Source: a virus. Taken from it: a stretch of 64,000 nucleotides of DNA. Each line of letters opens with the position of its first letter. The first letter of the stretch is position 1. Both the position numbers and the translations under genes were made by a program. A model generated the notes under the pieces. That model saw only the letters and a program-made list of their open reading frames with translations. It was not told the DNA's origin and searched no databases. This document shows, one piece after another, positions 1 through 64,000 of this stretch. The stretch covers positions 186,001 through 250,000 of IMG/VR virus record IMGVR_UViG_3300042564_002819; one strand, 5' to 3'.

Positions 1-1
1 C

Positions 2-349
2 GATCTCGGTGCTGAATTTTATAATATGGGACTAATGCTTTTTAATTCAAATAATTTTAAAAAGTACTTAAAAAATCAAACTCCAAGAGAATTTATATCT
101 AGACCGGAATTTAAAGATTTTGTTGACGGAGTTGGATTTTATAGATGGTCAACGGATCAAATGCTGTTAAACTGGTGGGTTAAAAAAGAATCCATGAATG
201 TTAAAAACTTAGATTGGCGATGGAACGGTTTGTACAAAGGTATTGATGATAAGTACTTACAAGATGCACATTTTGTACATTTCTTCTTAAAGGATCTATT
301 GCCCGACCGTGGTGAAAATGTAGACCAACTCATGAAAGCTATTCGATGA
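2..349 (+). CDS. Partial glycosyltransferase, C-terminal part
   Basis: The reading frame is open to the left edge of the window, so the start lies outside; the ATG at 26 is probably internal. The visible part contains EFYNMGLMLFNS, the N-x-G-x-x-x-F-N type stretch seen late in GT-A (GT8-like) glycosyltransferases. It overlaps the next gene, also a glycosyltransferase, by 4 bases (ATGA), so the two are translationally coupled. The family call rests on this motif and the context. The substrate is unknown. Confidence 0.5.
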   Translation, partial: DLGAEFYNMGLMLFNSNNFKKYLKNQTPREFISRPEFKDFVDGVGFYRWSTDQMLLNWWVKKESMNVKNLDWRWNGLYKGIDDKYLQDAHFVHFFLKDLLPDRGENVDQLMKAIR

Positions 350-1020
350 AGAATATTATCCTACAGCATTTTGACGGCGAACTGAGAGAACTGGATAAAC
401 TTTCAATCGACAATATTAGTCAATATGCTGACATGATTGGTGCAGAATATAAACTTATTAGAGGTAAACCCTTTGACGACAGTTTAACTTCTCCGTGCCA
501 AAAGGTCCATATGATTGCTGAAGAGTGGGACGAATACAGTAATGTTCTGATGTTAGACATTGACATGTTTGCTCCTATTGGAATGGATGTAAATGTTTTT
601 GAACAACCCGGTGTAGGTCTTTATGGAGATGTACAAAAAAAACTTCATAAAGAACTTGTCAAAAAATACAAGTTGTTAGGAAGCTATTCAGCACCGTACT
701 GGGGTGGTGCAATCTATAAAATGTCTAGACCCATGAGACAATCTTTAAGAAACGGCCTAAACACAGACACTTCCTGGATGTTAAATTTTAGTCAACCCTA
801 TCGGTTTGAAGACGAAGGAATTATACACGTTCTAGCATATCTAGCTGGATTACTATCCAGTGACGACATGTACCTAGAACCTAAGTGGTGTCAATGCAGT
901 TTTCTACCAAATCCCGAGCAGGCCGGTTTTATACATATTAGGACAAAGGTAACTCCGCAAGGTCCTAAAAGAGAAAAAATAGAAAATTATAACGCTTTAG
1001 TAGAAGCAGGTGTCCTATGA
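346..1020 (+). CDS. GT-A fold glycosyltransferase
   Basis: A 224-residue protein with a short N-terminal beta strand and then VLMLDIDMFAP around residue 67, a DxD motif that in GT-A enzymes binds the metal and the nucleotide sugar. WGGAIYKM near residue 120 fits the later acceptor-side loop. It starts in an ATGA overlap with the preceding glycosyltransferase and ends in an ATGA overlap with the next, so three related genes form one translational unit. Presumed role: sugar transfer to a surface glycan. Donor and acceptor cannot be read from sequence. Confidence 0.65.
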   Translation: MKNIILQHFDGELRELDKLSIDNISQYADMIGAEYKLIRGKPFDDSLTSPCQKVHMIAEEWDEYSNVLMLDIDMFAPIGMDVNVFEQPGVGLYGDVQKKLHKELVKKYKLLGSYSAPYWGGAIYKMSRPMRQSLRNGLNTDTSWMLNFSQPYRFEDEGIIHVLAYLAGLLSSDDMYLEPKWCQCSFLPNPEQAGFIHIRTKVTPQGPKREKIENYNALVEAGVL

Positions 1021-1835
1021 AAAATTTAATCTATCAAGTTTGGGCAGGCAAATTAAGACCTGGATGTGAATATAGTGCTAAACTTGTAAAAGAATATGCC
1101 GATCGTATCGGAGCCGATTATCGTCTTGATATCGATCCTAATATTGCAAGTTCTAAATGTGACGTTCCAATGTATTTTGAGTGGCTGAATCCTCTTTTGG
1201 ATGATTCATTCCTTGAGTACGATAATGTTGCTGTACTAGACCTAGACGTATATCCTGTAGACGGGTTAACAGAAGATATTTTCCAAGTTAGCTTAGGATA
1301 TGACTGTGGTATTTGTACAGAACCTTTCCAGGGTAAGTATCGTGCTTCTACTACTATAGGCGGACATATTAATGCTCAGAATGACGATGCATGGGCAAAG
1401 TCTGTAAAGAAACTGTATGATGTAGATCTTCCGAGAGACAGCGACGGTTATCTAAAAGTTTATAATGCTGGTGTAGTAGTGTTCTCTAAAGAGGCACTTA
1501 ATATCGCTCGTCGTAGTTTTATTCCCTTTCAACAGTACATCAATGACATGCGTAAAGAAGGATTTAGACGATTCTATACAGTAGATCAAAACTATTTCCA
1601 CGTTATGATGTGTAAGTACTACAACTATATAGAAATGCACAAGGGTTGGAACAGCTATATTCATTACGTTCGTGGCCCGTTGGGTGTGAAAACTCCTATA
1701 CATGATGGAAGACCTTCTGGCGATGATGGAGAAACACGGTTGGTCCATATCCAGCTAAGTAATGCTGATTATTTCTCTGACGAAAAGCTTTATAACATCA
1801 CAAATAAGCCAATCTCTGAATGGAAGCTTGATTAA
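1017..1835 (+). CDS. GT-A fold glycosyltransferase
   Basis: A 272-residue protein whose N-terminus (MKNLIYQVWAGKL) resembles the upstream paralogue (MKNIILQHFDGEL). The DxD motif lies in VAVLDLDVYPVDG near residue 75, and YNAGVVVFS near 150 is the conserved N-x-G-V stretch of GT8-like enzymes. It overlaps the previous gene by 4 bases. Likely a tandem duplicate that has diverged in acceptor choice. Confidence 0.65.
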   Translation: MKNLIYQVWAGKLRPGCEYSAKLVKEYADRIGADYRLDIDPNIASSKCDVPMYFEWLNPLLDDSFLEYDNVAVLDLDVYPVDGLTEDIFQVSLGYDCGICTEPFQGKYRASTTIGGHINAQNDDAWAKSVKKLYDVDLPRDSDGYLKVYNAGVVVFSKEALNIARRSFIPFQQYINDMRKEGFRRFYTVDQNYFHVMMCKYYNYIEMHKGWNSYIHYVRGPLGVKTPIHDGRPSGDDGETRLVHIQLSNADYFSDEKLYNITNKPISEWKLD

Positions 1836-1877
1836 AGAGTTTGATTGTTTTTGAGATTTAAATGGAGGTAAAAAAGA

Positions 1878-2456
1878 TTGATTAACGCAGAATTGGGTCA
1901 TGTAAAAAATTTAATAGAGTTCAATGAAGACATTCGTAAACAGCACGAAGAAGCTCACGGAGAAGATTATTGCCAAATCTTTGATGCTATTACCAAATAC
2001 ATGAAAGAATGCAAAACTTATATGGAACTCGGTACTCACCACGGCGGCACGGCATCTGCGGCAATGCTTACTAAACCAGATCGAGTTCTATTAGTTGATA
2101 TAGACATGTCAAGATATAATAAATTCTTAGCATCAATTGCACAAGAATGGTGCAATCAAAACAACATCGAATTGATTGTAAAAGAAGCAGATTCTACTTC
2201 CGTTGACACAACTAGTATAACTGATATGTTAGTTATTGATTCCTATCATCATCCAAAGCATATGAAAAAAGAATTAAATCTTCACGGTAGCAATGTTCGT
2301 AAGTACATTATTGCCCACGATACAAGTATTGTTAATGGCGAGCCAAATGATTCGCTTTATCAATGTATGAAACAATTTGCCGACGTAAACGGATGGGAAG
2401 TTGTGGAACGCGGCACTACTAATGTCGGTTATACTGTATTAAAGAAAATACAATAA
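1878..2456 (+). CDS. Class I SAM-dependent methyltransferase-like protein
   Basis: A 192-residue protein. YMELGTHHGGTAS near residue 49 is a motif I-like glycine loop of the CmcI/cephalosporin-hydroxylase type of Rossmann methyltransferases. VLLVDIDMS follows as motif II, and DMLVIDSYHHPKHMKKEL fits the later metal-binding His/Asp region. The start is TTG at 1878, chosen because GGAGG lies about 9 bases upstream and no ATG is available. Role inferred: O-methylation or hydroxylation of a sugar in the glycan pathway of its neighbours. Confidence 0.5.
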   Translation: MINAELGHVKNLIEFNEDIRKQHEEAHGEDYCQIFDAITKYMKECKTYMELGTHHGGTASAAMLTKPDRVLLVDIDMSRYNKFLASIAQEWCNQNNIELIVKEADSTSVDTTSITDMLVIDSYHHPKHMKKELNLHGSNVRKYIIAHDTSIVNGEPNDSLYQCMKQFADVNGWEVVERGTTNVGYTVLKKIQ

Positions 2457-3193
2457 TGCTCTGGGATACACTTTTAATTGAGATAGAAGCTGAACTTAAG
2501 TCTAGAGAAGACGATTTCTTAAGAGGTCCTACTATAGCAAAAACTGTATGTCCTGTTGGTACAAAAACAGTTCCAGAATTATTAGAAACTCTTAGAATAA
2601 AAGATACAGATATATTAAGCGTAATGAAAGATACAAAATGGGGGAAACCCGTGTTGCATCCTGTATTTAAAGTTAGTCTTTCAACAGCACAAACAGGCCG
2701 TTATATCAAATTAATGAAAGACTATTTCAATATTATACCTTATACAGACTTGGATCATATCGTTGATCTCGGCGGCGGCTTCGGAAACATGTATAGGATA
2801 ATGAGCACACTAGGTTATAAGAAAAAATATCAAATAATTGATTTTCCTATAATGCACAAATTGCAAAGAAAATATTTGTCAAAAATTTGTACTGATATAT
2901 CGAACCTAGAACAAATCGATCTTGATATGGAAAAGGCCGTCCCAACAGGTAAATCTATGTTGATTGCTACGCATTCTGTAAACGAAATGCCCATGGATAC
3001 TAGAAAAAAGATAGAATCTTACTACAAGAATTATGATTATATATTCTTTAATCATAATAAAACGTTTGACGATATAGATAATATCCAGTATTTCCAAGAA
3101 TTAATGGACATGTTAAAATCTGACTATCGTATTCACGATTTTAATTGTAATATACACCAATCTCATCATTTTAAATTATTTCAAAGACTCTGA
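2456..3193 (+). CDS. Putative sugar O-methyltransferase
   Basis: A 245-residue protein. HIVDLGGGFGNMYRI near residue 102 is the SAM-binding glycine loop, followed by YQIIDFPIMH, typical of the 'putative sugar O-methyltransferase' family of bacterial and phage glycan loci. MLIATHSVNEMP near 165 is the motif IV region. It starts one base into the previous stop, so it is coupled to it. It likely caps a sugar in the same glycan. Confidence 0.55.
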   Translation: MLWDTLLIEIEAELKSREDDFLRGPTIAKTVCPVGTKTVPELLETLRIKDTDILSVMKDTKWGKPVLHPVFKVSLSTAQTGRYIKLMKDYFNIIPYTDLDHIVDLGGGFGNMYRIMSTLGYKKKYQIIDFPIMHKLQRKYLSKICTDISNLEQIDLDMEKAVPTGKSMLIATHSVNEMPMDTRKKIESYYKNYDYIFFNHNKTFDDIDNIQYFQELMDMLKSDYRIHDFNCNIHQSHHFKLFQRL

Positions 3194-3194
3194 T

Positions 3195-3854
3195 ATGAAA
3201 GCATATATCATTACAATTTTTGATAATCAAGATAGTGTCAAACATGCAAATATCTGCCTACAGTCGATTAAAGATACAAACTCTGATCTTGATGCTCAAC
3301 TATTCTCAGCAATCACGCCGGATACTATGTTTAATGTAACCTGGACGTGGCCTGCACGTAAAAAACAAACGTGTAATAAAACTGGACTTATTTTAACCGC
3401 TTATAAAAATGCAGACATTAACAAAAGAATTGCCTGTGCTCAAAGTCATTATATGCTTTGGAAAAAATGTGTAGAATTAAACGAAACTATTTGTATTTTA
3501 GAGCATGATGCTTTTTTTATAAAAAAATTTAATTTAACAGATTTTTCTGGCGGTGCAATGTCAATAAACTCGCCGTTAGATGCTACATTTAAAGATCGAG
3601 AGTATGACTCTTTGTTAGAAAATAAAGAAAACGAAGTCCCGTGGGTCACTGAAATAAATATACCGCAAGGACTTCCTGGCAATAGTGCTTATATAATTAA
3701 ACCTTGGGCTGCTAAAAAAGCAATAGAATTACAAGACACCGTTGGATGGTGGCCAAATGATGCTATACTTTGTAAACAGTTATGTTCGTGGTTAACAGTT
3801 TATAAACCTTACTTTACTATATTACAGAATATCAAATCAACAACAGTGAATTAA
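3195..3854 (+). CDS. Glycosyltransferase family 25-like protein
   Basis: A 219-residue protein. RIACAQSHYMLWKKC near residue 78, CILEHDAFF near 98 and GNSAYIIKPWAAKKAIE near 160 match the order of conserved blocks in LOS/LPS family 25 glycosyltransferases. In these the acidic pair E-x-D binds the metal-sugar nucleotide. It begins two bases after the methyltransferase stop, so it belongs to the same operon. Substrate unknown. Confidence 0.65.
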   Translation: MKAYIITIFDNQDSVKHANICLQSIKDTNSDLDAQLFSAITPDTMFNVTWTWPARKKQTCNKTGLILTAYKNADINKRIACAQSHYMLWKKCVELNETICILEHDAFFIKKFNLTDFSGGAMSINSPLDATFKDREYDSLLENKENEVPWVTEINIPQGLPGNSAYIIKPWAAKKAIELQDTVGWWPNDAILCKQLCSWLTVYKPYFTILQNIKSTTVN

Positions 3855-4517
3855 ATGATAGATTTAAAAAAATATAAAGCAGATAGATCTGCAATGAATA
3901 TTACTGCGGAAGACGCATTGTGGGCCAGTAACATTCTTAATGATGATTTTATAAAAAATTGGATTGAACGTAATCCGGAAAATTATTTTGCAAGAGAAAA
4001 ATATTACCCACCTTTTGAAAAGAAAACCAATGAAAAGGTTGCAGTAATTAATTTTTTAAAATTAAAAAACTCTAGTCCAAAAACTGTGCTAGATATTAGT
4101 ACAGGTGCTGGACAGTTTATTAAACTATGTAAAGAATTAGGACACGATGTCGAAGGTACTGAAACACAGCAAAAGTTAGATACTACTGCTACAGAAATAC
4201 ACACCCACTATGGTGTAAACGTTTTTGAACTTACAATACAACACGGTAAAGAAATAAAGTTTGAAAAAAGCTACGACTATATTACATCTTTAAGAACACA
4301 ATTTAACGATCTTGGAGTTTTATGGACTAGTAATGATTGGAAAAACTTTAAAGAAAACATGTTTGATTATTTAAACCCTAACGGAACACTTTTTTTAAAA
4401 ACTAATTTAAAAATTCAAAAGCACGATGTTGGAAGAAAGCAGCAAGAAATGATAAACGCTTTCGGCCCACCTCTTCTTGGCTGGAATAGTTTTACATATT
4501 GTCTCAAAAAAGTATAA
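3855..4517 (+). CDS. SAM-dependent methyltransferase
   Basis: A 220-residue protein. TVLDISTGAGQFIKLCKELG near residue 75 is motif I of class I methyltransferases, with the acidic motif II residue in HDVEGTE. It abuts the preceding GT25-like gene without a gap. A C-terminal NPNGTLFLKTNL block resembles beta strand 5. The substrate is probably a glycan or sugar nucleotide, by context. Confidence 0.55.
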   Translation: MIDLKKYKADRSAMNITAEDALWASNILNDDFIKNWIERNPENYFAREKYYPPFEKKTNEKVAVINFLKLKNSSPKTVLDISTGAGQFIKLCKELGHDVEGTETQQKLDTTATEIHTHYGVNVFELTIQHGKEIKFEKSYDYITSLRTQFNDLGVLWTSNDWKNFKENMFDYLNPNGTLFLKTNLKIQKHDVGRKQQEMINAFGPPLLGWNSFTYCLKKV

Positions 4518-4533
4518 CCAGAAAAAAGCGGGT

Positions 4534-4541
4534 TATAAATA
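4534..4541 (+). promoter_or_regulatory. T4-type late promoter match (TATAAATA)
   Basis: Exact TATAAATA lies 6 bases before the ATG at 4547, so the transcript would be almost leaderless. In AT-rich DNA this may be a chance match. Confidence 0.25.
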
Positions 4542-4546
4542 GTTGC

Positions 4547-5314
4547 ATGGATAAACGAATTGTACTTATTACTGGCGGGTTCGACCCATTACACAGCGGA
4601 CACATTGCATATTTTAAAGCAGCAAAGTCTTTAGGAAATTATTTAATTGTCGGCGTTAACAGTGATGCATGGTTAACTAGAAAAAAAGGTAAACCTTTTA
4701 TGCCATGGACAGAACGAGCTGAGATTATAAAAGAGCTTGGTATGGTCGATGAAGTTATTGATTTTGATGACAACGATAACAGTGCAAATTTTGCAATATA
4801 TAAATGTTTACAAAAATATCCTAATCACAAAATTATTTTTGCAAATGGAGGGGATCGTGTTCCTGAAAACTGTCCAGAATACATTTATAAAAATACTCCG
4901 TGGGTAGAATTTGCTTTTGGTGTCGGTGGCGAAGACAAGAAAAATTCATCTAGTTGGATTTTAGAAGAATGGAAAAATCCAAAAACTTTAAGAGACTGGG
5001 GTTGGTATAGAGTACTTGACGACAAACCTGGATACAAAGTAAAAGAACTTGTTATCGAACCTGGAAAAAGTCTAAGTGATCAAAGACACTTTTTAAGATT
5101 AGAACATTGGTATGTTCTAAAAGGATCCTGTACTCTTAAAACAGAATATAAAAATATTACGCAAAAAATAGAATTAAATGAACTAACTTCCGGATATGTA
5201 ATAGGAAAAGAGGTATGGCATAAAGTTACTAATAATACAGAAAACTTTTGTCATATTTTAGAAGTACAATACGGCGAAAAATGTGTGGAGAATGATATTG
5301 AACGAAGAAATTAA
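4547..5314 (+). CDS. Nucleotidyltransferase (HxGH) fused to a cupin
   Basis: About 255 residues. ITGGFDPLHSGHIAYFKAAK at the N-terminus is the HxGH signature of cytidylyltransferases (RfaE C-terminal domain or glycerol-3-phosphate cytidylyltransferase type), and MPWTERAEIIKEL follows as usual. From about residue 150, WGWYRVLDDKPGYKVKEL through LEHWYVLKGSC is a cupin like the C-terminal domain of mannose-6-phosphate isomerases. The fusion suggests one protein that activates and isomerises or senses a sugar phosphate. The ATG at 4547 is preferred over an in-frame start at 4499 because the extra residues are basic and unlike the family. Confidence 0.7.
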   Translation: MDKRIVLITGGFDPLHSGHIAYFKAAKSLGNYLIVGVNSDAWLTRKKGKPFMPWTERAEIIKELGMVDEVIDFDDNDNSANFAIYKCLQKYPNHKIIFANGGDRVPENCPEYIYKNTPWVEFAFGVGGEDKKNSSSWILEEWKNPKTLRDWGWYRVLDDKPGYKVKELVIEPGKSLSDQRHFLRLEHWYVLKGSCTLKTEYKNITQKIELNELTSGYVIGKEVWHKVTNNTENFCHILEVQYGEKCVENDIERRN

Positions 5315-6104
5315 ACCGTTAAAAATTTTTATAGGTTGGGATAGCAGAGAAGATATTGCATACCAAGTTGCTAGACAAAGCATCTTAGACCATGCAACTG
5401 TTCCTGTAGAAATTGTTCCTCTAAAACAAAAGCAACTTAAAAAAGAAGATTTATACTGGCGGGCAGTTGATAAACTAGCTGCAACAGAATTTACATATAC
5501 TCGATATCTAATTCCGGAACTTACTAATTTCGAAGGTTGGGCTCTCTTTATTGATTGTGACTTTTTATTTTTAGAAGATGTTGCTAAGTTATTTGAACTA
5601 GTAGATGACAAGTATGCAATAATGTGTGCTCAGCACGATTATAATCCTCCTACTGGTGTAAAGATGGATGGTAAATTGCAGACTCAATATCCTAGAAAGA
5701 ATTGGTCTAGCATGATGTTAATAAACTGCGGCCATCCAAAAAACAAAGTTTTAACAAAAGATCTTGTTAACAATCCTGCAAAAACTGGTGCTTATTTTCA
5801 TAGATTTTCTTGGCTAGATGACACTGATATTGGTTCTGTAAGTTACGAGTGGAACTGGCTTGTAAATTGGTATCAAGAACCCACTGACGGCAAACCAAAA
5901 GTATTACATTATACAGAAGGCGGCCCGTGGTTTGAAGAATATCAAGATTGCGAATACGCAGCAGAGTGGTGCAAAGTTGCTAATAGATGCTATGCATCTA
6001 TTGTTGATAACTTAACAAAAGAAATAAAGACAATCAGTAACCGACACATTGACATAGATGATATAACTTATACAAATCAAAAAAAAAATTATTTAAACAC
6101 ATAA
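5283..6104 (+). CDS. GT8-like glycosyltransferase
   Basis: A 273-residue protein; the start at 5283 or the ATG at 5292 cannot be separated. IFIGWDSREDIAYQVARQSI at the N-terminus and ALFIDCDFLFL near residue 90 (DxD) are typical of GT8-like enzymes. SSMMLINCGHP near 140 is the conserved N-C-G variant of the N-x-G block. Its end contains ten A residues in a row (6079-6088), where the minus-one frame opens into the next gene; see that entry. Confidence 0.65.
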   Translation: MWRMILNEEIKPLKIFIGWDSREDIAYQVARQSILDHATVPVEIVPLKQKQLKKEDLYWRAVDKLAATEFTYTRYLIPELTNFEGWALFIDCDFLFLEDVAKLFELVDDKYAIMCAQHDYNPPTGVKMDGKLQTQYPRKNWSSMMLINCGHPKNKVLTKDLVNNPAKTGAYFHRFSWLDDTDIGSVSYEWNWLVNWYQEPTDGKPKVLHYTEGGPWFEEYQDCEYAAEWCKVANRCYASIVDNLTKEIKTISNRHIDIDDITYTNQKKNYLNT

Positions 6105-6997
6105 TACACTCTATAATAGATCCTAATGAAAAATATTATCCTTTATCGAAGGAAGAAGCACTAAAGTTATGGAATAACGAAATGGGAAATAAAATTGCAG
6201 CAATCGACAGCGAAGGTGGCGTAAATTATAAATCAAAAGGCCATTTGTATGACCCGTATCTTACTAACTTTATTATAGGATCTGGTGGATATATTAGCAG
6301 TTGGTCAGAAGAAGAAAACACTGATACTTCGTTAGTTATACGAGGCCTCGGCGGCGGTAGCAGAAAAGCTATAAAACATTGCTGGAAAACAGGCCGAACA
6401 TTTTACGCTATCGACACTGGATATTTAGGAAATGTAAAGACTAAAATTTGGAATAGAGTTAGTAAAAATTCATTACAAAATTTAGGTCCTATCGTTAATA
6501 GACCAACTGATCGACTTAAACTGTTGAACTATAAATTTAATCAATTTACCCCGGGTAGAAAAATATTAATATGTCCACCTAGTGATAAAGTAATGGATCT
6601 TTGGGATCAACCATCCCCGCAACAATGGACAGAAAATGTTATAAAAGAATTAAAACAATACACAGACCGACCTATTGAAGTTCGACTTAAGCCGGATAGA
6701 ACCGAGCGTGTTAATAATAATTCTATTCAATCTGCATTAAGCGACGATGTTTACTGCTTGGTTACATATAATAGTATAGCAGCAACCGAGGCATTGTTAT
6801 TTGGAAAACCTGCAATTGCACTAGGACAAAACGCTGCACAAGTTTTGTGTAACAAAGAATTAAAAGACATAGAAAATCTAAAAATTCCAAAAAAGGATGA
6901 GATGTTAGCATTTGCTGCTCATTTAAGTTATTGTCAATTTAATCAGGCCGAATTTGCTAACGGTACAGCATGGCGTATAGTAAATGAGAGTCGTTAG
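6089..6997 (+). CDS. GT-B-like glycosyltransferase, N-terminally odd
   Basis: The clear protein starts at an ATG at 6182 (271 residues), but the same frame upstream is open back to 6062. It reads like real coding sequence (DPNEKYYPLSKEEALKLWNN) without any ATG, GTG or TTG. It aligns by eye with the middle of the neighbours at 6984 and 8780, which have about 60 more N-terminal residues. The missing part ends at the A10 run in the preceding gene. Either an A AAA AAA minus-one frameshift joins the two genes, or a deletion or sequencing indel has fused them. The start given here is only the point after the A run. Confidence 0.5.
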   Translation, partial: LFKHIIHSIIDPNEKYYPLSKEEALKLWNNEMGNKIAAIDSEGGVNYKSKGHLYDPYLTNFIIGSGGYISSWSEEENTDTSLVIRGLGGGSRKAIKHCWKTGRTFYAIDTGYLGNVKTKIWNRVSKNSLQNLGPIVNRPTDRLKLLNYKFNQFTPGRKILICPPSDKVMDLWDQPSPQQWTENVIKELKQYTDRPIEVRLKPDRTERVNNNSIQSALSDDVYCLVTYNSIAATEALLFGKPAIALGQNAAQVLCNKELKDIENLKIPKKDEMLAFAAHLSYCQFNQAEFANGTAWRIVNESR

Positions 6998-7919
6998 TTA
7001 TATTAATGTTGTACCTTTAAAAAATAAATCACAAGAGAAGTCTGATCTTTTAACAAAGTTTATTAAAGGTGTAAATGCATCAGGAGATACAGGAATTATA
7101 CATACTGGATATAATCTTGTAGATTCGGATGTTGCAATAATTCAAGGTTGGCAACACGAGAGGGGCAAAAATGCCCCTCATCTACAATTAAGACAACAGA
7201 TTATTGATACTCAAATATCTAAGAAAAAATTTGTATGTACTGCTGACAGTAATCTATTTCTTTACGCAAACAAGTCTAACGAACCTTATCATTATTTAAG
7301 ATACAGTTTAAACGGTGTTTTTCCTAATACAGGAATATATTTTGACAAAAATACTGATCCGTCGAGGTGGGATCAAATACAACGTGATACAAGTATAGCC
7401 CTACAATCTCAAAAAACAACAGGAAAAAATATTGTGCTGTTTTGTCAAAGAAACGGCGGATGGAGCATGGGATCTGAAAATGTAACCGATTGGGTTAAAA
7501 GCACTGTTTTTAAAATTAGAAAATATTCCGATAGACCCATTGTTGTTCGACCACATCCTGGAGACAAACAAGCTGCTGAATACTTTAATCCAAAAAAGAC
7601 TAGTTTAAGACATCTAAATAATGTAACTATTAGTAACTTTGATACTCCATTAGAAATAGATTTAAAGGATGCATGGTGTGTGGTTAACCATAACAGCAGT
7701 AGTATAGTTGGTCCTATAATAAAAGGATATCCAGCATTTATAACAGATCCTATCAAAAGTCAGTGTGCCGAAGTTACACACCATTCGTTTGAGTTTATAG
7801 AGAATCCTAAAGAGTTTGATAGACTATCGTGGTTACAAAGAATTTCCATGTTTCATTGGAAATTTAGCGAACTAGAAGATGGCAGTGCGTGGAAGCATAT
7901 ACGAAATTACTGCCAATAA
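6984..7919 (+). CDS. GT-B-like glycan transferase (CDP-glycerol transferase/KpsS-like)
   Basis: A 311-residue protein. RPIVVRPHPGDKQAAEYF near residue 180 and VVNHNSSSIVGPIIKGYPAF near 235 are the R-P-H-P and N-S-S-x-x-x-E/G-x-P blocks of polyglycerophosphate/capsule transferases of GT-B fold. It overlaps the previous gene by 14 bases. It is one of three related copies in this cluster (6.1, 7.0 and 8.8 kb). Confidence 0.55.
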   Translation: MRVVSYINVVPLKNKSQEKSDLLTKFIKGVNASGDTGIIHTGYNLVDSDVAIIQGWQHERGKNAPHLQLRQQIIDTQISKKKFVCTADSNLFLYANKSNEPYHYLRYSLNGVFPNTGIYFDKNTDPSRWDQIQRDTSIALQSQKTTGKNIVLFCQRNGGWSMGSENVTDWVKSTVFKIRKYSDRPIVVRPHPGDKQAAEYFNPKKTSLRHLNNVTISNFDTPLEIDLKDAWCVVNHNSSSIVGPIIKGYPAFITDPIKSQCAEVTHHSFEFIENPKEFDRLSWLQRISMFHWKFSELEDGSAWKHIRNYCQ

Positions 7920-8743
7920 CTATTTTTATGTTGTGTGATTATATCTGTTTTTTTAGATTTTCCAAGTGACTTTCTGTCACCCTTCATATGATCCATCCAC
8001 TTACCTAGTTTACTGTTAATCAACGGATGGCCGCCACCACCTGATTTTGCACCAATCAATTTTAGTTCGGCTGTATAATCGATAACATTAGGATGTCTAA
8101 TTTTTAAAGAATTAAGAATCTTTCCAAATACAAATGAGTCATGCCATTCATCTAATTTAAAAATTCCATTTTCTGCATCTTCGTACATGCGTTCAAACTC
8201 TTGTAAAAATTCTTTACATGTTACATCGTGCAAGTTAAGTCCGTAGAAACCACATTCGGGCCATGACTGAGATTCCGAACCTCTTCCTACATAAGTAATC
8301 CAACTGGTTTTTGGCAATATTTCTAACCAATCATCATAATTCCAAGTTGAATGTATGAAGCTATCTGCATCCATCCACACAACCCAGTCGTCACCTTTTG
8401 TACATGCATCAAAAACTGCATATACTTTATTTGCAAATCTCACAGCATCCCATTTAAATTCTTTATGAAAATCTCTAGGACGACGTTCTGGCCACGGACA
8501 CTTACCATTTGCTTTTGGAACATTTTTCCACTTTTCTTTAAATTTAGATAATTTAGGAAGAACTTCTTTGGCGTTTAGTATAGTAATTTGATTTGTGTCT
8601 GGATTAATAGGAAAGCAGTCTTCTGCATACACAACTAATTTTATTTTTTTATCAACATTTTTTGAAAATGAATCAATGAATCGTTGACCATATAAATCCA
8701 TCCCGGGTTTATGAAAAGTTGTAATCACAGTTATGTTAGTCAT
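7907..8743 (-). CDS. GT-A fold glycosyltransferase, reverse strand
   Basis: A 278-residue protein. VVWMDADSFIH near residue 120 gives the DxD motif, and TVITTFHKPGMDLYG at the N-terminus is the first Rossmann strand. It is the only minus-strand gene in the first 17.9 kb. It converges on the previous gene with a 13-base overlap and diverges from the next, so it looks like a later insertion into the cluster. Confidence 0.6.
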   Translation of the reverse strand: MTNITVITTFHKPGMDLYGQRFIDSFSKNVDKKIKLVVYAEDCFPINPDTNQITILNAKEVLPKLSKFKEKWKNVPKANGKCPWPERRPRDFHKEFKWDAVRFANKVYAVFDACTKGDDWVVWMDADSFIHSTWNYDDWLEILPKTSWITYVGRGSESQSWPECGFYGLNLHDVTCKEFLQEFERMYEDAENGIFKLDEWHDSFVFGKILNSLKIRHPNVIDYTAELKLIGAKSGGGGHPLINSKLGKWMDHMKGDRKSLGKSKKTDIITQHKNSYWQ

Positions 8744-8755
8744 GAGTTGTCCTTA

Positions 8756-8763
8756 TTAAATAG
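8756..8763 (+). promoter_or_regulatory. Weak late-promoter-like site (TTAAATAG)
   Basis: It lies 17 bases before the ATG at 8780, in the divergent gap after the minus-strand gene, where a promoter is needed. Two mismatches to the T4 late consensus. Confidence 0.25.
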
Positions 8764-8779
8764 CTATAGGTATTTACAA

Positions 8780-9637
8780 ATGAAATTTAAACTATGGAGA
8801 GAATACGGTGCATTGAATTCAAAGCCAGTCTTTGATGCATTTGCCAAGGGGCTTGAAAATTTAGGCTACAAATCTGTAAATGATAACTCAGCCGATGTTG
8901 ATGTAATATGGAGTGTATTATTTCAGGGTCGCATGTTACTAAACAAAACTGTTTGGGATAATGCAAAACGAGCAGGAAGACCGGTAATTGTTTTAGAAGT
9001 AGGCGGAATATCAAGAGGAACAACGTGGAAAATTGGTCTAAACGGTATCAACAAAGGTTCGTACTTTAAACCCGAATCTGCTGACAATAGCAGAGCTGCA
9101 CAACTAGGACTAACCCTACAACCGTGGAGAATCAACGGAGAGTTCATCATTATCTGTGGTCAACATAACAAAAGTTTACAATGGCATAACATGCCGGCAA
9201 TGAGTAAGTGGGTTATGGATACCATAGACACTATTCAACAATTTTCAAAACGTACTATAATTATTAGACCACACCCTAGATGCCCGTTGCCGCATATTGA
9301 AAATCAATTTAAAAATGTTTACAATCAAACACCTATTCATATAAGCGGAACTTACGATAGCTTTAATCTAAACTTTTCGAACACGTGGGCAACTGTAAGT
9401 TGGAATTCAAATCCTGGATCTCAAAGTATAATTGCAGGTGTCCCTGCATTTGTAAGTGAAAGCAGTTTAGCTAGTCCGGTAGCAAATATAGATTTGTCAA
9501 ATATCGAAAATCCTTCAATGCCAGACAGACAACAGTGGCTTAACGAACTAGCATACACAGAATATACTATAAAAGAAATAGAAAACGGAATGCCTATAAA
9601 AAACTTGACACATATGATGCAACATGTTAAGTTTTAA
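8780..9637 (+). CDS. GT-B-like glycan transferase, third paralogue
   Basis: About 285 residues. IIIRPHPRCPLPHIE near residue 155 and ATVSWNSNPGSQSIIAGVPAF near 205 match the same two blocks as its paralogue at 6984. The ATG at 8780 (MKFKLWREYG) is preferred over an in-frame ATG at 8711 because the latter would overlap the divergent gene and adds unlike residues. It is the last gene of the glycan cluster before the replication genes. Confidence 0.55.
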   Translation: MKFKLWREYGALNSKPVFDAFAKGLENLGYKSVNDNSADVDVIWSVLFQGRMLLNKTVWDNAKRAGRPVIVLEVGGISRGTTWKIGLNGINKGSYFKPESADNSRAAQLGLTLQPWRINGEFIIICGQHNKSLQWHNMPAMSKWVMDTIDTIQQFSKRTIIIRPHPRCPLPHIENQFKNVYNQTPIHISGTYDSFNLNFSNTWATVSWNSNPGSQSIIAGVPAFVSESSLASPVANIDLSNIENPSMPDRQQWLNELAYTEYTIKEIENGMPIKNLTHMMQHVKF

Positions 9638-9639
9638 AA

Positions 9640-10815
9640 ATGACCCAAACCATAGAAGATATTCTTAGCATAGTAGTGTCTGTTAGCGATGCAGTTCTGC
9701 CAACAGACAAAGGAATTCTGGCCAGCATTGACAGGCAAATCAAACGTGGATCTGCACTAACTGATCGTCAATACGAATTGGTTAGGACAAAACTACTAAC
9801 GTACAGAGATTTTTTGACTTCTGTTGGTGTCGCAGATCTAAACGAAACACTGGATAATCTAAAGTATCCTCTGCGGTCGGTGGATAGATCTAAGTCTGTT
9901 GTTATCAATAACAACCTAATCGAAGTCAGATTTCCTTTTAATAAAAAAACAATTTTGTTGCTAACCGAAGTAATCAAAAAATGTAAGCGGTTTTATCAAC
10001 ACGAAAAAGGAACAACTGTACACAAATTTAAAATTAACGAGACAACAGTTGACGAGATTGTAAGTGTGTTTATGTCGAAGAACTTTTACATAGATCCTAC
10101 AATTCTTGAAATCTACAAAAAAATCAACGAGGCCAAAATGGATAAAGAATCAATTCTTCCAGGAATCTATAATAACGAACTAAAGAATTTTAAAAAGTCG
10201 GCCCTTGACTTAATGAACCAAGAACTTGGACCTTTGACCAGCGAAAACTTAATTAAATTTTACGATCGCAGACGTCGTTACGGAATCTGCGAAATCGAGT
10301 GTTCTGCACACAGAAACACGTTAACCGAAACTATTGCATTCCGCGAAGAAACTGAAATTGCAGTTAATCCGGAAATTTATTCACTAGATTCTATAGTAGA
10401 CGCAGTGCTTAAACTTGAAAGATTTCCACTGTTGGTATTGGTTGATCCTGAAAATCCATTGCACGATGTTTCTAAAATCTATAACGCATTCAATGGAGTA
10501 GTTCCTAACGAAAAACAAACAGTATTGTTTAGAGTAGACAATACTGAAACTTATAACTTGAATAACTTTATTCATGACAACAAATTAAACAATTGGCTTG
10601 ACACAAGCACAGAAATTGTTTATATTAATAAGAATAAGCTTCCAAAATTGTTAGTTCGTGACAGTTGGAAACCTATGACCACGTTAGCATTATCAAGCTA
10701 TCGTTCTAATTCCCACGTTTCTCTGTATGTTAAGGACGTGTGTGATCTTATCATTTATCATGATAAGAGTATGAGTATTATCGGTAACAAACAAAAGTAT
10801 GGCAACTACTACTAA
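9640..10815 (+). CDS. Conserved-looking protein of unknown function, coupled to uvsW
   Basis: A 391-residue protein with no motif I recognise. The N-terminal half is helical and basic (residues 20-120). The C-terminal half alternates beta-like stretches such as PLLVLVDPENPLHD near 265 and ETVLFRVDN near 290. It overlaps the helicase gene downstream by 17 bases, so the two are likely made together. A role beside the helicase (recombination, replication restart) is inference from position only. Confidence 0.45.
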   Translation: MTQTIEDILSIVVSVSDAVLPTDKGILASIDRQIKRGSALTDRQYELVRTKLLTYRDFLTSVGVADLNETLDNLKYPLRSVDRSKSVVINNNLIEVRFPFNKKTILLLTEVIKKCKRFYQHEKGTTVHKFKINETTVDEIVSVFMSKNFYIDPTILEIYKKINEAKMDKESILPGIYNNELKNFKKSALDLMNQELGPLTSENLIKFYDRRRRYGICEIECSAHRNTLTETIAFREETEIAVNPEIYSLDSIVDAVLKLERFPLLVLVDPENPLHDVSKIYNAFNGVVPNEKQTVLFRVDNTETYNLNNFIHDNKLNNWLDTSTEIVYINKNKLPKLLVRDSWKPMTTLALSSYRSNSHVSLYVKDVCDLIIYHDKSMSIIGNKQKYGNYY

Positions 10816-12262
10816 ACTAATAATCGAAGACGAAGTAAATATAAAATTCGAAGGCCTAAGTGTAGACGTAAGACGTAAACTTTCAAACGCATTAAAGTTT
10901 GATGTTCCGTATGCTCGCCATATGCCCCATTACAAACTAGGGCGTTGGGACGGTAAGGTTGGATTTTTTGGTATCGGCGGGTCTGGCTATCTAAATCATT
11001 TAGATGTTTTATTACCAATACTTGAACAAAGTAACGTCACTATCTCTGAGATTGAAGATAGAAGGCATCCAGTTAGTTTAAAGTTTGAACCGATTGCAGA
11101 AGACTTTTGGGGAGACATAAGCTGGCCCAAAGGACATCGCTTTGCGGGCGAACCGATCAGACTGCGTGATGACCAAGTAGAAGTTATTAATCGCTTCTTA
11201 GAAAATCCCCAAGCACTTCAGGAAGTTTCTACAGGTGCAGGTAAAACCATCACAACTGCTACACTGAGTAAACTGTGCGAACCGTACGGACGCACACTTG
11301 TGATTGTACCCAACAAAAGTCTTGTAGAACAAACACTTGACGACTACGTCAATTGTCAGTTGGACGTTGGCGTTTACTACGGCGACAGAAAAGATTTTGG
11401 CAAAATGCATACTATCTGTACTTGGCAAAGTCTTAACATTCTTGAAAAAAGATTCAAAGATCATGAAAGCACCTTCGGACTCGACGAGTTTTTAGAAGGT
11501 GTATCTGCGGTAATTGTTGATGAAGTGCATCAGGCAAAAGCAGAAGTACTAAAAACAATATTAACAAGAAATTTAAGTCATTGCCCCATACGTTGGGGTT
11601 TGACTGGAACAGTACCAAAAGAAGCATTTGAATTCCAAAGTATTTTAGCAAGTTTGGGTCCTGTAGTAGGATCAGTGACTGCTAAAGAATTACAAGACAA
11701 AGGAATTTTATCTTCATGTCATGTTAATATATGTCAGTTAATCGATATAAAAGAATTTAGAGATTATCAAGCTGAATTAAAATATCTTGTAACAGACGAA
11801 CAACGATTAAATTACATTAGCAAACTTTTATTAAAAATCAAAGATTCAGGCAACACACTTATTTTAGTAGATAGAATTACAGCAGGCGAACAACTACAAA
11901 AACTTATCCCGGGTTCCGTTTTTATTAACGGTTCAGTTAAAACTAAGGATCGTAAGGAAACATATGATGAAGTACAAGAAGCTGACGACATGGTTATTAT
12001 CGCTACCTACGGTGTGGCGGCTGTTGGTATTAATATACCTCGCATATTTAATCTTGTGCTTTTTGAGCCTGGTAAGTCTTTTGTACGTGTTATTCAAAGT
12101 ATAGGTCGCGGCGTTAGAAAAGCAAAAGACAAAGACTTTGTACAAATATGGGATATTACAAGCACTTGCAAGTACGCAAAAAAACATTTAACCGAGCGTA
12201 AAAAGTTTTACAAGGATGCACAATATCCATTTACAATAGAAAAAATAGACTGGAAAAAATAA
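10799..12262 (+). CDS. uvsW: UvsW-type DNA/RNA helicase
   Basis: A 487-residue SF2 helicase. An N-terminal DNA-binding domain (GRWDGKVGFF near residue 50) precedes the ATPase motifs: STGAGKTITTATLS near 143 (motif I), VDEVHQAKAEVL near 239 (motif II, DEVH), GLTGT near 266 (motif III) and IQSIGRGVRKA near 432 (motif VI). Length and domain order fit T4 UvsW, which unwinds R-loops and branched DNA and helps switch from origin- to recombination-dependent replication. Confidence 0.88.
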   Translation: MATTTKLIIEDEVNIKFEGLSVDVRRKLSNALKFDVPYARHMPHYKLGRWDGKVGFFGIGGSGYLNHLDVLLPILEQSNVTISEIEDRRHPVSLKFEPIAEDFWGDISWPKGHRFAGEPIRLRDDQVEVINRFLENPQALQEVSTGAGKTITTATLSKLCEPYGRTLVIVPNKSLVEQTLDDYVNCQLDVGVYYGDRKDFGKMHTICTWQSLNILEKRFKDHESTFGLDEFLEGVSAVIVDEVHQAKAEVLKTILTRNLSHCPIRWGLTGTVPKEAFEFQSILASLGPVVGSVTAKELQDKGILSSCHVNICQLIDIKEFRDYQAELKYLVTDEQRLNYISKLLLKIKDSGNTLILVDRITAGEQLQKLIPGSVFINGSVKTKDRKETYDEVQEADDMVIIATYGVAAVGINIPRIFNLVLFEPGKSFVRVIQSIGRGVRKAKDKDFVQIWDITSTCKYAKKHLTERKKFYKDAQYPFTIEKIDWKK

Positions 12263-12266
12263 TAAC

Positions 12267-12773
12267 ATGAGGATTTTAACCCTTGAAAATAAAACATTTG
12301 AACTAAATCACTTACCCGATACCGTAGAAGAAACTGTTAGATTTGCAGTTTTGGATAACAGCAATCCTGCAGATCCGGATTTCTTTTTTAATCCGCTGAT
12401 TTTTTTAGAAAGTTTTAACAGTCCTGCAATTGTACTTGAAATTGGAGGTCACGAAATCACCATGCCGTTGGACTGGTGTATTGCAGTAGGATGCAGCGAT
12501 GCAGGAAGTGACTTAGAAATACTTCCTCTTACTAGCTTAAACGACAGAGGTTTTGAAGCATTTTTATTCAATCCTCTAACTGGATCTTACCCACAATTTG
12601 GCAAGATCGAAATACTAAATTTTTACAATGACGTAAAGTGGTATTTTCCAAAAATGCGTAATGGACAATTGTTAAGTGTTCCTATAACAGATACTAAAAA
12701 CCCCCAGTGTGCATTTTTTGTAAAAGACATTAGTCGTCAAAGTGAAATTATTGACTTTGGAAAATTATTATAA
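12267..12773 (+). CDS. Unknown protein downstream of uvsW
   Basis: A 168-residue acidic protein rich in beta-like strands (IVLEIGGHEITMPLDWCIAVG near residue 53). No motif recognised. It starts 4 bases after the helicase stop with no clear ribosome site, so it depends on upstream translation. Confidence 0.5.
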   Translation: MRILTLENKTFELNHLPDTVEETVRFAVLDNSNPADPDFFFNPLIFLESFNSPAIVLEIGGHEITMPLDWCIAVGCSDAGSDLEILPLTSLNDRGFEAFLFNPLTGSYPQFGKIEILNFYNDVKWYFPKMRNGQLLSVPITDTKNPQCAFFVKDISRQSEIIDFGKLL

Positions 12774-12800
12774 ATTAAGGCATAACGAAAGGTTTTAAAA

Positions 12801-13583
12801 ATGCTCATTCAAACTAACAAGGCCCCGTCTCTATTTATTACCAAAAAAAATACATTAAAAGGTAAAGTGTCCTACAGCGAATATGTAGAAAAGACAGAAT
12901 ATAATTCTGAAGTATTAAAAAGAATAGTTAAAAATAATGAACCTCTAAACTTATTGTTAACACAAGTTTATACTTACGACAACAACCCTGGAGACATCCA
13001 TTGGTCACTGTTGCAGCCAAAATGGGCCGACATTATACCAGCAACGTTCTTAGGTCATTTAGCTATTACAAATGATAACAACGGAGCCGACGGTATGCGT
13101 TATTGTAATAATAATAATTCGTTTGCTGAAACTGAATATAAGATTTGTACAGTTAGAAGTAGTAACATAAATGTAGGTCCAAAGGGTGGCTTGAATATTC
13201 CGTCAAGTAATAAAAGTACATACCCAACAGGTATTAGTAGTGCAATTTCGGCGGCATATTGCATTCACTCAAACGAAAATCTCGATACTAAAAACAGAGA
13301 AACTTATCTTTGCTTAACAGATGTTAATAACAAAGATTTTCATTTTATCGACTTTTGGAGATTGTCAGGCGAAGTGGCTCTTGCATCTTTACAAGAATCG
13401 GACAAAAAGCAGAGAATGATTTCTCTTGCAAAGTTTATAAATTACGGCGAAACTATCGAAGCAGTTGTTCCTACATATTCTTGGCAATTGTTTGAACTAG
13501 ATCAAAAAAGAAAAAAGCATCCTGATACAAAAGAACGAAAAAAATATGAAAAATTATACAAAGCTCTTAAGGATGCAAAATGA
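12801..13583 (+). CDS. Unknown 260-residue protein
   Basis: AAAGG lies about 8 bases before the ATG. The body has repeated Asn runs and a glycine-rich stretch NVGPKGGLNIPSSNKS near residue 120. The C-terminus is a highly charged helix (DQKRKKHPDTKERKKYEK). It couples to the next tiny gene by an ATGA overlap. Function unknown. Confidence 0.5.
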   Translation: MLIQTNKAPSLFITKKNTLKGKVSYSEYVEKTEYNSEVLKRIVKNNEPLNLLLTQVYTYDNNPGDIHWSLLQPKWADIIPATFLGHLAITNDNNGADGMRYCNNNNSFAETEYKICTVRSSNINVGPKGGLNIPSSNKSTYPTGISSAISAAYCIHSNENLDTKNRETYLCLTDVNNKDFHFIDFWRLSGEVALASLQESDKKQRMISLAKFINYGETIEAVVPTYSWQLFELDQKRKKHPDTKERKKYEKLYKALKDAK

Positions 13584-13699
13584 GTATCAGAGCAGGTTGG
13601 ATAGATATCATTAACGAACGTAAAGCATTGGTAAATGATATTATTAATTGGGCTCCTACAGCTGGTGTAAAAATTAAATCTATTAAAGTATATGTATAA
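13580..13699 (+). CDS. 39-residue small protein
   Basis: The ATG overlaps the previous stop (ATGA). The first residues, MSIRAGWIDIIN, resemble the start of the next protein (MGIRAGKIWG), which suggests either a shared leader or a truncated duplicate of that cupin. Function unknown. Confidence 0.45.
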   Translation: MSIRAGWIDIINERKALVNDIINWAPTAGVKIKSIKVYV

Positions 13700-13708
13700 G
13701 GAGAACAC

Positions 13709-14068
13709 ATGGGAATACGTGCAGGAAAAATTTGGGGTAATACCGAACTAATACACGCCAATGGTGTATTAGAGTTTCACCGTATAGAATTTAAAGCAGG
13801 TTACAAATGTTCAGAACACGAACACAAATTTAAGTGGAATGGCTTCTTTGTTGAAAGTGGCAAGATGCTAATACGTGTTTGGCAAGACGGCGATCAAAAC
13901 GGTCTAGTTGATGAAACAATACTGGAAGCAGGACAATTTACTCAAGTAAAACCTGGCAAAATACATCAATTCGAAGGTCTTGAAGATGGCGTTGCTTTTG
14001 AACTTTATTGGGCAGAATTTAACCACGACGACATCGTAAGAAGAACAATAGGTAAAAAAATTGGGTAA
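13709..14068 (+). CDS. Cupin-fold protein
   Basis: A 119-residue single cupin. FKAGYKCSEHEHKFKWNGF near residue 32 holds the H-x-H metal-site pattern, and VKPGKIHQFEGLEDGVAFEL near 85 gives the second cupin motif with its His. AAGGAG precedes the ATG by 7 bases. It sits just before the Kdo genes, so sugar-phosphate isomerisation or binding is a reasonable guess. Confidence 0.65.
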   Translation: MGIRAGKIWGNTELIHANGVLEFHRIEFKAGYKCSEHEHKFKWNGFFVESGKMLIRVWQDGDQNGLVDETILEAGQFTQVKPGKIHQFEGLEDGVAFELYWAEFNHDDIVRRTIGKKIG

Positions 14069-14297
14069 TCTAATTCCGGGTGAAAAATTAATTTACGAAC
14101 GTGTAGGTAAAGTTATCTATGCAAGATATTTTAATAGACCGGAAATACCCAGGTGGCCTATTGGCGGACAAGACATTGAAGAATACAGCGTTAAAGACTT
14201 GTCTAACATTGTTGAGTTAAGTAAAACAAATTTGACTCTTAAAAAAGAACTAGACAAACTAATGAATCTATATTATATTGTAAAGGATCACAAATGA
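14061..14297 (+). CDS. Small conserved-looking protein of unknown function
   Basis: A 78-residue protein with a TTG start inside the end of the cupin gene. It contains VGKVIYARYFNRPEIPRW, a block I associate with small hypothetical proteins of marine phages, then a C-terminal helix. It overlaps kdsA by 4 bases (ATGA), so it is coupled on both sides. Confidence 0.5.
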   Translation: MGNLIPGEKLIYERVGKVIYARYFNRPEIPRWPIGGQDIEEYSVKDLSNIVELSKTNLTLKKELDKLMNLYYIVKDHK

Positions 14298-15076
14298 AAA
14301 TAATTGCAGGCCCGTGTCAACATGAAACTTTAGCACAGAGTGCAGAAATTGCACGTGAATGCAAGCGTGTTTGTGAAAAATACGGCGTTGAATACTATTT
14401 TAAAGCTAGCTATGATAAGGCAAACAGAACTAGTATAAACGGACAACGCGGCGTAGGGCTCGAAGCTACAATGTACGATTTCAGAAGCCTTAAAGAAACT
14501 CTAGGCGTAAATACGTTAACAGATGTGCATGATATAAATCAACTAGTTTATATCAATACAGCTTGGGGTGATTATATAGATGTTTATCAAATCCCTGCTT
14601 TTCTTTGTCGCCAAACAGATCTTATCAGAGCTGCTGTGGAGACAGGCAAAACGGTCAACATTAAAAAAGGACAGTTTCTTGCGCCGTGGGATGTCTCGGG
14701 CATTCTATCGAAAACCCGAGGCGCCAAAGAAGTCTGGATAACTGAAAGAGGAACAAGTTTTGGCTATAACACCCTTGTTGTTGACTACACTGGTATGCAG
14801 TATATTATGGATAATTATGATGTTCCGTTTGTGTTCGATGCGACACATTCTGTTCAAAAGCCCGGCGGACAAGGAAACTCTAGTGGTGGTAACCGTAGTT
14901 ATGTTGCTGGCCTTTGCCGTGCTGCTAGTGCAATGGGTGTTGATAATTTCTTCTTAGAAGTTCACCCAGATCCAGACAATGCACCAAGCGACGGGCCTAA
15001 TATGTTACGTCTCGAAGACTTTGAACAAGTCGTAAAAGACATTTATGAATTTAATTATAACAGGAGAATACAATGA
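14294..15076 (+). CDS. kdsA: 3-deoxy-D-manno-octulosonate 8-phosphate (Kdo-8-P) synthase
   Basis: A 260-residue protein. It would condense phosphoenolpyruvate with arabinose 5-phosphate. IIAGPCQHE at the N-terminus, YFKASYDKANRTS near residue 36, TDVHD near 76, VYQIPAFLCRQTDL near 97, NIKKGQF near 118 and FDATHSVQKPGGQG near 185 are the family blocks in order. The length matches bacterial KdsA. With kdsB two genes on, the phage can make and activate Kdo, an inner-core LPS sugar. Confidence 0.92.
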   Translation: MKIIAGPCQHETLAQSAEIARECKRVCEKYGVEYYFKASYDKANRTSINGQRGVGLEATMYDFRSLKETLGVNTLTDVHDINQLVYINTAWGDYIDVYQIPAFLCRQTDLIRAAVETGKTVNIKKGQFLAPWDVSGILSKTRGAKEVWITERGTSFGYNTLVVDYTGMQYIMDNYDVPFVFDATHSVQKPGGQGNSSGGNRSYVAGLCRAASAMGVDNFFLEVHPDPDNAPSDGPNMLRLEDFEQVVKDIYEFNYNRRIQ

Positions 15077-15585
15077 AGAAAATTACACTCATTGCAATGC
15101 TATTTGGTACCGCAGCATTTGCACAAACAACAACAACTACACCAGTTAATCCACAGATTACCGACGCAGTAACACAAGCACAACACGACGAACTTACTGC
15201 TAGAGTTTTAGAACTAGAATCAATAATGGACGAACTTTTTAGAAAAGATCAACTAGAACACACTAGAGCATTTTTTGCGTTTGATAGCTTTGTTGCAAAT
15301 GAACAAAGTAAACCAGTAGTAAACGAACTTGTTTCTTTTATGAAAGATTATCCTGCATACTTTCTCACTATCGAAGGACATGCCGACGAACGTGGCACAA
15401 GAGTATATAACTTGTCCATCGGCGAAAGACGTGCTAGTTGGATCAAACAAGAACTTGTAAAAAACGGAATTGATTCAAACAGAATTCAAACTGTTAGCTA
15501 CGGTAAGGAACGTCCAGCGGTAGTAGGATCAAATGAAGTTGCATGGTCACAAAACCGTCGCACTGTTTTTGTTTTGATCAAATGA
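15073..15585 (+). CDS. OmpA-like peptidoglycan-binding exported protein
   Basis: A 170-residue protein. MKKITLIAMLFGTAAFAQ is a Sec signal peptide with cleavage after AFA. A short coiled region follows, then an OmpA C-terminal domain from about residue 70, with IEGHADERGTRVYNLSIGERRA the diagnostic block (Asp and Arg bind diaminopimelate). It lies between kdsA and kdsB with ATGA overlaps on both sides. It would act in the host envelope or sit in the virion. Confidence 0.8.
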   Translation: MKKITLIAMLFGTAAFAQTTTTTPVNPQITDAVTQAQHDELTARVLELESIMDELFRKDQLEHTRAFFAFDSFVANEQSKPVVNELVSFMKDYPAYFLTIEGHADERGTRVYNLSIGERRASWIKQELVKNGIDSNRIQTVSYGKERPAVVGSNEVAWSQNRRTVFVLIK

Positions 15586-16256
15586 CTACTGCAATTTTAA
15601 TACCTGCTAGATTGTCTAGCACTAGATTTCCAAAAAAAATGCTAGCCAATCTCAACGGGCGTCCGTTAATACAACGTGTGTTTGAATCATGTTGGAACTC
15701 CGGATACGACACTTATGTTCTTACAGATAGTCAAGAAATTGCTGATATTCTTCCAACAAATCGAGTAATAATGACTAGAGAAGATCACGAGAACGGAACC
15801 AGCAGATGCATGGAAGTTATCGACGAAGTATTACAATATGACAGATATATTAACGTACAAGGCGACATGCCAGACGTTACTGCTGAAATGTTAATGAAAA
15901 TTGACATAGAATTAAAAACATATTCAGACGTTGCTACAGCATATTCTACTATGGACTTTAATGATCGTCAAAATCCAAATGTGGTCAAGATGATTCATAA
16001 CAGAGGCAGAGCTCATTGGTTTTTAAGAGCACCTCTGTCATATGGAGATAGACATTTAGGAATTTACGGTTATAATAGAATAGCAAAGTCATATTACACT
16101 GCAAGTAAGAAATATGTCGAAGAAGATATTGAAAAACTTGAACAACTTAGATGGATACAAAACGGTATTAAAATTGGTGTTGTTGAAGTTGAATTTAACG
16201 GCGTTGAAATCAATACTCCAGAGGATTTGGAATTATGGGAAAAAATAAAGAAGTAG
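15582..16256 (+). CDS. kdsB: CMP-Kdo synthetase (3-deoxy-manno-octulosonate cytidylyltransferase)
   Basis: About 224 residues. ILIPARLSSTRFPKKMLANL at the N-terminus is the nucleotide-binding signature of KdsB/NeuA. ENGTSRCMEVIDE near residue 68 and INVQGDMPDV near 84 (QGD metal site) follow. It would activate Kdo with CTP. The start at 15582 is in an ATGA overlap with the OmpA-like gene; an earlier in-frame ATG at 15543 only adds antisense-like residues. Confidence 0.88.
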   Translation: MTTAILIPARLSSTRFPKKMLANLNGRPLIQRVFESCWNSGYDTYVLTDSQEIADILPTNRVIMTREDHENGTSRCMEVIDEVLQYDRYINVQGDMPDVTAEMLMKIDIELKTYSDVATAYSTMDFNDRQNPNVVKMIHNRGRAHWFLRAPLSYGDRHLGIYGYNRIAKSYYTASKKYVEEDIEKLEQLRWIQNGIKIGVVEVEFNGVEINTPEDLELWEKIKK

Positions 16257-16705
16257 ACTTGTTCGAAGACATGATTCCTGCAATTGATCTCAATATAAAA
16301 GAGTTGTGGGATGCATCGAACGAAGCAGGTCAAAAAGAAATCAAAGGCGACATGTGGACTCTTAATCGCTACATCAGCAGCGTAAAAGGAAACAGAGAAA
16401 AGCAAGAGCTTGCTGTTTTTAAAACCAATGAGTATTATAATAAAAATTGGAATTCCATAGGACTGCGTCACCCAAAATTACAGTGGCAACTTTTGTGTAT
16501 TTCTGGAAATACAGGGAAAAAAGAATTCCATCCGTGGATAGGATTAAAACAAGCCAAAGGTGTAAACACTAAGGCTGTTAAATTTTTAGAAGAAATATAT
16601 CCAACTAAAAAAATAGACGAGATTGAATTAATTGCTAGAATATTTACAAAAACAGAACTTGAACAACTCGCTAGAGATCATGGCTACGAAAAAATTAGCT
16701 TTTGA
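16235..16705 (+). CDS. 62: Clamp-loader small subunit, gp62-like
   Basis: A 156-residue protein. The blocks MWTLNRYISSVKGN near residue 47, ELAVFKTNEYYNKNW near 63, LQWQLLCI near 87 and a C-terminal FTKTELEQLARDHGYEKI line up by eye with gp62 of marine T4-like phages. In these the order is F/W-x-x-NR, N-E-M/Y-N, F/W-x-L-L, then L-T-x-E-Q/E. It would work with gp44 to load the sliding clamp, but gp44 and gp45 are not in this window. Confidence 0.55.
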   Translation: MGKNKEVDLFEDMIPAIDLNIKELWDASNEAGQKEIKGDMWTLNRYISSVKGNREKQELAVFKTNEYYNKNWNSIGLRHPKLQWQLLCISGNTGKKEFHPWIGLKQAKGVNTKAVKFLEEIYPTKKIDEIELIARIFTKTELEQLARDHGYEKISF

Positions 16706-17381
16706 TAAGCCTTTTGTATGCGAGTACTGTGGTACTGGATATGCAAAAGAAAAAACTCTTATGGTTCATATGTGTGAACAAAAAAGAAGGCACTTACAAA
16801 AGTCTGAGAAAAGAGTTCAACTTGGATATCAGACCTTTGTAAGATTTTATCAAAAATCGGCCGGACACAAGAATATAAAAACCTATGAAGAATTTTGCAA
16901 AAGTCCTTTCTACAATGCGTTTGTAAAATTTGGTTCATTTTTAAATAATGTAAAACCATTATACACCGAAAAGTATATTGACTACATTGTAACAAGCGGT
17001 GTTAAAATTGACCATTGGTGTAATGAAACACTTTATGAAAAATATGCTGTAGATTTAATAATGAAAGAAAATGTTGAAACAGCATTGGAAAGATCTGTTA
17101 ACACTATGATAGAATGGGGCGTAGCTCACAATGCACCTTGGAATCATTATTTCAATTATGTTTCTTTAAACAAAGCTACGTTTGATATCAAAGACGGAAA
17201 GATATCGCCGTGGCTTATATTAAATTGCAAGTCCGGCAAAGAAATGTTGTCTAAATTCAATGACGAACAGTTAAATATGATATATCATATAATGAACCCT
17301 GAACATTGGGCGTTGAGATTTAAACGCCAAAGTCGGGATGTTGAACTTGTAAAAAAAGTTGCTAAAGAAGGTAATTTGTAA
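16680..17381 (+). CDS. C2H2-type zinc-finger protein
   Basis: A 233-residue protein from the ATG at 16680 (in-frame ATG at 16632 rejected as unlike). CEYCGTGYAKEKTLMVHMC near residue 12 with a later His is a C2H2-like zinc finger. The rest is helical and rich in aromatic residues. It ends in TAA followed directly, in the same frame, by the DnaE-like gene. The pair might therefore be a split gene or a read-through product. Confidence 0.55.
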   Translation: MATKKLAFDKPFVCEYCGTGYAKEKTLMVHMCEQKRRHLQKSEKRVQLGYQTFVRFYQKSAGHKNIKTYEEFCKSPFYNAFVKFGSFLNNVKPLYTEKYIDYIVTSGVKIDHWCNETLYEKYAVDLIMKENVETALERSVNTMIEWGVAHNAPWNHYFNYVSLNKATFDIKDGKISPWLILNCKSGKEMLSKFNDEQLNMIYHIMNPEHWALRFKRQSRDVELVKKVAKEGNL

Positions 17382-17936
17382 TTGGACGTTGACATAGACT
17401 TCGGTGATAGAGACGTTGTTCTCTCTAAAATTATGCATCATGTTGCTAAACTAGAAACCGGTAAAAAACATAATACTGGAATTTATGTTACTCCTATTCC
17501 TCACAATCCGATTACTAATATATCTACAATAGATTATAAAGATGCTGAAAGTAGAGGATATTTTAAATTAGACTTTCTTAACGTTTCATTATATAAGAAT
17601 GTTAAAGATGAATCGCATTTAATACATCTATCTAAAAAAGAACCAATGTGGGAATTGTTAGAACACAGCGAAGTGGTAGATCAACTATTTCACATTTCGG
17701 GTCACAGTGACATTTTAAAGAAACTAAAGCCCAAGTCTGTTTTAGAATTAGCATGTGTTCTTGCTATTATAAGACCTGCCAAGAGACATTTGTTAAACGA
17801 AAGCTGGGAGACTATACATCGTGAAGTGTGGACTAAACCGTCTAATGAACAATACTATTTTAAAAAATCTCATGCAGTGTCTTATGCATTAGCTGTAGTA
17901 GTTCATTTAAATTTGCTTTGTGAAAGCTTTACTTAA
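17382..17936 (+). CDS. Miniature DnaE-like protein (Pol III alpha palm/thumb remnant)
   Basis: A 184-residue protein with a TTG start (AAGAAGG 10 bases upstream). The sequence follows the block order of the bacterial Pol III alpha subunit: DVDIDFGDRD at residues 2-11 (catalytic D-x-D), KKHNTGIYVTPIPHNP near 28 (the H-A-G-G-V-V-I-A-P region), GYFKLDFLNV near 60 (third catalytic Asp, normally K-F-D-F-L-G-L), LKKLKPKSVLELACVLAIIRP near 112 and YYFKKSHAVSYALAVVV near 158 (normally F-N-K-S-H-x-x-A-Y). The full enzyme is over 1,000 residues, so this is a drastic reduction that keeps the active-site Asp positions. Activity is unknown. Confidence 0.6.
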   Translation: MDVDIDFGDRDVVLSKIMHHVAKLETGKKHNTGIYVTPIPHNPITNISTIDYKDAESRGYFKLDFLNVSLYKNVKDESHLIHLSKKEPMWELLEHSEVVDQLFHISGHSDILKKLKPKSVLELACVLAIIRPAKRHLLNESWETIHREVWTKPSNEQYYFKKSHAVSYALAVVVHLNLLCESFT

Positions 17937-18297
17937 CTTTTTTTATTAATTGAACGCTTTTGCGTTTTACTCTTTTTAGTGCAAGATTATTAAGATTAAC
18001 ACACGGGCCTATTACAATTTTAACATCTTTACTATTCATAGTCATCATACAATATCTTAGAGAGTCTATCTCTCGTCTTAAAAAGATGTTTATAGGAATC
18101 AATCTGTTTGACTCCCACCACCAAATTTCCCCAAGATCAAGCAGTAATCTTTTGTGGTCTTCGGTTTTTAAATTTGTGTATACAAACATTGTTGTAACAT
18201 ACTGATCTTGGTTTGAGATGATGCCGACGTATTCGCTGCCGCCATATGCAACCACACTTACGTAAGGGAATTGGTGTTCTATTTCTTTTAATAACAT
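17929..18297 (-). CDS. Unknown 122-residue protein
   Basis: Reverse-strand gene converging on the DnaE-like gene with an 8-base overlap. LGEIWWWESNRLIPINIFL near residue 55 and a basic C-terminus (LKRVKRKSVQLIKKVK) are its notable features. I recall similar blocks in hypothetical proteins of T4-like marine phages, but no function is known to me. Confidence 0.5.
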   Translation of the reverse strand: MLLKEIEHQFPYVSVVAYGGSEYVGIISNQDQYVTTMFVYTNLKTEDHKRLLLDLGEIWWWESNRLIPINIFLRREIDSLRYCMMTMNSKDVKIVIGPCVNLNNLALKRVKRKSVQLIKKVK

Positions 18298-18303
18298 TCT
18301 TGC

Positions 18304-18312
18304 AATAAATAT
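18304..18312 (+). promoter_or_regulatory. T4-type late promoter (AATAAATAT)
   Basis: It lies 21 bases before the ATG of the structural-looking gene at 18333, with AAGGA as ribosome site between. Confidence 0.5.
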
Positions 18313-18332
18313 AATATAGTTAAGGATTCGGT

Positions 18333-19127
18333 ATGCAACTAGCCCCTAGATATTTAGTCAACGAGAGAATAAATGTTATTACAAACGATGCCGGATTCTT
18401 TGTGGAGTATAGACCTGTGTATAGTAGAACCTTAAATGTGTATAAAAACATCGATAATACAATATCGTTTAGATTATTAAACGCAGATCAAAAACCTGTA
18501 CCAATAACAAACGGTGTTCCGTATATTGTAATATTTGATGAAAATCAAACAAAGATTCTAGAAAGAGAATGCACTGTAACTGACGACGGTTCTACAACAG
18601 CAACTAGAGGAATGTTTCAAGTTACTATAACAGAAACAGACATGCTGGATATAAAACAACAGTATTTACAATACAACATTTATATGTTAAATTCAAATAA
18701 TACAAAAACAGTTACATATGCAGGAAGAAATTTTTCAAGTGCAGGAAGAATCTTTTTAGATGCAGGAGCATACCCTGGACCAAAAGGCAGTATAGAAATC
18801 ACAAACTTTTTTGCCGAAGGACTATATTGGGTTGCAGGATCTGACACAGAAGACAAAATATCTGCCGAACCAGAAATCAATGGTGCAACTGCTTTACATA
18901 CTGTTGCAATCTACAACGACGGATATGCAGGCAATGTTGAAATACAAGCAACATTAGATAATCAACTTTCTATGTCAAGCAACTGGGCAACTGTTAGCAC
19001 TATCACACTAACTGGCGACGAAACAGAACCTGTGCCTGCTAACTTTAATGGATCATTCACATTCGTAAGATTTAAATTTAACAACGATCCAACAGCGACA
19101 ATTACTAGAATACTTCTAAGAAACTAA
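18333..19127 (+). CDS. Putative virion structural protein
   Basis: A 264-residue beta-rich protein without a signal peptide. GRNFSSAGRIFLDAGAYPGPKG near residue 130 separates two strand-rich halves. The C-terminal part (IYNDGYAGNVEIQATLDNQ) resembles small carbohydrate-binding or fibre modules. It has its own late promoter, unlike its replication neighbours, which supports a virion role. The exact part is unknown. Confidence 0.5.
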   Translation: MQLAPRYLVNERINVITNDAGFFVEYRPVYSRTLNVYKNIDNTISFRLLNADQKPVPITNGVPYIVIFDENQTKILERECTVTDDGSTTATRGMFQVTITETDMLDIKQQYLQYNIYMLNSNNTKTVTYAGRNFSSAGRIFLDAGAYPGPKGSIEITNFFAEGLYWVAGSDTEDKISAEPEINGATALHTVAIYNDGYAGNVEIQATLDNQLSMSSNWATVSTITLTGDETEPVPANFNGSFTFVRFKFNNDPTATITRILLRN

Positions 19128-19156
19128 TTGACATTGAGATTCTAAAATGCTAGTAT
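19128..19156 (+). promoter_or_regulatory. Sigma70-type promoter for the primase gene
   Basis: TTGACA, 17 bases, TAGTAT, ending 7 bases before the ATG. A TATACT just after could serve as an alternative -10. Confidence 0.55.
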
Positions 19157-19162
19157 ACTGAC

Positions 19163-20155
19163 ATGAGCATCGTGTCAGAAACAATATCCTCTTTTCTGCC
19201 GTCTAAGCGTAAACAAACGCCTAGTGGATGGTTGTCATTTAACGGTCCTTGTTGTGTACACAACGGTACTTCTGCTGATAACAGAATGCGGGCTGGTATT
19301 ATCGAAGAAGGTGAATCTGTATCCTACCACTGCTTTAACTGCGGATACAAAGCTTCGTGGCAACCCGGTCGACACATTTCTTTTAAACTAAAACAGTTAA
19401 TGATCTGGCTCGGTGTACCAGACGATGCTATTAACAAACTTGCAATAGAAGTTCTTAAAATTAACGAAGGTGTTGAAACACAGTATCGTTCAATTGAACT
19501 GCCAACTTTTGAAAGTGTTCCGTTACCAGAAAACGCTGTAAAAATACATGACGATCCCTGCGATGTTTCAACACAGTTAACCGAAGTTAAAGAATACATG
19601 TCCGGACGAAAACTCTGGATAGACGAAGGGTATGAATACTACTGGAGCTCTAGTTTAGCCTACAGAGATAGATTGATTATTCCTTTCTACTATGAAGGAA
19701 GAATTGTAGGGTGGACTGCTAGAACAGTAAAGTCTGATAAAAAACCAAAATACATTACAGAATCACAGCCGGGATTTGTTTTTAACTTAGATGAACAAAG
19801 ACCGCAAAAAGTATTTTGTATTGTAGTTGAAGGTCCTATTGACGCTATACACATAGACGGTGTTGCACTTATGCGGGCCGAAATAAACGATCAACAGGCA
19901 ATGTTAATTGATCGTTTAAACAGAGAAGTTATAGTGTTGCCCGACAGAGACAAAACAGGTGCAGCACTGATCGAACAAGCAATTGATCGCGGGTGGTCAG
20001 TATCTATGCCTGATTGGGCACCAGAAATCAAAGACGTAAATGATGCAGTTCTTAAATACGGTAGACTATATACACTGTATAGTATTGTTTCGGCAGCCGA
20101 AACATCTCCTTTAAAAATTAGATTGAGAGCGAAAAAATGGTACGTAAATTTGTAA
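19163..20155 (+). CDS. 61: DNA primase, gp61-like
   Basis: A 330-residue protein. An N-terminal zinc ribbon uses the CC pair near residue 29 with HN and CFNCGY near 56. A TOPRIM domain follows: CIVVEGPIDAIHIDG near 219 (Glu) and VLPDRDKTG near 258 (D-x-D). Size and order fit T4 gp61, which makes primers for lagging-strand synthesis with the gp41 helicase, also encoded here. It overlaps the next tiny gene. Confidence 0.85.
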   Translation: MSIVSETISSFLPSKRKQTPSGWLSFNGPCCVHNGTSADNRMRAGIIEEGESVSYHCFNCGYKASWQPGRHISFKLKQLMIWLGVPDDAINKLAIEVLKINEGVETQYRSIELPTFESVPLPENAVKIHDDPCDVSTQLTEVKEYMSGRKLWIDEGYEYYWSSSLAYRDRLIIPFYYEGRIVGWTARTVKSDKKPKYITESQPGFVFNLDEQRPQKVFCIVVEGPIDAIHIDGVALMRAEINDQQAMLIDRLNREVIVLPDRDKTGAALIEQAIDRGWSVSMPDWAPEIKDVNDAVLKYGRLYTLYSIVSAAETSPLKIRLRAKKWYVNL

Positions 20156-20253
20156 ACTTCGTAACTTGGCCTTATCGATATATTCGCGATGAGTTAGCTT
20201 TAAGAAAAAAAATTAAAGAATTGCGTAAACGTGATCCGTTCATATACAAATGA
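20137..20253 (+). CDS. 38-residue protein next to primase
   Basis: The ATG at 20137 lies inside the end of the primase gene, and the stop overlaps the next start (ATGA). The protein is basic and helical and ends in RKRDPFIYK. I recall this C-terminal block in small proteins of T4-like marine phages. Function unknown. Confidence 0.5.
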   Translation: MVRKFVNFVTWPYRYIRDELALRKKIKELRKRDPFIYK

Positions 20254-21734
20254 AAGTATGGGGTATTAGTGCAAACAGTCACGACGCTGCTCTGGCTGTT
20301 TTTGATAAAAACACACAAGGTAAACTAACACTGGAATTTGCTAGTCACAGTGAACGTTTCAGCGGAATAAAAAATGACCCGCACCTAAATGCTGAGATGA
20401 TTTCTTATGCAGCCAAAAACTATGGCAAACCAGATCGAGTAGTTTGGTATGAACAGCCTTTTAAAAAAACCATGCGACAATTTCTTGCCGGGCAAGGTTG
20501 GAATTATCAAGAAAACAATATACGAAAGTATTTGAAAAAATACAGCATAGATGCTCCTATTTCCTATGTGAGTCATCATCATGCCCACGCCGCAGCCGGT
20601 TATTATACCAGCCAGTTTGCTGATGCAACTATTATTGTGATAGACAGCATCGGCGAGTTTGAAACAATGACCATATGGGAAGCCGAAGGCACAACTCTTA
20701 AAAAGAAGTTTTCTCAAGGTTATCCTAACAGCATCGGATTGTGGTATAGTTCAATGACCGATCGTGTTGGTTTAAAAGCCAACGAAGACGAATATATCCT
20801 AATGGGCATGGCCGCATACGGAAATCCGTTAAAACATTATTGGGATATAACCGGAGACTTTTTTAAGTCATTTGGCAATGAATACGATATCAAAATCGAA
20901 TTTGCAAAAAATTTACACCGAGGTTGTAGAGATTGGCGTCCACAACTGAGAAGTCAACAAGACTATTTCAACATTGCTGCTGCTACTCAAGAAGTATATG
21001 AAGCACTGTTATTAAACATCAGCAGTTGGGCATTAAAAAATTGTAAATCAAAAAACCTAGTTCTCATGGGCGGATGTGCTTTAAACTGCAAAGCAAATTC
21101 TCGAATTAAAAACCATTGGGACAATGTATGGATAATGCCAAATCCGGGTGACGCTGGCAGTGCAATAGGTGCAGTGCTTGCACACTATAAACAACCTGTT
21201 GAATGGCCTGGACCTTATTTAGGATTCAACATCAATCGCCCTTACCCGGTTGACTCACTGATAAGAGAACTTAAAAGATCTGGCATAGCAGGTGTAGCCA
21301 ACGGTCGTGCTGAATTCGGCCCACGAGCTCTTGGCAATCGCAGCTTGCTTGCTGATCCACGCGGCCCTACCATCAAACATCGTGTAAACGAAATCAAAAG
21401 ACGTCAGCAGTTTAGACCTTTTGCTCCGGTTATACTGGCGGAGTTTGCTGAAGAGTATTTTAGTGGACCGGTCAGTTCTTATATGCAGTATACTGCCGTC
21501 TGCAAATTTCCGGATCAGTTTCCAGCTATTGTGCATCGAGATGGCACCAGTAGAGTGCAAACAGTTTCAGCAGCTGACAATTCTGGATTGAGACAACTGC
21601 TGGAACAGTGGTATGCAGAAACCGGCTGTCCTATGCTGCTAAACACCAGTTTGAATATCAAAGGACGACCTATGGTTAATACCTGGGAAGATGGCCAAAA
21701 ATTTGCTAGATATTATAATGTTAATGTTTATTGA
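20250..21734 (+). CDS. Carbamoyltransferase (NodU/CmcH/TobZ family)
   Basis: A 494-residue protein. The N-terminal Kae1-like domain has VWGISANSHDAALAVF at the start, SHHHAHAAAGYY near residue 107 (metal-binding His residues) and VLMGGCALNCKAN near 272. The C-terminal YrdC-like part has EFGPRALGNRSLLADPR near 353. The family transfers carbamoyl from carbamoyl phosphate to hydroxyl groups of sugars or antibiotics. Here the likely target is a glycan or a modified nucleotide. It forms a run with primase and helicase. Confidence 0.85.
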   Translation: MKVWGISANSHDAALAVFDKNTQGKLTLEFASHSERFSGIKNDPHLNAEMISYAAKNYGKPDRVVWYEQPFKKTMRQFLAGQGWNYQENNIRKYLKKYSIDAPISYVSHHHAHAAAGYYTSQFADATIIVIDSIGEFETMTIWEAEGTTLKKKFSQGYPNSIGLWYSSMTDRVGLKANEDEYILMGMAAYGNPLKHYWDITGDFFKSFGNEYDIKIEFAKNLHRGCRDWRPQLRSQQDYFNIAAATQEVYEALLLNISSWALKNCKSKNLVLMGGCALNCKANSRIKNHWDNVWIMPNPGDAGSAIGAVLAHYKQPVEWPGPYLGFNINRPYPVDSLIRELKRSGIAGVANGRAEFGPRALGNRSLLADPRGPTIKHRVNEIKRRQQFRPFAPVILAEFAEEYFSGPVSSYMQYTAVCKFPDQFPAIVHRDGTSRVQTVSAADNSGLRQLLEQWYAETGCPMLLNTSLNIKGRPMVNTWEDGQKFARYYNVNVY

Positions 21735-21758
21735 CGTTTAAGAGTTTTATAGTATAAT
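21731..21758 (+). promoter_or_regulatory. Sigma70-type promoter for the helicase gene
   Basis: TTGACG, 16 bases, TATAAT, ending 6 bases before the ATG at 21765. The leader is very short. Confidence 0.6.
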
Positions 21759-21764
21759 TAGAAT

Positions 21765-23189
21765 ATGACAACAAGACAAAATACAGACTACGGTTACGAT
21801 ATACAAAAGCTTTATTTGGAAATGATGCTAACCGACGCCGAAACATTCATTAGGTGTCAGAGTGTGTTTGATTCAAACAATTTTGATAGACGTCTGCAAC
21901 CAGCAGCACGGTTCATCAACGACTATGTAACCGAACACAATGCTATGCCCACCTTTGACATGGTAAATGCAACCACCAAGTCAGGACTAAACAATCCTGG
22001 CGAATTGCAAGAAGAACACTACGACTGGTTGTTGATAGAATTCGAAACATTCAGTAGACACAAAGCACTGGAAGCAGCAATCTTAAAAAGTGCAGACCTG
22101 TTGGAAAAAGGCGAATACGGTCCAGTAGAAGATCTTGTAAAACGTGCAGTGCAGATTGGTTTGCAAAAAGATCTGGGCACAGACTATTTTCGTGATCCTC
22201 GCAAAAGACTAGAAGCGATCAAAGATAAAAACGGACAGGTAAGCACTGGTTGGGCCAGTCTTGATCAAAAACTATTTGGCGGCTTCAACAGAGGCGAACT
22301 CAATATTTTTGCTGGCGGTTCCGGTGCAGGCAAAAGTTTGTTCTTGGCAAATCTAGGAGTCAACTGGGCTCTGGCTGGAATGAACGTGCTGTATCTAACT
22401 TTCGAACTCTCAGAAAACCTAGTCAGTATGCGTATTGACAGTATGGTTACAGGTGTTCCCACACGTGACGTTTTTAAAAGCATTGATGACGTAGAAATGC
22501 GAGTCCGGATGATTGGCAAAAAATCCGGTGCTATGCAGGTCAAATACATGCCCACTGGTAAAACAGCCAATGACCTTAGATCTTATGTTAAAGAATATGA
22601 AATCAAAACTGGCAAAAAGATAGACGCAGTATTGGTAGACTATCTCGATCTTATGATGCCAGTTTCAGTTAAGGTATCACCAGAAAATCTGTTTATCAAA
22701 GACAAGTATGTAAGTGAAGAACTGCGTAACCTAGCAATGGAATTGAACACAGTGTTTGTTACTGCAAGTCAGCTCAACAGAGGTGCAGTTGAAGAAATTG
22801 AATTTGACCATAGCCACATTAGTGGCGGCTTAAGTAAGATTCAAACCGCAGACAACGTATTTGGTATCTTCACCAGCAGAGCCATGCGAGAACGTGGACG
22901 CTATCAGCTACAGCTAATGAAAACACGTAGCAGTAGTGGTGTTAACAGCAAAATTGATCTAGAGTTTGATGTGGACACACTGCGTATTTCAGATACCGAA
23001 CAGGAAGAAGATTCAGCTGGTGCAGCACCACAATCTGCAGGATCTGCAATAGTTTCTGCTCTCAAGAGAAACAACACAGTGAACACTGCCCCGGATCATC
23101 CGGATCGCGGCCAATCTATGCCAAAAGTCTCCGCTGAAGTTGACAGCACTAGATTGAGAAACTTCATCAACAATCTGGGCAGCGAATAA
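21765..23189 (+). CDS. 41: Replicative DnaB-type helicase, gp41-like
   Basis: A 474-residue protein. A helical N-terminal domain is followed by a RecA-like core with FAGGSGAGKSLFLANLG near residue 184 (Walker A), VLYLTFELSENL near 208 and VLVDYLDLM near 288 (Walker B). HISGGLSKIQTADNV near 350 is the DnaB arginine-finger region. Size and order match T4 gp41. It acts as a hexamer on the lagging strand with the gp61 primase. Confidence 0.88.
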   Translation: MTTRQNTDYGYDIQKLYLEMMLTDAETFIRCQSVFDSNNFDRRLQPAARFINDYVTEHNAMPTFDMVNATTKSGLNNPGELQEEHYDWLLIEFETFSRHKALEAAILKSADLLEKGEYGPVEDLVKRAVQIGLQKDLGTDYFRDPRKRLEAIKDKNGQVSTGWASLDQKLFGGFNRGELNIFAGGSGAGKSLFLANLGVNWALAGMNVLYLTFELSENLVSMRIDSMVTGVPTRDVFKSIDDVEMRVRMIGKKSGAMQVKYMPTGKTANDLRSYVKEYEIKTGKKIDAVLVDYLDLMMPVSVKVSPENLFIKDKYVSEELRNLAMELNTVFVTASQLNRGAVEEIEFDHSHISGGLSKIQTADNVFGIFTSRAMRERGRYQLQLMKTRSSSGVNSKIDLEFDVDTLRISDTEQEEDSAGAAPQSAGSAIVSALKRNNTVNTAPDHPDRGQSMPKVSAEVDSTRLRNFINNLGSE

Positions 23190-23190
23190 A

Positions 23191-23694
23191 CTAGCTGAGA
23201 TACAAACGCATCTGCACTGAACGAATCACTGGTCTAGTGCTGGAAGGATATCTTGGGTGCGGTGCTAGATCCAACACAACACCGAACCCAGATTCGGTAT
23301 AGGGCACAGCCCCCGAGATGCCCCAAGTGTTGTTTGCTGCCCCATAACGTTGTACAGAATCATAGCTGTCGCTGGCTAGGTTCTTGCCCAGCAAACCGTT
23401 GAAATACAGTTGCACCACAGAGTCACAGATGCGATTCAATCTCAACACATGTGTTTCCACTTCAATGCCCAACACTGTACCAGATTCAGTGATGCCAAAA
23501 CCACTGAACTGCAAACTGTTGCCACCGTACACATTCACTGCTGACTCCGCAGCAGACGTGCCTACTCCATAAAGAGGTGCTACAGAAATCAATTTTGACG
23601 GGCGATCCAATACAGAATCTCCATCGGTGTAATCTATTTCGTTTTGAGTTAAAACTGCGACCTGTTGAGGTCTATACCATTGTGTCCATGCCAT
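23191..23694 (-). CDS. Putative structural protein, beta-rich
   Basis: About 167 residues from the ATG at 23694 (MAWTQWYRP). Upstream in-frame residues look non-coding. The chain alternates strands and ends in RSVQMRLYLS. It meets the helicase gene tail to tail with one base between and begins the long minus-strand block. GTAAATAC, a weak late-promoter match, lies just upstream. Function unknown. Confidence 0.5.
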   Translation of the reverse strand: MAWTQWYRPQQVAVLTQNEIDYTDGDSVLDRPSKLISVAPLYGVGTSAAESAVNVYGGNSLQFSGFGITESGTVLGIEVETHVLRLNRICDSVVQLYFNGLLGKNLASDSYDSVQRYGAANNTWGISGAVPYTESGFGVVLDLAPHPRYPSSTRPVIRSVQMRLYLS

Positions 23695-23866
23695 ACGGTA
23701 TTTACCACAGGCCCTGGCCGCGAAGCGGTGCGTAGCAAATTTTTTAAGCAAATTTTTTACCCTATAATATACTCAGTTAACGGTAGAACAACAGAAAATC
23801 TACTGTGCCAGCGACCAGAGTACTATTGCAACGTAAAATCGAAAAAAATGTAAGACCACGTCATAC

Positions 23867-23910
23867 GGCCCCGTATGACACGTCGTTAGCCACCGTATGA
23901 CACGGTCTTG
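23867..23910 (+). repeat. Two tandem 22-bp iterons, left flank of the early module
   Basis: Two adjacent 22-base units share CCGTATGACACG. The first is part of an inverted repeat TCATACGG..CCGTATGA. The same family recurs three times at 41304-41369, near the other end of the minus-strand module. No gene covers 23695-23931. Confidence 0.6.
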
Positions 23911-23931
23911 ATTTTTAGCTCATTTTATATA

Positions 23932-24171
23932 TTAGACTACACGTTGTATAACAATGTTCGACCCACTGTAGCGAAGCAGGTAGAGTGTTATAGCACTGTC
24001 TGAACCATGACTCACTGACAATGCTGCCCGACCGGATTCGGGCATTGGGCAAACAGTGAATCCTAGACTTTCAAATTGTGCAGCCACAGGCCGGAGTATC
24101 AGTGCATGTAGAGCACGAGTATAACTGGAAGCCGTAACAGCAGGATCTACTGAGATGTGCCACGTTGCCAT
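23932..24171 (-). CDS. Small protein, paralogue of its neighbour
   Basis: A 79-residue protein starting MATWHISVDPAVTAS. Its second half (LGFTVCPMPESGRAALSVSH then SAITLYLLRYSGSNIVIQ) aligns with the next gene's (HGFTVLPPVDS ... QFTVQHSRASAITVFML ... SIQI). The pair is thus a tandem duplication. Function unknown. Confidence 0.5.
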   Translation of the reverse strand: MATWHISVDPAVTASSYTRALHALILRPVAAQFESLGFTVCPMPESGRAALSVSHGSDSAITLYLLRYSGSNIVIQRVV

Positions 24172-24172
24172 G

Positions 24173-24418
24173 CTAGTCTGCTGACTCTGCTGTTATTTGT
24201 ATACTGCTGTTATCCCAAGACAGCATAAACACTGTGATAGCACTGGCTCGACTGTGCTGTACTGTAAACTGTCTACGTCGATGAGGATTGTAGTAAGAGT
24301 CCACTGGAGGCAGCACGGTAAACCCATGTTTTAAAAATGTTTGTTTAGCATATTCAATGCTGATGTTTTGATCTGACCATATATTACGAATATGAATCTG
24401 AATGTTCCAAGTGTACAT
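24173..24418 (-). CDS. Small protein, paralogue of its neighbour
   Basis: An 81-residue protein starting MYTWNIQIHIRN. It shares the G-F-T-V ... V-x-H-x-x-x-S-A-I-T pattern with the downstream gene one base away and is probably translated together with it. Function unknown. Confidence 0.5.
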   Translation of the reverse strand: MYTWNIQIHIRNIWSDQNISIEYAKQTFLKHGFTVLPPVDSYYNPHRRRQFTVQHSRASAITVFMLSWDNSSIQITAESAD

Positions 24419-24775
24419 ACAAATAAACTAACACAAACGTAGAGCAAGGTCAACCTGCCCTACGGGCAGTACCGGTACCCCGGAGGGGTACTCGTATGAT
24501 AAAAAAATTTGCTGCAAAAAAAATTACAGGAGTACTTACAGTACCACGGTGGTCAGTTTTTGGCCCAAGGGGTTCCTGGGTTGTAAAAAAATTCTGCCGA
24601 GAAAATTTATATAGAAGTACTTACAGTTTCAGGGTGGTGATTCGGCAACCCCAGGTTTGGCGTAGCGTGGGGGAAAGATTTGGCTGCCGCTGCGTTAAAA
24701 ACTGTGTCAAGCATAAAACGCATACGACCCCCCCGAGAAAAAAATATTTTTTTTATTTTACTATACGACACTTGA
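24419..24775. other. Gene-free stretch with an imperfect direct repeat
   Basis: I see no convincing gene. Two related segments (about 24500-24545 and 24581-24628) share a run AAAAAAATT, then TGC, then GTACTTACAGT. A C7 run with flanking A/T-rich tracts follows near 24727-24760. The short palindrome TACCGGTA lies near 24470. This could be a regulatory or origin-like spacer. The nature is unknown. Confidence 0.4.
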
Positions 24776-24789
24776 CAAAAGTATTTTTG

Positions 24790-24816
24790 TTAGTGCAAGC
24801 ACAGCACTTGCACTAA
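24790..24816. repeat. Hairpin of the TAGTGCAAG family
   Basis: Inverted repeat TTAGTGCAAG / CTTGCACTAA with a 7-base loop, just after the end of the 24830 gene. First of seven such hairpins in the island. Confidence 0.6.
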
Positions 24817-24829
24817 CAGTTAGCTTATG

Positions 24830-25192
24830 TTACGCTGCGTGTTGTTGCTGTGCAACACTAGCGTTTTTGTATGCTTGCAACACTTGCAAAGCACTATGCA
24901 AGCAAAAATTAGTGTGTTGCTGTGCATACTTTTGTTTGCTTTGTGCAACAAGTATTGCAGCATTAATTGCGTGTTGCATGTTGTGCTGTGTTGCACATTT
25001 GCAAACATGTGCTGTGCAAGTGCAGCGTGTAGCATTGTTTGCTTGTGCAGCATAGTGCATGTTAAGCTGCATAAGTGCAACACTGTGCTGCACATAAGCT
25101 TTTGTTGCATTGTATTTGTAATAGTTAGCTTTTGCAGTGCTGTTATGCTGCGTTTGCTTTTTTGCGTAAGTGTTAAGCAAGTTGTTAAGCAT
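24830..25192 (-). CDS. 120-residue protein lacking Asp, Glu, Gly, Pro and Trp
   Basis: It has a matched promoter 38 bases upstream and a hairpin after the stop, like the other genes here. The protein is rich in Asn, Gln, Ala, His and Cys and has no Asp, Glu, Gly, Pro or Trp. That is exactly what absence of GR/YC dinucleotides forces. It may be a real gene adapted to that rule or a gene mutated by D-to-N, E-to-K type changes. Function unknown. Confidence 0.45.
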   Translation of the reverse strand: MLNNLLNTYAKKQTQHNSTAKANYYKYNATKAYVQHSVALMQLNMHYAAQANNATRCTCTAHVCKCATQHNMQHAINAAILVAQSKQKYAQQHTNFCLHSALQVLQAYKNASVAQQQHAA

Positions 25193-25229
25193 GTTGTGCT
25201 ACTTTGCTGTTTGTGTTGCTGTTACATAC

Positions 25230-25258
25230 TGTTTACAGTATTGCGTTAGCTAATGCAA
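25230..25258 (-). promoter_or_regulatory. Early promoter for the 24830 gene
   Basis: TTGCAT, 17 bases, TAAACA on the minus strand; divergent from the promoter at 25337. Confidence 0.5.
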
Positions 25259-25336
25259 GTAAAATAACGCATAATAAAATTGCTTTATTAGTGCAAACAA
25301 CGCAATATTATTACGTGCTTTTTTTGCATTTTGTTG

Positions 25337-25365
25337 TTGCGTTTGCTGTGCTGTGCTGCTATACA
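25337..25365 (+). promoter_or_regulatory. Early promoter for the 25403 gene
   Basis: TTGCGT, 17 bases, TATACA. It is the only plus-strand early gene promoter inside the island. Confidence 0.6.
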
Positions 25366-25402
25366 GTATGCATACAGCAACTAACAGCAAAGTGTAACAC
25401 AC

Positions 25403-25705
25403 ATGCAATACGCAAACTATGCTAGCGTTGTTAACGCTATTAACTGTTATGACGACACTGTGCTTCGTGAAGCACAGCAGCTTGCACTAGCTATAGCACA
25501 GCACAACGAAGACTACTGCACAGACAGCTTGTTTGACGCAGTTAACGAAAGCGTTGACGACTTGGGTATGCAAGCTTGTTGGCAGCACACGGAAATGCGT
25601 AGTGCAATTGAACAGTATAACGACGAGTGCTACAGCACAGCAATTTACGAGCTTGTAATTGCAATGCTAAAGCGTAGCTCAGCATACGAGCAAGCGTTTA
25701 CGTAA
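25403..25705 (+). CDS. Acidic 100-residue protein, unknown
   Basis: It has its own promoter 38 bases upstream and a hairpin after the stop. The protein is acidic and helical, with YDDTVLREAQQLALAIAQHN near residue 16. GR dinucleotides are mostly confined to Asp, Glu, Gly and Trp codons, and YC is nearly absent. Small acidic early proteins of phages often bind host enzymes, but no target can be named. Confidence 0.6.
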   Translation: MQYANYASVVNAINCYDDTVLREAQQLALAIAQHNEDYCTDSLFDAVNESVDDLGMQACWQHTEMRSAIEQYNDECYSTAIYELVIAMLKRSSAYEQAFT

Positions 25706-25728
25706 CGCAAGCTTTTAAAAAAAACAAG

Positions 25729-25756
25729 CACAGTGCAAGTGTAAGCTTGCACTGTG
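25729..25756. repeat. Hairpin after the 25403 gene
   Basis: CACAGTGCAAG / CTTGCACTGTG with a 6-base loop. An A8 run precedes it on the coding strand. Confidence 0.6.
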
Positions 25757-25798
25757 TCGTCGTTTGTGCAGTTTGTTATTTTGTTATTTTGTTATTTT

Positions 25799-25826
25799 GG
25801 GGCGGGCCGGGGGATAGAACTTGGGG
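25799..25826 (+). other. G-rich block, possible G-quadruplex
   Basis: Four G runs (4, 3, 5, 4) with loops of 1, 2 and 9 bases. It is a striking exception inside an island that otherwise avoids GG. It follows three direct repeats of TTGTTATT. Confidence 0.5.
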
Positions 25827-25828
25827 TA

Positions 25829-25857
25829 GCTAGTGCAAGCATTACACTTGCACTGGC
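25829..25857. repeat. Hairpin of the TAGTGCAAG family
   Basis: GCTAGTGCAAG / CTTGCACTGGC with a 7-base loop, between the 25865 gene and the G-rich block. Confidence 0.6.
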
Positions 25858-25864
25858 TGTTTTT

Positions 25865-26047
25865 TTACAGTTTGTTTATGCGGCGCAGGCAGTAGGCGAA
25901 TTGACGTGCAGGACGGGTGCGAGTGCTAATAGACATGCTGTTAGCATAGTATTCGTAAACTTCGTTATAAAGGGCTCCGGAGCTGTCAAGTTCTTTTGTT
26001 TGTTTGTATACTGCAAGTTCCTGCTTTGCTGCGTTGCTAAGTTCCAT
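25865..26047 (-). CDS. 60-residue unknown protein
   Basis: MELSNAAKQELAVYKQ then an acidic middle and a basic C-terminus (RTRPARQFAYCLRRINKL). AAGGAAA precedes the ATG, and a matched early promoter lies 33 bases upstream. Function unknown. Confidence 0.55.
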   Translation of the reverse strand: MELSNAAKQELAVYKQTKELDSSGALYNEVYEYYANSMSISTRTRPARQFAYCLRRINKL

Positions 26048-26079
26048 TTTGCAGTTTCCTTTTTGCTGTTTGTTTGTAT

Positions 26080-26108
26080 TGTATAGCAGCTTGTATTAGC
26101 TAGTGCAA
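26080..26108 (-). promoter_or_regulatory. Early promoter for the 25865 gene
   Basis: TTGCAC, 17 bases, TATACA. The -35 box lies in one arm of the hairpin at 26099. Confidence 0.65.
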
Positions 26109-26130
26109 GCATTATTTTACTTGCACTAGC
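26099..26130. repeat. Hairpin overlapping an early promoter
   Basis: GCTAGTGCAAG / CTTGCACTAGC, perfect 11-bp arms, 10-base loop; near-identical to 26786. Confidence 0.7.
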
Positions 26131-26135
26131 AATTA

Positions 26136-26146
26136 ACAGCGGGGCC
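26136..26146 (+). repeat. Dispersed 11-mer ACAGCGGGGCC, copy 1
   Basis: One of eight copies, all in this orientation. Its right flank (AGACCCGTTTGTT) resembles that of copy 7. Confidence 0.6.
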
Positions 26147-26162
26147 TTAGTAGACCCGTTTG

Positions 26163-26462
26163 TTACAAAACACAGTATTCCGTTTGAGGAACAAGTTCGT
26201 TTTCCTCAATGTAACGCAACACGCTAACAAACTGCTCCCGCATGTCAGTGTCAAAATACACAATTGTCGTGTGCAGTTCAACAGCGTCGCTCGTTGCAAT
26301 AAACGAAGCAAGTGCGTCAGCAGCACGGGCAATGTCGTTTGCAAACATTGCAATGTGTTCCTGAGGAATTGCAGTTGCAAAATAGTTTTGCGTGTAAGCT
26401 GCAATAGCGTCACGCATTGCTTTTACAGTGTAAAACTTACGCAGCACAGTCATTTTACGCAT
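26163..26462 (-). CDS. 99-residue unknown protein
   Basis: Mixed helical protein (FYTVKAMRDAIAAYTQNYF near residue 10). GAGGGA lies 7 bases before the ATG at 26462. Codons follow the GR/YC avoidance: all Phe are TTT and all Ile are ATT. Function unknown. Confidence 0.65.
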   Translation of the reverse strand: MRKMTVLRKFYTVKAMRDAIAAYTQNYFATAIPQEHIAMFANDIARAADALASFIATSDAVELHTTIVYFDTDMREQFVSVLRYIEENELVPQTEYCVL

Positions 26463-26495
26463 TGTGTATTCCCTCTATGCGTTGCTTATGTGTAC

Positions 26496-26524
26496 TGTAT
26501 AGCAGACAGTGTCGGCTAGTGCAA
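26496..26524 (-). promoter_or_regulatory. Early promoter for the 26163 gene
   Basis: TTGCAC, 17 bases, TATACA; -35 inside the hairpin at 26515. Confidence 0.65.
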
Positions 26525-26547
26525 GCACAAAATGCACTTGCACCGGC
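26515..26547. repeat. Hairpin overlapping an early promoter
   Basis: GCTAGTGCAAG / CTTGCACCGGC, 11-base loop. A T5 run follows on the plus strand, which is antisense to the genes on both sides. Confidence 0.65.
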
Positions 26548-26553
26548 AGTTTT

Positions 26554-26733
26554 TTAGTCTTGCAATTGCAATTGCAATGTGTTAAGCTTTTGCAGTGCAG
26601 CGTCTTCTTCTGCTAGTGCAAGCTTATAAACTGCATAGCTGCCGCCTTGCATAGCTTCTGCTCGGCACTGTGCAGTAAGTGCTACAGCGTTTGCGTAACG
26701 CTTTTGTGCATTAGCAAGTTTTTTGTTTTGCAT
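26554..26733 (-). CDS. 59-residue helical protein
   Basis: Short gene with CGGAG before the ATG and a matched promoter. The protein is an Ala/Gln-rich helix (MQNKKLANAQKRYANAVAL ... LQKLNTLQLQLQD), probably coiled coil. The hairpin follows the stop. Function unknown. Confidence 0.55.
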   Translation of the reverse strand: MQNKKLANAQKRYANAVALTAQCRAEAMQGGSYAVYKLALAEEDAALQKLNTLQLQLQD

Positions 26734-26766
26734 AGCGTGTGCTCCGTTTTGCTACGTTATGCGTTG

Positions 26767-26795
26767 TTTATAGCAGCTTGTGTCTGCTAGTGCAA
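26767..26795 (-). promoter_or_regulatory. Early promoter for the 26554 gene
   Basis: TTGCAC, 17 bases, TATAAA; -35 inside the hairpin at 26786. Confidence 0.65.
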
Positions 26796-26817
26796 GCATT
26801 ATTTTACTTGCACTAGC
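26786..26817. repeat. Hairpin overlapping an early promoter
   Basis: GCTAGTGCAAG / CTTGCACTAGC, perfect 11-bp arms. Confidence 0.7.
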
Positions 26818-26828
26818 AGTTTTTTGTG

Positions 26829-27020
26829 TTACGCTTCGTCTGCGTCTTCCTCAATTTGCTCCAACATAGCCGTAATGTCGTAGCCAACCGTCTGCATTGC
26901 AATAACAATCTGTTTCGCTGCTTCGTATGCATCCCAGCTTTGCACTTCGTCAGCATCCGTGCTGTCGTATGCATTAGCAGCAATTTGTGCAATGTTAGCA
27001 AACAGTTCTTCGCGTGTCAT
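26829..27020 (-). CDS. Acidic 63-residue protein
   Basis: Start at 27020 (MTREELFANIAQ) chosen because GAGGGA lies 8 bases upstream; in-frame residues above it overlap the promoter. Acidic C-terminus MLEQIEEDADEA. No YC dinucleotide within the sense strand of the gene by my reading. Function unknown. Confidence 0.6.
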   Translation of the reverse strand: MTREELFANIAQIAANAYDSTDADEVQSWDAYEAAKQIVIAMQTVGYDITAMLEQIEEDADEA

Positions 27021-27052
27021 GTGCAGTCCCTCTTGTGTTGCCCTATGTGTTA

Positions 27053-27081
27053 TGTATAGCACAGCACACAGCACTTGTCAA
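27053..27081 (-). promoter_or_regulatory. Early promoter for the 26829 gene
   Basis: TTGACA, 17 bases, TATACA; the -35 straddles the loop of the hairpin at 27063. Confidence 0.7.
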
Positions 27082-27100
27082 GTAAAAAGTGCTGTGTGCT
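27063..27100. repeat. Long hairpin overlapping an early promoter
   Basis: AGCACACAGCACTT / AAGTGCTGTGTGCT, 14-bp arms, 10-base loop. A T7 run lies on the plus strand just after. Confidence 0.7.
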
Positions 27101-27110
27101 GCAAGTTTTT

Positions 27111-27377
27111 TTAAATATTACACGCTATAAGTGCTTCGTCAAGCATGTCGTGTACTGCACTGTCGTACGCATAGTTATACTCCGTAGCAAAATCCACGTC
27201 GCTGCTGCACATAATTGTGTCATATTTGTTAATGTTATACTGTTTAAATGCAGCAATTATGTCGTTTGCACTATTACAAAAAACGTCAACAGTTTTATTA
27301 ATACGCAGTACAATTGCGTTTGTAGCGTCGTCAAGCATTACAAAAACGTAATTAGTATTTGCTACAGTGTTTTGCAT
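27111..27377 (-). CDS. 88-residue unknown protein
   Basis: Start at 27377 (MQNTVANTNYVFVMLDDA) with GAGGAG 6 bases upstream. Nearly all GR steps on the sense strand are in Asp or Glu codons and no YC is seen. The many Asp residues were therefore kept while other sites were purged. Function unknown. Confidence 0.6.
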   Translation of the reverse strand: MQNTVANTNYVFVMLDDATNAIVLRINKTVDVFCNSANDIIAAFKQYNINKYDTIMCSSDVDFATEYNYAYDSAVHDMLDEALIACNI

Positions 27378-27416
27378 ATTGTGCTCCTCGCATATGCTGT
27401 GTTGCTTACAAATACA

Positions 27417-27444
27417 GTTATACACTATGCAGCACAGTTTGCAA
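27417..27444 (-). promoter_or_regulatory. Early promoter for the 27111 gene
   Basis: TTGCAA, 16 bases, TATAAC. Confidence 0.55.
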
Positions 27445-27504
27445 GTAACGTTTTGTTACAGTTTTAGTGCGTGTTGTAACAATACGTTATCTCCTACCTC
27501 TGCC

Positions 27505-27852
27505 TCACTCTACACCCCAGCCACAGTATTTCTTCCCACGCACAATATCAAAAAACTCTGCACCTGCAACCGCACCAATCCAGTCGTAAATGTAGTCTCG
27601 TGCTGCCGTGTCCATCTCCCACAGCCGGTCTTCAACCAATCGCCAATCACCTTCGGCTAGCAGCACACAAACATCAAGCCCAGCACTGGCATCTCCCAAC
27701 AGCATAGCTCGCATAGAACGATCCGCTGCCCAACGCTCCTGGTCCGTCCGCATCTTTTCCATTACCAGCAGTTCCACTTGAAGTGCAAGTTCCTGCCAGT
27801 TGATGTGGACAGTGCCGGTAAGAGTGGGTTCATTTACAGTTACGATAGACAT
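27505..27852 (-). CDS. 115-residue unknown protein
   Basis: First gene right of the dinucleotide island, with normal composition. MSIVTVNEPTLTGTVHINW is strand-like, then a helical part (ELALQVELLVMEKMRTDQ). A perfectly spaced promoter lies 35 bases upstream and AGAGGA serves as ribosome site. Function unknown. Confidence 0.6.
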   Translation of the reverse strand: MSIVTVNEPTLTGTVHINWQELALQVELLVMEKMRTDQERWAADRSMRAMLLGDASAGLDVCVLLAEGDWRLVEDRLWEMDTAARDYIYDWIGAVAGAEFFDIVRGKKYCGWGVE

Positions 27853-27886
27853 CTGTTTGTCCTCTGTGTTGCTGTCTGTTGTATGC

Positions 27887-27915
27887 TGTATACAGTGTTT
27901 TCAGCTTGGGGTCAA
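27887..27915 (-). promoter_or_regulatory. Early promoter for the 27505 gene
   Basis: TTGACC, 17 bases, TATACA. It lies inside the end of the next gene upstream. Confidence 0.65.
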
Positions 27916-28074
27916 CCCCAAACGATCGTTTAGGATTGAATTGATTTTACGGAGGATCATGTCTTTGATGCATGGCGGCGCAGGATCGTCCTCCAGCAGC
28001 ATAATTGCATCCAGCAGTTGCATATCCGTGCAGGCCTCAAGACGAGCCAGTTCTTCAGCCATTTCTTTTTGCAT
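27901..28074 (-). CDS. Acidic 57-residue protein
   Basis: Starts MQKEMAEELARLEACTD with AGGAG 8 bases before the ATG and its own promoter. The last codons hold the -35 box of the next promoter, so the coding end is constrained twice. Helical, acidic, function unknown. Confidence 0.6.
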   Translation of the reverse strand: MQKEMAEELARLEACTDMQLLDAIMLLEDDPAPPCIKDMILRKINSILNDRLGLTPS

Positions 28075-28100
28075 TGCAGTTTCTCCTGTGCTGTGCCGTT

Positions 28101-28129
28101 GTTATACAGACTGTAGGAGCCGAATGCAA
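28101..28129 (-). promoter_or_regulatory. Early promoter for the 27901 gene
   Basis: TTGCAT, 17 bases, TATAAC. Confidence 0.6.
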
Positions 28130-28132
28130 CCG

Positions 28133-28405
28133 TTATTTTCGCCGGCCTGGGAACTGAATTACTGTGGCAGATTCTGCCACATCTGCTGGCATCAGATCAC
28201 TATACAGCGGGGCCGAATCCAGTGTATAGTCTTCAACAGCCATCAGTTGTGCTGTAACATCAAATACCGTTTCCAGGTTCTCTGGGTAGCTGTCGGTACC
28301 GTATGAGTCGATGGCTGTGTTGACCGCAGCACGTAGAGCTCGCAGCACAATCTCAGGTGCAGTGTAGCTCTCAAGAATTCTTCGCAGTTGTTCAGTAGGG
28401 TCCAC
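28133..28405 (-). CDS. 90-residue unknown protein
   Basis: GTG start at 28405 with AAGGAA upstream. Acidic helical protein ending in a basic tail (VIQFPGRRK). Copy 2 of the dispersed 11-mer is translated inside it (SAPLY). It has no promoter of its own. A perfect hairpin separates it from the upstream gene, which suggests one transcript with a processing or attenuation site. Confidence 0.55.
   Translation of the reverse strand: MDPTEQLRRILESYTAPEIVLRALRAAVNTAIDSYGTDSYPENLETVFDVTAQLMAVEDYTLDSAPLYSDLMPADVAESATVIQFPGRRK
28204..28214 (+). repeat. Dispersed 11-mer ACAGCGGGGCC, copy 2
   Basis: Lies within the coding region of the 28133 gene. Confidence 0.6.
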
Positions 28406-28426
28406 AATCTGTTTCCTTGGGTTGGA

Positions 28427-28453
28427 GGTGTTCGCCTACTGTGGGCGAACACC
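28427..28453. terminator. Perfect hairpin between two genes
   Basis: GGTGTTCGCC / GGCGAACACC with a 7-base loop. There is no T run, so it is an attenuator or RNA-processing hairpin rather than a strong terminator. Confidence 0.5.
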
Positions 28454-28462
28454 CATTGTTGA

Positions 28463-28807
28463 TTAGTCCAGACGCGAGCCAGCGTAGGCAGTGAAGCCAT
28501 AACGCTTCAGCACTTCTGCGGCAGCACGAGCACCAGCTTCTTTGGTTTCGATGTTTTGTGCACCGTGACGGCTTGGGTTCCAGCATTCGTAAGCCTTGCC
28601 GGTCCAGTCTTTGCGGAAGCCCAGAGCTTCGATATCGCGACGTTCAATCTTACCATCGCGGGTGTTGCCCTTGTGCTTGGGATAGATCGTAACCCAAGCA
28701 AAGCCACACATGCCGCGGTCTACTCCGCCCATTTGTTCAGCAAAGAACTGGTTGGCAGCATCACGGGCAGCAGTTTCAAACTCTTCGCGGATTGCAGTGG
28801 TGTCCAT
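28463..28807 (-). CDS. Conserved-looking phage protein of unknown function
   Basis: 114 residues from the ATG at 28807 (AAGGAG upstream). CGFAWVTIYPKHKGNTRDGK near residue 33 and WTGKAYECWNPSRHGAQNI near 65 are strongly patterned blocks that I associate with a phage family of unknown function. Ends AGSRLD. Likely an early host-modifying protein. Confidence 0.6.
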   Translation of the reverse strand: MDTTAIREEFETAARDAANQFFAEQMGGVDRGMCGFAWVTIYPKHKGNTRDGKIERRDIEALGFRKDWTGKAYECWNPSRHGAQNIETKEAGARAAAEVLKRYGFTAYAGSRLD

Positions 28808-28837
28808 CAGTGGTCTCCTTGTTTGCTCTATGCCTAA

Positions 28838-28866
28838 TGTATAGCAGATCACAGTCTCGGGGTCAA
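28838..28866 (-). promoter_or_regulatory. Early promoter for the 28463 gene
   Basis: TTGACC, 17 bases, TATACA. Confidence 0.7.
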
Positions 28867-28919
28867 CAGGAAAAATAACCCGCACAATCAGATTGTGCAA
28901 ACCGTTTCGCATATCGTAT

Positions 28920-28930
28920 ACAGCGGGGCC
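28920..28930 (+). repeat. Dispersed 11-mer ACAGCGGGGCC, copy 3
   Basis: Immediately follows the stop codon of the minus-strand gene 28932-29237. Confidence 0.6.
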
Positions 28931-28931
28931 A

Positions 28932-29237
28932 TCAGTTGTGGTAGGTCTTGGTTACGCGGAGAACTTCGCCATAGCAGTTGATCTCGTAGAGGTATGTCCA
29001 ATGACGACGATATTCAACTTCCTGACGGCATACACGGTAAGGATCTGGCTCTTGGTAATAAACCACAGGCGGCGGATATTCGGTTTGTGGATACACCACC
29101 TGCGGGCGTGGCGCCTTGAGTGCATCTACTACGATTGCACCCACAATGAATCCGCCGAGGATCTTTTCGAAGTCACCTGCGTGAACGGGTGCAGCAAATC
29201 CCAGTGCCACCATTGAGGCAAGAATCATTTTACGCAT
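28932..29237 (-). CDS. Exported small protein
   Basis: 101 residues. MRKMILASMVALGFAAPVHA is a Sec signal peptide, followed by a Gly-rich hydrophobic helix (KILGGFIVGAIVVDAL), a Pro/Tyr-rich middle and Cys residues. AAGGAG lies 8 bases before the ATG. It probably acts in the periplasm or outer membrane. Confidence 0.65.
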   Translation of the reverse strand: MRKMILASMVALGFAAPVHAGDFEKILGGFIVGAIVVDALKAPRPQVVYPQTEYPPPVVYYQEPDPYRVCRQEVEYRRHWTYLYEINCYGEVLRVTKTYHN

Positions 29238-29260
29238 GTTCGGTCTCCTTGTATGCTCTT

Positions 29261-29289
29261 ACAGTATATATCTTAAGAGCAGATGTCAA
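29261..29289 (-). promoter_or_regulatory. Early promoter with inverted repeat
   Basis: TTGACA, 17 bases, TACTGT (TATATA overlaps). GCTCTTA / TAAGAGC arms flank the -10. Confidence 0.55.
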
Positions 29290-29476
29290 CCCTCTTTGAA
29301 CGAGCAAACCTAATTAGATCTCTGTCGACGGAGGTCAATCTTTGGACATCGTATCCAAAAGGTGTATTGACACTTTCCAATCGAGCTGCTAAGTTGGCTG
29401 CGGCATTAGCAATGGTGTCGTTCGAGGAATTCTCAGCTAGGTCTCTGAGATCTTGCATTATACTGTATAAGGTCAT
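29273..29476 (-). CDS. Unknown 67-residue protein
   Basis: Start at 29476 (MTLYSIMQDLRDLAENSSND) is supported by AGAAGA upstream. An in-frame ATG at 29530 overlaps the previous stop (ATGA) and would add 18 residues. Helical. The last gene of a three-gene operon beginning at 29876. Confidence 0.5.
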   Translation of the reverse strand: MTLYSIMQDLRDLAENSSNDTIANAAANLAARLESVNTPFGYDVQRLTSVDRDLIRFARSKRVDICS

Positions 29477-29526
29477 TTTCTTCTTTTTGTTGACGGGCAG
29501 TTTAGTGTCTTGCCCAGGACACCGTC

Positions 29527-29700
29527 TCATTCGAGAGGTTCAGTGCAGTCGCAGTCCACAAACTCGTAGCGGCCTGCGTCAATCTTGGCTAGCCATTTGC
29601 CAAATCCTGTAGGATCTTCCAGTGCAATAATCAGTAGCACTATCGTAAACAACAGGAAAAAGCTCAGCAGCATATCGCGGATGTCGGCAAAAACGTTCAT
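29527..29700 (-). CDS. 57-residue single-pass membrane protein
   Basis: MNVFADIRDM then a membrane helix (LLSFFLLFTIVLLIIAL) and an acidic Cys-containing tail (DCDCTEPLE). The ATG overlaps the lipoprotein stop. Phage genes with a lipoprotein plus a membrane protein often disrupt the envelope (spanin-like), but the order and size here do not prove that. Confidence 0.55.
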   Translation of the reverse strand: MNVFADIRDMLLSFFLLFTIVLLIIALEDPTGFGKWLAKIDAGRYEFVDCDCTEPLE

Positions 29701-29876
29701 TGGCATTCCTCTAGATTATAGTGTTCACAGTCAGCAAGGTACTCAGGATCCAATTGGGAAGCTAGGAAATTTTCGTGTGCAGCCCGGTCGGCCAATGCTT
29801 CGGCCGGTGAAGTTAATACAGGTACGTCGCCACAAGCAGCTAACGTCAGTGCGGAAATCAACATCATCCACTTCAT
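29697..29876 (-). CDS. Small lipoprotein
   Basis: 59 residues from the ATG at 29876. MKWMMLISALTLAACGD is a type II signal with lipobox L-A-A-C. The mature part is about 44 residues and acidic. Promoter 32 bases upstream. It would anchor in the inner leaflet of the outer membrane. Confidence 0.65.
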   Translation of the reverse strand: MKWMMLISALTLAACGDVPVLTSPAEALADRAAHENFLASQLDPEYLADCEHYNLEECQ

Positions 29877-29907
29877 CTGCAGGGCCCTTTCTCTTGCTCT
29901 GTATCTT

Positions 29908-29936
29908 TTTATAGCATCAAGCGACACTGAGGTCAA
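29908..29936 (-). promoter_or_regulatory. Early promoter for the lipoprotein operon
   Basis: TTGACC, 17 bases, TATAAA. Confidence 0.7.
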
Positions 29937-29939
29937 CCA

Positions 29940-30308
29940 TTACCAGACGTGAATAGAAAGACTTTCTGTGTTGTGTTTCCAGTTCATTTCTTTGCCGCCT
30001 GCTGATTCAATGCTTTTGCGGAATGCCGTGCTGTCACGACGGCTCTTAAGCACATACCGTTGAACTTTGACTTCGGTGTGTGCAGGACGACGCTTGGTTG
30101 CAGGACGTGCAGTTTCATAGACTGCACCGTAGCTGGCAAAGTAGTCCTTGACACAGTCAACAACAGCGGCTACGGCTGTTTGGTGTGCAAACGATCCAAA
30201 CACATCCGGATGACGGTCCATGGCTGCTTCTGCACGACGATTGATGTCTTCGATAGCAAACCAACTGGAGCCGACACTGTGTGTCTCTTTGGTTTCTTCC
30301 TTAATCAT
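29940..30308 (-). CDS. 122-residue unknown protein
   Basis: RPATKRRPAHTEVKVQRYVL near residue 68 is strongly basic, and the N-terminal half is acidic and helical. AGGAG precedes the ATG, which overlaps the upstream stop by 8 bases. Function unknown. Confidence 0.6.
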   Translation of the reverse strand: MIKEETKETHSVGSSWFAIEDINRRAEAAMDRHPDVFGSFAHQTAVAAVVDCVKDYFASYGAVYETARPATKRRPAHTEVKVQRYVLKSRRDSTAFRKSIESAGGKEMNWKHNTESLSIHVW

Positions 30309-30585
30309 AGTAATCTCCTACTAAGATGTATGTTGCAGGTGCACATTCTTCATTATCATTAGCATAGAGCAATCCGTCCTCGCGGTCAAGGAAAAAGTCC
30401 TTGCTTTCAGGATCGATATCATCTACATCAACGAATTCAACCTGGCCGAGATAGGCAAAATCGTCGAGGCACCCGCAGCTTTGAACAAAGCGATACACTC
30501 CAGGCTTATCAACAGTCTTGCCGATAATATCACTGGCTTCTCTCTGCGAGAATTCGTTGAGGTAGTCGATGCTGACTTTAATCAT
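30301..30585 (-). CDS. Acidic 94-residue protein
   Basis: Start at the ATG 30585, overlapping the upstream TGA, with GGGAGAG upstream. Two acidic stretches (VEFVDVDDIDPESKDFF) suggest a DNA-mimic-like or partner-binding protein, but that is speculation. Middle gene of a three-gene operon. Confidence 0.6.
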   Translation of the reverse strand: MIKVSIDYLNEFSQREASDIIGKTVDKPGVYRFVQSCGCLDDFAYLGQVEFVDVDDIDPESKDFFLDREDGLLYANDNEECAPATYILVGDYYD

Positions 30586-30728
30586 CACAGCTCTCCCTTG
30601 CGATGCTTTTGTTTGCGGGTGTATTTGGTTTTGTCACGCACAGTGCGGACGCGGAACTGAGGTGTGGCAAGTTCACGTGCAACAGGGTTGCGACGCTGAA
30701 TGTCTTCTGCACGGATTTGGATTTTCAT
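30585..30728 (-). CDS. Basic 47-residue protein
   Basis: MKIQIRAEDIQRRNPVAREL then a Lys/Arg-rich tail (RDKTKYTRKQKHRKGEL), likely nucleic-acid binding. GAGGAG precedes the ATG. First gene of the operon driven from 30759. Confidence 0.6.
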   Translation of the reverse strand: MKIQIRAEDIQRRNPVARELATPQFRVRTVRDKTKYTRKQKHRKGEL

Positions 30729-30758
30729 CGTGTTGCTCCTCGTTTGCCCTATACCGTT

Positions 30759-30787
30759 TATATAGCATTGAGTTCAGTTGGTGTCAA
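30759..30787 (-). promoter_or_regulatory. Early promoter for the 30728 operon
   Basis: TTGACA, 17 bases, TATATA. It lies within the end of the upstream gene. Confidence 0.7.
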
Positions 30788-30971
30788 CCATTATCTTCTC
30801 AAGTTCGTCGACGTGATACATATAGCGTTGGCGAGTCTTGAACCTTTTATCAAGCCGCACACGAAGCCAACCTTCAACAAAGCCTTCATCTTCAACAGTG
30901 CCCAACAGGCCCTGGGTGGGACGAAGTGCTGGAGCACGGACCTTCACACGGTCTCCAATTTGGATTGTCAT
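30774..30971 (-). CDS. KOW-like small protein
   Basis: 65 residues. IQIGDRVKVRAP...GLLGTVEDEGF is a KOW/SH3-like barrel start (G-D-x-V-x-V, then G-x-V). Start at the ATG 30971 with GAGG 9 bases upstream; a TTG at 30980 is less likely. KOW domains bind RNA or RNA polymerase factors. Similar domains occur in the 36888 and perhaps 38591 genes. Confidence 0.5.
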   Translation of the reverse strand: MTIQIGDRVKVRAPALRPTQGLLGTVEDEGFVEGWLRVRLDKRFKTRQRYMYHVDELEKIMVDTN

Positions 30972-30983
30972 CTCTTTCAACCT

Positions 30984-31184
30984 CTATTTGAACTCTACTC
31001 TAACCAAATCGCCTTGTGGATTGAACATGGTGCAGACTCTGTTGCCCACCGCCTTGACAGTGGTACGAGTTTGCCACCACAGTTCGGCTTCTGCCTCAGT
31101 GTCTACCAACACCGCATTCCACTCCAACGGTCCACCAGGATTATCTGCTGGTGGTTTGGAGAACTGTGTTCTTACTTGCCACAT
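30984..31184 (-). CDS. 66-residue unknown protein
   Basis: Start at 31184 (MWQVRTQFSKPPADNPGG) with CGGAGAA upstream. VDTEAEAELWWQTRTTVKAVG lies near residue 24. Promoter with a perfect inverted repeat 35 bases upstream. Function unknown. Confidence 0.6.
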   Translation of the reverse strand: MWQVRTQFSKPPADNPGGPLEWNAVLVDTEAEAELWWQTRTTVKAVGNRVCTMFNPQGDLVRVEFK

Positions 31185-31200
31185 CTGAATTCTCCGTGTT

Positions 31201-31227
31201 GCCCTATGCTCGGTTATAGCATAGGGC
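31201..31227. repeat. Inverted repeat flanking an early -10 box
   Basis: GCCCTATGC / GCATAGGGC, perfect 9-bp arms around the -10 and start site. Probably an operator or a 5' RNA hairpin; the same arms recur at 37742. Confidence 0.65.
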
Positions 31228-31241
31228 AAGGGTGGTGTCAA
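31213..31241 (-). promoter_or_regulatory. Early promoter for the 30984 gene
   Basis: TTGACA, 17 bases, TATAAC. Confidence 0.75.
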
Positions 31242-31825
31242 CCTCTGTCTGTGTAGAAGATGTGATTGTCGATACGCACCACACGTTCAAAACTCTTGGC
31301 CCAAGTGGGCTTGACAGATGCAGCGTGGAAGTAGGTCGCTCCCTCAGTGGGATCACGTTCTACTCCGTATGACTGTAGGACTTCTTCTGCAACGACTTGT
31401 GCAGTTGCCCAAGCGGCTTGGTCCTTAGGTCTATCGCTCTTGCCATCGTGTGTCCAGGAGAACTGTTGATCTTCCCACACTACAGCACAGATGGTATCGG
31501 GGAAGTCCGAGTCCATTACTCTGTTGAGTGTAACCCAGCCTACAAACTCCTGTCCTACCTTGCTCTCGCCACGAGATTCAAAATAGACATTCAGTGCTAG
31601 GCAGTGTCGGTCTTCTTTGCTGACCTCAGCAAAGATGGCTTCGGGATCAGGGCGTGGCTGCATAGGTACAGGCACATGAACAATCCGTTCTACCACTCTG
31701 TCGATATACACTACTTCTTTGGGTTCGACGGCCGCTTTTGCCTCATCTGCCGTCAAGTAAACCACTGCCATTGCAACGATCACGGCTGAAGAAGCAACGC
31801 CGCCGATGATGGTACTCATCCTCAT
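31238..31825 (-). CDS. Cell-wall hydrolase, SleB/CwlJ type
   Basis: 195 residues. An N-terminal membrane anchor or signal (VASSAVIVAMAVVYLTADEA) precedes a hydrolase domain from about residue 73: CLALNVYFESRGES with the catalytic-type Glu, then VGWVTLNRVMDSDFPDTIC and VVWEDQQFSWTHDGK. Hydrolase_2 family enzymes cut peptidoglycan. With an early-type promoter it may act early or be the phage lysis enzyme. Confidence 0.8.
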   Translation of the reverse strand: MRMSTIIGGVASSAVIVAMAVVYLTADEAKAAVEPKEVVYIDRVVERIVHVPVPMQPRPDPEAIFAEVSKEDRHCLALNVYFESRGESKVGQEFVGWVTLNRVMDSDFPDTICAVVWEDQQFSWTHDGKSDRPKDQAAWATAQVVAEEVLQSYGVERDPTEGATYFHAASVKPTWAKSFERVVRIDNHIFYTDRG

Positions 31826-31855
31826 TGGATTCTCCTTTTTGTCGTTCGTGTAATA

Positions 31856-31884
31856 GTTATACTGGTATTGCTCGGAGTAGTCAA
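31856..31884 (-). promoter_or_regulatory. Early promoter for the hydrolase gene
   Basis: TTGACT, 17 bases, TATAAC. Confidence 0.65.
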
Positions 31885-31920
31885 CGTATATAATAGGAGT
31901 CAGCGAGATCTTGCTGGTTC

Positions 31921-31940
31921 CTAAGCAGGTTCTTGCTTAG
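31921..31940. terminator. Hairpin after the 31948 gene
   Basis: CTAAGCA / TGCTTAG with a 6-base loop, just after the stop on the minus strand. No T run. Confidence 0.4.
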
Positions 31941-31947
31941 CCTAGAA

Positions 31948-32406
31948 TCAGAAGTTAGGCTCGTAGTCACCGAACTCTTTATGCGTCAGCATCACTTGTT
32001 TATACAGTTGCGCCGCAGTAAGCCCACGATGCAGTCGTGCTAGACGGCTCATCGCAACTTGAATACGCTCGTCTGTGGGCTCTACAAAGCCGTCGTCGTC
32101 CGCTGCTACAGCCGTCTGTGCAGGCTTTACAGCACGTTCTTTGGCTGCTTTAGGCTTAGGTGCAGCGGCAGGCTCTCGGGCTGCTACACGCTGCAACAGT
32201 GCTCGTGCATCAGGTGTGCAAAAGGGCGACTCCAGCAAGTGTGCAGCGGCTGCCTCTCGAGTCATTGCAGTGGGCAGCTGGATCAACTGGATGTCAGTGT
32301 TCTCGCAGCGTTCCAGCATAGCAATACGACCCGCAAGATCGTTTGCAACACGGAACTTAAGCTCACCATTTTCCTTGCTAGTGCCAGCAACAGTGAAAGT
32401 CTTCAT
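31948..32406 (-). CDS. 152-residue protein, paralogue of the 33678 gene
   Basis: Start at 32406 (MKTFTVAGTSKENGELKFRV) with AAGGAGATGCAAG directly before the ATG, the same leader as its upstream neighbour. An N-terminal domain of about 60 residues (T-V-A-G-x-S ... M-L-E ... L-P-x-A-M-T-x-x-A-A-x-A-H-L) is shared with 33678-34145. A basic Ala/Lys linker and a helical C-terminus follow. Function unknown. Confidence 0.65.
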   Translation of the reverse strand: MKTFTVAGTSKENGELKFRVANDLAGRIAMLERCENTDIQLIQLPTAMTREAAAAHLLESPFCTPDARALLQRVAAREPAAAPKPKAAKERAVKPAQTAVAADDDGFVEPTDERIQVAMSRLARLHRGLTAAQLYKQVMLTHKEFGDYEPNF

Positions 32407-32417
32407 CTTGCATCTCC

Positions 32418-32540
32418 TTAGTCTGCATACTGAGCGTTGAACAATGCTGCCTTGAAGGTGCCACCGTGAACAATCTTGTTGTCTGCTAGGCGTTTGCCGA
32501 ACCAAACATTACCTGCATTCCAGAACGTCCAACCTTCCAT
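32418..32540 (-). CDS. 40-residue small protein
   Basis: MEGWTFWNAGNVWFGKRLAD is aromatic and strand-like. The ATG at 32540 is preceded by AAGGAGATGCAAG, identical to the next gene's leader. That suggests the two starts arose by duplication. Confidence 0.6.
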   Translation of the reverse strand: MEGWTFWNAGNVWFGKRLADNKIVHGGTFKAALFNAQYAD

Positions 32541-32566
32541 CTTGCATCTCCTTGCGTTATGCACTG

Positions 32567-32595
32567 TGTATAGCAGAATCTTTCTGCCAGTGCAA
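32567..32595 (-). promoter_or_regulatory. Early promoter for the 32540 operon
   Basis: TTGCAC, 17 bases, TATACA. Confidence 0.7.
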
Positions 32596-32609
32596 GAGAA
32601 TAATTCCTC

Positions 32610-32638
32610 TTGATCCGGTGAGTTGTTTGTGTTATACA
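32610..32638 (+). promoter_or_regulatory. Plus-strand promoter for a putative small RNA
   Basis: TTGATC, 17 bases, TATACA, followed by GTGAGGCC. The same arrangement stands at 40988. Confidence 0.5.
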
Positions 32639-32688
32639 ACTTGTGAGGCCGGAGAGTTCCGTACGGGAGGGCACGGAGCCCTGAACCT

Positions 32689-32709
32689 ATGGTTTAATCA
32701 TTAAACCAT
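32689..32709. repeat. Palindrome ATGGTTTAAT-C-ATTAAACCAT
   Basis: Perfect 10-bp arms; near-identical to 41091. It could be an operator or part of the RNA. Confidence 0.6.
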
Positions 32710-32722
32710 TCAGTCAAGGGGA

Positions 32723-32744
32723 AAGGGTGCATTGCTGCACCCTT
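32723..32744. terminator. Bidirectional terminator
   Basis: AAGGGTGCA / TGCACCCTT with a 4-base loop, T-rich on both sides. It ends the 32753 gene on the minus strand and the putative RNA on the plus strand. Confidence 0.6.
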
Positions 32745-32752
32745 GTTCTCGT

Positions 32753-33022
32753 TCACATCTGCCAATAAGCTTCGCTTGCGGGCGACATGTAGTTGGGCGT
32801 ATTCACCGACTCCATGTATGACTGTCCAGTCATCAAGTTAGTGCGTTCTACTTGACGCTCGATGTTGTCTTGGAAGTAGGTGTATTCAGCAACCGCATAG
32901 TCGTTCCAGTTCAGGTAGCGTGTCACATGACGCTTTGCTGCCTGCTCAGTTGCAAAGAACTCGTCGCCGTTTGCACGACGTGCGGTACGAGTAGTATCTT
33001 TACGGTAAACCACATAAGCCAT
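32753..33022 (-). CDS. 89-residue unknown protein
   Basis: MAYVVYRKDTTRTARRANGD is basic; FFATEQAAKRHVTRYLNWND follows near residue 22. AAGGAG lies 7 bases before the ATG. The pattern (short basic strand then helix) recalls small phage proteins that bind host RNA polymerase or DNA, but nothing decisive is visible. Confidence 0.6.
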   Translation of the reverse strand: MAYVVYRKDTTRTARRANGDEFFATEQAAKRHVTRYLNWNDYAVAEYTYFQDNIERQVERTNLMTGQSYMESVNTPNYMSPASEAYWQM

Positions 33023-33050
33023 TGTGTCTCTCCTTGTTGCTTACAGTTAC

Positions 33051-33079
33051 ACAATATAGAAAAAGCGATAAGGGGTCAA
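33051..33079 (-). promoter_or_regulatory. Early promoter for the 32753 gene
   Basis: TTGACC, 17 bases, TATTGT (or TATATT at 15 bases). Confidence 0.55.
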
Positions 33080-33084
33080 GCCCC

Positions 33085-33588
33085 TTATTTCCACTCTTGT
33101 CCATCGGCACGGAGTGCAACAATACTGTCCATTGCGAACGTGCGGATAACAACCTTGTTCTCAAGTCCGCCTTGCTCGCCTTCACGCTTTTCCGGAAGAC
33201 CATCGATTGCCGATTCGTCAACCGGTTTTCCGTCGAGCAGGTATTGCACGTCGCCAGCACGGAGGAAGATTACTTCCAAGTAATGAGTACCTTTGTGTTC
33301 CACAAACGGCGTGCCTGCAATACGCTCGCCCCATGCACGAGGGCTGAGTTCAAAGCCGGCAGGGTCCTTGCCTTCTTGCTCCAAACGACGCAGCACCATT
33401 GCGTTATATGCACTGCCGTTGGTGTTGCTGAAGCACATAACAGTGGCACCAGTCATTGCCTTTGTAACACGGCCCTGCTGCGGGTTCTTCTTGCCACCTT
33501 TGAGCACAACCGAAGTCACAGTGTCCATGCCAACGAACGTGCCGCCTGCAAGTGTGTCGAACGCAGTCTTTACAGTTTGGAAGTCCAT
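33085..33588 (-). CDS. 167-residue unknown protein
   Basis: Start at 33588 with AAAGGA upstream. GGTFVGMDTVTSVVLKGGKKN near residue 15 and GRVTKAMTGATVMCF form an alternating strand pattern, and a charged middle follows. It looks like a soluble single-domain protein. Function unknown. Confidence 0.6.
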   Translation of the reverse strand: MDFQTVKTAFDTLAGGTFVGMDTVTSVVLKGGKKNPQQGRVTKAMTGATVMCFSNTNGSAYNAMVLRRLEQEGKDPAGFELSPRAWGERIAGTPFVEHKGTHYLEVIFLRAGDVQYLLDGKPVDESAIDGLPEKREGEQGGLENKVVIRTFAMDSIVALRADGQEWK

Positions 33589-33619
33589 TGCGTAGTCCTT
33601 TCTGTTTGTCTATGCTCTA

Positions 33620-33648
33620 GTTATAGCACCTAAGAGAAAGCGGTGCAA
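33620..33648 (-). promoter_or_regulatory. Early promoter for the 33085 gene
   Basis: TTGCAC, 17 bases, TATAAC. The -35 lies in a hairpin (GCGGTGCAAG / complementary arm to 33668) as in the island. Confidence 0.7.
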
Positions 33649-33677
33649 GCGTTATTTTGCCTGTACCGCCATTTTTT

Positions 33678-34145
33678 TTAGGCAGCAACTTCGGTCTGCT
33701 CAGCAGCCTTTGCAGCAATACGAGCAGCCAGTTTGGCTTTCTGCTCTGCCTTCTTTGCAAGCGTTTCAGCAATCAGCTGATCCAGCAACGCTTGACGAGC
33801 TTCTTTGGAAAGGAACTTGCCGCCTTCGCCGTGCGTCGGAATTTCAGCAATGGTGGGCAGCTTCATCGGACGGCCACGCTTGCCAGCAGCCTTCGGAGCA
33901 TTCTTCTCAACGTAGGCTTCCAGTGCAGCCATCGCAAGTTCGGTTTGGAAAGCGGGCAGCGTCTTAAGGTGTGCCACAGCCGCCAGCTTGGTCATAGCTT
34001 CGGGCAGCTCAACGATCGCAATGTTCTCGTGGCCGGTGTATTCAAGCATATACAAACGAGTGTCAAAGCCATTGCTGAAGCGAGCTTTGGTCTTGCCGTT
34101 CAAAGTCGAAACGCCAGCAACAGTGTAGGTCTTGGTGTTGGTCAT
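33678..34145 (-). CDS. 155-residue protein, paralogue of the 31948 gene
   Basis: Start at 34145 (MTNTKTYTVAGVSTLNGKTK) with AAGGAA upstream. It has the same N-terminal domain as 31948-32406. A basic GKRGRPMKLP segment near residue 92 resembles an AT-hook (G-R-P), so DNA binding is possible. The C-terminus is a long Ala/Lys helix. Confidence 0.65.
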   Translation of the reverse strand: MTNTKTYTVAGVSTLNGKTKARFSNGFDTRLYMLEYTGHENIAIVELPEAMTKLAAVAHLKTLPAFQTELAMAALEAYVEKNAPKAAGKRGRPMKLPTIAEIPTHGEGGKFLSKEARQALLDQLIAETLAKKAEQKAKLAARIAAKAAEQTEVAA

Positions 34146-34189
34146 TTTACAGTTCCTTTGTGTGTGTTTGTGTGTGTTTCTGTTGTTTA

Positions 34190-34218
34190 GTATTAGCATC
34201 ATTGCTAACACAAGTCTA
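34190..34218 (-). promoter_or_regulatory. Weak early promoter for the 33678 gene
   Basis: TAGACT, 17 bases, TAATAC. Poor -35. Confidence 0.35.
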
Positions 34219-34275
34219 GTTCTTTTTTTAGGCAGCCTGCAATTTTTTTGCGTCTTGCTTGCTGTCTATGTGTTG
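34214..34275 (-). pseudogene. Remnant of a deleted early gene
   Basis: A good promoter at 34276 and a leader are followed by no start codon. The region ends in GCTGCCTAAAAAAA, the same tail as the 33678 gene (GCTGCCTAAAAAAA). It looks like a third paralogue whose body was lost by recombination between such repeats. Confidence 0.4.
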
Positions 34276-34304
34276 TTTATAGTTCCTATCGTTGTGTGTT
34301 GCAA
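34276..34304 (-). promoter_or_regulatory. Orphan early promoter
   Basis: TTGCAA, 17 bases, TATAAA; it points at the gene remnant. The -35 overlaps the arm of the hairpin at 34301. Confidence 0.6.
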
Positions 34305-34342
34305 CCGAAAAGTTGTCTATATCTAAACTTTTTTTCGGTTGC
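34301..34342. repeat. Hairpin after the 34354 gene
   Basis: GCAACCGAAAA / TTTTCGGTTGC, perfect 11-bp arms, 20-base loop, with a T-rich stretch after it on the plus strand. Confidence 0.6.
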
Positions 34343-34353
34343 ATCTTTTTCTA

Positions 34354-34827
34354 TTACCAGCTAGAACAGTAATAAAATTCCCAATGTTTGGTAATCTCCT
34401 CGTTGCCAAGGATCTCTTCCAGGCCCTTTACAGTGTCTTCCAGGTCCCGCCAGTAATACTCGTCGTATTCAGTGCCGCCAAAGAAAAAGCCGCTTTGGGT
34501 AGGCAACAGTGCTTGGGCATTGGCAATTGCATTAGGGCCGTTGCGGCCTGCAAGAACAGAACGGCAAGTATTCAGCAGTTCGTTCAGCTGTTCATCAGAA
34601 ACGAAAGTCTCTTGACATTCGTCTTTGCCTTCCTGCACGTTATCAACGAACCATTTGTGGATCTGGTTCGACTTGCGCCAATACATCATCTCGCAGCTGA
34701 CTTCTTTGATGCGGCGGCCTTTGAGCTCGGGGAACAGCGGCTCTACCGCAGCTTGGATGTGCTGGTCCGGGCTGTCAGAGAAGCCCCAGATATAGCGACG
34801 TCCGGTAAGATACATATCAAGTCCCAT
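34354..34827 (-). CDS. MGLDMYL-type conserved phage protein
   Basis: 157 residues from the ATG at 34827. It begins MGLDMYLTGRRY and contains EMMYWRKSNQIHKWFVDNVQ near residue 47. This pattern is widespread in phages and some bacteria, function unknown. GAGG lies about 6 bases upstream. Promoter present. Confidence 0.75.
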   Translation of the reverse strand: MGLDMYLTGRRYIWGFSDSPDQHIQAAVEPLFPELKGRRIKEVSCEMMYWRKSNQIHKWFVDNVQEGKDECQETFVSDEQLNELLNTCRSVLAGRNGPNAIANAQALLPTQSGFFFGGTEYDEYYWRDLEDTVKGLEEILGNEEITKHWEFYYCSSW

Positions 34828-34856
34828 GTGCATCCTCTTTTGCTGTTTGTGTTTAC

Positions 34857-34885
34857 AAGTTAGCAGAATCAAAAAGCATGGTCAA
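34857..34885 (-). promoter_or_regulatory. Early promoter for the 34354 gene
   Basis: TTGACC, 17 bases, TAACTT. Confidence 0.6.
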
Positions 34886-34900
34886 CCTAATAAATGAAAA

Positions 34901-34932
34901 TGCCCTAGCAGGGAGGGCATCCTGCTAGGGCA
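34901..34932 (-). terminator. Strong intrinsic terminator of the AAA+ gene
   Basis: TGCCCTAGCAGG / CCTGCTAGGGCA, perfect 12-bp stem, followed on the minus strand by TTTTCATTTATT. Confidence 0.8.
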
Positions 34933-35025
34933 GTAAGCGAAGCGTTGAGAGGGCACCAACAACTTCGAAAGTGACAGGTTGACGAGGGCAGTCTTCCTGT
35001 CTTATACGCCCGAACAATGAGGGCA
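34913..35025 (+). repeat. GAGGGCA repeated every 35-36 bases
   Basis: Copies start at 34913, 34949, 34984 and 35019 (spacings 36, 35, 35) in the untranslated tail of the AAA+ gene. The sequences between them are unrelated. Not a multiple of 3, so not a protein repeat. Confidence 0.55.
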
Positions 35026-35056
35026 ACTGCCCGGGCGACTTGACCGTAGTGCGGAG

Positions 35057-36055
35057 TTAGACTCGACGCATTACGGTGTTCTCTGCTATAGCTTCCCAAT
35101 CGTTCGGGAAAGCCTGGGCCAGATCTGCAACCTTAAGAACGGTTCGCAAGCTGAGCTCACGCAGTCGTTCACGGTTCTGATCCACAAACTCAACCACATC
35201 ATCTTTGATCTCGTCTGTGAGTTTGTAGTCATTGAGCATACCGTCACCAACCAATTGACGAATACGCAACATCTTTTCACGATCAGTATCGATGGTCAAG
35301 TCAATATAATGACAGCGTGATTCCAATGCAGTCAAGTGTTCACGCAGACGTCCACGCACCTTGCTGAACTTGATGTTGGTGATAAAGATCGCAGAACCTT
35401 CAAAGCGGAACGAATCCGGAATACCTTCTTCACGCAGCTTGCGGCTATCCGAGTTCCAGTGCAGTGTCCTGGTTTTCTTCGAATCCAGTGCAGCTTTGAG
35501 CAGGTTCAACGACGTTTCGTCTGTGAAGATGCTGTCGCAGTCATCGAACACAACCACACAGTCTTTGTCTGCATACTTGTAGAGCTTGCAATAAAGACCC
35601 AGCGGGCTTACAGCACCTTTGATCACTTCGTACTTCTTAGCACCGCCCATGTCTTCCAAAAGCTTGTGCCGATCCAGAACTTCTTCTACACCGTAGCTTT
35701 TGCCAACACCTGGAGGTCCTGACACGATCATTGCTCGCACATCACCACGCTTAACAGCTTTGGTCATTTCGGTAAGCATGTTAAAGCGGCTACGCATACG
35801 ATCAACAATCTCTTCGTCGGTTTCCTCGACCGTAACAGCGGGGCCTTCTGCGTCAGCAACTTCGACGCTTTCAGGTCCTGACACATATACCTTGATTGCA
35901 CGATCCGGAAAGCCCGGAACAGCTTTACCATTTACCATTACGTACCCACCACGAACTCCAACTCGGTAGCCACCGACCAACGGCATAACCTGGTTGGTCA
36001 TGTCAAAGTCTTTGCCACGAAGTTTAAATGTTCCTTCCAGAAATTTTACCTGCAT
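35057..36055 (-). CDS. AAA+ ATPase
   Basis: 332 residues. MIVSGPPGVGKSYGVEEVL near residue 110 is Walker A, CVVVFDDCDSIF near 168 is Walker B, and FITNIKFSKV near 225 is sensor 1 with its Asn. An N-terminal extension of about 90 residues holds a small strand-rich domain. GAGGG lies before the ATG, promoter 24 bases up. It is probably a motor or remodeller for a replication or host target. Copy 4 of the 11-mer lies inside the gene. Confidence 0.8.
   Translation of the reverse strand: MQVKFLEGTFKLRGKDFDMTNQVMPLVGGYRVGVRGGYVMVNGKAVPGFPDRAIKVYVSGPESVEVADAEGPAVTVEETDEEIVDRMRSRFNMLTEMTKAVKRGDVRAMIVSGPPGVGKSYGVEEVLDRHKLLEDMGGAKKYEVIKGAVSPLGLYCKLYKYADKDCVVVFDDCDSIFTDETSLNLLKAALDSKKTRTLHWNSDSRKLREEGIPDSFRFEGSAIFITNIKFSKVRGRLREHLTALESRCHYIDLTIDTDREKMLRIRQLVGDGMLNDYKLTDEIKDDVVEFVDQNRERLRELSLRTVLKVADLAQAFPNDWEAIAENTVMRRV
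35835..35845 (+). repeat. Dispersed 11-mer ACAGCGGGGCC, copy 4
   Basis: Inside the AAA+ gene, translated as part of AEGPAVT. Confidence 0.6.
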
Positions 36056-36078
36056 GTTTGCCCTCTTCTTGTTCTTGC

Positions 36079-36107
36079 AGTTTACTAGTACACAGACCAG
36101 TTGTCAA
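36079..36107 (-). promoter_or_regulatory. Early promoter for the AAA+ gene
   Basis: TTGACA, 17 bases, TAAACT. Confidence 0.7.
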
Positions 36108-36108
36108 C

Positions 36109-36285
36109 CTAAAGTTTCAGCGTTGTGAAGTGTAGGAATATCCCAAGAACGGCCAGAACGATCGCAATAGCAACCGGCGTATTGATCACAGCCCAAAGCT
36201 GCTTAACCAACCACAGTGCTACACTCAAACCTACTAGGCCGACCAAGATCAGCAGTATTAGTGTTTGAATATCTTCTGAAGTCAT
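36109..36285 (-). CDS. 58-residue membrane protein
   Basis: Start at 36285 (MTSEDIQTL) with AAGGAG upstream. Two membrane helices (ILLILVGLVGLSVALWLV and VAIAIVLAVLGIFLHF) are joined by a short loop. Possibly holin-like by shape, but it has an early promoter. Function unknown. Confidence 0.6.
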   Translation of the reverse strand: MTSEDIQTLILLILVGLVGLSVALWLVKQLWAVINTPVAIAIVLAVLGIFLHFTTLKL

Positions 36286-36305
36286 TGGAACTCTCCTTAT
36301 ACTCC

Positions 36306-36334
36306 AACTTAACACAAACGCTCTACAGTGTCAA
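36306..36334 (-). promoter_or_regulatory. Early promoter for the 36109 gene
   Basis: TTGACA, 17 bases, TAAGTT. Confidence 0.65.
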
Positions 36335-36343
36335 CGAAAAAAA

Positions 36344-36420
36344 TGGTAGCCCCTGCAGGACTCGAACCTGCGACCCACCGCTTAGAAGGCGGTTGCTCTG
36401 ATCCGCTGAGCTAAGGAGCC
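36344..36420 (-). tRNA. tRNA-Arg (anticodon TCT)
   Basis: A full cloverleaf with encoded CCA. The anticodon stem ACCGC/GCGGT encloses the loop CTTCTAA, so the anticodon is TCT (reads AGA). The T arm is GCAGG-TTCGAGT-CCTGC. AGA is used often in the AT-rich phage genes, which fits a codon-supply role. Confidence 0.9.
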
Positions 36421-36430
36421 ATTATTGTAT

Positions 36431-36451
36431 CTTAAGCTGAGCTACGGAACC
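36431..36451 (-). pseudogene. tRNA remnant (5' acceptor and D arm)
   Basis: The minus strand reads GGTTCCGTAGCTCAGCTTAAG, which looks like the first 20 bases of a tRNA (acceptor strand, T8-A9, GCTC) and then breaks off. A deleted tRNA gene between two intact ones. Confidence 0.6.
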
Positions 36452-36464
36452 AGCAAAAGAAGTT

Positions 36465-36541
36465 TGGTAGGGGATACCGGACTTGAACCGATAACCTGCG
36501 GATTATGAGTCCGACGCTCTAACCAATTGAGCTAATCCCCC
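36465..36541 (-). tRNA. tRNA with anticodon CAT (Met elongator or Ile2)
   Basis: Cloverleaf with encoded CCA. The loop is CTCATAA, anticodon CAT. The first pair is G-T rather than the C-A mismatch of initiators, so it is not an initiator. Met elongator and lysidine-modified Ile cannot be told apart by eye; Ile2 (AUA codons) would suit the AT-rich genes. Confidence 0.85.
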
Positions 36542-36548
36542 GAAACTT

Positions 36549-36630
36549 TGGTACCCGCTGCCGGACTCGAACCGGCACGCACTAGCGGGAGATTTTAAGT
36601 CTCCTGTGTCTACCATTCCACCAAGCGGGC
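36549..36630 (-). tRNA. tRNA-Leu (anticodon TAA)
   Basis: Class II tRNA of 82 bases with a variable arm and CCA. Anticodon stem GGAGA/TCTCC, loop CTTAAAA, anticodon TAA (reads TTA). Confidence 0.9.
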
Positions 36631-36649
36631 ATCTCTTATTTATACTGGC

Positions 36650-36850
36650 TTAGACAGGCCAGTTGTCAAACTCAACACCACGTCCGACTGTAACGCTCAT
36701 GTCAACCATGCTGATGTCACGCATCAGATTGATCGCAACCTCTTCGTGCCGGCGATGCAACACAGTTGCAAGTCGTTCACGATCACCTTCGCTAAGATTA
36801 GCAATAGATTCAGCTACTTGTTCGACAACGGTTTTCACGTTCTGCTCCAT
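36650..36850 (-). CDS. 66-residue helical protein
   Basis: MEQNVKTVVEQVAESIANLS then a charged helix (EGDRERLATVLHRRHEEVA). The promoter at 36863 leaves only about 6 bases of leader and no clear ribosome site, so translation may be nearly leaderless. Function unknown. Confidence 0.5.
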   Translation of the reverse strand: MEQNVKTVVEQVAESIANLSEGDRERLATVLHRRHEEVAINLMRDISMVDMSVTVGRGVEFDNWPV

Positions 36851-36862
36851 TTGTTATACAGT

Positions 36863-36891
36863 ATCTTAACACTTTTGTCTGTGAGTGTCAA
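36863..36891 (-). promoter_or_regulatory. Early promoter for the 36650 gene
   Basis: TTGACA, 17 bases, TAAGAT. Confidence 0.6.
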
Positions 36892-37178
36892 CCGGTAATT
36901 GACAGTTCTTTTACCGGTTGCAACAGGCTTGCGTGGACCTTCCACACCGTAGCAGCGTTGCTCTGGCGCACTTGAATGGTCTTGATGTTGACTTTGGTCA
37001 CAGTGCCAACGACCTGCATCCCGCGAGCAGCAAAGCTAACACGGTCGCCTACTTGGAACGTAGCAGTCTTTTGACGTGCAAGGTAAGTGCGACGCAGCTT
37101 GATCGCTTCAACAACACGGTTGAGTTCGTCGTTGTCCATCTTGTGAATCGCAGTGACGGCAGTTGCAAAGTTGTTCAT
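36888..37178 (-). CDS. KOW-like protein with helical N-terminus
   Basis: 96 residues. Helix MNNFATAVTAIHKMDNDELN then basic RRTYLARQK, then TFQVGDRVSFAARGMQVVGTV near residue 40, a KOW/SH3-like barrel. GAGGACCACAAG precedes the ATG. It may act on RNA or transcription by analogy with KOW proteins. Confidence 0.55.
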   Translation of the reverse strand: MNNFATAVTAIHKMDNDELNRVVEAIKLRRTYLARQKTATFQVGDRVSFAARGMQVVGTVTKVNIKTIQVRQSNAATVWKVHASLLQPVKELSITG

Positions 37179-37205
37179 CTTGTGGTCCTCTTGTTGCCCT
37201 ATGTG

Positions 37206-37316
37206 TTACTTGTAGCACCAATAGACAGGCTCGTCAACAGGAATCTCTTCATCTTCTTCTGCTTGCTTGAGCAGATGCTGTTCAAACTCCAGATATTCTT
37301 CCAGTGTCAAATCCAT
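37206..37316 (-). CDS. Acidic 36-residue protein
   Basis: MDLTLEEYLEFEQHLLKQAE then EEDEEIPVDEPVYWCYK. The ATG begins just after the stop of the upstream membrane protein. The -35 box of the next promoter lies inside the gene. Small but coherent; function unknown. Confidence 0.5.
   Translation of the reverse strand: MDLTLEEYLEFEQHLLKQAEEDEEIPVDEPVYWCYK
37209..37237 (-). promoter_or_regulatory. Early promoter for the 36888 gene
   Basis: TTGACG, 17 bases, TACAAG. Weak -10. Confidence 0.45.
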
Positions 37317-37317
37317 A

Positions 37318-37506
37318 TTATTTCTTCACCCGCACATAAGCTTTGCCAAAGAACGCAGTGAGCACAACCACAGCCAACCAGTTCCAGAAGGTGTAAGCGA
37401 TAGCAAAGCCGAACAGCGTGTTCACAGCCCAGATCGCAGCCAAGGGCCACAGTATGATCCAGGTAATCAGGAACACGACAATTCCGGCCTTGGTTAGATT
37501 TTTCAT
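37318..37506 (-). CDS. 62-residue membrane protein
   Basis: Start at 37506 (MKNLTKAGIVVFLITW) with AGGAG upstream. Two membrane helices and a basic tail (GKAYVRVKK). Middle gene of an operon with 37517 and 37206. Confidence 0.6.
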   Translation of the reverse strand: MKNLTKAGIVVFLITWIILWPLAAIWAVNTLFGFAIAYTFWNWLAVVVLTAFFGKAYVRVKK

Positions 37507-37516
37507 TTCACTTCTC

Positions 37517-37723
37517 CTATTTGACAAAGTATTCACGACGGCTACCTGCGCCATCTGTTTGATTTGTAGGCAGATAACTGAAGCCTGCATAGCGTCCAGC
37601 TTCAAACAATACTGCTTCGATCATGCCGCAAACCGATTCGCGACCATCCGCAGTGCTGCTATCACTGGCAAGATAACTATTTGCACACTTCAGCACAAAT
37701 TCGACATCAACAGTTTTACGCAT
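37517..37723 (-). CDS. 68-residue unknown protein
   Basis: MRKTVDVEFVLKCANSYLAS then an acidic middle. AGGAGG lies 9 bases before the ATG; promoter with an inverted repeat upstream. Function unknown. Confidence 0.6.
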   Translation of the reverse strand: MRKTVDVEFVLKCANSYLASDSSTADGRESVCGMIEAVLFEAGRYAGFSYLPTNQTDGAGSRREYFVK

Positions 37724-37741
37724 CTTTGCAGCCCTCCTATT

Positions 37742-37768
37742 GCCCTATGCCGTGTTATAGCATAGGGC
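37742..37768. repeat. Inverted repeat flanking an early -10 box
   Basis: GCCCTATGC / GCATAGGGC, the same arms as at 31201 although the genes are unrelated. Confidence 0.65.
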
Positions 37769-37783
37769 ATGATTCGGTGTCAA
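37754..37783 (-). promoter_or_regulatory. Early promoter for the 37517 operon
   Basis: TTGACA, 18 bases, TATAAC. Confidence 0.65.
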
Positions 37784-37790
37784 CCAGTTA

Positions 37791-38204
37791 TTAGTCTTCT
37801 TCTGTTTCAGTTTCCAGTGCAGTAGAAAGTTCGTAGATGCCGTTGTAGGTGTGAACTTGCCAGACAGCACCAGGAGTGAACAGGTAGTCGTATTCTTGCC
37901 CGTGTTCTGCACGGAACTGACGCCAGTTGTGCTCAGTGCAAGCATCAACATTATGCTCGCCGCGATCACGCCCGTATGCATTGCACTCGCCATCGGGAGC
38001 CGCATCAAAGTCGTGGGCAGTGCCAATCTCAGCACCAAGCGACGAAATGTTGCCAAGAGCAATCAGTTCACGCACCTTGGCTTCGTCAGCGTAGTGGTCT
38101 TGCAGGATTTGACCGTTGTGGCTGAGGTAGCCGTCCCAGTGGCAGTAGATGCCAGAGACAGTGCCGTCAGCGTTCTGGATTGCAATAGTCGAACGAGTTC
38201 CCAT
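37791..38204 (-). CDS. MGTRSTIAI-type conserved phage protein
   Basis: 137 residues. MGTRSTIAIQNADGTVSGIY then CHWDGYLSHNGQIL near residue 21, a pattern I know from many phage early regions, function unknown. GAGGGA precedes the ATG. Promoter with an operator-like palindrome. Confidence 0.75.
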   Translation of the reverse strand: MGTRSTIAIQNADGTVSGIYCHWDGYLSHNGQILQDHYADEAKVRELIALGNISSLGAEIGTAHDFDAAPDGECNAYGRDRGEHNVDACTEHNWRQFRAEHGQEYDYLFTPGAVWQVHTYNGIYELSTALETETEED

Positions 38205-38242
38205 TGTGTGTATCCCTCTACACAGTGTTGCGTTGTGTGTTA

Positions 38243-38271
38243 GTTATATGACAAGCCTTACGGCTTGTCAA
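38243..38271 (-). promoter_or_regulatory. Early promoter with a palindrome over -35 and spacer
   Basis: TTGACA, 17 bases, TATAAC. TGACAAGCC / GGCTTGTCA (38249-38270) covers the -35 and most of the spacer, a classical operator position. Confidence 0.7.
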
Positions 38272-38539
38272 CCTTTTCCGGAAACATTGCTGCGACTTTT
38301 TCAACGCCAGCAGCAGTCAGATACAGCACACGATTGCGGGTAGCAGTCTCAACATACACGCAGCCAGCATCGTCGCCGCGGCCCTGGTTCCAAGTCTGCA
38401 GACGCATATCCGGGTTCTTCAGCAGTTGCGTTATAGCCCGTTTGCGAGCCAGCTCACCTTCGTTATAGTTGCCATTGCAGCCACACATGCAGCCAGGACG
38501 ACCCGAGTAAGCACGAACAGTATCCATAACAGTCAGCAT
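38258..38539 (-). CDS. 93-residue Cys-containing protein
   Basis: GRPGCMCGCNGNYNEGELARK near residue 13 has three clustered Cys, possibly a metal site. GAGGGAAACAAG lies before the ATG. Function unknown. Confidence 0.6.
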   Translation of the reverse strand: MLTVMDTVRAYSGRPGCMCGCNGNYNEGELARKRAITQLLKNPDMRLQTWNQGRGDDAGCVYVETATRNRVLYLTAAGVEKVAAMFPEKVDKP

Positions 38540-38572
38540 CTTGTTTCCCTCTTCGTTGCTGTCTATGTGTTA

Positions 38573-38601
38573 GTTATAGCAATCATTGACTCAAGCGTCA
38601 A
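38573..38601 (-). promoter_or_regulatory. Early promoter for the 38258 gene
   Basis: TTGACG, 17 bases, TATAAC. Confidence 0.7.
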
Positions 38602-38989
38602 CCACTTTCTCCATCTCAGCGAGCAGATTTTTCAGAGCAGCGATACGCTCTTGCGTAGGGAAGAAGCGACCCGAGTAGCTGTAGCCATCATTGAGTTCTT
38701 TCTCCATAGCACGAGCAATCCGCACCTGCTCCTTGCGACGAGCTTCACTGTCCTGGATGCTACGCAGTTTGGCGGCATGCATCAAGCTAGGACCATAATC
38801 GTCCTTGTATGCTGCGCCACGCTTGTTGAACACGAACTCACGATCATCGCTCTGGACAAAGATGTGCCCATGTCCGTTGATCTTAGTCACAGTGCCAAAG
38901 CGGGCAGTCAACAGCGTTCCGCTGTTGCGATGCTGCCGAGCAATACCAACTGTTTCACCAACTGCGGTAACGAAATCACCGTATGCCAT
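38591..38989 (-). CDS. 132-residue KOW-like or SH3-like protein
   Basis: MAYGDFVTAVGETVGIARQH and ARFGTVTKINGHGHIFVQSD near residue 29 suggest a small barrel; a long basic helix follows (EARRKEQVRIARAMEKEL). GAGGGA precedes the ATG. It is a third barrel protein in the module. Confidence 0.55.
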   Translation of the reverse strand: MAYGDFVTAVGETVGIARQHRNSGTLLTARFGTVTKINGHGHIFVQSDDREFVFNKRGAAYKDDYGPSLMHAAKLRSIQDSEARRKEQVRIARAMEKELNDGYSYSGRFFPTQERIAALKNLLAEMEKVVDA

Positions 38990-39029
38990 AGCGTGTATCC
39001 CTCTCTGCTATGTTTCTGTCTATGTGTTA

Positions 39030-39058
39030 GTTATAGCACCAGTACCAAGTGCTGTCAA
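39030..39058 (-). promoter_or_regulatory. Early promoter for the 38591 gene
   Basis: TTGACA, 17 bases, TATAAC. Confidence 0.75.
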
Positions 39059-39249
39059 GCAATCTTTTCGCCAGTGCGTAGATTGTATACAAAGCAGATA
39101 CCGCCCAGGGCATCACGAACTTTGATAACGTCGTAGAAGCCCTGCTCCTTCATCAATTGGTGAGCAATTTTGCCTTCAGCGGCGTTGTAAACTGTGGTTA
39201 CAAAAGTCTCAACTTGATTGCGGATGCCATAAACAGAATAGGAACGCAT
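39055..39249 (-). CDS. 64-residue unknown protein
   Basis: Start at 39249 (MRSYSVYGIRNQVETFVTTV) with CGGAGA upstream. Mixed alpha/beta, ends YNLRTGEKIA. Function unknown. Confidence 0.6.
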   Translation of the reverse strand: MRSYSVYGIRNQVETFVTTVYNAAEGKIAHQLMKEQGFYDVIKVRDALGGICFVYNLRTGEKIA

Positions 39250-39281
39250 AGCCTGTCTCCGTTGTGTTGCTCTACTCCAAT

Positions 39282-39310
39282 ACACTAGCATCAGAGTAGA
39301 GCCGTGTCAA
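39282..39310 (-). promoter_or_regulatory. Early promoter with inverted repeat
   Basis: TTGACA, 17 bases, TAGTGT. GCTCTACTC / GAGTAGAGC arms flank the -10. Confidence 0.6.
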
Positions 39311-39314
39311 CCAG

Positions 39315-39782
39315 TTAGGCAAAAGTATAATTTTCTTCTGCTACACCGTTCACAGTGCCGTCCAACGAGCGACCAGTGCAGACATAAGGCCGGTTCCATT
39401 TGCCCACATTGATGTGCAGGTAGTAGGCTGTGTCGAAGTAGTCCGTCATGATGTCCGAACGATCATACCACAGGTTGCCACACATAGCAGCAGTCAGTTC
39501 GCGGAAGAACTGACCAACAGTATTGTCTGCATATTGATCCGGACGATAGGCGTTGGCCTGGTAGTAGTCCTTAACTTCGTGGAAACGCTGTCCGGTGCGT
39601 TCTGCATATTCACGATTGAAACGGTTTGCTTCGCCAATCAGATCCAGCTTGCCAGACTTGATTGTAACAACCAGACTGGAATAGTTATCTACTGAAATGG
39701 ACCCTTTCATGCCATACCGCTTGAACACGGCTTTGATAGCCGGTGCCAACTGTGCCTTCTGCTCTTGATTCATGTAAGCCAT
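39315..39782 (-). CDS. MAYMNQE-type conserved phage protein
   Basis: 155 residues. MAYMNQEQKAQLAPAIKAVF then YGMKGSISVDNYSSLVVTIK near residue 23 is a pattern seen in many phages and plasmids, function unknown. GAGGGA upstream. Its promoter has the consensus TATAAT. Confidence 0.75.
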   Translation of the reverse strand: MAYMNQEQKAQLAPAIKAVFKRYGMKGSISVDNYSSLVVTIKSGKLDLIGEANRFNREYAERTGQRFHEVKDYYQANAYRPDQYADNTVGQFFRELTAAMCGNLWYDRSDIMTDYFDTAYYLHINVGKWNRPYVCTGRSLDGTVNGVAEENYTFA

Positions 39783-39821
39783 AACCGTTATCCCTCTTTG
39801 CTCGGTTGCGTCTATGTTCTA

Positions 39822-39850
39822 ATTATAGCACCAGCTGACAGTGCTGTCAA
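39822..39850 (-). promoter_or_regulatory. Early promoter, consensus match
   Basis: TTGACA, 17 bases, TATAAT. Confidence 0.85.
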
Positions 39851-40026
39851 CAGATTTCAACACCTTCTGAGTTGGCAAAGTCAGTAAACTCGTCTGCTAT
39901 GTTGTTCAGCTGGTTGTGGAACTCGTAGCAGGCAGCAGGATGCCGCTCGCCCAGCAACGATTGCTGAATTGCATCTGCTTCATCCAGCAGGTCGATCAAC
40001 CGCTGCCATTTTTCTTGTTGGGTCAT
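39847..40026 (-). CDS. 59-residue helical protein
   Basis: Start at 40026 (MTQQEKWQRLIDLLDEADAI) because GGAGG lies 7 bases upstream; the in-frame ATG at 40038 contains that site. Acidic, helical. Function unknown. Confidence 0.6.
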   Translation of the reverse strand: MTQQEKWQRLIDLLDEADAIQQSLLGERHPAACYEFHNQLNNIADEFTDFANSEGVEIC

Positions 40027-40057
40027 TGTTTCCTCCATTGTGTTGCCCTACTCCACA

Positions 40058-40086
40058 TACATAGCATGTAGAGCAGGGCAGGTCAA
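40058..40086 (-). promoter_or_regulatory. Early promoter with inverted repeat
   Basis: TTGACC, 17 bases, TATGTA. CTCCACAT / ATGTAGAG-type arms flank the -10; nearly the same as 40502. Confidence 0.6.
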
Positions 40087-40090
40087 CCAG

Positions 40091-40330
40091 TTAGTAGATG
40101 AAATCCAACTCGCCGCGGATCACAGAGATCAGGTCGTAACCGTCACGGCTAGGCATATACTCTGCAATCTCTTCCGCACTCCAGTCGCTGTGATCGCACT
40201 CAGCAGCATAGGCAAGGTCTGCCCACTCGTTGGTATCCATTTGACGTGCATCAACTGCATCGCCCAACTCAACCAACGTGACCATATAGTCGTCGTCTTG
40301 GCCACGCCAGATAACAGTATACAGAGCCAT
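40091..40330 (-). CDS. Acidic 79-residue protein
   Basis: MALYTVIWRGQDDDYMVTLV then many Asp/Glu (ECDHSDWSAEEIAEYM). AGGAG upstream; start overlaps the upstream stop by one base (TAATG). Function unknown. Confidence 0.65.
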   Translation of the reverse strand: MALYTVIWRGQDDDYMVTLVELGDAVDARQMDTNEWADLAYAAECDHSDWSAEEIAEYMPSRDGYDLISVIRGELDFIY

Positions 40331-40473
40331 TATTCTGTCTCCTCATATGCACCAGCTTCGATGTCAGCTTCGATTTCGTCTGCAATACCACGCAGGATCA
40401 TTACAATTTCCTGAGGATCCAGATTGCCTTCATTCAGCAAGTGCTCCACAGTCGCTTGCAGCATCGTGTCCAT
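40330..40473 (-). CDS. 47-residue acidic protein
   Basis: MDTMLQATVEHLLNEGNLDP then EIEADIEAGAYEETE. AAGGAG 6 bases before the ATG. Coupled to the next gene. Confidence 0.6.
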   Translation of the reverse strand: MDTMLQATVEHLLNEGNLDPQEIVMILRGIADEIEADIEAGAYEETE

Positions 40474-40501
40474 TGTTTGCTCCTTGTTGCCCTACTCCAC
40501 A

Positions 40502-40530
40502 TACATAGCACATGGAGCAGGGCAGGTCAA
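40502..40530 (-). promoter_or_regulatory. Early promoter with inverted repeat
   Basis: TTGACC, 17 bases, TATGTA; sister of 40058. Confidence 0.6.
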
Positions 40531-40534
40531 CAGT

Positions 40535-40903
40535 TTATTCAGGAAATTCCAAACGCAGTCGATCCTGCAAACGACGAACTTCTTGACGAGCTTGATCCAC
40601 GGCTTCTGCAAGCATGTCTTCAAGATAACCACCAATGCCCGACTCAATGTCATCAGCAGGATCACAGTTCACAGCATAGCAAGATCCCAACGACTCAGAT
40701 CCTACAAGATGCCCTGCATAGAACACTCGAACTCGTGCGATGTAATGAGTGTCAATGCCACGATTGCAACGATCAATCATGCTGTCGAGATCTGATACAG
40801 TCTCATCAAAGCAATCGCCTAATGCAGCCTGTTCGTAGGTCCAGTCTACAGTTACATCAAACTGATCCTTGCGGAAACGCTTGGCTTCGTAGTAATGGTT
40901 CAC
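40535..40903 (-). CDS. 122-residue unknown protein
   Basis: GTG start at 40903 with GGAGGG 6 bases upstream. MNHYYEAKRFRKDQFDVTVD then an acidic central part and a charged helix (QARQEVRRLQDRLRLEF). First gene of the early minus block on the right. Function unknown. Confidence 0.6.
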   Translation of the reverse strand: MNHYYEAKRFRKDQFDVTVDWTYEQAALGDCFDETVSDLDSMIDRCNRGIDTHYIARVRVFYAGHLVGSESLGSCYAVNCDPADDIESGIGGYLEDMLAEAVDQARQEVRRLQDRLRLEFPE

Positions 40904-40933
40904 AGTGTCCCTCCAGTGTTGCCCTATATCCAG

Positions 40934-40962
40934 ACAATATAATACTGCCTACAGTGTGTCAA
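40934..40962 (-). promoter_or_regulatory. Early promoter for the 40535 gene
   Basis: TTGACA, 17 bases, TATTGT. Confidence 0.6.
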
Positions 40963-40987
40963 CTGGAAAAAACTTTCAAAATCAGTA

Positions 40988-41016
40988 TTGACCACAAGAA
41001 CAGAATTTGCTATACA
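40988..41016 (+). promoter_or_regulatory. Plus-strand promoter for a putative small RNA
   Basis: TTGACC, 17 bases, TATACA, then GTGAGGCC as at 32610. Confidence 0.5.
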
Positions 41017-41022
41017 ACAAGT

Positions 41023-41175
41023 GAGGCCAGGAAAGGTTCACGGACATGAACTGAGTAGGGAACGCGAGGGTCGCCGAAATCTGAACCTACGGTTTAATGA
41101 TTAAACCATACAACCACCAAGTGTATAGTTGAACAGTAAACCACCCAGACTGAGATGGTTTAACGTTAAACTATC
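41023..41175 (+). ncRNA. Putative structured small RNA, copy 2
   Basis: No open frame. GTTCA / TGAAC and GCGA / TCGC hairpins, AGGTTC / GAACCT outer pairing, then a GGTTTAAT / ATTAAACC palindrome (41091-41107) and GTTTAACGTTAAAC (41158-41171). Shares order and end blocks with copy 1. The 3' end is uncertain. Confidence 0.35.
41091..41107. repeat. Palindrome GGTTTAAT-G-ATTAAACC
   Basis: Second copy of the 32689 palindrome. A related GTTTAACGTTAAAC lies at 41158. Confidence 0.6.
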
Positions 41176-41303
41176 AAAGTGAATCCACCGAGATAACACC
41201 ACCACCACGGCCACCACCACAGTGGCCAAATCATACAAAATGAAATTCCGGTTTTCGAAATGAGATTAACCTTCCGTACGGTGGTTATCGGGACGCCGTA
41301 CGG

Positions 41304-41369
41304 GGCCGTATGACGTGTCGTTTGAGGCCGTTTGACGTGTCGTTTGAGGCCATATGACGTGGTTTTGAA
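41304..41369 (+). repeat. Three tandem 22-bp iterons, right flank
   Basis: Units at 41304, 41326 and 41348. The first two differ at one position (core TGACGTGTCGTTTGA); the third is diverged. Same family as 23867-23910. The stretch 41176-41582 holds no gene that I can support. Confidence 0.7.
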
Positions 41370-41414
41370 AGGAAAAATTTTAAAGGTCCAAAATCTTATA
41401 TAAGAATTTTTTCG

Positions 41415-41470
41415 GTTGAGGCAGGTGATGAGAGGCATAGTGTAAATACTCTCGCCTCATCTTTTGTTTT
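41415..41470 (+). terminator. Possible terminator
   Basis: TGAGGC / GCCTCA arms followed by TCTTTTGTTTTTT. Loop long and imperfect. Confidence 0.35.
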
Positions 41471-41582
41471 TTCTCACCTTTCGGTTTTCTCACCCCATGT
41501 TCACGGTTCTATTCTCACAAACAGTTCTTCTATTCTATACAAGTGTTTGATATTGTTAAGTTTTCTTTACAGTATAAAAGAT

Positions 41583-41611
41583 TGACATTTATCTTTAAAT
41601 CGTTTATATTA
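41583..41611 (+). promoter_or_regulatory. Sigma70-type promoter for the 41691 gene
   Basis: TTGACA, 17 bases, TATATT, giving a leader of about 70 bases. Confidence 0.7.
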
Positions 41612-41690
41612 GCGTTATTGATACAGTCTGTTCTAGCAGGATTCGTACCGTAACGCAGTTGCAGTCTGTATTATCTTTTATGATTGTTCT

Positions 41691-41882
41691 ATGATAGTAT
41701 GCCAATGTAATAAGCTCACAACAGATCAGATAGTCACAGCTATTCGATCAATATCATCAGCTGGATCACAGCCTACTCCACAGTCTGTGGTTTCTCATTT
41801 GGGTTGCAGTTTCGATTGTGCCAACGATGTGCCATTGATATTGGGTATAACCAAAACGATACAGCGGGGCCGCACTGTATAG
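41691..41882 (+). CDS. BFD-like [2Fe-2S] protein
   Basis: 63 residues. IVCQCNKLTTDQIVTAIRSI gives C-x-C at residues 4 and 6; a second pair, GCSFDC near 38-42, completes four Cys. Order and spacing resemble bacterioferritin-associated ferredoxin (BFD), although the second pair is C-x3-C rather than C-x2-C. It might affect host iron release. Copy 5 of the 11-mer lies at its end. Confidence 0.6.
   Translation: MIVCQCNKLTTDQIVTAIRSISSAGSQPTPQSVVSHLGCSFDCANDVPLILGITKTIQRGRTV
41861..41871 (+). repeat. Dispersed 11-mer ACAGCGGGGCC, copy 5
   Basis: At the end of the BFD-like gene, translated there. Confidence 0.6.
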
Positions 41883-41919
41883 CGTAGTAGCTATAAAATA
41901 ATTTTAACCTTGAACAGTA

Positions 41920-41930
41920 ACAGCGGGGCC
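41920..41930 (+). repeat. Dispersed 11-mer ACAGCGGGGCC, copy 6
   Basis: 22 bases before the tiny ORF at 41952; followed by CACACTG, close to CGCACTG after copy 5. Confidence 0.6.
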
Positions 41931-41951
41931 ACACTGCGGCTATATACTATT

Positions 41952-42032
41952 ATGTATAGCGTAGATCAAATAGTCGCTGTTGCTATCTTTGTTATGATTC
42001 TTTTAACTGTGTGTATAGGGATCTCTGTATAG
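41952..42032 (+). CDS. 26-residue membrane peptide
   Basis: MYSVDQIVAVAIFVMILLTV then CIGISV: almost entirely one membrane helix. Its TAG overlaps a GTG start of the next gene by one base (TAGTG), which supports both. No clear ribosome site. Confidence 0.35.
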   Translation: MYSVDQIVAVAIFVMILLTVCIGISV

Positions 42033-42322
42033 TGTATCTCTATATCATCTGTGACAGTTCAGAGTCGGTAGTAAAGATCGGATACAGTCGTGATCCGGAT
42101 TCTCGTTTACGATCATTACAAACAGGTCATCCTCTACCATTGCGTGTATATCATAGTGTATTGGTTTCAGAGGATCGTGTGCGTTTATTAGAGCGTCAGT
42201 TACATGCGGAGATGAATCACTATAGAACTCGCGGGGAGTGGTTTCGTATACCAGCAGGTCAGGCTCGTTTGTTATTAGATCACTGTGTAATACGTTGGTC
42301 GGATGATCCTCTGCTGGAGTAA
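42032..42322 (+). CDS. GIY-YIG-like nuclease (MUG113/T5orf172 type)
   Basis: 96 residues from the GTG at 42032 (the same frame has a GTG at 42011). VYLYIICDSSESVVKIGYSR is the Y-x-Y-I ... V-K-I-G core. RLRSLQTGHPLPLRVYHSVL and a C-terminal LHAEMNHYRTRGEWF with the usual Glu/His fit this branch of GIY-YIG proteins. These are typical mobile or early phage nucleases. Confidence 0.65.
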   Translation: MYLYIICDSSESVVKIGYSRDPDSRLRSLQTGHPLPLRVYHSVLVSEDRVRLLERQLHAEMNHYRTRGEWFRIPAGQARLLLDHCVIRWSDDPLLE

Positions 42323-42332
42323 CAGCGGGGCC
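42322..42332 (+). repeat. Dispersed 11-mer ACAGCGGGGCC, copy 7
   Basis: Touches the stop codon of the GIY-YIG gene; right flank like copy 1. Confidence 0.6.
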
Positions 42333-42350
42333 TTTAGATCCGTTTGTTTT

Positions 42351-42359
42351 AATAAATAT
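42351..42359 (+). promoter_or_regulatory. T4-type late promoter (AATAAATAT)
   Basis: 22 bases before the ATG at 42381. Confidence 0.5.
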
Positions 42360-42380
42360 CTAAAACAATTGAGACAGTGA

Positions 42381-42689
42381 ATGGCATTTACACAGACCAC
42401 ATTAGACATCACTTCGGTGGAGATATTTACTGCTGACCGTACAGTAGCGATCACAGCATTATATTTGGTCAACACCAGCAGCAGTGCAGTCACGGTCACA
42501 GTGTATCTGGTTCCACCTGCTGGGTCGGCCAGTTCCAATCGAATAGTTTATTCAAACCTAAACTGTAATTCTGATGAAACAGTTGCAGTGCTCACAGAGC
42601 GTATAGTATTAACTGCTGGGGATAGTATCTGGGCTGAGTGTAGCAGTCAGTTTGCTGTGGTAGCCACTGTAGCAAGTGTAGCAGTATAA
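42381..42689 (+). CDS. Putative virion protein
   Basis: 102 residues, strand-rich (AVTVTVYLVPPAGSASSNRI near residue 36), starts MAFTQTTLDI like the tail fibre MAFTQDF. Its own late promoter supports a structural role, perhaps a head decoration or fibre protein. Confidence 0.55.
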   Translation: MAFTQTTLDITSVEIFTADRTVAITALYLVNTSSSAVTVTVYLVPPAGSASSNRIVYSNLNCNSDETVAVLTERIVLTAGDSIWAECSSQFAVVATVASVAV

Positions 42690-42692
42690 TTT

Positions 42693-42974
42693 TTAAAATA
42701 GCAGGTGTATCACTGTCCAGTCCGATTCAGTGAGTTCATGTTCATCTACGTATACTTCAACAGTAGGGCTATGTCTCGGATGTGGTCTGAATACAGTAAT
42801 TCTTTTTTCAATAAAACCAAACTGAGGTGGTGTTAGAGCAGCTCGTAACCACGCATCGTGCTGGTGAGCATTACGTGTGTTGGGTCGGCGTGTGTATGCT
42901 CTTGGTCCTAGGTGACTGAATACGCCACTGCGGCTGTATACCGCTACACTATTGATTTCTGATATCTTACGCAT
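42693..42974 (-). CDS. Basic 93-residue protein
   Basis: MRKISEINSVAVYSRSGVFS then several His/Arg (VFRPHPRHSPTVEVYVDEHE). Last gene of a minus-strand run from 43958. Function unknown. Confidence 0.5.
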   Translation of the reverse strand: MRKISEINSVAVYSRSGVFSHLGPRAYTRRPNTRNAHQHDAWLRAALTPPQFGFIEKRITVFRPHPRHSPTVEVYVDEHELTESDWTVIHLLF

Positions 42975-43001
42975 TGCCGTTCTCTTAATCTCACAGGGTT
43001 A

Positions 43002-43012
43002 ACAGCGGGGCC
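43002..43012 (+). repeat. Dispersed 11-mer ACAGCGGGGCC, copy 8
   Basis: Directly abuts the stop codon of the minus-strand gene at 43013. Confidence 0.6.
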
Positions 43013-43330
43013 TTACACAGCTAACTGTAGCAGTGTTAGGTGTCGTTCTGAACGTAAGAACAAGCGTTCTTCTACCGTTTCTTGTATGCTGTTTTTAGAT
43101 GTATAGCGGCGGTACTGTGAACTCCACGTGCCCTCGGGGTTGCCGTACCGATAATAACGGTCCCCCAGTACTGAACCGGCTGCACGTTCGTATCGGGTTT
43201 TTTCTTGCCAAGGGTGACCCGGTTCAAATGCATTGCTGCTGGCTGGCCAACTCCACATCAGCATCAATTCAAAGCCTGCTCTGTGCATTCGATATCTACG
43301 ATCCAGTCGGACTGTTCTATATTGGCTCAT
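43013..43330 (-). CDS. Arg/Tyr-rich 105-residue protein
   Basis: MSQYRTVRLDRRYRMHRAGF, very basic, with WQEKTRYERAAGSVLGDRYY near residue 41. Start overlaps the upstream stop (ATGA). Probably binds nucleic acid. Function unknown. Confidence 0.55.
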   Translation of the reverse strand: MSQYRTVRLDRRYRMHRAGFELMLMWSWPASSNAFEPGHPWQEKTRYERAAGSVLGDRYYRYGNPEGTWSSQYRRYTSKNSIQETVEERLFLRSERHLTLLQLAV

Positions 43331-43563
43331 TCCAGTAACTCTCCTGAACTCACTATCAACTGCATAGCAAAACGTTGTCGCTCTGTCAACTCCGGTAGGT
43401 GTATCCAGTATTCACCGTCTGACACGCAGTAGAGGTGGTCGTCTCTCACAAAGTCGGGGTCGATGCCGGAACTGCGTAACCATGCAGCTAACTGATCCAA
43501 CTCACGATCAATCTGTGTGCCTTCGAACTGTGCTATCTCGCCGTAGTATATTCTATAACGCAT
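43327..43563 (-). CDS. Acidic 78-residue protein
   Basis: Start at 43563 (MRYRIYYGEIAQFEGTQI) overlapping the upstream TGA. Ends MQLIVSSGELLE. Function unknown. Confidence 0.55.
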   Translation of the reverse strand: MRYRIYYGEIAQFEGTQIDRELDQLAAWLRSSGIDPDFVRDDHLYCVSDGEYWIHLPELTERQRFAMQLIVSSGELLE

Positions 43564-43958
43564 CAGCGGCTCACAAGGTATAACAAAGCCAAAGCTGCCA
43601 GTATCCAAAAGCCCGGGGTCACAGTGCTGCTGGTGTTGCGAGGTCCTCTGCGTCGTTGGCGTTTTTTTGTACCAAATAGCAGGTTTCTCCAAAACTGTTG
43701 TGCTCGTCGGGCTTCTCTACGCCGCTGTGCTTCGGTAGGTGTACTGTTTCTAGAAATGGTCTTAGTGTGAACGAATCCAGCACCATCACGCCAGGTTTGT
43801 GTAATTTTACTACCGGTCTTGGAGTTACTGGTATAGGTAGTGCGAAAGTTTTTACTTCCGTTAGAAACAGAATTGGTAATGCTGCTGTTGCTGTTATTAA
43901 CAGTAGTGGTTCTTCTTGAACCCACGCCGGTTTTTTTAGAAGTTCTCTTGTATGCCAT
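43563..43958 (-). CDS. Ser/Thr-rich protein with C-terminal membrane helix
   Basis: 131 residues. A basic Ser/Asn/Thr-rich N-terminal part (KTGVGSRRTTTVNNSNSS), an Arg-rich segment near 97, then one membrane helix (PGFWILAALALLYLVSR). A tail-anchored protein. Function unknown. First of four genes overlapping by 1-4 bases. Confidence 0.6.
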   Translation of the reverse strand: MAYKRTSKKTGVGSRRTTTVNNSNSSITNSVSNGSKNFRTTYTSNSKTGSKITQTWRDGAGFVHTKTISRNSTPTEAQRRREARRAQQFWRNLLFGTKKRQRRRGPRNTSSTVTPGFWILAALALLYLVSR

Positions 43959-43977
43959 TGATGCCTCGTTTGATTGC

Positions 43978-44007
43978 AGTCTAGCATAAACTGGTCTGGG
44001 TTGTCAA
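43978..44007 (-). promoter_or_regulatory. Early promoter of the last minus-strand operon
   Basis: TTGACA, 18 bases, TAGACT; back to back with the late promoter at 44013. Confidence 0.55.
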
Positions 44008-44012
44008 CAGTA

Positions 44013-44020
44013 GATAAATA
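44013..44020 (+). promoter_or_regulatory. T4-type late promoter (GATAAATA)
   Basis: 6 bases before the ATG at 44026. Confidence 0.55.
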
Positions 44021-44025
44021 TTCAC

Positions 44026-45186
44026 ATGCGATTTAATGAAATTTCAGTGACCGAAGCCACAGTAGACAACATTAGAGTGATAAGACAGCTGACCAATGCT
44101 ATTTGGAGCAGTATACCTGAAGTGCCTGAAGGTACAGTTCGTGATGTGTATCTAAGTCAACTCAGTGGCTTTGATAGAATATACAACATGTATAAGGATC
44201 ACAGTAAGTTCAGTAAGCCGTTTGCTGTTATGGAAACTACAAAGCTTCGCATTGTTAATGATCCTGAATACCAAGATCGTTACTACAAAAAGGAGCAAGG
44301 TGTTTGGGGATATCACAGTTCAAACGATAACCTATTGTTGGTGTGGTTAGACAATATAAGAGACAGTCTGGGCTACTCACCGGACAGTCATGCTCGCAGT
44401 ACACTGGCACACGAAATACGACATCTGTTCCAGTACGCACTGTATCCCAAGTACTTTAACGATCGTCAAGCGTTTTCTAAACCCTATGAAAGTCAGCAGA
44501 TTGAAATTGATGCTGTGTGGAGTCAGCTGTTAGGATCCGAACTTGACGTAGAAGATTATAGAGGTTATCCTCAAGACTTTGTTGAAGAAGTAATCAATCA
44601 GCTAACAGCTAGAAAAAAATTGAGTAATCGAGAAATCGAACACTACCGACGCAAAACTATAAAATACTATCGTCAGTTCTTTGACGAGAATACCGAAGCA
44701 GAATGGCGTAGGCTAATTGCTAACTGGGGCCGAGAAGTACAAAAGCACAGCCACTATTCAGTTGAAAACTTTGTTGGCGATGTAATGCAAGAGCTAGATG
44801 ACTACATTGAATACAAAATCAACAATCCAAAAATCAAACAACAGGTATTAGATTACTACGCTGGCGAAACACGCAAAGAATATAAAAAGCTATCGTCAGG
44901 TCACAGACAGAATCGCAAGAGAATGGCTGCAATTGAACGTTTAGTTCCTGTATGGCAAAAAATTGTTGATCAGTATCATGATCAATGGTTTGACCCTAAG
45001 GTCAGCAGTGTTAAACTAACGATGCAGATACTCGGTGACATGAGAGACAGCATGGACCAGATTGCCGGCTCGGATTATGATTTGAGAGGTAAACTTTCAG
45101 CATGGTTTGGCAACATGACTAGAGAAAGAATTGCTAACTCACGTGAATGGTCTAAGGCACCACCGACTCCGGGAAACAGTCAATGA
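44026..45186 (+). CDS. Zincin-like metalloprotease with capsid-targeting-like leader
   Basis: 386 residues. MRFNEISVTEA resembles the short N-terminal capsid-targeting tag of T4 internal proteins. STLAHEIRHLFQYAL near residue 124 is a HExxH zinc-binding site; the rest is helical and charged. If packaged it could be injected to cut a host protein. Overlaps the next gene by 4 bases. Confidence 0.65.
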   Translation: MRFNEISVTEATVDNIRVIRQLTNAIWSSIPEVPEGTVRDVYLSQLSGFDRIYNMYKDHSKFSKPFAVMETTKLRIVNDPEYQDRYYKKEQGVWGYHSSNDNLLLVWLDNIRDSLGYSPDSHARSTLAHEIRHLFQYALYPKYFNDRQAFSKPYESQQIEIDAVWSQLLGSELDVEDYRGYPQDFVEEVINQLTARKKLSNREIEHYRRKTIKYYRQFFDENTEAEWRRLIANWGREVQKHSHYSVENFVGDVMQELDDYIEYKINNPKIKQQVLDYYAGETRKEYKKLSSGHRQNRKRMAAIERLVPVWQKIVDQYHDQWFDPKVSSVKLTMQILGDMRDSMDQIAGSDYDLRGKLSAWFGNMTRERIANSREWSKAPPTPGNSQ

Positions 45187-46040
45187 GATACAGTGAAATT
45201 GCAGAACGCAAACAGCAACGCACAGAAATTATGTATCACGGTACCAGCAGTAATCTTGTGCCCAGCATACTAAAGAATGGGCTGTTGGCTGCTCCACCAA
45301 AGAAAACATATGATATTGATACCTACGGTGCTTCGACTGCTAGTATGGGCGGAGTATATGTTACGCCCTCGAGAGAATACGCAGAGGAAATATCAAGAGA
45401 GTCTGCAGAAACACACGGCGGCAAACCTGCAATGGTAACCATACAGTATGTTAGAGGCAGTGCTGATCTTGACGAGGATGATATTGTTGCTGCAATAAGT
45501 CAAGCTGCTAGTGATGTAATGCGTCGTCTTTCTCAGAAAGCACCTGCCCAAGCTGCAACTAGAGATTTTGATACACAACAGACTGCACAGCCCGATCCGC
45601 TGTCACAGTACAGTTCGTTGAGTTATCCACAAGAAGGTTGGGCGACTGACCGAATGATACGTAACAAGAAAGCGTATGCTGTGGAGATAGCAAAACAATC
45701 AATACAGCAATTAAGCAAGAAGTCAAAGCCAAGACGCACTGCATATGATTTAATTGTACAGATTGCCGCAGGATTGCTTGACCAAGCTGCACAGGAATCG
45801 GATGTGAGAGAACGTTGGAATATGATACGTTTTGGTGCGTATGACGTAGTAAGACAAAACATGGAAGAGCCATTAGGACAACTAATGCGACAGATATCTC
45901 CAGATGTGGCAGGACAGGATAGTGAAGCACCTAGAAGAATCAACAGAGACGTTAAGTTCAGCGGCAAGACCAAGATAGTTAAAATAGAAGTAGGTGATCA
46001 AGTGATTTACCCAAGAGGACAACGTAATGAGATACAATGA
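45183..46040 (+). CDS. ADP-ribosyltransferase-fold protein with capsid-targeting-like leader
   Basis: 285 residues. MRYSEIAERK leader, then IMYHGTSSNLVPSILKNGLL near residue 16 and GGVYVTPSREYAEEIS near 56. The H-G-T-S ... L-x-x-G-L ... G-V-Y-V-T order is typical of ADP-ribosyltransferase/KptA-like folds. T4 packages an ADP-ribosyltransferase (Alt) in its head, a close analogy. NAD use and target are inference. Confidence 0.6.
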   Translation: MRYSEIAERKQQRTEIMYHGTSSNLVPSILKNGLLAAPPKKTYDIDTYGASTASMGGVYVTPSREYAEEISRESAETHGGKPAMVTIQYVRGSADLDEDDIVAAISQAASDVMRRLSQKAPAQAATRDFDTQQTAQPDPLSQYSSLSYPQEGWATDRMIRNKKAYAVEIAKQSIQQLSKKSKPRRTAYDLIVQIAAGLLDQAAQESDVRERWNMIRFGAYDVVRQNMEEPLGQLMRQISPDVAGQDSEAPRRINRDVKFSGKTKIVKIEVGDQVIYPRGQRNEIQ

Positions 46041-47292
46041 TATTAAAATCATATTAGAATACGATAGATCTCGAACTGTGCAACGCTTTGGTGATAAAAT
46101 CTCTGCAAGGGCAAAGTCAGAACCTACACTGCGTGGAATAAACCCTGATTCAGTAATAGATACTGTTATGCAGGAAATAGAACAAAGTGATCCTACAGCC
46201 AATAAACAATACGTTGTGTGGATGGCCACACAGTATATAAAAGGACAACTAAAGTTTGAAGACATCTACAAACTCAAAGCGGACCTAACACAGTTTTCTG
46301 ATCCTAAGTTTAGATCAGAAATGAAACGTAGAAACATCACAGCCGACATCAATCAGTATACTCCTAGAGGATTAGCGGATCTTGTTACAAAACTATCCTC
46401 TACAGATATTGCACAACCAGATGACACTGACACCGCAGTCGAAGGTGCAAAAGTATTGTATGATGGACCGTTGGGCAAGCTGGTCATTCCGGAAACTGAA
46501 GCGGCCAGTTGTGCTTTGGGTAGCGGAACTCGTTGGTGCACCGCAGCAGACAAAAACAACATGTTCAATACCTACAGCAGTCAAGGTCCGTTGTACATTT
46601 GGTTTGAACGTAAGAATAAAAGCATTGGCAAGAAGTTTCAGTTTCATTTTGAAAGTGGCCAGTTTATGGACGCACAGGATTCACCTATCAGTGGGGAAAT
46701 ATTAGATTACTTTGCTAATCAGAATCCGGTAACTGCTAAACTGTTCAAGCAAAAGAATCCGCAGATGTATGAGTTGGTGCAGGATTGGGCTGACTATCAA
46801 GAGCGTGAACCAGATGATGATGGCGATCGTCCGTACGACGACGCACTGGAAGATCTAGAAGTAGAAAATTTCATTCCAATGCTAACAGACGAACAGTTGT
46901 TGGCACTGTTGAAAAAATATCGTTACGTTACTGATCTAAGAAAAATGGTATTGCGTGTAATTGACAGCAGCAGGCCTGCATTATCAATGGAATTGAGTAC
47001 AAAATCTCCTGCCTCGGCATATGACTACGCAAAACGCAATCCTGGAAAGGTTTCGGATGAACACATTAAGCTGATAGCCAGCGATCCGAAAACTGCTTAT
47101 TTCTATGCACAGTACGAACTCAAAGGGCCTTTTCCTGAGGGCGAAGCTGCTATTGCAACAGAACCTTCTTACTCATTCTATTATGCAGATAAGGTATTGA
47201 ATGGCAGATTCCCTGCAGGAGAACCAGCAATGAAGACTAGACCCGAGACTTGGAATCAATATCAAAAGTATATTGCTAAGTCTGGTTCTTAG
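46027..47292 (+). CDS. Large phage protein with GTRWCTA motif
   Basis: 421 residues. MRYNDIKIILEYD leader, then ASCALGSGTRWCTAADKNNM near residue 159, followed by LYIWFERKN and FQFHFESGQFMDAQD. I know this domain from many large phages, where its function is not established. Two related segments near 350-410 (E-L-K-G-P-F-P-E-G-E-A / V-L-N-G-R-F-P-A-G-E-P) are short repeats. Confidence 0.6.
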   Translation: MRYNDIKIILEYDRSRTVQRFGDKISARAKSEPTLRGINPDSVIDTVMQEIEQSDPTANKQYVVWMATQYIKGQLKFEDIYKLKADLTQFSDPKFRSEMKRRNITADINQYTPRGLADLVTKLSSTDIAQPDDTDTAVEGAKVLYDGPLGKLVIPETEAASCALGSGTRWCTAADKNNMFNTYSSQGPLYIWFERKNKSIGKKFQFHFESGQFMDAQDSPISGEILDYFANQNPVTAKLFKQKNPQMYELVQDWADYQEREPDDDGDRPYDDALEDLEVENFIPMLTDEQLLALLKKYRYVTDLRKMVLRVIDSSRPALSMELSTKSPASAYDYAKRNPGKVSDEHIKLIASDPKTAYFYAQYELKGPFPEGEAAIATEPSYSFYYADKVLNGRFPAGEPAMKTRPETWNQYQKYIAKSGS

Positions 47293-47623
47293 GACTTAAT
47301 GGAAGTATTCCTGAGCTAGCTCTGTTAATAAGATCATAGTAGGATTGTTTTAGAGGAATACCGGCTGCATCTAAGTGATAGGCAGCTTCTTTAAGTGCAG
47401 CTAGCAGTTCTGGAGCACAAGCTATTAATTTTATATTGGCTTCTTGGTATTCGTTGGACAGCACGGGTTTGATATTGCTGTCACGCAATATTCCGGGCAT
47501 AACAGAAGTTGAATCCACAGTTAGTCGAGGATATGCCAATGGTATTACTGCAACCAAGTATCCTTCTCTGTCTACTATTACTCCGTTTTCTTGATCAATA
47601 ATAGTCCATGGCAACGGACTCAT
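47276..47623 (-). CDS. Unknown protein, reverse strand
   Basis: About 115 residues from the ATG at 47623 (MSPLPWTIIDQENGVIVDRE). LIACAPELLAALKEAAYHLD near residue 65 is a block common in small phage proteins. It overlaps the end of the 46027 gene by 17 bases. A perfect TATAAATA late promoter lies 29 bases upstream. Confidence 0.6.
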   Translation of the reverse strand: MSPLPWTIIDQENGVIVDREGYLVAVIPLAYPRLTVDSTSVMPGILRDSNIKPVLSNEYQEANIKLIACAPELLAALKEAAYHLDAAGIPLKQSYYDLINRASSGILPLSPKNQT

Positions 47624-47651
47624 AGTATTGTTCTGAATAAAAAACATACAA

Positions 47652-47659
47652 TATTTATA
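47652..47659 (-). promoter_or_regulatory. T4-type late promoter (TATAAATA)
   Basis: Exact consensus on the minus strand, back to back with the plus-strand site at 47662. Confidence 0.65.
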
Positions 47660-47661
47660 GC

Positions 47662-47669
47662 GATAAATA
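47662..47669 (+). promoter_or_regulatory. T4-type late promoter (GATAAATA)
   Basis: 28 bases before the ATG at 47697, with AAGGAG between. Confidence 0.6.
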
Positions 47670-47696
47670 TGTGTACTCAACAAAGGAGATCTTATC

Positions 47697-47909
47697 ATGA
47701 GCACACTTAATCGCATCACAGTAGACCTTGAACTTGGACAAACAATTCTAGTAGGACCAAACAACAAGCCTGCACAGATTACTAAGATTGAATATCATCC
47801 AAAGTCTGGCGAGATCTCCCTTAACACAACTCGCGGACCCCGCAATGCTTTAACTTTTAAATTGCCCCTGGCTGAAGAGCTCGAAGACCCTGCGGATCGA
47901 TTTAGATAA
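47697..47909 (+). CDS. 70-residue unknown protein
   Basis: MSTLNRITVDLELGQTILVG, a small strand-rich protein. Strong AAGGAG and a late promoter. Function unknown. Confidence 0.6.
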   Translation: MSTLNRITVDLELGQTILVGPNNKPAQITKIEYHPKSGEISLNTTRGPRNALTFKLPLAEELEDPADRFR

Positions 47910-47910
47910 G

Positions 47911-47918
47911 GTAAATAC
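47911..47918 (+). promoter_or_regulatory. Late-promoter-like site (GTAAATAC)
   Basis: 4 bases before the ATG at 47922, so the position is doubtful. Confidence 0.25.
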
Positions 47919-47921
47919 ACT

Positions 47922-48167
47922 ATGAGAGTAGATGAAGTATTAACCCGTGAAGATGACGTAGAAGAATGGAAAGCCAGTAAAGAGCTTTGCAAATCTAGTC
48001 GTGGAAACAACTCTTTGGGTGCTTCAGCTTTGGCCAGCTGTAAGTCGCAAGGATATCGAAGACGAGATAGCAAAGTTAAACATACCATTGGTAAAAAGCG
48101 TCAGAATATATCCGGGCGAAAAATAAAAGGCAAAGCCTATGGCGGTCCGCTGCCTGACTGGAGTTAA
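47922..48167 (+). CDS. Basic internal-head-type protein
   Basis: 81 residues. MRVDEVLTRED leader then a very basic body (GYRRRDSKVKHTIGKKRQN) and CKSSRGNNSLGASALASCKS near residue 22. The combination of a targeting-like tag and a DNA-binding-like body suits an internal head protein. Confidence 0.55.
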   Translation: MRVDEVLTREDDVEEWKASKELCKSSRGNNSLGASALASCKSQGYRRRDSKVKHTIGKKRQNISGRKIKGKAYGGPLPDWS

Positions 48168-48169
48168 CT

Positions 48170-48697
48170 GTGAGCCGGGTCGGAAAATTCTTAATAACAC
48201 GGCCCACAGTTGATTTAGGATTTTTTAAACAGCAGGTTATATTGCTGTATGAAGAAACTCAAGCTGGTACTGCTGGTGTTTGCCTAACTTACCCTACTCA
48301 TCTTTGTTTAAAAGATATAGCATTGCAAATGGGAGTTGACTATCCTACAAAGCTTCATCCGATTTACAAAGGTGGTCCGATTGCTCAGTCATCGATAGTA
48401 ATGATTCACACAGATGAATTTATTACTGCTAACACTTTGCATACAGGTAAGGGTATAGACATATCATCAGACGACCTAATGATTCTAAAACTTTTGGAAG
48501 GCAACGAGCCAAAAAAGTTTAGATTGATTGCAGGAGGATGTCGATGGTTACCAGGACAGCTTGATCGAGAAATTGAAAGAGGATTTTGGTTAGTATCTAA
48601 TTTAAAAAAAGAAATAGCATTTGACTTAGATAAAGAACAACAGTGGAAGGCCGCAATCGAACATGCAAGTAGTGAGTTGGTTGCACAGTATTTTTAG
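48170..48697 (+). CDS. UPF0301 (AlgH/YqgE) family protein
   Basis: 175 residues with GTG start. LITRPTVDLGFFKQQVILLY at the N-terminus, HPIYKGGPIAQSSIVMIHTD near residue 63 and AGGCRWLPGQLDREIERGFW near 121 match the L-x-x-P ... F-x-x-x-V-I-L-L ... G-G-P ... W-x-x-G-Q-L-E family pattern. A bacterial family rarely noted in phages; function poorly known. Confidence 0.75.
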   Translation: MSRVGKFLITRPTVDLGFFKQQVILLYEETQAGTAGVCLTYPTHLCLKDIALQMGVDYPTKLHPIYKGGPIAQSSIVMIHTDEFITANTLHTGKGIDISSDDLMILKLLEGNEPKKFRLIAGGCRWLPGQLDREIERGFWLVSNLKKEIAFDLDKEQQWKAAIEHASSELVAQYF

Positions 48698-48705
48698 AGG
48701 TAATT

Positions 48706-49056
48706 ATGAAAAAAACAATAGCAGCACTACTAATAGCAACATCACCTGCACTAGCCCAAGAAGAAGAAAATCCATTTGGCACTGTACTGGAAGTACATGT
48801 TAAAGGATATTGTGCAACCAAGGGCGTGGGATATCTAAATGAAAGAAAGATATCTTACGGGGAAACACCTTTATTTTATGCAAATGGTGCATCAATTTTA
48901 GTCAACGAAGACAATTCAACGGTTGACTCACCCGGTACTCTCATAGTATTATCTAACCAAAGCACAGGAACAATGAGTGTTGCTATGCTTTACCCAGATG
49001 GAGTAGCTTGTGAGATATTAACTGGAATAGATTTCACACCGTACATAGAAAAATGA
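48706..49056 (+). CDS. Exported protein of unknown function
   Basis: 116 residues. MKKTIAALLIATSPALAQ is a signal peptide. The mature part has strands and two Cys that could form a disulphide. AGAGG precedes the ATG. Likely periplasmic. Confidence 0.6.
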   Translation: MKKTIAALLIATSPALAQEEENPFGTVLEVHVKGYCATKGVGYLNERKISYGETPLFYANGASILVNEDNSTVDSPGTLIVLSNQSTGTMSVAMLYPDGVACEILTGIDFTPYIEK

Positions 49057-49075
49057 AATAGAAAGAACTTAAAAA

Positions 49076-49606
49076 ATGTCAGACACATTGCTTATTAACG
49101 CAGACGGCCAGCCAGTTAGTCTAGTGCCTCTAAGTGCGGTAAGCTGGAAAGAAGCAATCCTATATATGTACCACGACAAGTGCGATGTATTGGAATGGTA
49201 CGACGATTGGGTTGTGCATTCGGCTAATTGGGAAACAAAAGTCCCGGCGGTAATCATGCTACGTGATTACCTACGCAGAAACACATCACCACGCTTCTCG
49301 AAGAGCAATGTGTATCTGCGTGACCTTTATACTTGCCAATACTGCAATACTAAAGTGACCAACAAGACTGCAACCATGGACCACGTAATTCCTTTGAGTC
49401 GTGGCGGAAAAACCAGTTGGGAAAATATTATCACAGCTTGTGCTCCGTGCAACAGTCGCAAAGCTAACTTTAGTCGCATGAAGCCTAACTACAAGCCGTA
49501 TCAACCGGGCTACTACGAATTAGTTCGCAAGCGTAAGCAAATGCCATTTGATGTCAAGCACGAAAGCTGGTATCAATGGTTAGGGCTTGATGACGTAATA
49601 GCGTAG
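49076..49606 (+). CDS. HNH endonuclease
   Basis: 176 residues. YTCQYCNTKVTNKTATMDHV near residue 84 and IPLSRGGKTSWENIITACAP then CNSRKANF give the zinc Cys pairs and the H-N-H residues. Such genes are common in T4-like phages as homing or processing nucleases. It is flanked by unrelated small genes, consistent with insertion. Confidence 0.85.
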   Translation: MSDTLLINADGQPVSLVPLSAVSWKEAILYMYHDKCDVLEWYDDWVVHSANWETKVPAVIMLRDYLRRNTSPRFSKSNVYLRDLYTCQYCNTKVTNKTATMDHVIPLSRGGKTSWENIITACAPCNSRKANFSRMKPNYKPYQPGYYELVRKRKQMPFDVKHESWYQWLGLDDVIA

Positions 49607-49608
49607 AA

Positions 49609-50019
49609 TCAACGCATCCAGGCAACACGCTTGCCGGATGCAACTCTACGATCATATTCTTCAGCTGACGACGGAAATCTCCAAGCCCAAATAGCTACCA
49701 ACGCTAAGAATATACCTGAATAAATTACAGCCTTGATGTTCCCTGTTGATAGCCAAGTTATCAACAGGGTGCTTCCCATTGTGACCAACATAAAGTATTT
49801 TAATTTCTGCGGGAATATTCTTTTTTCTTCCCATCCTCGCAGGAATGGTCCAAACAGTTTATGACTGTATATCCAACGATGCATACGATCACTGCTACGA
49901 GCAAAACAATATGCAGCACCAACAGCAGGTGTACTCCAAGGAATGCCGGGTGTAACCACACCAATATATGCAATTCCTAGTAATAATATCCCTAGACTAA
50001 ACCACAGTGTTTTTTTCAT
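49609..50019 (-). CDS. DUF454 (YbaN-like) membrane protein
   Basis: 136 residues from the ATG at 50019. IAYIGVVTPGIPWSTPAVGA then AYCFARSSDRMHRWIYSHKL near residue 33 is the DUF454 signature. Three or more membrane helices. Start chosen because the family begins here; an in-frame ATG at 50109 runs through the next gene. Confidence 0.7.
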   Translation of the reverse strand: MKKTLWFSLGILLLGIAYIGVVTPGIPWSTPAVGAAYCFARSSDRMHRWIYSHKLFGPFLRGWEEKRIFPQKLKYFMLVTMGSTLLITWLSTGNIKAVIYSGIFLALVAIWAWRFPSSAEEYDRRVASGKRVAWMR

Positions 50020-50164
50020 TGTTATTTTTTTCTTTTCGATGAACTGTGGTATCGTAATAATCAAATACACCGTAAACTGTGTATATTCTAATAATGCCCA
50101 TCTCAGCAAAAGATTCTTCTGCTAAAATCCAATCATTCCAACATTCTTTAATAAATTTCCACAT
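49997..50164 (-). CDS. 55-residue small protein
   Basis: MWKFIKECWNDWILAEESFA then VYGVFDYYDTTVHRKEKNNN. It overlaps the start of the DUF454 gene by 23 bases. TTAAATAC, a late-promoter-like site, lies just upstream. Function unknown. Confidence 0.5.
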   Translation of the reverse strand: MWKFIKECWNDWILAEESFAEMGIIRIYTVYGVFDYYDTTVHRKEKNNNEKNTVV

Positions 50165-50175
50165 ACTGTATTTAA

Positions 50176-50183
50176 CATAAATA
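50176..50183 (+). promoter_or_regulatory. T4-type late promoter (CATAAATA)
   Basis: 19 bases before the ATG at 50202. Confidence 0.5.
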
Positions 50184-50201
50184 ATTCATAGGAGAGTTGT
50201 T

Positions 50202-50432
50202 ATGGAAGATGATGTAATCAAGGTTAATGTTGCACTTTTTATGCGTTTGTTAGAGCTTGCTAGAGAAGATGTCAAAGATGATATGAGTTTGCATTTTGTT
50301 ACTGAAATAGTCACACGACTCAGTCAAGACCGTGTTGTAACCATGGATGATTATGATAACATTCTTGCTTACATGAACAAGAATAAAAAGAGTGATGAAT
50401 TAGAGACTATCAAGCGACTAGGCGGAATATAA
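50202..50432 (+). CDS. Conserved-looking T4-like phage protein
   Basis: 76 residues. LFMRLLELAREDVKDDMSLH then VVTMDDYDNILAYMN; I recall this pattern in marine T4-like phages without a function. AGGAG upstream, coupled to the next gene (TAATG). Confidence 0.55.
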   Translation: MEDDVIKVNVALFMRLLELAREDVKDDMSLHFVTEIVTRLSQDRVVTMDDYDNILAYMNKNKKSDELETIKRLGGI

Positions 50433-50737
50433 TGAGAGCAACTGATGTAATTAGAAGTGTATTAGATTTAATTGATCAAATGGATACAGGTAGTGGTCAT
50501 CGTCAGAACCCTCCCGAACTGTTACCCACATACAACGATGATGGAGAATTGGTATCTCGATTCCGTCAAATATATCAAATACTGGACAATCGAGATTCAC
50601 CAACACAGTACAGCAATACACCTAATGAGGTTGTAACTGATGTTGCTAGTGTAACAACTGATGTAGGCGGCGGTCCTAACGGTATCAAACATCCAGATGA
50701 TATACGTGTTAAAGATCCACAAGGATACAGACAATGA
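50432..50737 (+). CDS. Unknown 101-residue protein
   Basis: MRATDVIRSVLDLIDQMDTG has a leader that weakly resembles the targeting tag. Disordered middle rich in Pro, Asp and Gly. Overlaps the next gene by 4 bases. Confidence 0.5.
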   Translation: MRATDVIRSVLDLIDQMDTGSGHRQNPPELLPTYNDDGELVSRFRQIYQILDNRDSPTQYSNTPNEVVTDVASVTTDVGGGPNGIKHPDDIRVKDPQGYRQ

Positions 50738-51654
50738 GTGCAAACGGAATTAGCAATCTTGCAACAAAAGAACTAAGACAAAAAGCCAAACTTGAATTAG
50801 CTGCCGTTGAACGTGCTGCTGACGGTCGTAGATCAGTCTATGATTTATCCGAATTGCCTACAAAATATGTTGGAAACACTGTGGTAAACAATCTCAACAG
50901 TGGCGGACTAGTACTAGGACGTCCTTGGAGTTCTACTGAAACTCCTAACTTGTTCTCAGGGTTGGCCATATGGTATGACACAGCTACAGCATCAACTATC
51001 AACGGTGGTACATTCTCAGATGGCACTACTGTTACCGCATTAACCAACAGAGCAACTGGTACAAATGGTGCTGGAGGTGGTACTGGACGAGAGCCAACAG
51101 TGCAGAATGGTGTGGGTGATACACTCAACGGTTATCCTGTGATTAGATTTGCCACAGCCACTACATACGATAATATTAGATTTACCACCAATGCCTTTGA
51201 CAATGCCACAGGATGGACTGTGGTTATGTTAGCAAAAACAGTTATCACAGGGGGATTCAACCCTGCCTTGTTTATGATAACTGATTCTTCACAAGTCAGT
51301 ATAACTGGAGTTAGATATTTTGGCGGCAGTCAATTTATATTCTATACCCCTGCGGGATCAGCCAATGTAGCCAGCAGTATAGATCCAGACGGCACTTGGA
51401 AGATTATCACAATGCGTTACGATAGCACAGCAGCCGTGGCCAGTAGATGTACGTTTAGATGGGCTAAGGTAGCAAGAACTGTGACCAACGGTGGCACACC
51501 ACCAAGTGGAACTGTTCCGGCCACAGCGACCTATGTTGAAACTATGAGTGCATTTGACGGCGACCTTGCAGAACAAGTAGCTTACAACCGTGCGTTGTCA
51601 GACGCAGAAATCACAGCCCTAGAAGACTACCTCAGCAGCAAATGGGGAGTATAA
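50734..51654 (+). CDS. LamG/concanavalin-like adhesin
   Basis: 306 residues. After a helical N-terminal part, the region from about residue 70 is a strand-rich lectin-like fold ending in AEQVAYNRALSDAEITALED, the characteristic LamG/ConA-like C-terminal segment. It likely binds host surface sugars as part of a fibre. Confidence 0.65.
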   Translation: MSANGISNLATKELRQKAKLELAAVERAADGRRSVYDLSELPTKYVGNTVVNNLNSGGLVLGRPWSSTETPNLFSGLAIWYDTATASTINGGTFSDGTTVTALTNRATGTNGAGGGTGREPTVQNGVGDTLNGYPVIRFATATTYDNIRFTTNAFDNATGWTVVMLAKTVITGGFNPALFMITDSSQVSITGVRYFGGSQFIFYTPAGSANVASSIDPDGTWKIITMRYDSTAAVASRCTFRWAKVARTVTNGGTPPSGTVPATATYVETMSAFDGDLAEQVAYNRALSDAEITALEDYLSSKWGV

Positions 51655-51657
51655 CCT

Positions 51658-53502
51658 GTGCCTAATTTAAATCCCAACAGCACCAACTACGTTCACAGTT
51701 ACGAGCCAAACACCAATGACCTTACCATGGCCATGGACTACAACACCAACGGCGAACCAGTCATACGCACCATTGTCGAAGGTGTTACCATTGAAGGTGA
51801 TGTTACTGTAGACAAAGTTAGACTGTGGGACGGCACCAACGATCTGTTCTTTGATTCAACAGTCAACGACGGAGAATCATCTCCTACCGCGGTATTGCCC
51901 ACAGAAAGTCACAGCATGGTTTACAACGGTTCGACTTGGGACCGCTTGCGTGGCAATATCACAGATGGTGTACTTACACAGATCAGCAACGATTACCTAG
52001 CCATCAGCAAAGACACCAATGCCAACAGCGACAGCAATCGCATCTTTGTTAATGCTACGGGCACTGTAGAACTAGGTACCACAACACTGGCAGCATTGGA
52101 AACAATCACAGTTAACCAAGGTACCAATCCATGGACTGTAAACGGCAATATCAATGCTACCATCGACGGCGAAGTATCAGTAGCAGGATCCAATCCAGAC
52201 GCATTTGGTCGTGCTAGAATCAGCGAACTGTTTACTCTAGGCGACTACAAACATATCTATGCTGTAGATCCAAACTTCCTTGACGGGTTAGCCAATGGCG
52301 GTTCTGTGACATTTCTTCCTGATCAAGCCGCTTGTGTGTTAGCCACCAGCAGCAACTCTGCTAGTTCTGCCATACACCAAACCAAATTCTATCATCACTA
52401 CCAACCAGGCAAGAGTCAGTTAATCTACAGCAGTTTCAACTTCCGTGCTCCTAATCGCAATGTGACCAAACGCACAGGATACTTTGATGCCAACGACGGT
52501 ATCTATTTTGAACAGGTGGGCAGTGACACAGCAGATGGAAGTACTGTAAGTCCTACTACGCAAACATTGAACTGGGTTATAAGATCTTATGTGGGCGGAA
52601 GTCCTAGCGAAGCAACTTTTAATACAACTGTTAATGGATTGGCCTATGTATATAAACGCCGTGTACCGCAAAGTGAATGGAACGTAGACAAATGTGATGG
52701 CACAGGACCTAGTGGATTTAAATTAGATATTACCAAAACACAGTTAGCCTGGATAGATTTCCAATGGTTGGGTGTAGGCCGTGTTCGTTGCGGATTCGCC
52801 CACCAAGGAGAACTGATCACCGCACACGAATACTATCACGACAATGTTTTGCCCACAGTCTATTTGAGCAATCCTAACCTTCCTGTTCGCTGTGAAATAC
52901 GCAATACTGGAACAACCCCAGGAGGTGCCTTTGATCAGATCTGTGCCACTGTGATGAGTGAAGGCGGCTATGTGGAATCGGGCATTGACTGGAGCGTGTA
53001 TACCGCACCTCGTACTACACCTACTCCAGGACAGACACGTTTTCCTTTGATTGCTATTAGATTGAAAAACACATTTAATGGTTATCCTAATAGATTGAGT
53101 GTGCGTCCTAACAGCCTAGGATTGTATGCTGAAACCAACAGTATCTTATTTGAAGTAGTTAAGTTCCCTAATGCTGCTAGTCTTAGCACCACCGATCCTG
53201 GGGGGCTGGTGTGGACATCGGCAGATGCTGACAGTGGCGTAGAATACTGTGTAAATGCCACAAGTTTCACAGCCGCAAATGGTGATCGATTTGCTTCTGG
53301 ATATGTGCCTAGCGGATCAAGTCAAAACAGTCTAAGTCCGGTGGCTACCGGTACTCTGACTGCGGCAAAGAAAAATATCATCAGTCAAAACATTGACAGC
53401 ACCAATTCTGAAGTATATTGTGTATTAGTCAGCACAGTTAATGCTGGCAATCAAACTACAGCCACAGTGGCCGCAACTATACAGTGGCGAGAGATTTATT
53501 AA
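51658..53502 (+). CDS. Tail fibre or baseplate-associated structural protein
   Basis: 614 residues, GTG start with GGGGAG upstream. Strand-rich throughout with Gly/Asn/Thr; NPNSTNYVHSYEPNTNDLTM at the start and WNVDKCDGTGPSGFKLDITK near residue 340. Position between two adhesin genes supports a fibre role. Confidence 0.6.
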   Translation: MPNLNPNSTNYVHSYEPNTNDLTMAMDYNTNGEPVIRTIVEGVTIEGDVTVDKVRLWDGTNDLFFDSTVNDGESSPTAVLPTESHSMVYNGSTWDRLRGNITDGVLTQISNDYLAISKDTNANSDSNRIFVNATGTVELGTTTLAALETITVNQGTNPWTVNGNINATIDGEVSVAGSNPDAFGRARISELFTLGDYKHIYAVDPNFLDGLANGGSVTFLPDQAACVLATSSNSASSAIHQTKFYHHYQPGKSQLIYSSFNFRAPNRNVTKRTGYFDANDGIYFEQVGSDTADGSTVSPTTQTLNWVIRSYVGGSPSEATFNTTVNGLAYVYKRRVPQSEWNVDKCDGTGPSGFKLDITKTQLAWIDFQWLGVGRVRCGFAHQGELITAHEYYHDNVLPTVYLSNPNLPVRCEIRNTGTTPGGAFDQICATVMSEGGYVESGIDWSVYTAPRTTPTPGQTRFPLIAIRLKNTFNGYPNRLSVRPNSLGLYAETNSILFEVVKFPNAASLSTTDPGGLVWTSADADSGVEYCVNATSFTAANGDRFASGYVPSGSSQNSLSPVATGTLTAAKKNIISQNIDSTNSEVYCVLVSTVNAGNQTTATVAATIQWREIY

Positions 53503-53504
53503 GA

Positions 53505-53512
53505 GATAAATA
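53505..53512 (+). promoter_or_regulatory. T4-type late promoter (GATAAATA)
   Basis: 6 bases before the ATG at 53518. Confidence 0.5.
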
Positions 53513-53517
53513 ACATT

Positions 53518-53808
53518 ATGCGTATGGACGAGATCACAATAAACATTCCGATTACCATTGATCTAGATGGGGTTAAACCACGTGTGAATGTTGCAGGCAA
53601 GGATGCCAAGGACGATGAAGAACTTGATCAAAATCCTGTGATGATGAATCCACTACAACAAGAACTAGAACTCAAGAAAGCAGAGTTGGGCAAAAAGTCA
53701 CCGGTTATCAATAAAATGATCGATGACGAAACTATAGGCGAAGAACCAGCAGATGATCAAGAAGATAGCATTGCTAATCTAAAAACACTAGCAGGTTTGC
53801 AACGATAA
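53518..53808 (+). CDS. Acidic 96-residue protein with targeting-like leader
   Basis: MRMDEITINIPITIDLDG then a long acidic helical part (DAKDDEELDQN, EEPADDQEDS). Possibly an internal head or assembly protein. Function unknown. Confidence 0.5.
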   Translation: MRMDEITINIPITIDLDGVKPRVNVAGKDAKDDEELDQNPVMMNPLQQELELKKAELGKKSPVINKMIDDETIGEEPADDQEDSIANLKTLAGLQR

Positions 53809-53811
53809 ATA
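53804..53811 (+). promoter_or_regulatory. T4-type late promoter (GATAAATA)
   Basis: 20 bases before the tail-fibre ATG. Confidence 0.65.
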
Positions 53812-53830
53812 CTCTAACTAGGGTATTTAG

Positions 53831-56467
53831 ATGGCATTCACACAAGATTTTCGCACTCAAAGACGCAATTACAATGACGGCGATACTCGCTTAGGCGAAA
53901 AGGATCGTCTGTGGTATGATAGTATTACCAACAGCATACGCATCGGCGACGGCGAAACTCCTGGCGGTGTAGCAGTCGGAGGAGCAGGTGGTAGCAGCTA
54001 CACATTGCCTACTGCAACTACCACAGTCAAAGGTGGTGTTAAAATCGATGGCACCACTATCACAATCAACAACCAAGTTATAAGTGGATTCAGTGGCAGT
54101 TACAACGACCTAACCAACAAGCCCACAATACCCACAAACACCAATCAGTTGACCAACGGTGCTGGATTTATTACCGGTTATACAGAAACTGATCCGGTGT
54201 TTGTAGGACATGCGTCCTACAATATAACCAGCACACAGATAACAAACTGGGATACAGCATATGGGTGGGGTGATCATGCCGGCGCAGGATACTTAACATC
54301 AGTTGGTACAATCAGTTACAACGATTTATCAAACAAACCCACACTATTCTCAGGTAGTTATACTGATTTGTCTAATAAGCCTACACTGTTCTCGGGTAGT
54401 TATAATGACCTAACAGATAAACCTAATCTCAGTAGCACATATCAATTTTCAGTTGCAGGCGACGATTCGACTCAACGACTAATAAGCACAGGCGAAACAG
54501 TTAAATTTATAGGCGCAGGCGGAATCACCACCAGTAGCGATGCAGAAGGTGCTGTTACAATTACCCAGGGTAGCACAGATAACATAATTAAGGTTGCTGG
54601 ATCATTCGGGACTGAAAGCCCATTCAAGTCTGAAGTTGTTGCTGATCTTGCCACTGGTGTTAGAATTAGCACTTGGTGGGGTCTTCCAGCATTTGCTACT
54701 GAAGAACGCTGGCAGTTTGACTATGACGGGATACTAACATTCCCGGACGGTACAGAACAAGCAACCGCCTGGACTGGTACAAGCACCACCCTACAATGGA
54801 CTGCCGCTGAATTTTTCCCAAGTGCCCCTGCACAAACAACTATAACGGCCGGCGATGGTGCTGTTGATATCAATTTAGTAACAGGTATACCTGGTTCATC
54901 AACTTCGGTAAACTGGTCTTTCACTAATCAAGGTACTATTGAGTTCCCAGACAGCACTACACAATACTCTGCCTACACTGGCGATAGTTCTACCACTGAA
55001 GCACTGACTATTGGCACAGGACTGAGTGGAACAAGTTTCAACGGCAGCACCGCAGTTACTATTGCACTGGATGATAACTATGGCGACACAAAGAATCCTT
55101 ATGCCAGCAAGACGGCAAAATATTTCCTAGCTGCACCAAATGCAGACAACGGTGCTCCAACATTCCGTGCTATTGTTGCTTCAGATATACCTACACTAAA
55201 TCAAAACACCACAGGATCTGCCGCAACATTGACTACAGCCCGTGCTATCAATGGCGTAGACTTTGATGGTAGTGCGGCTATTACTATAACAGCCGCCGCA
55301 GGAACACTAACTGGCACAACATTAAACTCAACAGTAGTATCTAGTAGTTTAACCAGTGTAGGTACACTTACATCGTTGACTTCTAGTGGATTAGTAAGAT
55401 TCAACAATGCTGGAGTAGGCGCATCATATAATGCCGCTGGTAACTCTGTTAACATTGGCGGAGTATTAGGTGTCGCTTCAAACATCTATGCTAATGGTAA
55501 CATAGACATTGTTGCCGGTAGTGCTTACTACATAGGTGGTAATACTGTATTGAACGGCAACACATTAGGCAGTAACATTGTTAATAGTAGTTTAACATCA
55601 GTTGGAACACTAACAAGTTTAAGCAGTGGTGCTATCACAACAACAGGTACACTAGCACTAAATGCCAGTGGCGGTATTACTACCAATCAAACTACATTCC
55701 CGTTAGTTAACACAACGGCAACTACAGTAAACTTTGCCGGTGCAGCCACAGCATTGAATATGGGCGCAAGCACTGGTACTACCACAATCAACAATAACTT
55801 GTCAATGGCCAGTGGCAAAACTATAGGTACAACTGCTAGTATCACAAGTAATGCCGCAACAGCGTTCATTGCTGGTACTGCCGCTGAAAGTGGTGTAGCA
55901 TTACAAATGCCGCTTGAAGGTGCTCTACGTAATCTTACTAACGGACTTACTAATATGTATTTCGATGTTAGCACTGGCGGAACAACTCAGGGACAGTTCC
56001 AGTTCCGTAGTAGCAACGCATTCACCAATGTGTTGACTATGAGTCCTACTGCGTTTAATGTTAACACTGGCGCAACTGTAACAGCAAGAACACCTAGTCT
56101 TGGTAGACTGCCATTCAATTCTGCAATCGACACTGAACTAACCATTGATGATATGCGTTTCCGCATCAGCAACCAAGGCGGTATATTTCCGCAGGTTATT
56201 GGCAACGGTTCATCAAGGAATCTTGCCTGGACAGTAGTAGCCGCAAGAAACGGTAGTGCAATTCAACAAACAGGTAGCACCGGTACTATTGTATCAAGCA
56301 GTGCTTGGACTAGTTTATATACTGCTGCCGGCATGGACGCCTCTGGCGATACTTATACAGCTACACTACAGGATAAAGCAGCAGGTCGTATCTATCGTGT
56401 GACATTTATGCGTAGCGACAACGGTACTACAACAGGTTACAATATTATAGCCGAACGTATATTATAA
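53831..56467 (+). CDS. Large tail fibre protein
   Basis: 878 residues. The N-terminal WYDSITNSIRIGDGETPGGV is a common head of fibre proteins in T4-like marine phages. Near residues 90-200 four related motifs (S-G-S-Y-N/T-D-L-S/T-N/D-K-P) form a repeat. The rest is a Thr/Ser/Gly-rich beta helix, and the C-terminal GRIYRVTFMRSDNGTTTGYN may be a trimerisation or receptor domain. Confidence 0.8.
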   Translation: MAFTQDFRTQRRNYNDGDTRLGEKDRLWYDSITNSIRIGDGETPGGVAVGGAGGSSYTLPTATTTVKGGVKIDGTTITINNQVISGFSGSYNDLTNKPTIPTNTNQLTNGAGFITGYTETDPVFVGHASYNITSTQITNWDTAYGWGDHAGAGYLTSVGTISYNDLSNKPTLFSGSYTDLSNKPTLFSGSYNDLTDKPNLSSTYQFSVAGDDSTQRLISTGETVKFIGAGGITTSSDAEGAVTITQGSTDNIIKVAGSFGTESPFKSEVVADLATGVRISTWWGLPAFATEERWQFDYDGILTFPDGTEQATAWTGTSTTLQWTAAEFFPSAPAQTTITAGDGAVDINLVTGIPGSSTSVNWSFTNQGTIEFPDSTTQYSAYTGDSSTTEALTIGTGLSGTSFNGSTAVTIALDDNYGDTKNPYASKTAKYFLAAPNADNGAPTFRAIVASDIPTLNQNTTGSAATLTTARAINGVDFDGSAAITITAAAGTLTGTTLNSTVVSSSLTSVGTLTSLTSSGLVRFNNAGVGASYNAAGNSVNIGGVLGVASNIYANGNIDIVAGSAYYIGGNTVLNGNTLGSNIVNSSLTSVGTLTSLSSGAITTTGTLALNASGGITTNQTTFPLVNTTATTVNFAGAATALNMGASTGTTTINNNLSMASGKTIGTTASITSNAATAFIAGTAAESGVALQMPLEGALRNLTNGLTNMYFDVSTGGTTQGQFQFRSSNAFTNVLTMSPTAFNVNTGATVTARTPSLGRLPFNSAIDTELTIDDMRFRISNQGGIFPQVIGNGSSRNLAWTVVAARNGSAIQQTGSTGTIVSSSAWTSLYTAAGMDASGDTYTATLQDKAAGRIYRVTFMRSDNGTTTGYNIIAERIL
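54307..54428 (+). repeat. Direct repeats inside the tail fibre gene
   Basis: Three near-identical units of about 39 bases encoding S-Y-x-D-L-x-x-K-P-T-L-F; a fourth diverged copy lies at 54085. A likely site of recombination between fibre genes. Confidence 0.6.
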
Positions 56468-56501
56468 GCGGATGCATGATTAGAGGTGCGTAAAACGTTT
56501 A

Positions 56502-56533
56502 ACCCCTGCTAGCATTACACTAACAGGGGCTTT
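56502..56533. terminator. Intrinsic terminator after the tail fibre
   Basis: CCCCTG / CAGGGG stem extended by CTAG / CTAA, followed by GCTTTCT. Confidence 0.65.
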
Positions 56534-56591
56534 CTATAATATATAATAAACAGGCTATGCCCGGATCTTTAATAATAAGTTTACAGTTTAT

Positions 56592-56903
56592 TTAATCTTT
56601 TTTACCAACATTACCGTTTACAAAGTTGTAGAACTTTTCAGCAGCTTCCAGCACTTGGTCAGCACCAGGTACTTGCGGCATTTCTACTTTGGTTACAACT
56701 TCCTTGCCATCTTTTGAAACACTGGTTTCATACTGGCCCCACTTGGTGTGGTAGTCTTGCCAGACTTGGCTTTGAGCCATTTCAAGGACCTGGGCTCTAA
56801 TTTCATATCCATTTTTATTAAAAGTTACTCGAGGCATTGCTGCCTTTAGTTGTTCGCCGAATGCCTGTGCGGCTTCTTGCATTTGTTTCGCGTAATCGTT
56901 CAT
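56592..56903 (-). CDS. Unknown 103-residue protein
   Basis: MNDYAKQMQEAAQAFGEQLK, helical, then NKNGYEIRAQVLEMAQSQVW near residue 29. I recall this type from T4-like marine phages, with no function. AGGAG upstream and a matched early promoter. Confidence 0.6.
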   Translation of the reverse strand: MNDYAKQMQEAAQAFGEQLKAAMPRVTFNKNGYEIRAQVLEMAQSQVWQDYHTKWGQYETSVSKDGKEVVTKVEMPQVPGADQVLEAAEKFYNFVNGNVGKKD

Positions 56904-56945
56904 TTTGTGTTCTCCTGTATCTGTGTGTTTGTGTTACGTGTTGTT

Positions 56946-56974
56946 AATGTAACAGAGTATTTACTGTTTGTCAA
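56946..56974 (-). promoter_or_regulatory. Early promoter for the 56592 gene
   Basis: TTGACA, 17 bases, TACATT. Confidence 0.6.
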
Positions 56975-57035
56975 CTGGTTTAGATTCCTTTGTAGGAATC
57001 TTTTCTTCTTCGTTGTAGTATGGTATGTGAGCCAT
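56961..57035 (-). CDS. 24-residue micro-protein
   Basis: MAHIPYYNEEEKIPTKESKP plus VDKQ. GGAG lies 8 bases before the ATG and its start overlaps the upstream stop by one base. Last of six overlapping tiny genes. Confidence 0.4.
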   Translation of the reverse strand: MAHIPYYNEEEKIPTKESKPVDKQ

Positions 57036-57154
57036 TATTCAATCTCCAAAATTAGTTTTCTAGCAAGATCATGATATCCTTGTCTTGCAAGTTCAGCAGA
57101 TGCTCTAGTACGGCCAACACGTTCAAAGAAGTTGGCAATACGATGCCACATCAT
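57035..57154 (-). CDS. 39-residue basic helical protein
   Basis: MMWHRIANFFERVGRTRASA then ELARQGYHDLARKLI. The pattern R-x-R-x-x-x-E-L-A-R-x-G-Y resembles short regulatory or RNA-binding proteins of proteobacteria. AAGGCGG upstream; overlaps both neighbours. Confidence 0.5.
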   Translation of the reverse strand: MMWHRIANFFERVGRTRASAELARQGYHDLARKLILEIE

Positions 57155-57216
57155 TTGCCGCCTTTTTTCTTTTCGCTGTAATCGCGATAGTAACTGTGAT
57201 CTGGATCTATCATCAT
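57151..57216 (-). CDS. 21-residue micro-protein
   Basis: MMIDPDHSYYRDYSEKKKGG plus K. Start overlaps the DUF3563 stop and stop overlaps the next start. Supported only by tight coupling. Confidence 0.35.
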   Translation of the reverse strand: MMIDPDHSYYRDYSEKKKGGK

Positions 57217-57377
57217 GTCCACCCTGCTAGATTTTGATTTGCTCGGATCTGCCACGGTGCTTCGTGACGATCGATTCTTCTAATACGATTCTCTAAATCA
57301 ACAAGATCAACTGCCTCAGCTAGGTATTCTTCGATCTGATCTTTTTCAGTTCTTGCTTTGAATAGATTTTTAAACAT
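57213..57377 (-). CDS. DUF3563 protein
   Basis: 54 residues from the ATG at 57377, AGGAGG 8 bases upstream. EEYLAEAVDLVDLENRIRRI then DRHEAPW matches the Y-L-A-x-S/A-x-D-x-x-D-L-E-x-R-x-R-x-x-D pattern of DUF3563, a small bacterial family. Overlaps the DUF1127 gene upstream by 8 bases. Confidence 0.65.
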   Translation of the reverse strand: MFKNLFKARTEKDQIEEYLAEAVDLVDLENRIRRIDRHEAPWQIRANQNLAGWT

Positions 57378-57540
57378 AGCGAGCCTCCTTGCCATAAGCA
57401 GCCTCTAATGCAATTTGCTCAATCGAACTATGACTTAATCCCAAGTCCTTGAGTTGATGCACAGTCAACGAACTGAGTTCTTTGTAGGTTTTTCTGTAGG
57501 TTCGGTTTCTAGCATACCATTCTGTCAACAGTGATATCAT
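57370..57540 (-). CDS. DUF1127 protein
   Basis: 56 residues. Basic N-terminal part (WYARNRTYRKTYKEL) then SSLTVHQLKDLGLSHSSIEQ, the E-L-x-x-L-x-x-x-x-L-x-D-L-G-L-x-x-x-x-I core of DUF1127. In alphaproteobacteria such proteins are linked to RNA binding and phosphate and carbon control. Coupled on both sides. Confidence 0.7.
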   Translation of the reverse strand: MISLLTEWYARNRTYRKTYKELSSLTVHQLKDLGLSHSSIEQIALEAAYGKEARYV

Positions 57541-57707
57541 CGTGTTACTCCAAATTTAGGAGCAACCCCGTACTGCTTCATATGAAAGTATGCGTATTCA
57601 GCATCCTTCTTGTATTCGGTGCGAGCCCATATGGCCAGATCACGATCTGACATAGTGGGTTTAGTGATTTTGGTTATACTATCAAAAAGTTTTAGTGTTA
57701 ACATCAT
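57537..57707 (-). CDS. 56-residue protein, first of the tiny-gene operon
   Basis: MMLTLKLFDSITKITKPTMS then DRDLAIWARTEYKKDAEYAY. GAGAGA upstream. The stop overlaps the DUF1127 start (ATGA). Function unknown. Confidence 0.5.
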   Translation of the reverse strand: MMLTLKLFDSITKITKPTMSDRDLAIWARTEYKKDAEYAYFHMKQYGVAPKFGVTR

Positions 57708-57856
57708 TTCTCTCTTTTGTTCTGTGTGTTTGTATATCTGTGTTCAAATGCAGAATTATGCTGCACTTGCACACTATATTTACTATAAAATGTTGACAAA
57801 AACGAGCGTGATTATTGCAAAGACGATATGCGTGTAGTGCATAGCACAAAAACTTC

Positions 57857-57885
57857 TTGACAAATGCTACTACATAATAAATACT
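57857..57885 (+). promoter_or_regulatory. Overlapping early and late promoter
   Basis: TTGACA, 17 bases, AATACT; the late-type AATAAATA at 57876-57883 overlaps its -10. Both would serve the 57900 gene. Confidence 0.45.
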
Positions 57886-57899
57886 ATAAGGACAAGGCA

Positions 57900-58154
57900 A
57901 TGAAGAAAAAAACACGTGGTATCTTAGAAGAACTTTCCAGTGTAGGTCGAAAAACTTACACTGATGAATTCATACAAACTACTGGAAGCAACCTTATTGA
58001 AAGTGCTGTTAATCTTTTGACAAAGATACATGAGACATATCCTGAAGAAGTTGCTATAGATTTGGAAAGACGTTTTCTAAATGCAATACGGGGGTCCAAT
58101 CCTCGTAAGTTTAGATACGGTGTTGAAAAAATAATAGAATCAAAAAAGAAGTAA
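57900..58154 (+). CDS. Unknown 84-residue protein
   Basis: MKKKTRGILEELSSVGRKTY, helical and charged, ends YGVEKIIESKKK. AAGGACAAGG upstream. I recall this type from marine T4-like phages. Confidence 0.6.
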   Translation: MKKKTRGILEELSSVGRKTYTDEFIQTTGSNLIESAVNLLTKIHETYPEEVAIDLERRFLNAIRGSNPRKFRYGVEKIIESKKK

Positions 58155-58156
58155 AA

Positions 58157-58837
58157 ATGGGCGGAAATGTATTCATAGATGTTGTGCCATTTGACCATTC
58201 TCAAATAGGTGCAATTGCAGAACATTTAGATTCTGTACTGTCTCAGATTGGAGTTTCTGTTATTCCAATTGGTAGTACAGCCAATCCGGTTGTAGGTAAA
58301 AAAAGCGGAGACTTCGACGTTCTTGTTGAAGAAAGAATCCTAGCACAGGTTTTCAATGAAGACAATCCTAGAAACATTAGAAAAAAATTAAAAGACTTAT
58401 TTGATAAGTCTGGCGATACAACTACATTAAATGGAATTGCCGTTCATGTACGAGTTCCAATTAACAACGAAGCTTATCAAGCAGATATATTAGTCACACC
58501 TCAGGCAAAAGAAGTAAGCAAGTTTCACATACACAAAATACCTGCCAATTCTAAGTACAAAGGTGTACATAAGCATCTTGCTATGATGTACCTTGCAAAA
58601 TCAAAAGGTTTGCTTTGGAGTGCGTTTCAAGGTTTGTTTAATAGAAACAAAGAAGGAAAACGTGGAGACTTTATAACTAACAAATTAGATACAATTGCTT
58701 ACTTGTTGATCGGAGTAAACGGTAAAGAACAAGACTTTGATTGTTTTGAAAGTATTGTAGCAGCACTTCCTGTTGATGTTGCAAATAAAATGATTGCAGA
58801 CTTGAAAGAAGATCCTAGCTGGAAAGAAATTGCATGA
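58157..58837 (+). CDS. Pol beta-superfamily nucleotidyltransferase
   Basis: 226 residues. IPIGSTANPVVGKKSGDFDV then LVE near residue 36 gives the G-S ... D-x-D metal site; YQADILVTP near 112 supplies the third Asp. A helical region follows with KGKRGDFITNKLDTIAYLL-like blocks. It could add nucleotides to RNA or a protein. Substrate unknown. Confidence 0.65.
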   Translation: MGGNVFIDVVPFDHSQIGAIAEHLDSVLSQIGVSVIPIGSTANPVVGKKSGDFDVLVEERILAQVFNEDNPRNIRKKLKDLFDKSGDTTTLNGIAVHVRVPINNEAYQADILVTPQAKEVSKFHIHKIPANSKYKGVHKHLAMMYLAKSKGLLWSAFQGLFNRNKEGKRGDFITNKLDTIAYLLIGVNGKEQDFDCFESIVAALPVDVANKMIADLKEDPSWKEIA

Positions 58838-59769
58838 AAATTTTTGAAGTAATTAGAAGTAATGAAATAAATCCTAACATGGCCAGAACAGCAGAGTTGA
58901 CAGCTGACTATGCTGACCGAGTAACACCAACCAATCACAAAATTGGCAACTGGAATATATTTGAAATTAAGCCTGGAGTACGTAGCCGTGCTGAATTAAT
59001 GCTATTTGTTGGGGTCGAAGACGGACCTAATGAATTACCTGAATTGTACGGACAGCTTGCATTACTAAAGCAACCGCACCAAGGCAAAGACTTTGTGTTT
59101 TCCGAAATATACTTTGATCCTGTTTTACAAGGAAAAGGAATTGCATTACAGTTGTACAAACTGGCTATAGAAAAATATGGATACACAATTGTAAGCGACA
59201 CCAGTCAAACAAAGGGCAGTGAAAAACTTTGGAATTCTCTTGCAAGAGATCCACGCATTAATGTTTATGCATGGGAAACCGATAGCGATTCTTTTAGAGA
59301 ATTTGACCCAGATGATCCAGACGATGTGTATTATGATCCTAGCGAAATAAACATACTTAAAAAAGAACTATCAGACATACAAGATCGTCTACATCAGCAA
59401 TACATGTCTGGCAATATCGACGACGATGAATACGGAAATTTATTAAAACAGTATGCTGATCCGATATATGACGACCTAGAAGCAATGGAAAGAGCACAAG
59501 ACACTCGTTTGGTTGCAACAGCAAAAAATATAAAGACAACAGTATCTGAGGCTGTACTCAACGAACAGCCAGTTCTTTCTAGTTGGATAACTGACATTAC
59601 CTTACAAAAAAATGAACGTGATGTCACAATGACATTGGGCAACGGACGTAGATATAAGGTTGCAAGTGTTGGCAGACCTGTGTATACTGCTTGGGTAAAC
59701 AGCAACTCTAAGGGAAAATTTTGGCACACAAATATCAAACGTCGTCATCGAGTATTGAGACTTTTGTAA
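58834..59769 (+). CDS. GNAT acetyltransferase fused to a KTSC domain
   Basis: 311 residues. MKIFEVIRSNE leader like a capsid-targeting tag. EIYFDPVLQGKGIALQLYKL near residue 88 is GNAT motif A (Q-x-x-G-x-G/A). A charged helical linker follows, then a C-terminal KTSC-like domain (MTLGNGRRYKVASVGRPVYT then SKGKFWHTNI). It may acetylate a host protein after injection. Confidence 0.65.
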   Translation: MKIFEVIRSNEINPNMARTAELTADYADRVTPTNHKIGNWNIFEIKPGVRSRAELMLFVGVEDGPNELPELYGQLALLKQPHQGKDFVFSEIYFDPVLQGKGIALQLYKLAIEKYGYTIVSDTSQTKGSEKLWNSLARDPRINVYAWETDSDSFREFDPDDPDDVYYDPSEINILKKELSDIQDRLHQQYMSGNIDDDEYGNLLKQYADPIYDDLEAMERAQDTRLVATAKNIKTTVSEAVLNEQPVLSSWITDITLQKNERDVTMTLGNGRRYKVASVGRPVYTAWVNSNSKGKFWHTNIKRRHRVLRLL

Positions 59770-60803
59770 AACCAAGAGTAGGCAGAGAATTTCAGCACCT
59801 TGAAGACCTGGTCTTTATTGAAGGGAGTGCGGGTGCAGAACGTGCATTGCATGTAATTAAAAATCTAAGAGAAGCTTCGGTTAAGTGGGACGGAAATCCT
59901 ACGATATATTGGGGACGCAATGCACTTGGACAGTTTGTACTTGTAAATAAAAATGCATGGGGCAAAGCTGAATGCACTAGCCCGGATATGCTAGAAGAAT
60001 TTATTCTAACTAGTGGCCGAGGAGAACCCTGGCGTCCTGCATTTGCAGAAAGTCTTGTGCGTATTTGGCCACTTTTAGAAGCAGCTACTCCAAAATGGAC
60101 ACAAGGATATGTGTACGGGGATTTGCTTTTCTATCCTAATCGCCCTGCACAAATTGCAAACGAGTCTGTAGAGTTTACTCCAAACAAAGTAACTTACAAA
60201 GTTAATACAAACACAGCATTGGGTGCAAAACTAGATGAAGCAAAAGTATGCATTGCTGCCCACAAGTTTTATCGCAAATTTGGAGATGCAGATGGTGTAT
60301 TCTTTCAGCATGAAAATGTGTATGAAAGCACAAGTGTATCTGTAATTACACAAACTAGAATTAAATCTAACATTGTAGTTGAGCAAAACAAAATTGCAAA
60401 ATTGCAAAACATAATTTCAGAGTCGGATATAGACAGTTTTCTTGCACCTATAGCAGGATTAGGCGATCTTAAAAATATTATCTATACATATGTAAATCAA
60501 ACAAGTAAAGCAGGAAAGTTAGATACACTAGGAGAAACTTTTTTTGATTGGCTAGCAACTTCAAAGGTGAGTCATCCAAAACAATCTAAGATCGCTAAAT
60601 TAGCTGAAGAGCATCCTTATGCATTGCCCACTATCTTTAATTTAGTAAAAGGTATCATGGAATTAAAAAATAATATAATCGAGCAGTTTGACTCTGTGTC
60701 AGAAATACAGTCGTACACACTAAACGAAAGCGGCGGCGAAGGATATATGATTCTTGATGAACAAATTAAGCTAGTGCCCAGACATCGATGGGTTCCTGAT
60801 TAA
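59721..60803 (+). CDS. Ligase-fold (covalent nucleotidyltransferase-like) protein
   Basis: 360 residues. ASVKWDGNPTIYWGRN near residue 52 is a K-x-D-G motif I of DNA/RNA ligases. QGYVYGDLLFYP near 128 resembles motif III, and the C-terminal GGEGYMILDEQIKLVPR resembles motifs IV and V. About 190 residues separate motifs III and IV, much more than usual. I associate it with a T4-like phage family of unknown function. Overlaps the GNAT gene by 49 bases. Confidence 0.55.
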   Translation: MAHKYQTSSSSIETFVKPRVGREFQHLEDLVFIEGSAGAERALHVIKNLREASVKWDGNPTIYWGRNALGQFVLVNKNAWGKAECTSPDMLEEFILTSGRGEPWRPAFAESLVRIWPLLEAATPKWTQGYVYGDLLFYPNRPAQIANESVEFTPNKVTYKVNTNTALGAKLDEAKVCIAAHKFYRKFGDADGVFFQHENVYESTSVSVITQTRIKSNIVVEQNKIAKLQNIISESDIDSFLAPIAGLGDLKNIIYTYVNQTSKAGKLDTLGETFFDWLATSKVSHPKQSKIAKLAEEHPYALPTIFNLVKGIMELKNNIIEQFDSVSEIQSYTLNESGGEGYMILDEQIKLVPRHRWVPD

Positions 60804-60846
60804 TTCGTGTTTTAACCCCATTATCATAAGTATTTTTGCTTCTATG

Positions 60847-60854
60847 GTAAATAA
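60847..60854 (+). promoter_or_regulatory. Late-promoter-like site (GTAAATAA)
   Basis: 58 bases before the ATG of the abundant virion protein; GGAGCG and AAGGAG follow. Confidence 0.45.
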
Positions 60855-60911
60855 TAATAACAATACTTACGGAGCGTAAGTTTGTTGCCATAGAGTACAA
60901 GGAGATTTAAA

Positions 60912-61322
60912 ATGGCAGACGTATATTCAGTATCAGTTGGCGCAACTACAGTTGGCGCAAACGCTCGTGTAGCAAAAGCAAATTATGCATTTGGTACACC
61001 AAACCTAAAGTTCGTTAAAGTTGCAGCAGTTAACAGTGCCGCAGCAGTTAACTTTTCAGCAGAAACTGCAAACAGCAACTTCTACAAAGCACTAAATGCT
61101 CTACAAGGTTTTGCTGAAATTTATTGGGCAGATGGCGGCACTGAAGGTTTCATCGTAGCATACAATGAAAACACTGCAAACAGTGGTTCAGCAGCAACAC
61201 CATCAGTAAGCAACGGCTCATGGGGTGCAGCAGAAGCAGCAATTCTAGCAGCAATTGGTGCAGACACTTCATGCACAATCACAGCAGTTGATTTGGCAAC
61301 TAACGGTCTATCGATCGACTAA
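60912..61322 (+). CDS. Probable abundant virion protein
   Basis: 136 residues, Ala/Asn/Ser-rich, no Arg-rich tail, very strong AAGGAG ribosome site, own promoter and own strong terminator. The codons are the most regular in the window (GCA, AAC, GGC), as in highly expressed genes. Probably a capsid decoration or tail protein; the exact role is unknown. Confidence 0.55.
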   Translation: MADVYSVSVGATTVGANARVAKANYAFGTPNLKFVKVAAVNSAAAVNFSAETANSNFYKALNALQGFAEIYWADGGTEGFIVAYNENTANSGSAATPSVSNGSWGAAEAAILAAIGADTSCTITAVDLATNGLSID

Positions 61323-61342
61323 TAGTTGTAAAACTAAAATCA

Positions 61343-61372
61343 AAGGGTTCGCGTTTTGCGGACCCTTTTTTT
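61343..61372 (+). terminator. Intrinsic terminator after the 60912 gene
   Basis: AAGGGTTCGC / GCGGACCCTT stem, then seven T. Confidence 0.85.
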
Positions 61373-61391
61373 ATGACCGATAAGTAATGTT

Positions 61392-61793
61392 ATGAGATTT
61401 CAGTTATTAACACTTATAGATATTACACAGACTCGTGCTCGAAAAGGTGACGACAGTTTTTTACAAAAGCAACAGCAAAACTATCTTACTGCCATACAAA
61501 CTATAAGTATGCGAGCAAATCCAGAAATACGCACAACAACTAGTTGTGATGACAGAGATATAACAGGATTAGGTTTTGGCACATTGTATAAAGGCAACCA
61601 TCGAGTATGGAAACTAAATTTTAATTTTGAGTTTGACAACAGTCATTCAATTGACACATTAAAGTTTGATTTTAATTTAGTCCCTGTTATTAAAAACTTA
61701 AACGAAACAGTTGACTTAGAAGATGCTGCGTTTATAACAAGCTCAGAAGAACTCAACAACATAGTGTTTCTCAACTTAGACGATTTTACATAA
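61392..61793 (+). CDS. Conserved-looking phage protein
   Basis: 133 residues. MRFQLLTLIDITQTRARKGD then KQQQNYLTAIQTISMRANPE; strand-rich C-terminal half with acidic end. GATAAGTA, a late-like site, lies 5 bases before the ATG. I recall this type from T4-like marine phages; function unknown. Confidence 0.55.
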   Translation: MRFQLLTLIDITQTRARKGDDSFLQKQQQNYLTAIQTISMRANPEIRTTTSCDDRDITGLGFGTLYKGNHRVWKLNFNFEFDNSHSIDTLKFDFNLVPVIKNLNETVDLEDAAFITSSEELNNIVFLNLDDFT

Positions 61794-61797
61794 TATG

Positions 61798-61805
61798 ATA
61801 AATAT
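61798..61805 (+). promoter_or_regulatory. T4-type late promoter (GATAAATA)
   Basis: 61 bases before the ATG at 61867. Confidence 0.5.
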
Positions 61806-61866
61806 ACAAAAGGCAAGAACAAAGGCATTTAAAAATATTCATTACTGTCGCAAAATGGAGAAATAA

Positions 61867-62106
61867 ATGTCGACTGCCTTAACAACTGACTTAGAAAAAG
61901 AAAGCCTTGAAGCACACGTTGATTTATGTGCATTAAGATATCAACAACTAGATAATCGTTTGACCAAGGTAGAAGGAAAACTTGATAGTATTTCTGCAGA
62001 AATGAAATCAGCCAACCAATCATTAGTCAAGGTTATAATCGGTGCCGCTGCTACTATTAGTTCTGGCTTGCTCGGAACAATCGTAGTAATGTTAATGAAA
62101 TTCTAA
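61867..62106 (+). CDS. Coiled coil with C-terminal membrane helix (XhlA-like)
   Basis: 79 residues. A coiled coil (YQQLDNRLTKVEGKLDSISA) then one membrane helix (GAAATISSGLLGTIVVMLMK). The layout matches XhlA-type phage proteins that help lysis. GGAG upstream. Confidence 0.6.
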   Translation: MSTALTTDLEKESLEAHVDLCALRYQQLDNRLTKVEGKLDSISAEMKSANQSLVKVIIGAAATISSGLLGTIVVMLMKF

Positions 62107-62110
62107 ACAC

Positions 62111-62118
62111 GATAAATA
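62111..62118 (+). promoter_or_regulatory. T4-type late promoter (GATAAATA)
   Basis: 6 bases before the ATG at 62124. Confidence 0.55.
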
Positions 62119-62123
62119 ACTTT

Positions 62124-62399
62124 ATGTTATTGCGTGAATTATTTGATCAACCTGTAAATGAAAAAGTAGTGTGGGGGAGAACTGGTAAATCAGTTGTTCG
62201 CAAATATCGTTGCTCCGGCGGGAAACGACACGGTCGTGTTGTTAGCAAAATGGCACAATGTTTTGCTCCACTTGACTTTAAACAGAGTGCAAGTTTTAAG
62301 CGAACCAAATCGAGATTTGGCAGACGCATGGCTAGAAAAGCTGGAAGAACAAAGCGTGTAAATCCTGCTAGTCGTAGAATACAAGCGTTGAACAGATAA
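62124..62399 (+). CDS. Basic internal-head-type protein
   Basis: 91 residues. MLLRELFDQPVNE leader, then an Arg/Lys-rich body (RKYRCSGGKRHGRVVSKMAQ, FGRRMARKAGRTKRVN). CSGGKRHGRVVSKMAQC echoes the Cys-containing core of the 47922 protein. Probably binds packaged DNA. Confidence 0.55.
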   Translation: MLLRELFDQPVNEKVVWGRTGKSVVRKYRCSGGKRHGRVVSKMAQCFAPLDFKQSASFKRTKSRFGRRMARKAGRTKRVNPASRRIQALNR

Positions 62400-62428
62400 C
62401 AAACAGCGGACAGAAAGAAAATAAGATA

Positions 62429-62860
62429 ATGCGAGCAGATGAATTTATTAACAGCGACGAAAAGCTAGACGAAATATTACCTCTTATTGGAATGGCTGCC
62501 GGGGCGGCTGCTAGATCAGTAGCAGGCATGGCTGCTAAACAGGTTGGAAAAGCTGTAGCAGGCGCCGCTGCACAGAAAATAGGACAAAAAGTTGCCGGAA
62601 TGGCAGGCTCGCAAAAACAACCAACATTGCCCGGCGATAACACAGCCTATGCAGACGTTGATAGAGCAAAAGATGCTTTATTGCAACCGGGAAAAAAGTT
62701 AGTGCTTCCAACTCAAGCCGGAACCCCTCAAGCATTCAAGATTACAAAAGTAGCAGGCGATGAAGTAGAAATAGAAAACCCGGATGCAATTAAAGATCCT
62801 AGCCAGCCAGATAAAATTACTTATAACAAGCAAGATATTAAGAAATCGATATCAATATGA
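62429..62860 (+). CDS. Ala/Gly-rich protein with targeting-like leader
   Basis: 143 residues. MRADEFINSDEKLDEILP leader, then an amphipathic A/G-rich helix (GMAAGAAARSVAGMAAKQVG) that may be membrane active, then an SH3-like tail (TPQAFKITKVAGDEVEIENP). Candidate internal or injected protein. Confidence 0.5.
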   Translation: MRADEFINSDEKLDEILPLIGMAAGAAARSVAGMAAKQVGKAVAGAAAQKIGQKVAGMAGSQKQPTLPGDNTAYADVDRAKDALLQPGKKLVLPTQAGTPQAFKITKVAGDEVEIENPDAIKDPSQPDKITYNKQDIKKSISI

Positions 62861-63063
62861 AATTTAATGAGTTAATTAAAGAATTTTCAATACAGATGAG
62901 CAATGAAGAAAAAACATTGCTTGACAAGATATCAAAACCGTGTTATGTTGAGTCATTCTCACAGAGAGAACAATATGTGATTGAAAACTTAATTAAAAAA
63001 AGTTTGCTTTCAAAGGTATATTATAAAGGTAGCACGGTAGTAATTCCAAATGAAAGACCTTGA
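62857..63063 (+). CDS. 68-residue protein with targeting-like leader
   Basis: MKFNELIKEFSIQMSNEEKT then a winged-helix-like end (KKSLLSKVYYKGSTVVIPNE). ATGA overlaps on the left and a 14-base overlap on the right. Confidence 0.5.
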   Translation: MKFNELIKEFSIQMSNEEKTLLDKISKPCYVESFSQREQYVIENLIKKSLLSKVYYKGSTVVIPNERP

Positions 63064-63478
63064 CATAGCTATTCAGGAACTTGAAGACATAATCGACTCT
63101 AAAATGAACAATTTTTCGTTGCCTTATAAAAAGGGCAACAGTGTCAGACTCGGACATATTGTCATAAGAAAAAGCAAAAATCTCGGATATATAGTATTCG
63201 ATACTAAACTAAACAAACCCATAACAACTACTTTTAGTATAACAGGGGCTCTTGCCGTAGCAAAAGCTTCTATTAAAAAGTCTCCAATTTATACTATTAT
63301 GAAATACGATAACATAATAGAAAAAAATTATAATGACAGTCAATTTTATTCTCACATCATACATGGAAACGCCAGCGAGTCTCGCAAAAAAGCAGTAGCT
63401 TCTCGTCTTGAAATATCGAAGACAAAAATCGATGCTGCAAAAAATGCTCTTGATGAGTTCATTATGAAAGATATGTGA
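63050..63478 (+). CDS. Unknown 142-residue protein
   Basis: N-terminal helix (DIAIQELEDIIDSKMNNF) then strands (GHIVIRKSKNLGYIVFDTKL) and a C-terminal helix. Function unknown. Confidence 0.5.
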   Translation: MKDLDIAIQELEDIIDSKMNNFSLPYKKGNSVRLGHIVIRKSKNLGYIVFDTKLNKPITTTFSITGALAVAKASIKKSPIYTIMKYDNIIEKNYNDSQFYSHIIHGNASESRKKAVASRLEISKTKIDAAKNALDEFIMKDM

Positions 63479-63484
63479 TAAATA
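63477..63484 (+). promoter_or_regulatory. T4-type late promoter (GATAAATA)
   Basis: 26 bases before the ATG at 63511. Confidence 0.6.
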
Positions 63485-63510
63485 AATTAAACAATTCCAG
63501 GAACCCAACC

Positions 63511-64000
63511 ATGAACATAAGAGAATTTGCTAAACCAGTTACTGCTAAGTCGTTAAACGAAAGCCTTGCTGCTCGATTCGGACAAAAGATTAATTTAGAG
63601 CGTTTTACAATAGAACAGCTTCAAGATGCACGTAATAGATTGCGTACAAAACTAAGTCAAGTAGAAACAAACGAATCGTTTGACGCTGTTCATAATGAAA
63701 CTTATCAAAAATCAAAAATGATGCTTGATGTATTAAATGCTGCTCTTTCCGAAAGAGGACATGTTGAAGAAGACACTTCAACTAAGCGTTTAAGAGAAGG
63801 CGAAGAAGACAAAGCTGAATTGGTAATGTCAGCTAAAGACATGGTTGATCGTCTAACTGGTTGGATGGAAGATGTAGCAGAAATGCAAACAGAATCTATG
63901 CTTGAACTTGCTGACGCAATTCGCGACGAGCTAGGACAAGAATCTTCAGAAGCATTTGTTGGATTGGTAAAGCCTGCACTTGACAGCCTCTACCAAGCTA
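63511..64000 (+). CDS. Partial protein, probable prohead core/scaffold
   Basis: At least 163 residues, cut by the window end. MNIREFAKPVTAKSLNESLA leader, then acidic helices with MSAKDMVDRLTGWMEDVAEM and LELADAIRDELGQESSEAFV. This pattern recalls the prohead core proteins near the capsid genes of T4-like phages. Position at the end of a late-gene run agrees. Confidence 0.4.
   Translation, partial: MNIREFAKPVTAKSLNESLAARFGQKINLERFTIEQLQDARNRLRTKLSQVETNESFDAVHNETYQKSKMMLDVLNAALSERGHVEEDTSTKRLREGEEDKAELVMSAKDMVDRLTGWMEDVAEMQTESMLELADAIRDELGQESSEAFVGLVKPALDSLYQA

Follow-up and report, generated by a model that had tools for sequence, protein, structure and literature searches.

Which process can empty a sharply bounded stretch of phage DNA of particular dinucleotides? 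This question is raised by an island in the window, i.e., the whole stretch of 64,000 nucleotides analyzed here (positions 186,001 to 250,000 of IMG/VR record IMGVR_UViG_3300042564_002819), which lies within a 330 kb jumbo phage record related to Pseudomonas PA5oct. According to a preliminary description, the island extends from 24776 to 27489 and its first part (24776-25450) lacks GA, GG, TC, and CC. YC-directed cytosine deamination was proposed as the cause, with escape from a YC- or GR-recognizing system or an extreme codon rule as alternatives.

Extent and strandedness of the island

Exact run counts confirmed the lack of the four dinucleotides: between 24775 and 25451 GA, GG, TC, and CC all had a count of zero, giving 677 bases without GA and GG. 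As this run is located inside an exact run of 732 bases without TC and CC on the plus strand (24734-25465), YC is present on neither strand. In 200 trials with first-order Markov sequences derived from the flanks, the longest both-strand run had a mean length of 38 and a maximum of 59 bases, and the longest one in the real flanks comprised 45 bases. Outside the island, every 500-base window of the 330 kb record reached at least 0.52 of the expectation.

Both edges had been described as sharp and as falling between genes. They are indeed sharp, but the right edge of the sense-strand rule is located at 27627 rather than 27489, inside the gene at 27505-27852, where a YC-free run of 963 bases on the minus (sense) strand ends (26665-27627). 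Within the minus-strand genes of this run, sense-strand GR is kept in Asp, Glu, and Gly codons and at ribosome sites, in agreement with what had been stated for the rest of the island. The rule is strand-specific in this part of the island, and the segment 25751-26095 breaks it, with 30 minus-strand YC and a run of G on the plus strand; this segment is possibly an insertion or an untranscribed spacer. The core rule is that the sense strand of each gene is devoid of YC (TC, CC), which bears out YC as the key dinucleotide; the loss of GR from this strand is a secondary effect that varies in degree and is missing in some relatives.

Genes and hairpins of the island

With the exception of one leaky gene, the island genes contain 0-2 YC, compared to 6-21 expected from the codon usage of the genome, so that amino acid composition does not account for the depletion. 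The plus-strand gene at 25403-25705 (100 amino acids, family unknown) has 2 YC vs. 10.5-15.8 expected, and the minus-strand genes at 26554-26733 (59 amino acids), 26829-27020 (63 amino acids, sense GR ordinary), and 27111-27377 (88 amino acids) have 1 vs. 9.3, 0 vs. 5.8, and 0 vs. 7.8, respectively. The leaky exception, also on the minus strand (26163-26462, 99 amino acids), has 9 YC vs. 14.3-22.5 expected; it has a homologue with 34% identity in L190/L191 and gave no match as single-protein query. A further putative minus-strand gene (24830-25192) is an ORF of 120 codons lacking D, E, G, P, and W. By eye comparison with the leaders of L147 and L165, its leader CAAACAGCAAAGTAGCACAACATG looks like the one typical of island genes, GCAAAGAGGGCAAAC-ATG, except for a different sequence in place of the Shine-Dalgarno core, and the ORF is likely a real gene. 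The minus-sense YC-free run stops just beyond a terminator-like hairpin, GTTAGTGCAAG...CTTGCACTAAC, at 24789-24817. Intergenic hairpins of the GCTAGTGCAAG...CTTGCACTAGC family are present at 26099-26131 and, as a second copy, at 26785-26817, with more members near 25826, 26514, and 27062.

The island proteins could not be assigned with confidence to any Pfam or PHROG family. For the FTEQGMQ family, a fold predicted with a mean pLDDT of 88 had no convincing match in the PDB, and the family was not found in bacterial genomes. A search of named phages with the DNA and three island proteins did not reveal relatives. DnaA-box-like repeats upstream of the L147 and L106 islands suggested an origin of replication, an idea that was dropped, as the window contains no excess of such repeats.

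Islands in related phages

The DnaB-like replicative helicase encoded outside the island (21765-23189, plus strand) served as query for finding relatives. Comparable islands of 0.4-2.1 kb, a search for which had been suggested, were found in many IMG/VR relatives. In their genes, YC reaches about 1% of the codon-usage expectation, proline is almost absent, and serine is encoded only by AGY. Many of these islands are additionally depleted of the optional sense GR (antisense YC). Avoidance on both strands, which had been taken as the core of the signature, is not general: L104/L146 have no sense YC at all and ordinary GR, and together with the FTEQGMQ family they rule out a both-strand rule. YC is abundant on the opposite strand of L104/L146, L190, and others.

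The orientation of the rule is most evident in L165, which carries plus, then minus, then plus units, each nearly YC-free on its own sense strand; these mixed orientations rule out a replication-strand rule. Its four predicted transcription units (1258, 380, 807, and 776 bases; 3.2 kb), which were delimited in part by the YC runs themselves, contain a single YC, compared to 24 in the three spacers between them (3, 8, and 13 in 52, 118, and 85 bases).

An extreme codon rule, or an amino acid rule, is ruled out by the codon-usage expectation and because codon junctions and intergenic DNA follow the rule equally. At codon junctions and at codon positions 2-3, YC occurs at 0.00-0.07 of the expectation in three groups of phages; in the rest of the genomes, TC at codon junctions lies at 0.87-1.05, i.e., there is little or no avoidance. 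YC accounts for 11 of 1556 C (0.7%) in coding and 3 of 272 (1.1%) in intergenic island DNA, so avoidance is not weaker where ribosomes would shield the transcript. The rule also persists: it is kept among proteins diverged to about 50% identity, and in one gene family YC is absent or almost absent across three deep branches, with ordinary YC in fused relatives. Homologous island pairs show 11-19 RC/RT differences each and never YC/YT differences, except for a single pair whose partner sequence falls partly outside the rule. Drift thus occurs at RC/RT and not at YC/YT.

Deamination and other alternatives

Deaminases commonly prefer YC, and scars of APOBEC/AID-type or DddA-type deamination share their YC/TC context with the islands; the C-to-T product expected from such enzymes is unseen at island fourfold sites. 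The pooled fourfold sites contained T at 399 of 1179 positions, for which deamination predicts 587 and proportional avoidance 436 (sd 17). The count lies 11 sd from the deamination prediction, and the missing C has gone to T, A, and G. Deamination as a mutation bias, the mechanism originally proposed, is therefore rejected, although deamination combined with transversion repair would escape this test. A transcription-coupled variant, in which the non-template strand is mutated from YC to YT until no target is left and the proteins adapt, would draw on this common enzyme preference and on the fourfold T of L083, which alone is as high as predicted. It also has a model in engineered transcription-targeted deaminases, which mutate genes downstream of a promoter (PMC9437889, PMC12218169). 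We consider this variant unlikely, as the pooled T count, the unreduced C after purine (RC), and the replacements in the proteins all speak against it. RC appeared enriched against a whole-genome background and largely unchanged against the local background, which was used here. At conserved Ser sites TCN is swapped for AGY, and Leu and Phe do not stand in for lost Pro and Ser. Moreover, the deaminase family PF00383 was not found in the record of the window, nor in any of G000, G004, G008, G009, G010, and G011, several of the records being fragments; it is present in G012 and in G007, which has no island.

Selection could also act on the DNA itself, if a YC-specific single-strand enzyme (a nuclease, or a deaminase plus strand breakage) attacked the non-template strand while transcription keeps it open. 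Units transcribed early and strongly would then be YC-free in order to survive, and the less exposed template strand would explain the partial loss of GR. This is a possibility of some weight, albeit a doubtful one. It accounts for the sense bias, the equal effect in coding and intergenic DNA, the gradation in GR loss, and the stretches beside divergent genes in which both strands are depleted, and it has a precedent in the dC-specific single-strand nuclease endonuclease IV (DenB) of T4 (PMC12405507). On the other hand, TC is ordinary in much of the genome outside the islands, and a DenB/Alc homologue was not found in eight records, a set without a positive control. It is very improbable that the island is a foreign DNA block or codon-usage regime that lacks YC by chance, with no active agent involved. 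Transfer as a block had been suggested by the sharp edges, and it is possible, given also the orphan small ORFs and the differing order of related cassettes in different phages. However, the rule spans codon boundaries and intergenic DNA, persists despite the protein divergence, and tracks gene orientation within one block; YC returns in the short L165 spacers, and a passively transferred composition would not stop at the predicted unit ends. Least probable is an escape from a system reading YC/GR in double-stranded DNA, such as CRISPR PAM recognition or restriction. Several PAMs contain YC or GR, and 24775-25451 lacks both, but a strand-blind reader would still cut the YC-rich opposite strand of the islands named above, so that the strand asymmetry largely refutes this idea.

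Possible selection against YC in phage transcripts

Of the explanations put forward at the outset, escape from a YC-recognizing system fits best. The absence of YC from the sense strand, its spread over phages, its match to the predicted L165 units, and its persistence against drift look like long-standing purifying selection against YC, whether in the transcripts or in the non-template strand of transcribed DNA. We infer that transcription follows the predicted units, with selection as the cause and RNA as the target of the reader. The islands would then be YC-free phage transcription units under purifying selection to escape a YC reader, an explanation to which we give an even chance. Each unit would consist of promoter, leader, small gene, and 3' hairpin, with the transcript strand kept free of 5'-YC-3' (UC, CC). 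An agent in the infected cell might recognize YC in nascent RNA or in the exposed non-template strand and stop or destroy the product, and YC-free units might evade it, just as mRNAs lacking ACA evade MazF and viral RNAs poor in CpG evade ZAP.

The most specific version of this explanation would be transcripts to which Rho is blind, because the primary RNA site of Rho, 5'-YC, is the best match among known factors. This site reads YC dimers (PMC9160355), exactly the dinucleotide avoided in the islands, and Rho-dependent termination at rut sites likewise concerns the sense strand only and includes intergenic RNA. Transcripts without 5'-YC, as expected for Rho-proof RNA, are what the islands encode. 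The island avoidance differs in that it covers translated sequence and spares hardly one site. The usual substrate of Rho is untranslated RNA, but YC is missing to the same degree from the translated and the intergenic parts; moreover, Rho sites require several spaced YC, for which zero tolerance of single dinucleotides seems excessive. Nearly as likely as Rho is a YC-specific endoribonuclease serving host defence or phage shut-off, although we know of no YC-specific RNase or interferase. The depletion of optional sense GR in many islands, and its complete loss from 24775-25451, would fit a rule confined to RNA only if antisense RNA matters. A further point against the explanation is that YC also seems to be missing from some 50-75 bases preceding the -10 region of the first promoter, although few C are present there.

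Comparison with known systems and implications

We know of no system of this kind and of no phage or gene class entirely free of YC, and the literature search on YC-free genes found nothing. In the MazF system, transcripts without the recognized sequence survive a cleaving agent, as proposed for the islands, but the ACA-less mRNAs were engineered and recognition involves three bases. RNA viruses of vertebrates suppress CpG and UpA, likewise an avoidance of dinucleotides in the RNA strand, for which a two-base sensor (ZAP, RNase L) is considered responsible; it is a depletion, whereas YC is almost completely absent from sharply bounded units of DNA phages. The T4 factors Alc and DenB act on DNA containing cytosine, by terminating its transcription or by cutting it (PMC2988021), so that early genes need protection. 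T4 achieves it by modified C; the eight records searched here, none of them a positive control, yielded no homologue of either factor.

Dinucleotide-level selection this strict is, to our knowledge, unheard of in DNA phages, and it would imply either a strong agent that reads YC in the transcript strand or else blindness to Rho taken to an extreme. What penalizes YC is a directly testable question, and long YC-free runs on the sense strand provide a simple signature for finding islands, hosts, and small genes. The small island genes possibly have an anti-defence role. Somewhat less confidently than for the selection itself, we propose that a prokaryotic agent attacks YC in nascent phage RNA or in the exposed non-template strand, and that a family of jumbo phages keeps units almost YC-free from promoter to terminator. 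The phages would pay for this with nearly proline-free proteins, a consequence of the strict sense-strand rule. If true, bacteria would host a dinucleotide-level arms race comparable to that of CpG and ZAP in vertebrates.

The doubly depleted stretch in the window

Dinucleotide counts between positions 24776 and 25450 of the window were zero for GA, GG, TC and CC, as the preliminary description had stated. The exact run lacking GA and GG extended from 24775 to 25451, and that lacking TC and CC from 24734 to 25465; in Markov sequences derived from the flanks, the longest stretch free of all four dinucleotides never exceeded 59 bases. The remainder of the 330,024-base IMG/VR record (G000) was scanned in pieces; no second island was found, and the next lowest 500-base windows reached 0.52 of expectation. 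This next lowest GR/YC level (0.52-0.6; GR, GA or GG; YC, TC or CC) lay outside the window at 157000-161100 of the record, consisted mostly of low YC on the + strand and did not represent an island. The region left of the island (24420-24775) is non-coding and contains repeated GTACTTACAG... and GGGGT... elements. Within the island, the rule is broken at 25751-26095, where the + strand is G-rich (GGGGCGGGCCGGGGG). Three tRNA genes (Arg-TCT, Met-CAT, Leu-TAA) are located on the minus strand at 36344-36630.

Islands in related phages

The DnaB-like helicase of the phage in the window is about 52% identical to Pseudomonas jumbo-phage versions, e.g., that of PA5oct, and its use as query retrieved 80 related loci. 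Islands were located about 9 kb downstream of the helicase in L083, L024/L104, L033/L106 and L031, with sense-strand YC-free lengths of 2,078, 1,356, 1,359 and 429 bases, respectively. Judged by helicase similarity, the closest record to that of the window is G007 (82%), and a scan starting at base 2001 and covering the rest of this record found no island in it. L147 and L148 were found through a 45-residue island protein and 45 loci through a protein with the motif FTEQGMQ. Since several loci come from identical or nearly identical phages (e.g., L083, L103, L148, L149, and L150), locus counts overstate independence. In most phages, the small stand-alone genes of the FTEQGMQ family are free or nearly free of YC; versions fused into longer proteins contain 13-25 YC. 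In the tree of this family, YC-free members of the stand-alone clade are spread over several deep branches, and L157/L159 show an apparent reversion to ordinary YC.

A sense-strand rule acting on nucleic acid

For four phage records, YC and GR were counted per gene, as called by a simple script, and compared with the expectation from the encoded protein under the codon usage of that genome. Island genes contained 0-2 YC versus 6-21 expected, except for a leaky gene at 26163-26462 of the window, and nearly all non-island genes had at least half of the expected YC. Sense-strand GR counts were mostly accounted for by protein sequence. Optional GR was completely absent from window 24830-25192 and from L165 6871-7113 and 7368-7619, and ordinary or higher in L104/L146 and window 26829-27035; a misplaced frame (L147 2936-3252) was left out of this comparison. 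Thus, the avoidance rule concerns the sense strand. The joint loss of YC and GR in the preliminary description holds for the extreme stretch of the window, whose presence there explains why both were noticed, but not as a general rule, as optional GR varies from none to ordinary or higher. D, E, G, P and W are all absent from the proteins encoded at L165 6871-7113, L165 7368-7619 and window 24830-25192. For one of these proteins, a weak homologue encoded in L154 likewise nearly lacks D, E, and G, suggesting that this composition may be conserved.

Within islands, YC accounted for 11 of 1556 C in coding and 3 of 272 C in intergenic sequence, whereas ordinary loci have about 0.3-0.5 of their C in this context. 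Avoidance was equally strict at codon junctions and inside codons, which rules out a codon rule and shows that the rule acts on nucleic acid.

The YC rule follows predicted transcription units

The clearest case is L165, in which predicted units lie on both strands. Their lengths are 1258, 380, 807, and 776 bases, and their own sense strands carry 0, 0, 1, and 0 YC, respectively. The spacers, reaching from a terminator-like hairpin to the next predicted promoter, contain 3, 8, and 13 YC in 52, 118, and 85 bases. Because YC runs were used, alongside predicted hairpins and promoter-like sequences, to place the unit borders, the match is partly built in. Strong folding is predicted for the hairpins (-22 to -26 kcal/mol), and YC reappears shortly beyond them. 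In the window, a sense-strand YC-free run stops just past a hairpin at 24789-24817. The YC rule thus follows the predicted transcription units.

Inverted copies of AGTTAACATGTTATGTTTATTTTACTTGCATTT at L165 4573-4605 and 7168-7200 flank a block of + and - units and could be a shared promoter sequence or the ends of a mobile block. In intergenic regions of L147, L106, and L151, every small gene has its own predicted TTGACA/TATAGT-like promoter overlapping an inverted repeat, in which the sequence varies and complementarity is kept; these elements look like combined terminator-promoters. Non-coding regions directly upstream of the islands contain DnaA-box-like TGTGGATAA repeats and iteron-like repeats (L147 180-250, L106 13500-13700), and an identical 20-mer, TATTTGAACTATGCCTCTCG, is present upstream of both islands at L104 26-45 and L106 12943-12962.

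Candidate readers of YC and the origin of its loss

The avoided word exactly matches the 5'-YC dimers in RNA that are the recognition target of the Rho primary site (PMC9160355), which makes Rho a candidate reader. However, YC is avoided as strictly in translated as in untranslated parts, and for Rho lone sites should hardly matter. The zero tolerance would be explained by a YC-specific endoribonuclease, but we know of none with this specificity. A single-strand DNA enzyme attacking the non-template strand would account for the partial GR loss; DenB and Alc, T4 proteins acting on cytosine DNA, had no match in the records searched, in a search run without a positive control.

The preliminary description had suggested YC-to-YT deamination, which predicts that T at fourfold sites after a pyrimidine equals background T plus C. 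T was present at 399 of 1179 such sites, compared to 587 predicted by deamination and 436 (sd 17) by proportional loss; for L083 alone, the deamination model fits. C following purines was about as frequent as in neighbouring genes. The Leu and Phe gain expected from C-to-T changes was absent from the island proteins, which contain almost no proline and whose conserved serines are encoded by AGY; in part of these amino-acid counts, the last gene of L147 was read in a wrong frame, with slight effect. Simple deamination is therefore not supported. A deaminase whose damage is repaired by transversions would be compatible with the fourfold test; the preliminary description had proposed looking for a cytidine deaminase gene, and a search for the cytidine-deaminase family PF00383 gave no match in G000 or in the majority of the island records. 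Outside islands, codon junctions had approximately ordinary TC levels, at 0.87-1.05 of those in a within-gene shuffle. Pairs of related islands frequently differed by C versus T after purines (11-19 per pair) and never after pyrimidines, except for one pair whose partner lies partly outside the rule. From these comparisons, we conclude that YC in the predicted units appears to be selected against rather than mutated away.

Follow-up and report, generated by a model that had tools for sequence, protein, structure and literature searches.

The analyzed window is a stretch of 64,000 nt that spans positions 186001-250000 in a virus record of 330,024 bases, a 330-kb phage (G000). It contains an island of small genes in which the dinucleotides 5'-YC-3' (TC, CC) and 5'-GR-3' (GA, GG) are missing over long stretches from one or both strands. 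The features of the island, with coordinates in the window, are as follows:

24733-25953, plus strand: stretch almost free of YC, spanning genes of both orientations
24774-25451, both strands: run of 677 nt without GA, GG, TC, or CC
24788-24818, no strand assigned: perfect hairpin of 12 bp with a 7-nt loop (arms 24788-24799 and 24807-24818), just downstream of the stop codon of the 120-aa ORF
24827-25249, plus strand: 140-aa ORF overlapping the 120-aa ORF, scored as non-coding (-0.269 per codon)
24830-25192, minus strand: 120-aa ORF without Asp, Glu, Gly, Pro, or Trp, net basic (10 Lys plus Arg, 0 acidic residues)
25193-25402, no strand assigned: divergent intergenic region, in which two leaders align with their ATGs in register
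25403-25705, plus strand: 100-aa island gene, divergently oriented, with two YC in sense and 20 GR, 17 of them at codon position 1
25865-26047, minus strand: 60-aa gene across the patch edge
26163-26462, minus strand: 99-aa island gene, partly cleaned, nine YC in sense, homolog in locus L165 (66%)
26554-26733, minus strand: 59-aa island gene, one YC in sense
26664-27627, minus (sense) strand: YC-free stretch of 963 nt
26829-27020, minus strand: 63-aa island gene, no YC in sense, L165 island homolog 94% identical
27111-27377, minus strand: 88-aa island gene, no YC in sense, L165 island homolog 88% identical

The original prediction, made from the letters of this DNA, had claimed that part of the island is devoid of GR and YC. 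This is borne out by the 677-nt run at 24774-25451. It is the only run of such length in the 330-kb record, the runner-up being a stretch of 102 nt in the same island, and the longest run free of GA, GG, TC, and CC in 20 dinucleotide-shuffled versions of the window reaches 67 nt. Within the run, alternation of purines and pyrimidines is increased (0.335 versus 0.257) and GpC is found 3.1 times as often as expected.

The residue count of the 120-aa ORF (among others, 23 Ala, 16 Gln, 13 Asn, nine each of Lys, His, Leu, and Thr, eight Tyr, and a single Arg) confirms that Asp, Glu, Gly, Pro, and Trp are absent, with 0 of each. All codons for Asp and Glu contain GA, those for Gly and Trp contain GG, and those for Pro contain CC; hence none of these residues can be encoded in the run, and the missing amino acids restate the dinucleotide fact rather than provide a second, separate observation. 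The prediction also envisaged D-to-N and E-to-K changes sweeping through the protein. Asn and Lys together constitute 18.3% of the residues, below the approximately 28% expected from such conversion of a typical island gene, which speaks against the sweep. The segment RCTCTAHVCKC (ORF residues 56-66, encoded on the minus strand at 24993-25025) has four cysteines within ten residues and lies between two predicted helices; it is possibly metal-binding, judging from a low-confidence model (pLDDT 48). The AlphaFold single-sequence fold of the whole protein is poor, with the same pLDDT, and not usable.

The length of the ORF is weak evidence for a gene because ORFs of at least 120 aa occur in 2.6% of dinucleotide shuffles of the 677-nt run and the overlapping plus-strand ORF is longer. 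A codon score was trained on 28 island genes from seven phages, using only codons without GR and YC. In leave-one-out analysis it picks the true frame in 27 of the 28 genes, and it also gives the correct frame for held-out GR-free genes of two phages, G027 and G028. The minus-strand ORF scores +0.105, the top of the six frames (from -0.065 to -0.303 in the others). The mean for null frames is -0.121, a score as high is found in 0.0002 of these shuffled frames, and among the 51 null ORFs with 120 aa or more, none reaches it. No homolog of the ORF was found in IMG/VR, in 34 phage records, or in approximately 4.8 Mb of fetched loci, and there was no match to a known family in Pfam, PHROGs, or related loci. 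Restoration of Asp and Glu before the homolog search, as had been proposed, was done in the form of an alignment tolerant of N=D and K=E and likewise yielded no homolog; weak matches in L207 and L142 were discarded as interrupted by stops.

Upstream, the leaders of the ORF and of the divergent gene at 25403-25705 align with a local score of 43, which none of 2000 shuffles attains (maximum 37). Judging from this alignment, the two leaders are paralogous. A promoter and a terminal hairpin had also been claimed for this region. A scan of 24600-25800 for the sigma70 consensus yields 0 promoters, and what is left of the promoter claim is a -10-like element that is seen only when the two leaders are aligned. 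The ORF has no Shine-Dalgarno site; such a site would need GR. The hairpin is real, with 12 perfect pairs, but no U-tract follows on the minus strand. Elsewhere, island promoters both in the window (26783-26825, 26095-26130, and 25830-25862) and in L165:7890-8620 have palindromes, such as AGTGCAAGC..GCTTGCACT, overlapping their -35 box; these palindromes resemble operators rather than terminators.

One explanation for these data is that the 677-nt run is a regulatory or decayed non-coding spacer, clean on both strands, in which a frame of 120 codons arose by chance. In favor of a spacer are the frequency of equally long ORFs in shuffles, the longest actual ORF lying on the opposite strand, and the lack of both a Shine-Dalgarno site and a consensus promoter; against it are the codon score of the minus frame, the start codon in register with the paralogous leader, and the existence of similar acid-free genes with Shine-Dalgarno sites in G027 and G028. 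We consider it unlikely. The ORF at 24830-25192 is probably a real gene by its sequence features, which argue strongly that it is, or recently was, translated.

Relatives of the phage were found by searching with the neighboring DnaB-like helicase and other genes; several of the records are fragments. Islands of 0.4-3.5 kb can be observed in about ten distinct related jumbo-phage contigs. In each, one strand, usually the sense one, is almost YC-free; outside the islands, single-strand YC-free runs seldom exceed 200 nt. The contigs with islands are the following:

G000: the phage of the window
G001: 2,078 nt (near-identical G024 and G025)
G003: 1,359 nt (with G030)
G005: 1,356 nt
G006: 429 nt
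G007: 1,722 nt plus shorter runs
G008: 1,102 nt
G027: approximately 3.2 kb, with a few exceptions
G028: approximately 3.5 kb, with a few exceptions
G029: 600 nt

Islands are absent from G002 (357 kb) and from G004 (a 160-kb fragment). On the sense strand, the first 28 island genes contain 10 YC and no Pro in 2,490 codons, and 16 further genes from G027, G028, and G029 contain six YC and two Pro in 1,464 codons. Depletion of GR ranges from none (G005 and G029) to complete (the run in the window). Genes that are nearly acid-free and lack GR in sense are few. Besides the 120-aa ORF, they include L319:16153-16503 in G027 (116 aa, 2% D/E/G) and L321:14538-14783 in G028 (81 aa, lacking D/E/G and having a Shine-Dalgarno site), in both of which the correct frame scores as coding. 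The 120-aa ORF is thus one member of a small class of acid-free island genes, among which no sequence similarity is detectable. The odd composition in a metagenomic contig might be taken for an assembly or sequencing artifact, but islands with homologous genes recur across independent metagenomes, including near-identical assemblies (G001/G024/G025 and G003/G030), so that the probability of an artifact is negligible.

The islands have other recurrent features. The D+E+G share climbs gene by gene in the 5'-to-3' direction of the island, from 5.9 to 27.5% in G001 (L111:4033-6161) and from 9.3 to 31.6% in G007 (L268:568-2840). A family of 45-aa genes (MQKLLN..RAY.QME; L147:1342-1479, L111:5165-5302, L268:1451-1588, L246:10001-10138, and L247:111-248) is represented both inside islands, with no YC, and outside, with several YC, and provides a natural test pair for acquisition of the YC rule. 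Just upstream of the islands in G003 (L133:1311-1712) and G007 (L268:184-246), clusters of DnaA-box-like words (TGTGGATAA and variants) are accompanied by iterons and inverted repeats and form a putative replication origin; at the corresponding place, G005 has six CGGTACTTTTTGGT-like iterons instead. The word TAAGTCATTG recurs in island-adjoining spacers and before promoters of several phages (L147:512, L147:556, L147:1970, L133:1845, L276:8891-8944, and L112:14360-19938).

The original prediction offered two options for the ORF, a gene with extreme adaptation or a relic of hypermutation. In the relic scenario, YC-to-YT deamination would have acted throughout both strands, with the frame remaining open by chance. 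Full conversion of GR to AR and of YC to YT would remove exactly D, E, G, P, and W, no homolog of the ORF remains, and its own 32 informative sites (62% T) are compatible with deamination. A different pattern is observed across the islands. Where a four-fold third position follows a pyrimidine, C makes up 19.9% in controls and 0.2% in islands, and T/(T+A+G) at the same sites is 0.38 in both islands and controls rather than the 0.51 predicted from C-to-T changes. Thus, C was lost from the islands proportionally to T, A, and G and was not turned into T. Serine codons of the TCN type account for 287 of 537 in controls and for one of 104 in islands, the remainder being AGY. The raised purine-pyrimidine alternation and GpC of the 677-nt run are impossible to obtain by transitions, the frame-specific codon usage is preserved, and variation between near-identical phages is not elevated in the island (four SNPs in 2,079 nt versus 25 in 15,464 nt).

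A further example is provided by the 60-aa gene at 25865-26047. Its codons 1-31 contain nine GR and four YC, whereas codons 32-60, which lie inside the plus-strand clean patch, contain one GR and 11 YC. The second half of the protein has only one D/E/G residue, a Glu at the edge, where homologs keep several. The D/E/G residues kept in the same-genome paralog and in L165 correspond here to Ser, Ala, Arg, and Lys rather than predominantly to Asn and Lys. Because of the T share, the replacement of TCN serine codons by AGY, the alternation and GpC, and the replacements in this gene, a hypermutated relic is quite improbable. The pattern looks like selection against YC, and the evidence argues strongly for such selection rather than directed mutation. 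The adapted option is favored by codon usage, the leader in register, and comparable genes elsewhere; the relic option fails at the level of the islands.

Our preferred reading, to which we assign slightly less than an even chance, is that the 120-aa ORF is a small, genuine gene of the phage within an island kept nearly YC-free on at least one strand. The clean strand is the sense one in most islands, with the cost to the protein falling mainly on Pro and TCN-encoded Ser. The ORF lies at the intersection of two clean patches, one on the plus strand (24733-25953) and one on the minus strand (24774-25451), so that GR codons would have been lost too and D, E, G, P, and W would have become impossible. 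The encoded early protein would be basic and mostly helical. As for the agent, we infer that it is most likely a host or phage activity that attacks or reads YC and would be harmless where one strand lacks YC locally; paired nicks or inverted sites may serve as example modes, by analogy with T7 escaping EcoP15. A more specific and distinctly more tentative proposal is that early genes of related jumbo phages keep at least one strand YC-free against a YC-reading attack that needs both strands, their proteins being rewritten in the process, up to 120 residues without D, E, G, P, or W.

A DNA-level rule, under which one strand is clean locally, fits two observations. The G027 gene L319:15396-15665 contains three GR and 17 YC in sense inside the island, and its homolog in G028 contains no YC and 34 GR; in the window, the patch at 24733-25953 covers genes of both orientations. 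Under this rule, the sense strand would usually be the clean one because that costs the protein less. Sites are confined to one strand in most islands (0-1 YC in G001, G003, G005, G008, and G029), but not in parts of G000, where the gene at 26163-26462 has both kinds of site and breaks the one-strand rule. Opposite-strand exclusivity is only suggestive by a rotation test, with P about 0.06-0.10 in three islands and no exclusivity in two others. The limitation of protection to 0.4-3.5 kb counts against this explanation. Genes common to G000 and the other island phages and missing from the island-free G002 and G004 comprise only ordinary enzymes and uncharacterized proteins, with no candidate enzyme, and searches for a C5-methyltransferase were negative.

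Transcript-level readers such as Rho present a serious rival, though a doubtful one. Here, early mRNAs without UC and CC would be invisible to an RNA reader, host Rho or a YC-cutting ribonuclease, and the zone clean on both strands would be transcribed both ways. Rho captures cytosine-rich single-stranded RNA (PMC4132721), the YC-free strand is the sense one in nearly all island genes and flips with orientation at gene 25403, and G005 and G029 have no GR depletion at all. At the same time, Rho evasion expects all island transcripts to be YC-poor, and the above G027 gene, with its 17 YC read from the sequence, is YC-rich and nearly GR-free in sense inside an island, as is the second half of the window gene at 25865-26047. 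By our reading, YC-free stretches also extend approximately 40-60 nt upstream of likely start sites, and avoidance of rut should not require so strict a rule as the complete loss of YC.

Other models were rejected: primase-site and leading/lagging-strand models, since in the window the clean strand flips within approximately 1 kb; a DNA rule applying symmetrically to both strands, as the general rule, since G005 and G029 lack GR depletion; a codon or tRNA rule, since YC is banned at codon junctions too; and mRNA secondary structure, by reasoning only.

No earlier report of dinucleotide-free phage islands was found in the literature searched, and to our knowledge there is no precedent for a complete local absence of a dinucleotide that is tied to a strand and so strong as to exclude amino acids. 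Selection against YC points to a YC-reading defense or phage-encoded activity, not yet recognized, that acts on a defined set of phage genes. A way to look for it is to use island genes as resistant substrates and their neighbors as sensitive ones. The islands also illustrate the extent to which a nucleotide rule can reshape a protein.

Several known systems share individual characteristics with the islands. The 7-deazaguanine DNA modification by DpdA is found in GA/GGC contexts and thus is similar in having a GR context on one strand; a TGT/DpdA-type domain (PF01702) is absent in seven records, G000-G006, several of which are fragments. Hypermutation of the APOBEC type has the same YC context, but the substitution pattern in the islands is not C-to-T, the T share being 0.38 in island and control, and proteins and frames are adapted, with frame-specific codon usage kept. 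The primary site of Rho is specific for YC. The link of the islands to Rho-dependent termination at rut sites is that Rho takes C-rich single-stranded RNA and that the island RNAs are mostly YC-free; unlike in rut avoidance, some island genes are YC-rich and GR-free, and YC avoidance is total and reaches the promoters. In early-injected phage DNA, for example the first-step-transfer DNA of T5, restriction sites or palindromes are avoided, and in the islands, too, a short word is absent locally and is tied to early genes. The avoidance cases known to us concern 4-6-bp sites, and none of them removes a dinucleotide completely or reshapes proteins. In T7, all 36 EcoP15 sites share one orientation and the phage escapes type III restriction (PMC3874151). 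That system involves a long asymmetric site and all 36 sites of T7, unlike the islands, where the word is a dinucleotide, avoidance is local only, the clean strand varies by patch, and there is no candidate enzyme. The suggested likeness is that sites are found on one strand only, as in most islands but not in parts of G000, and that the opposite orientation is avoided, which in T7 provides for escape because the attack needs inverted pairs.
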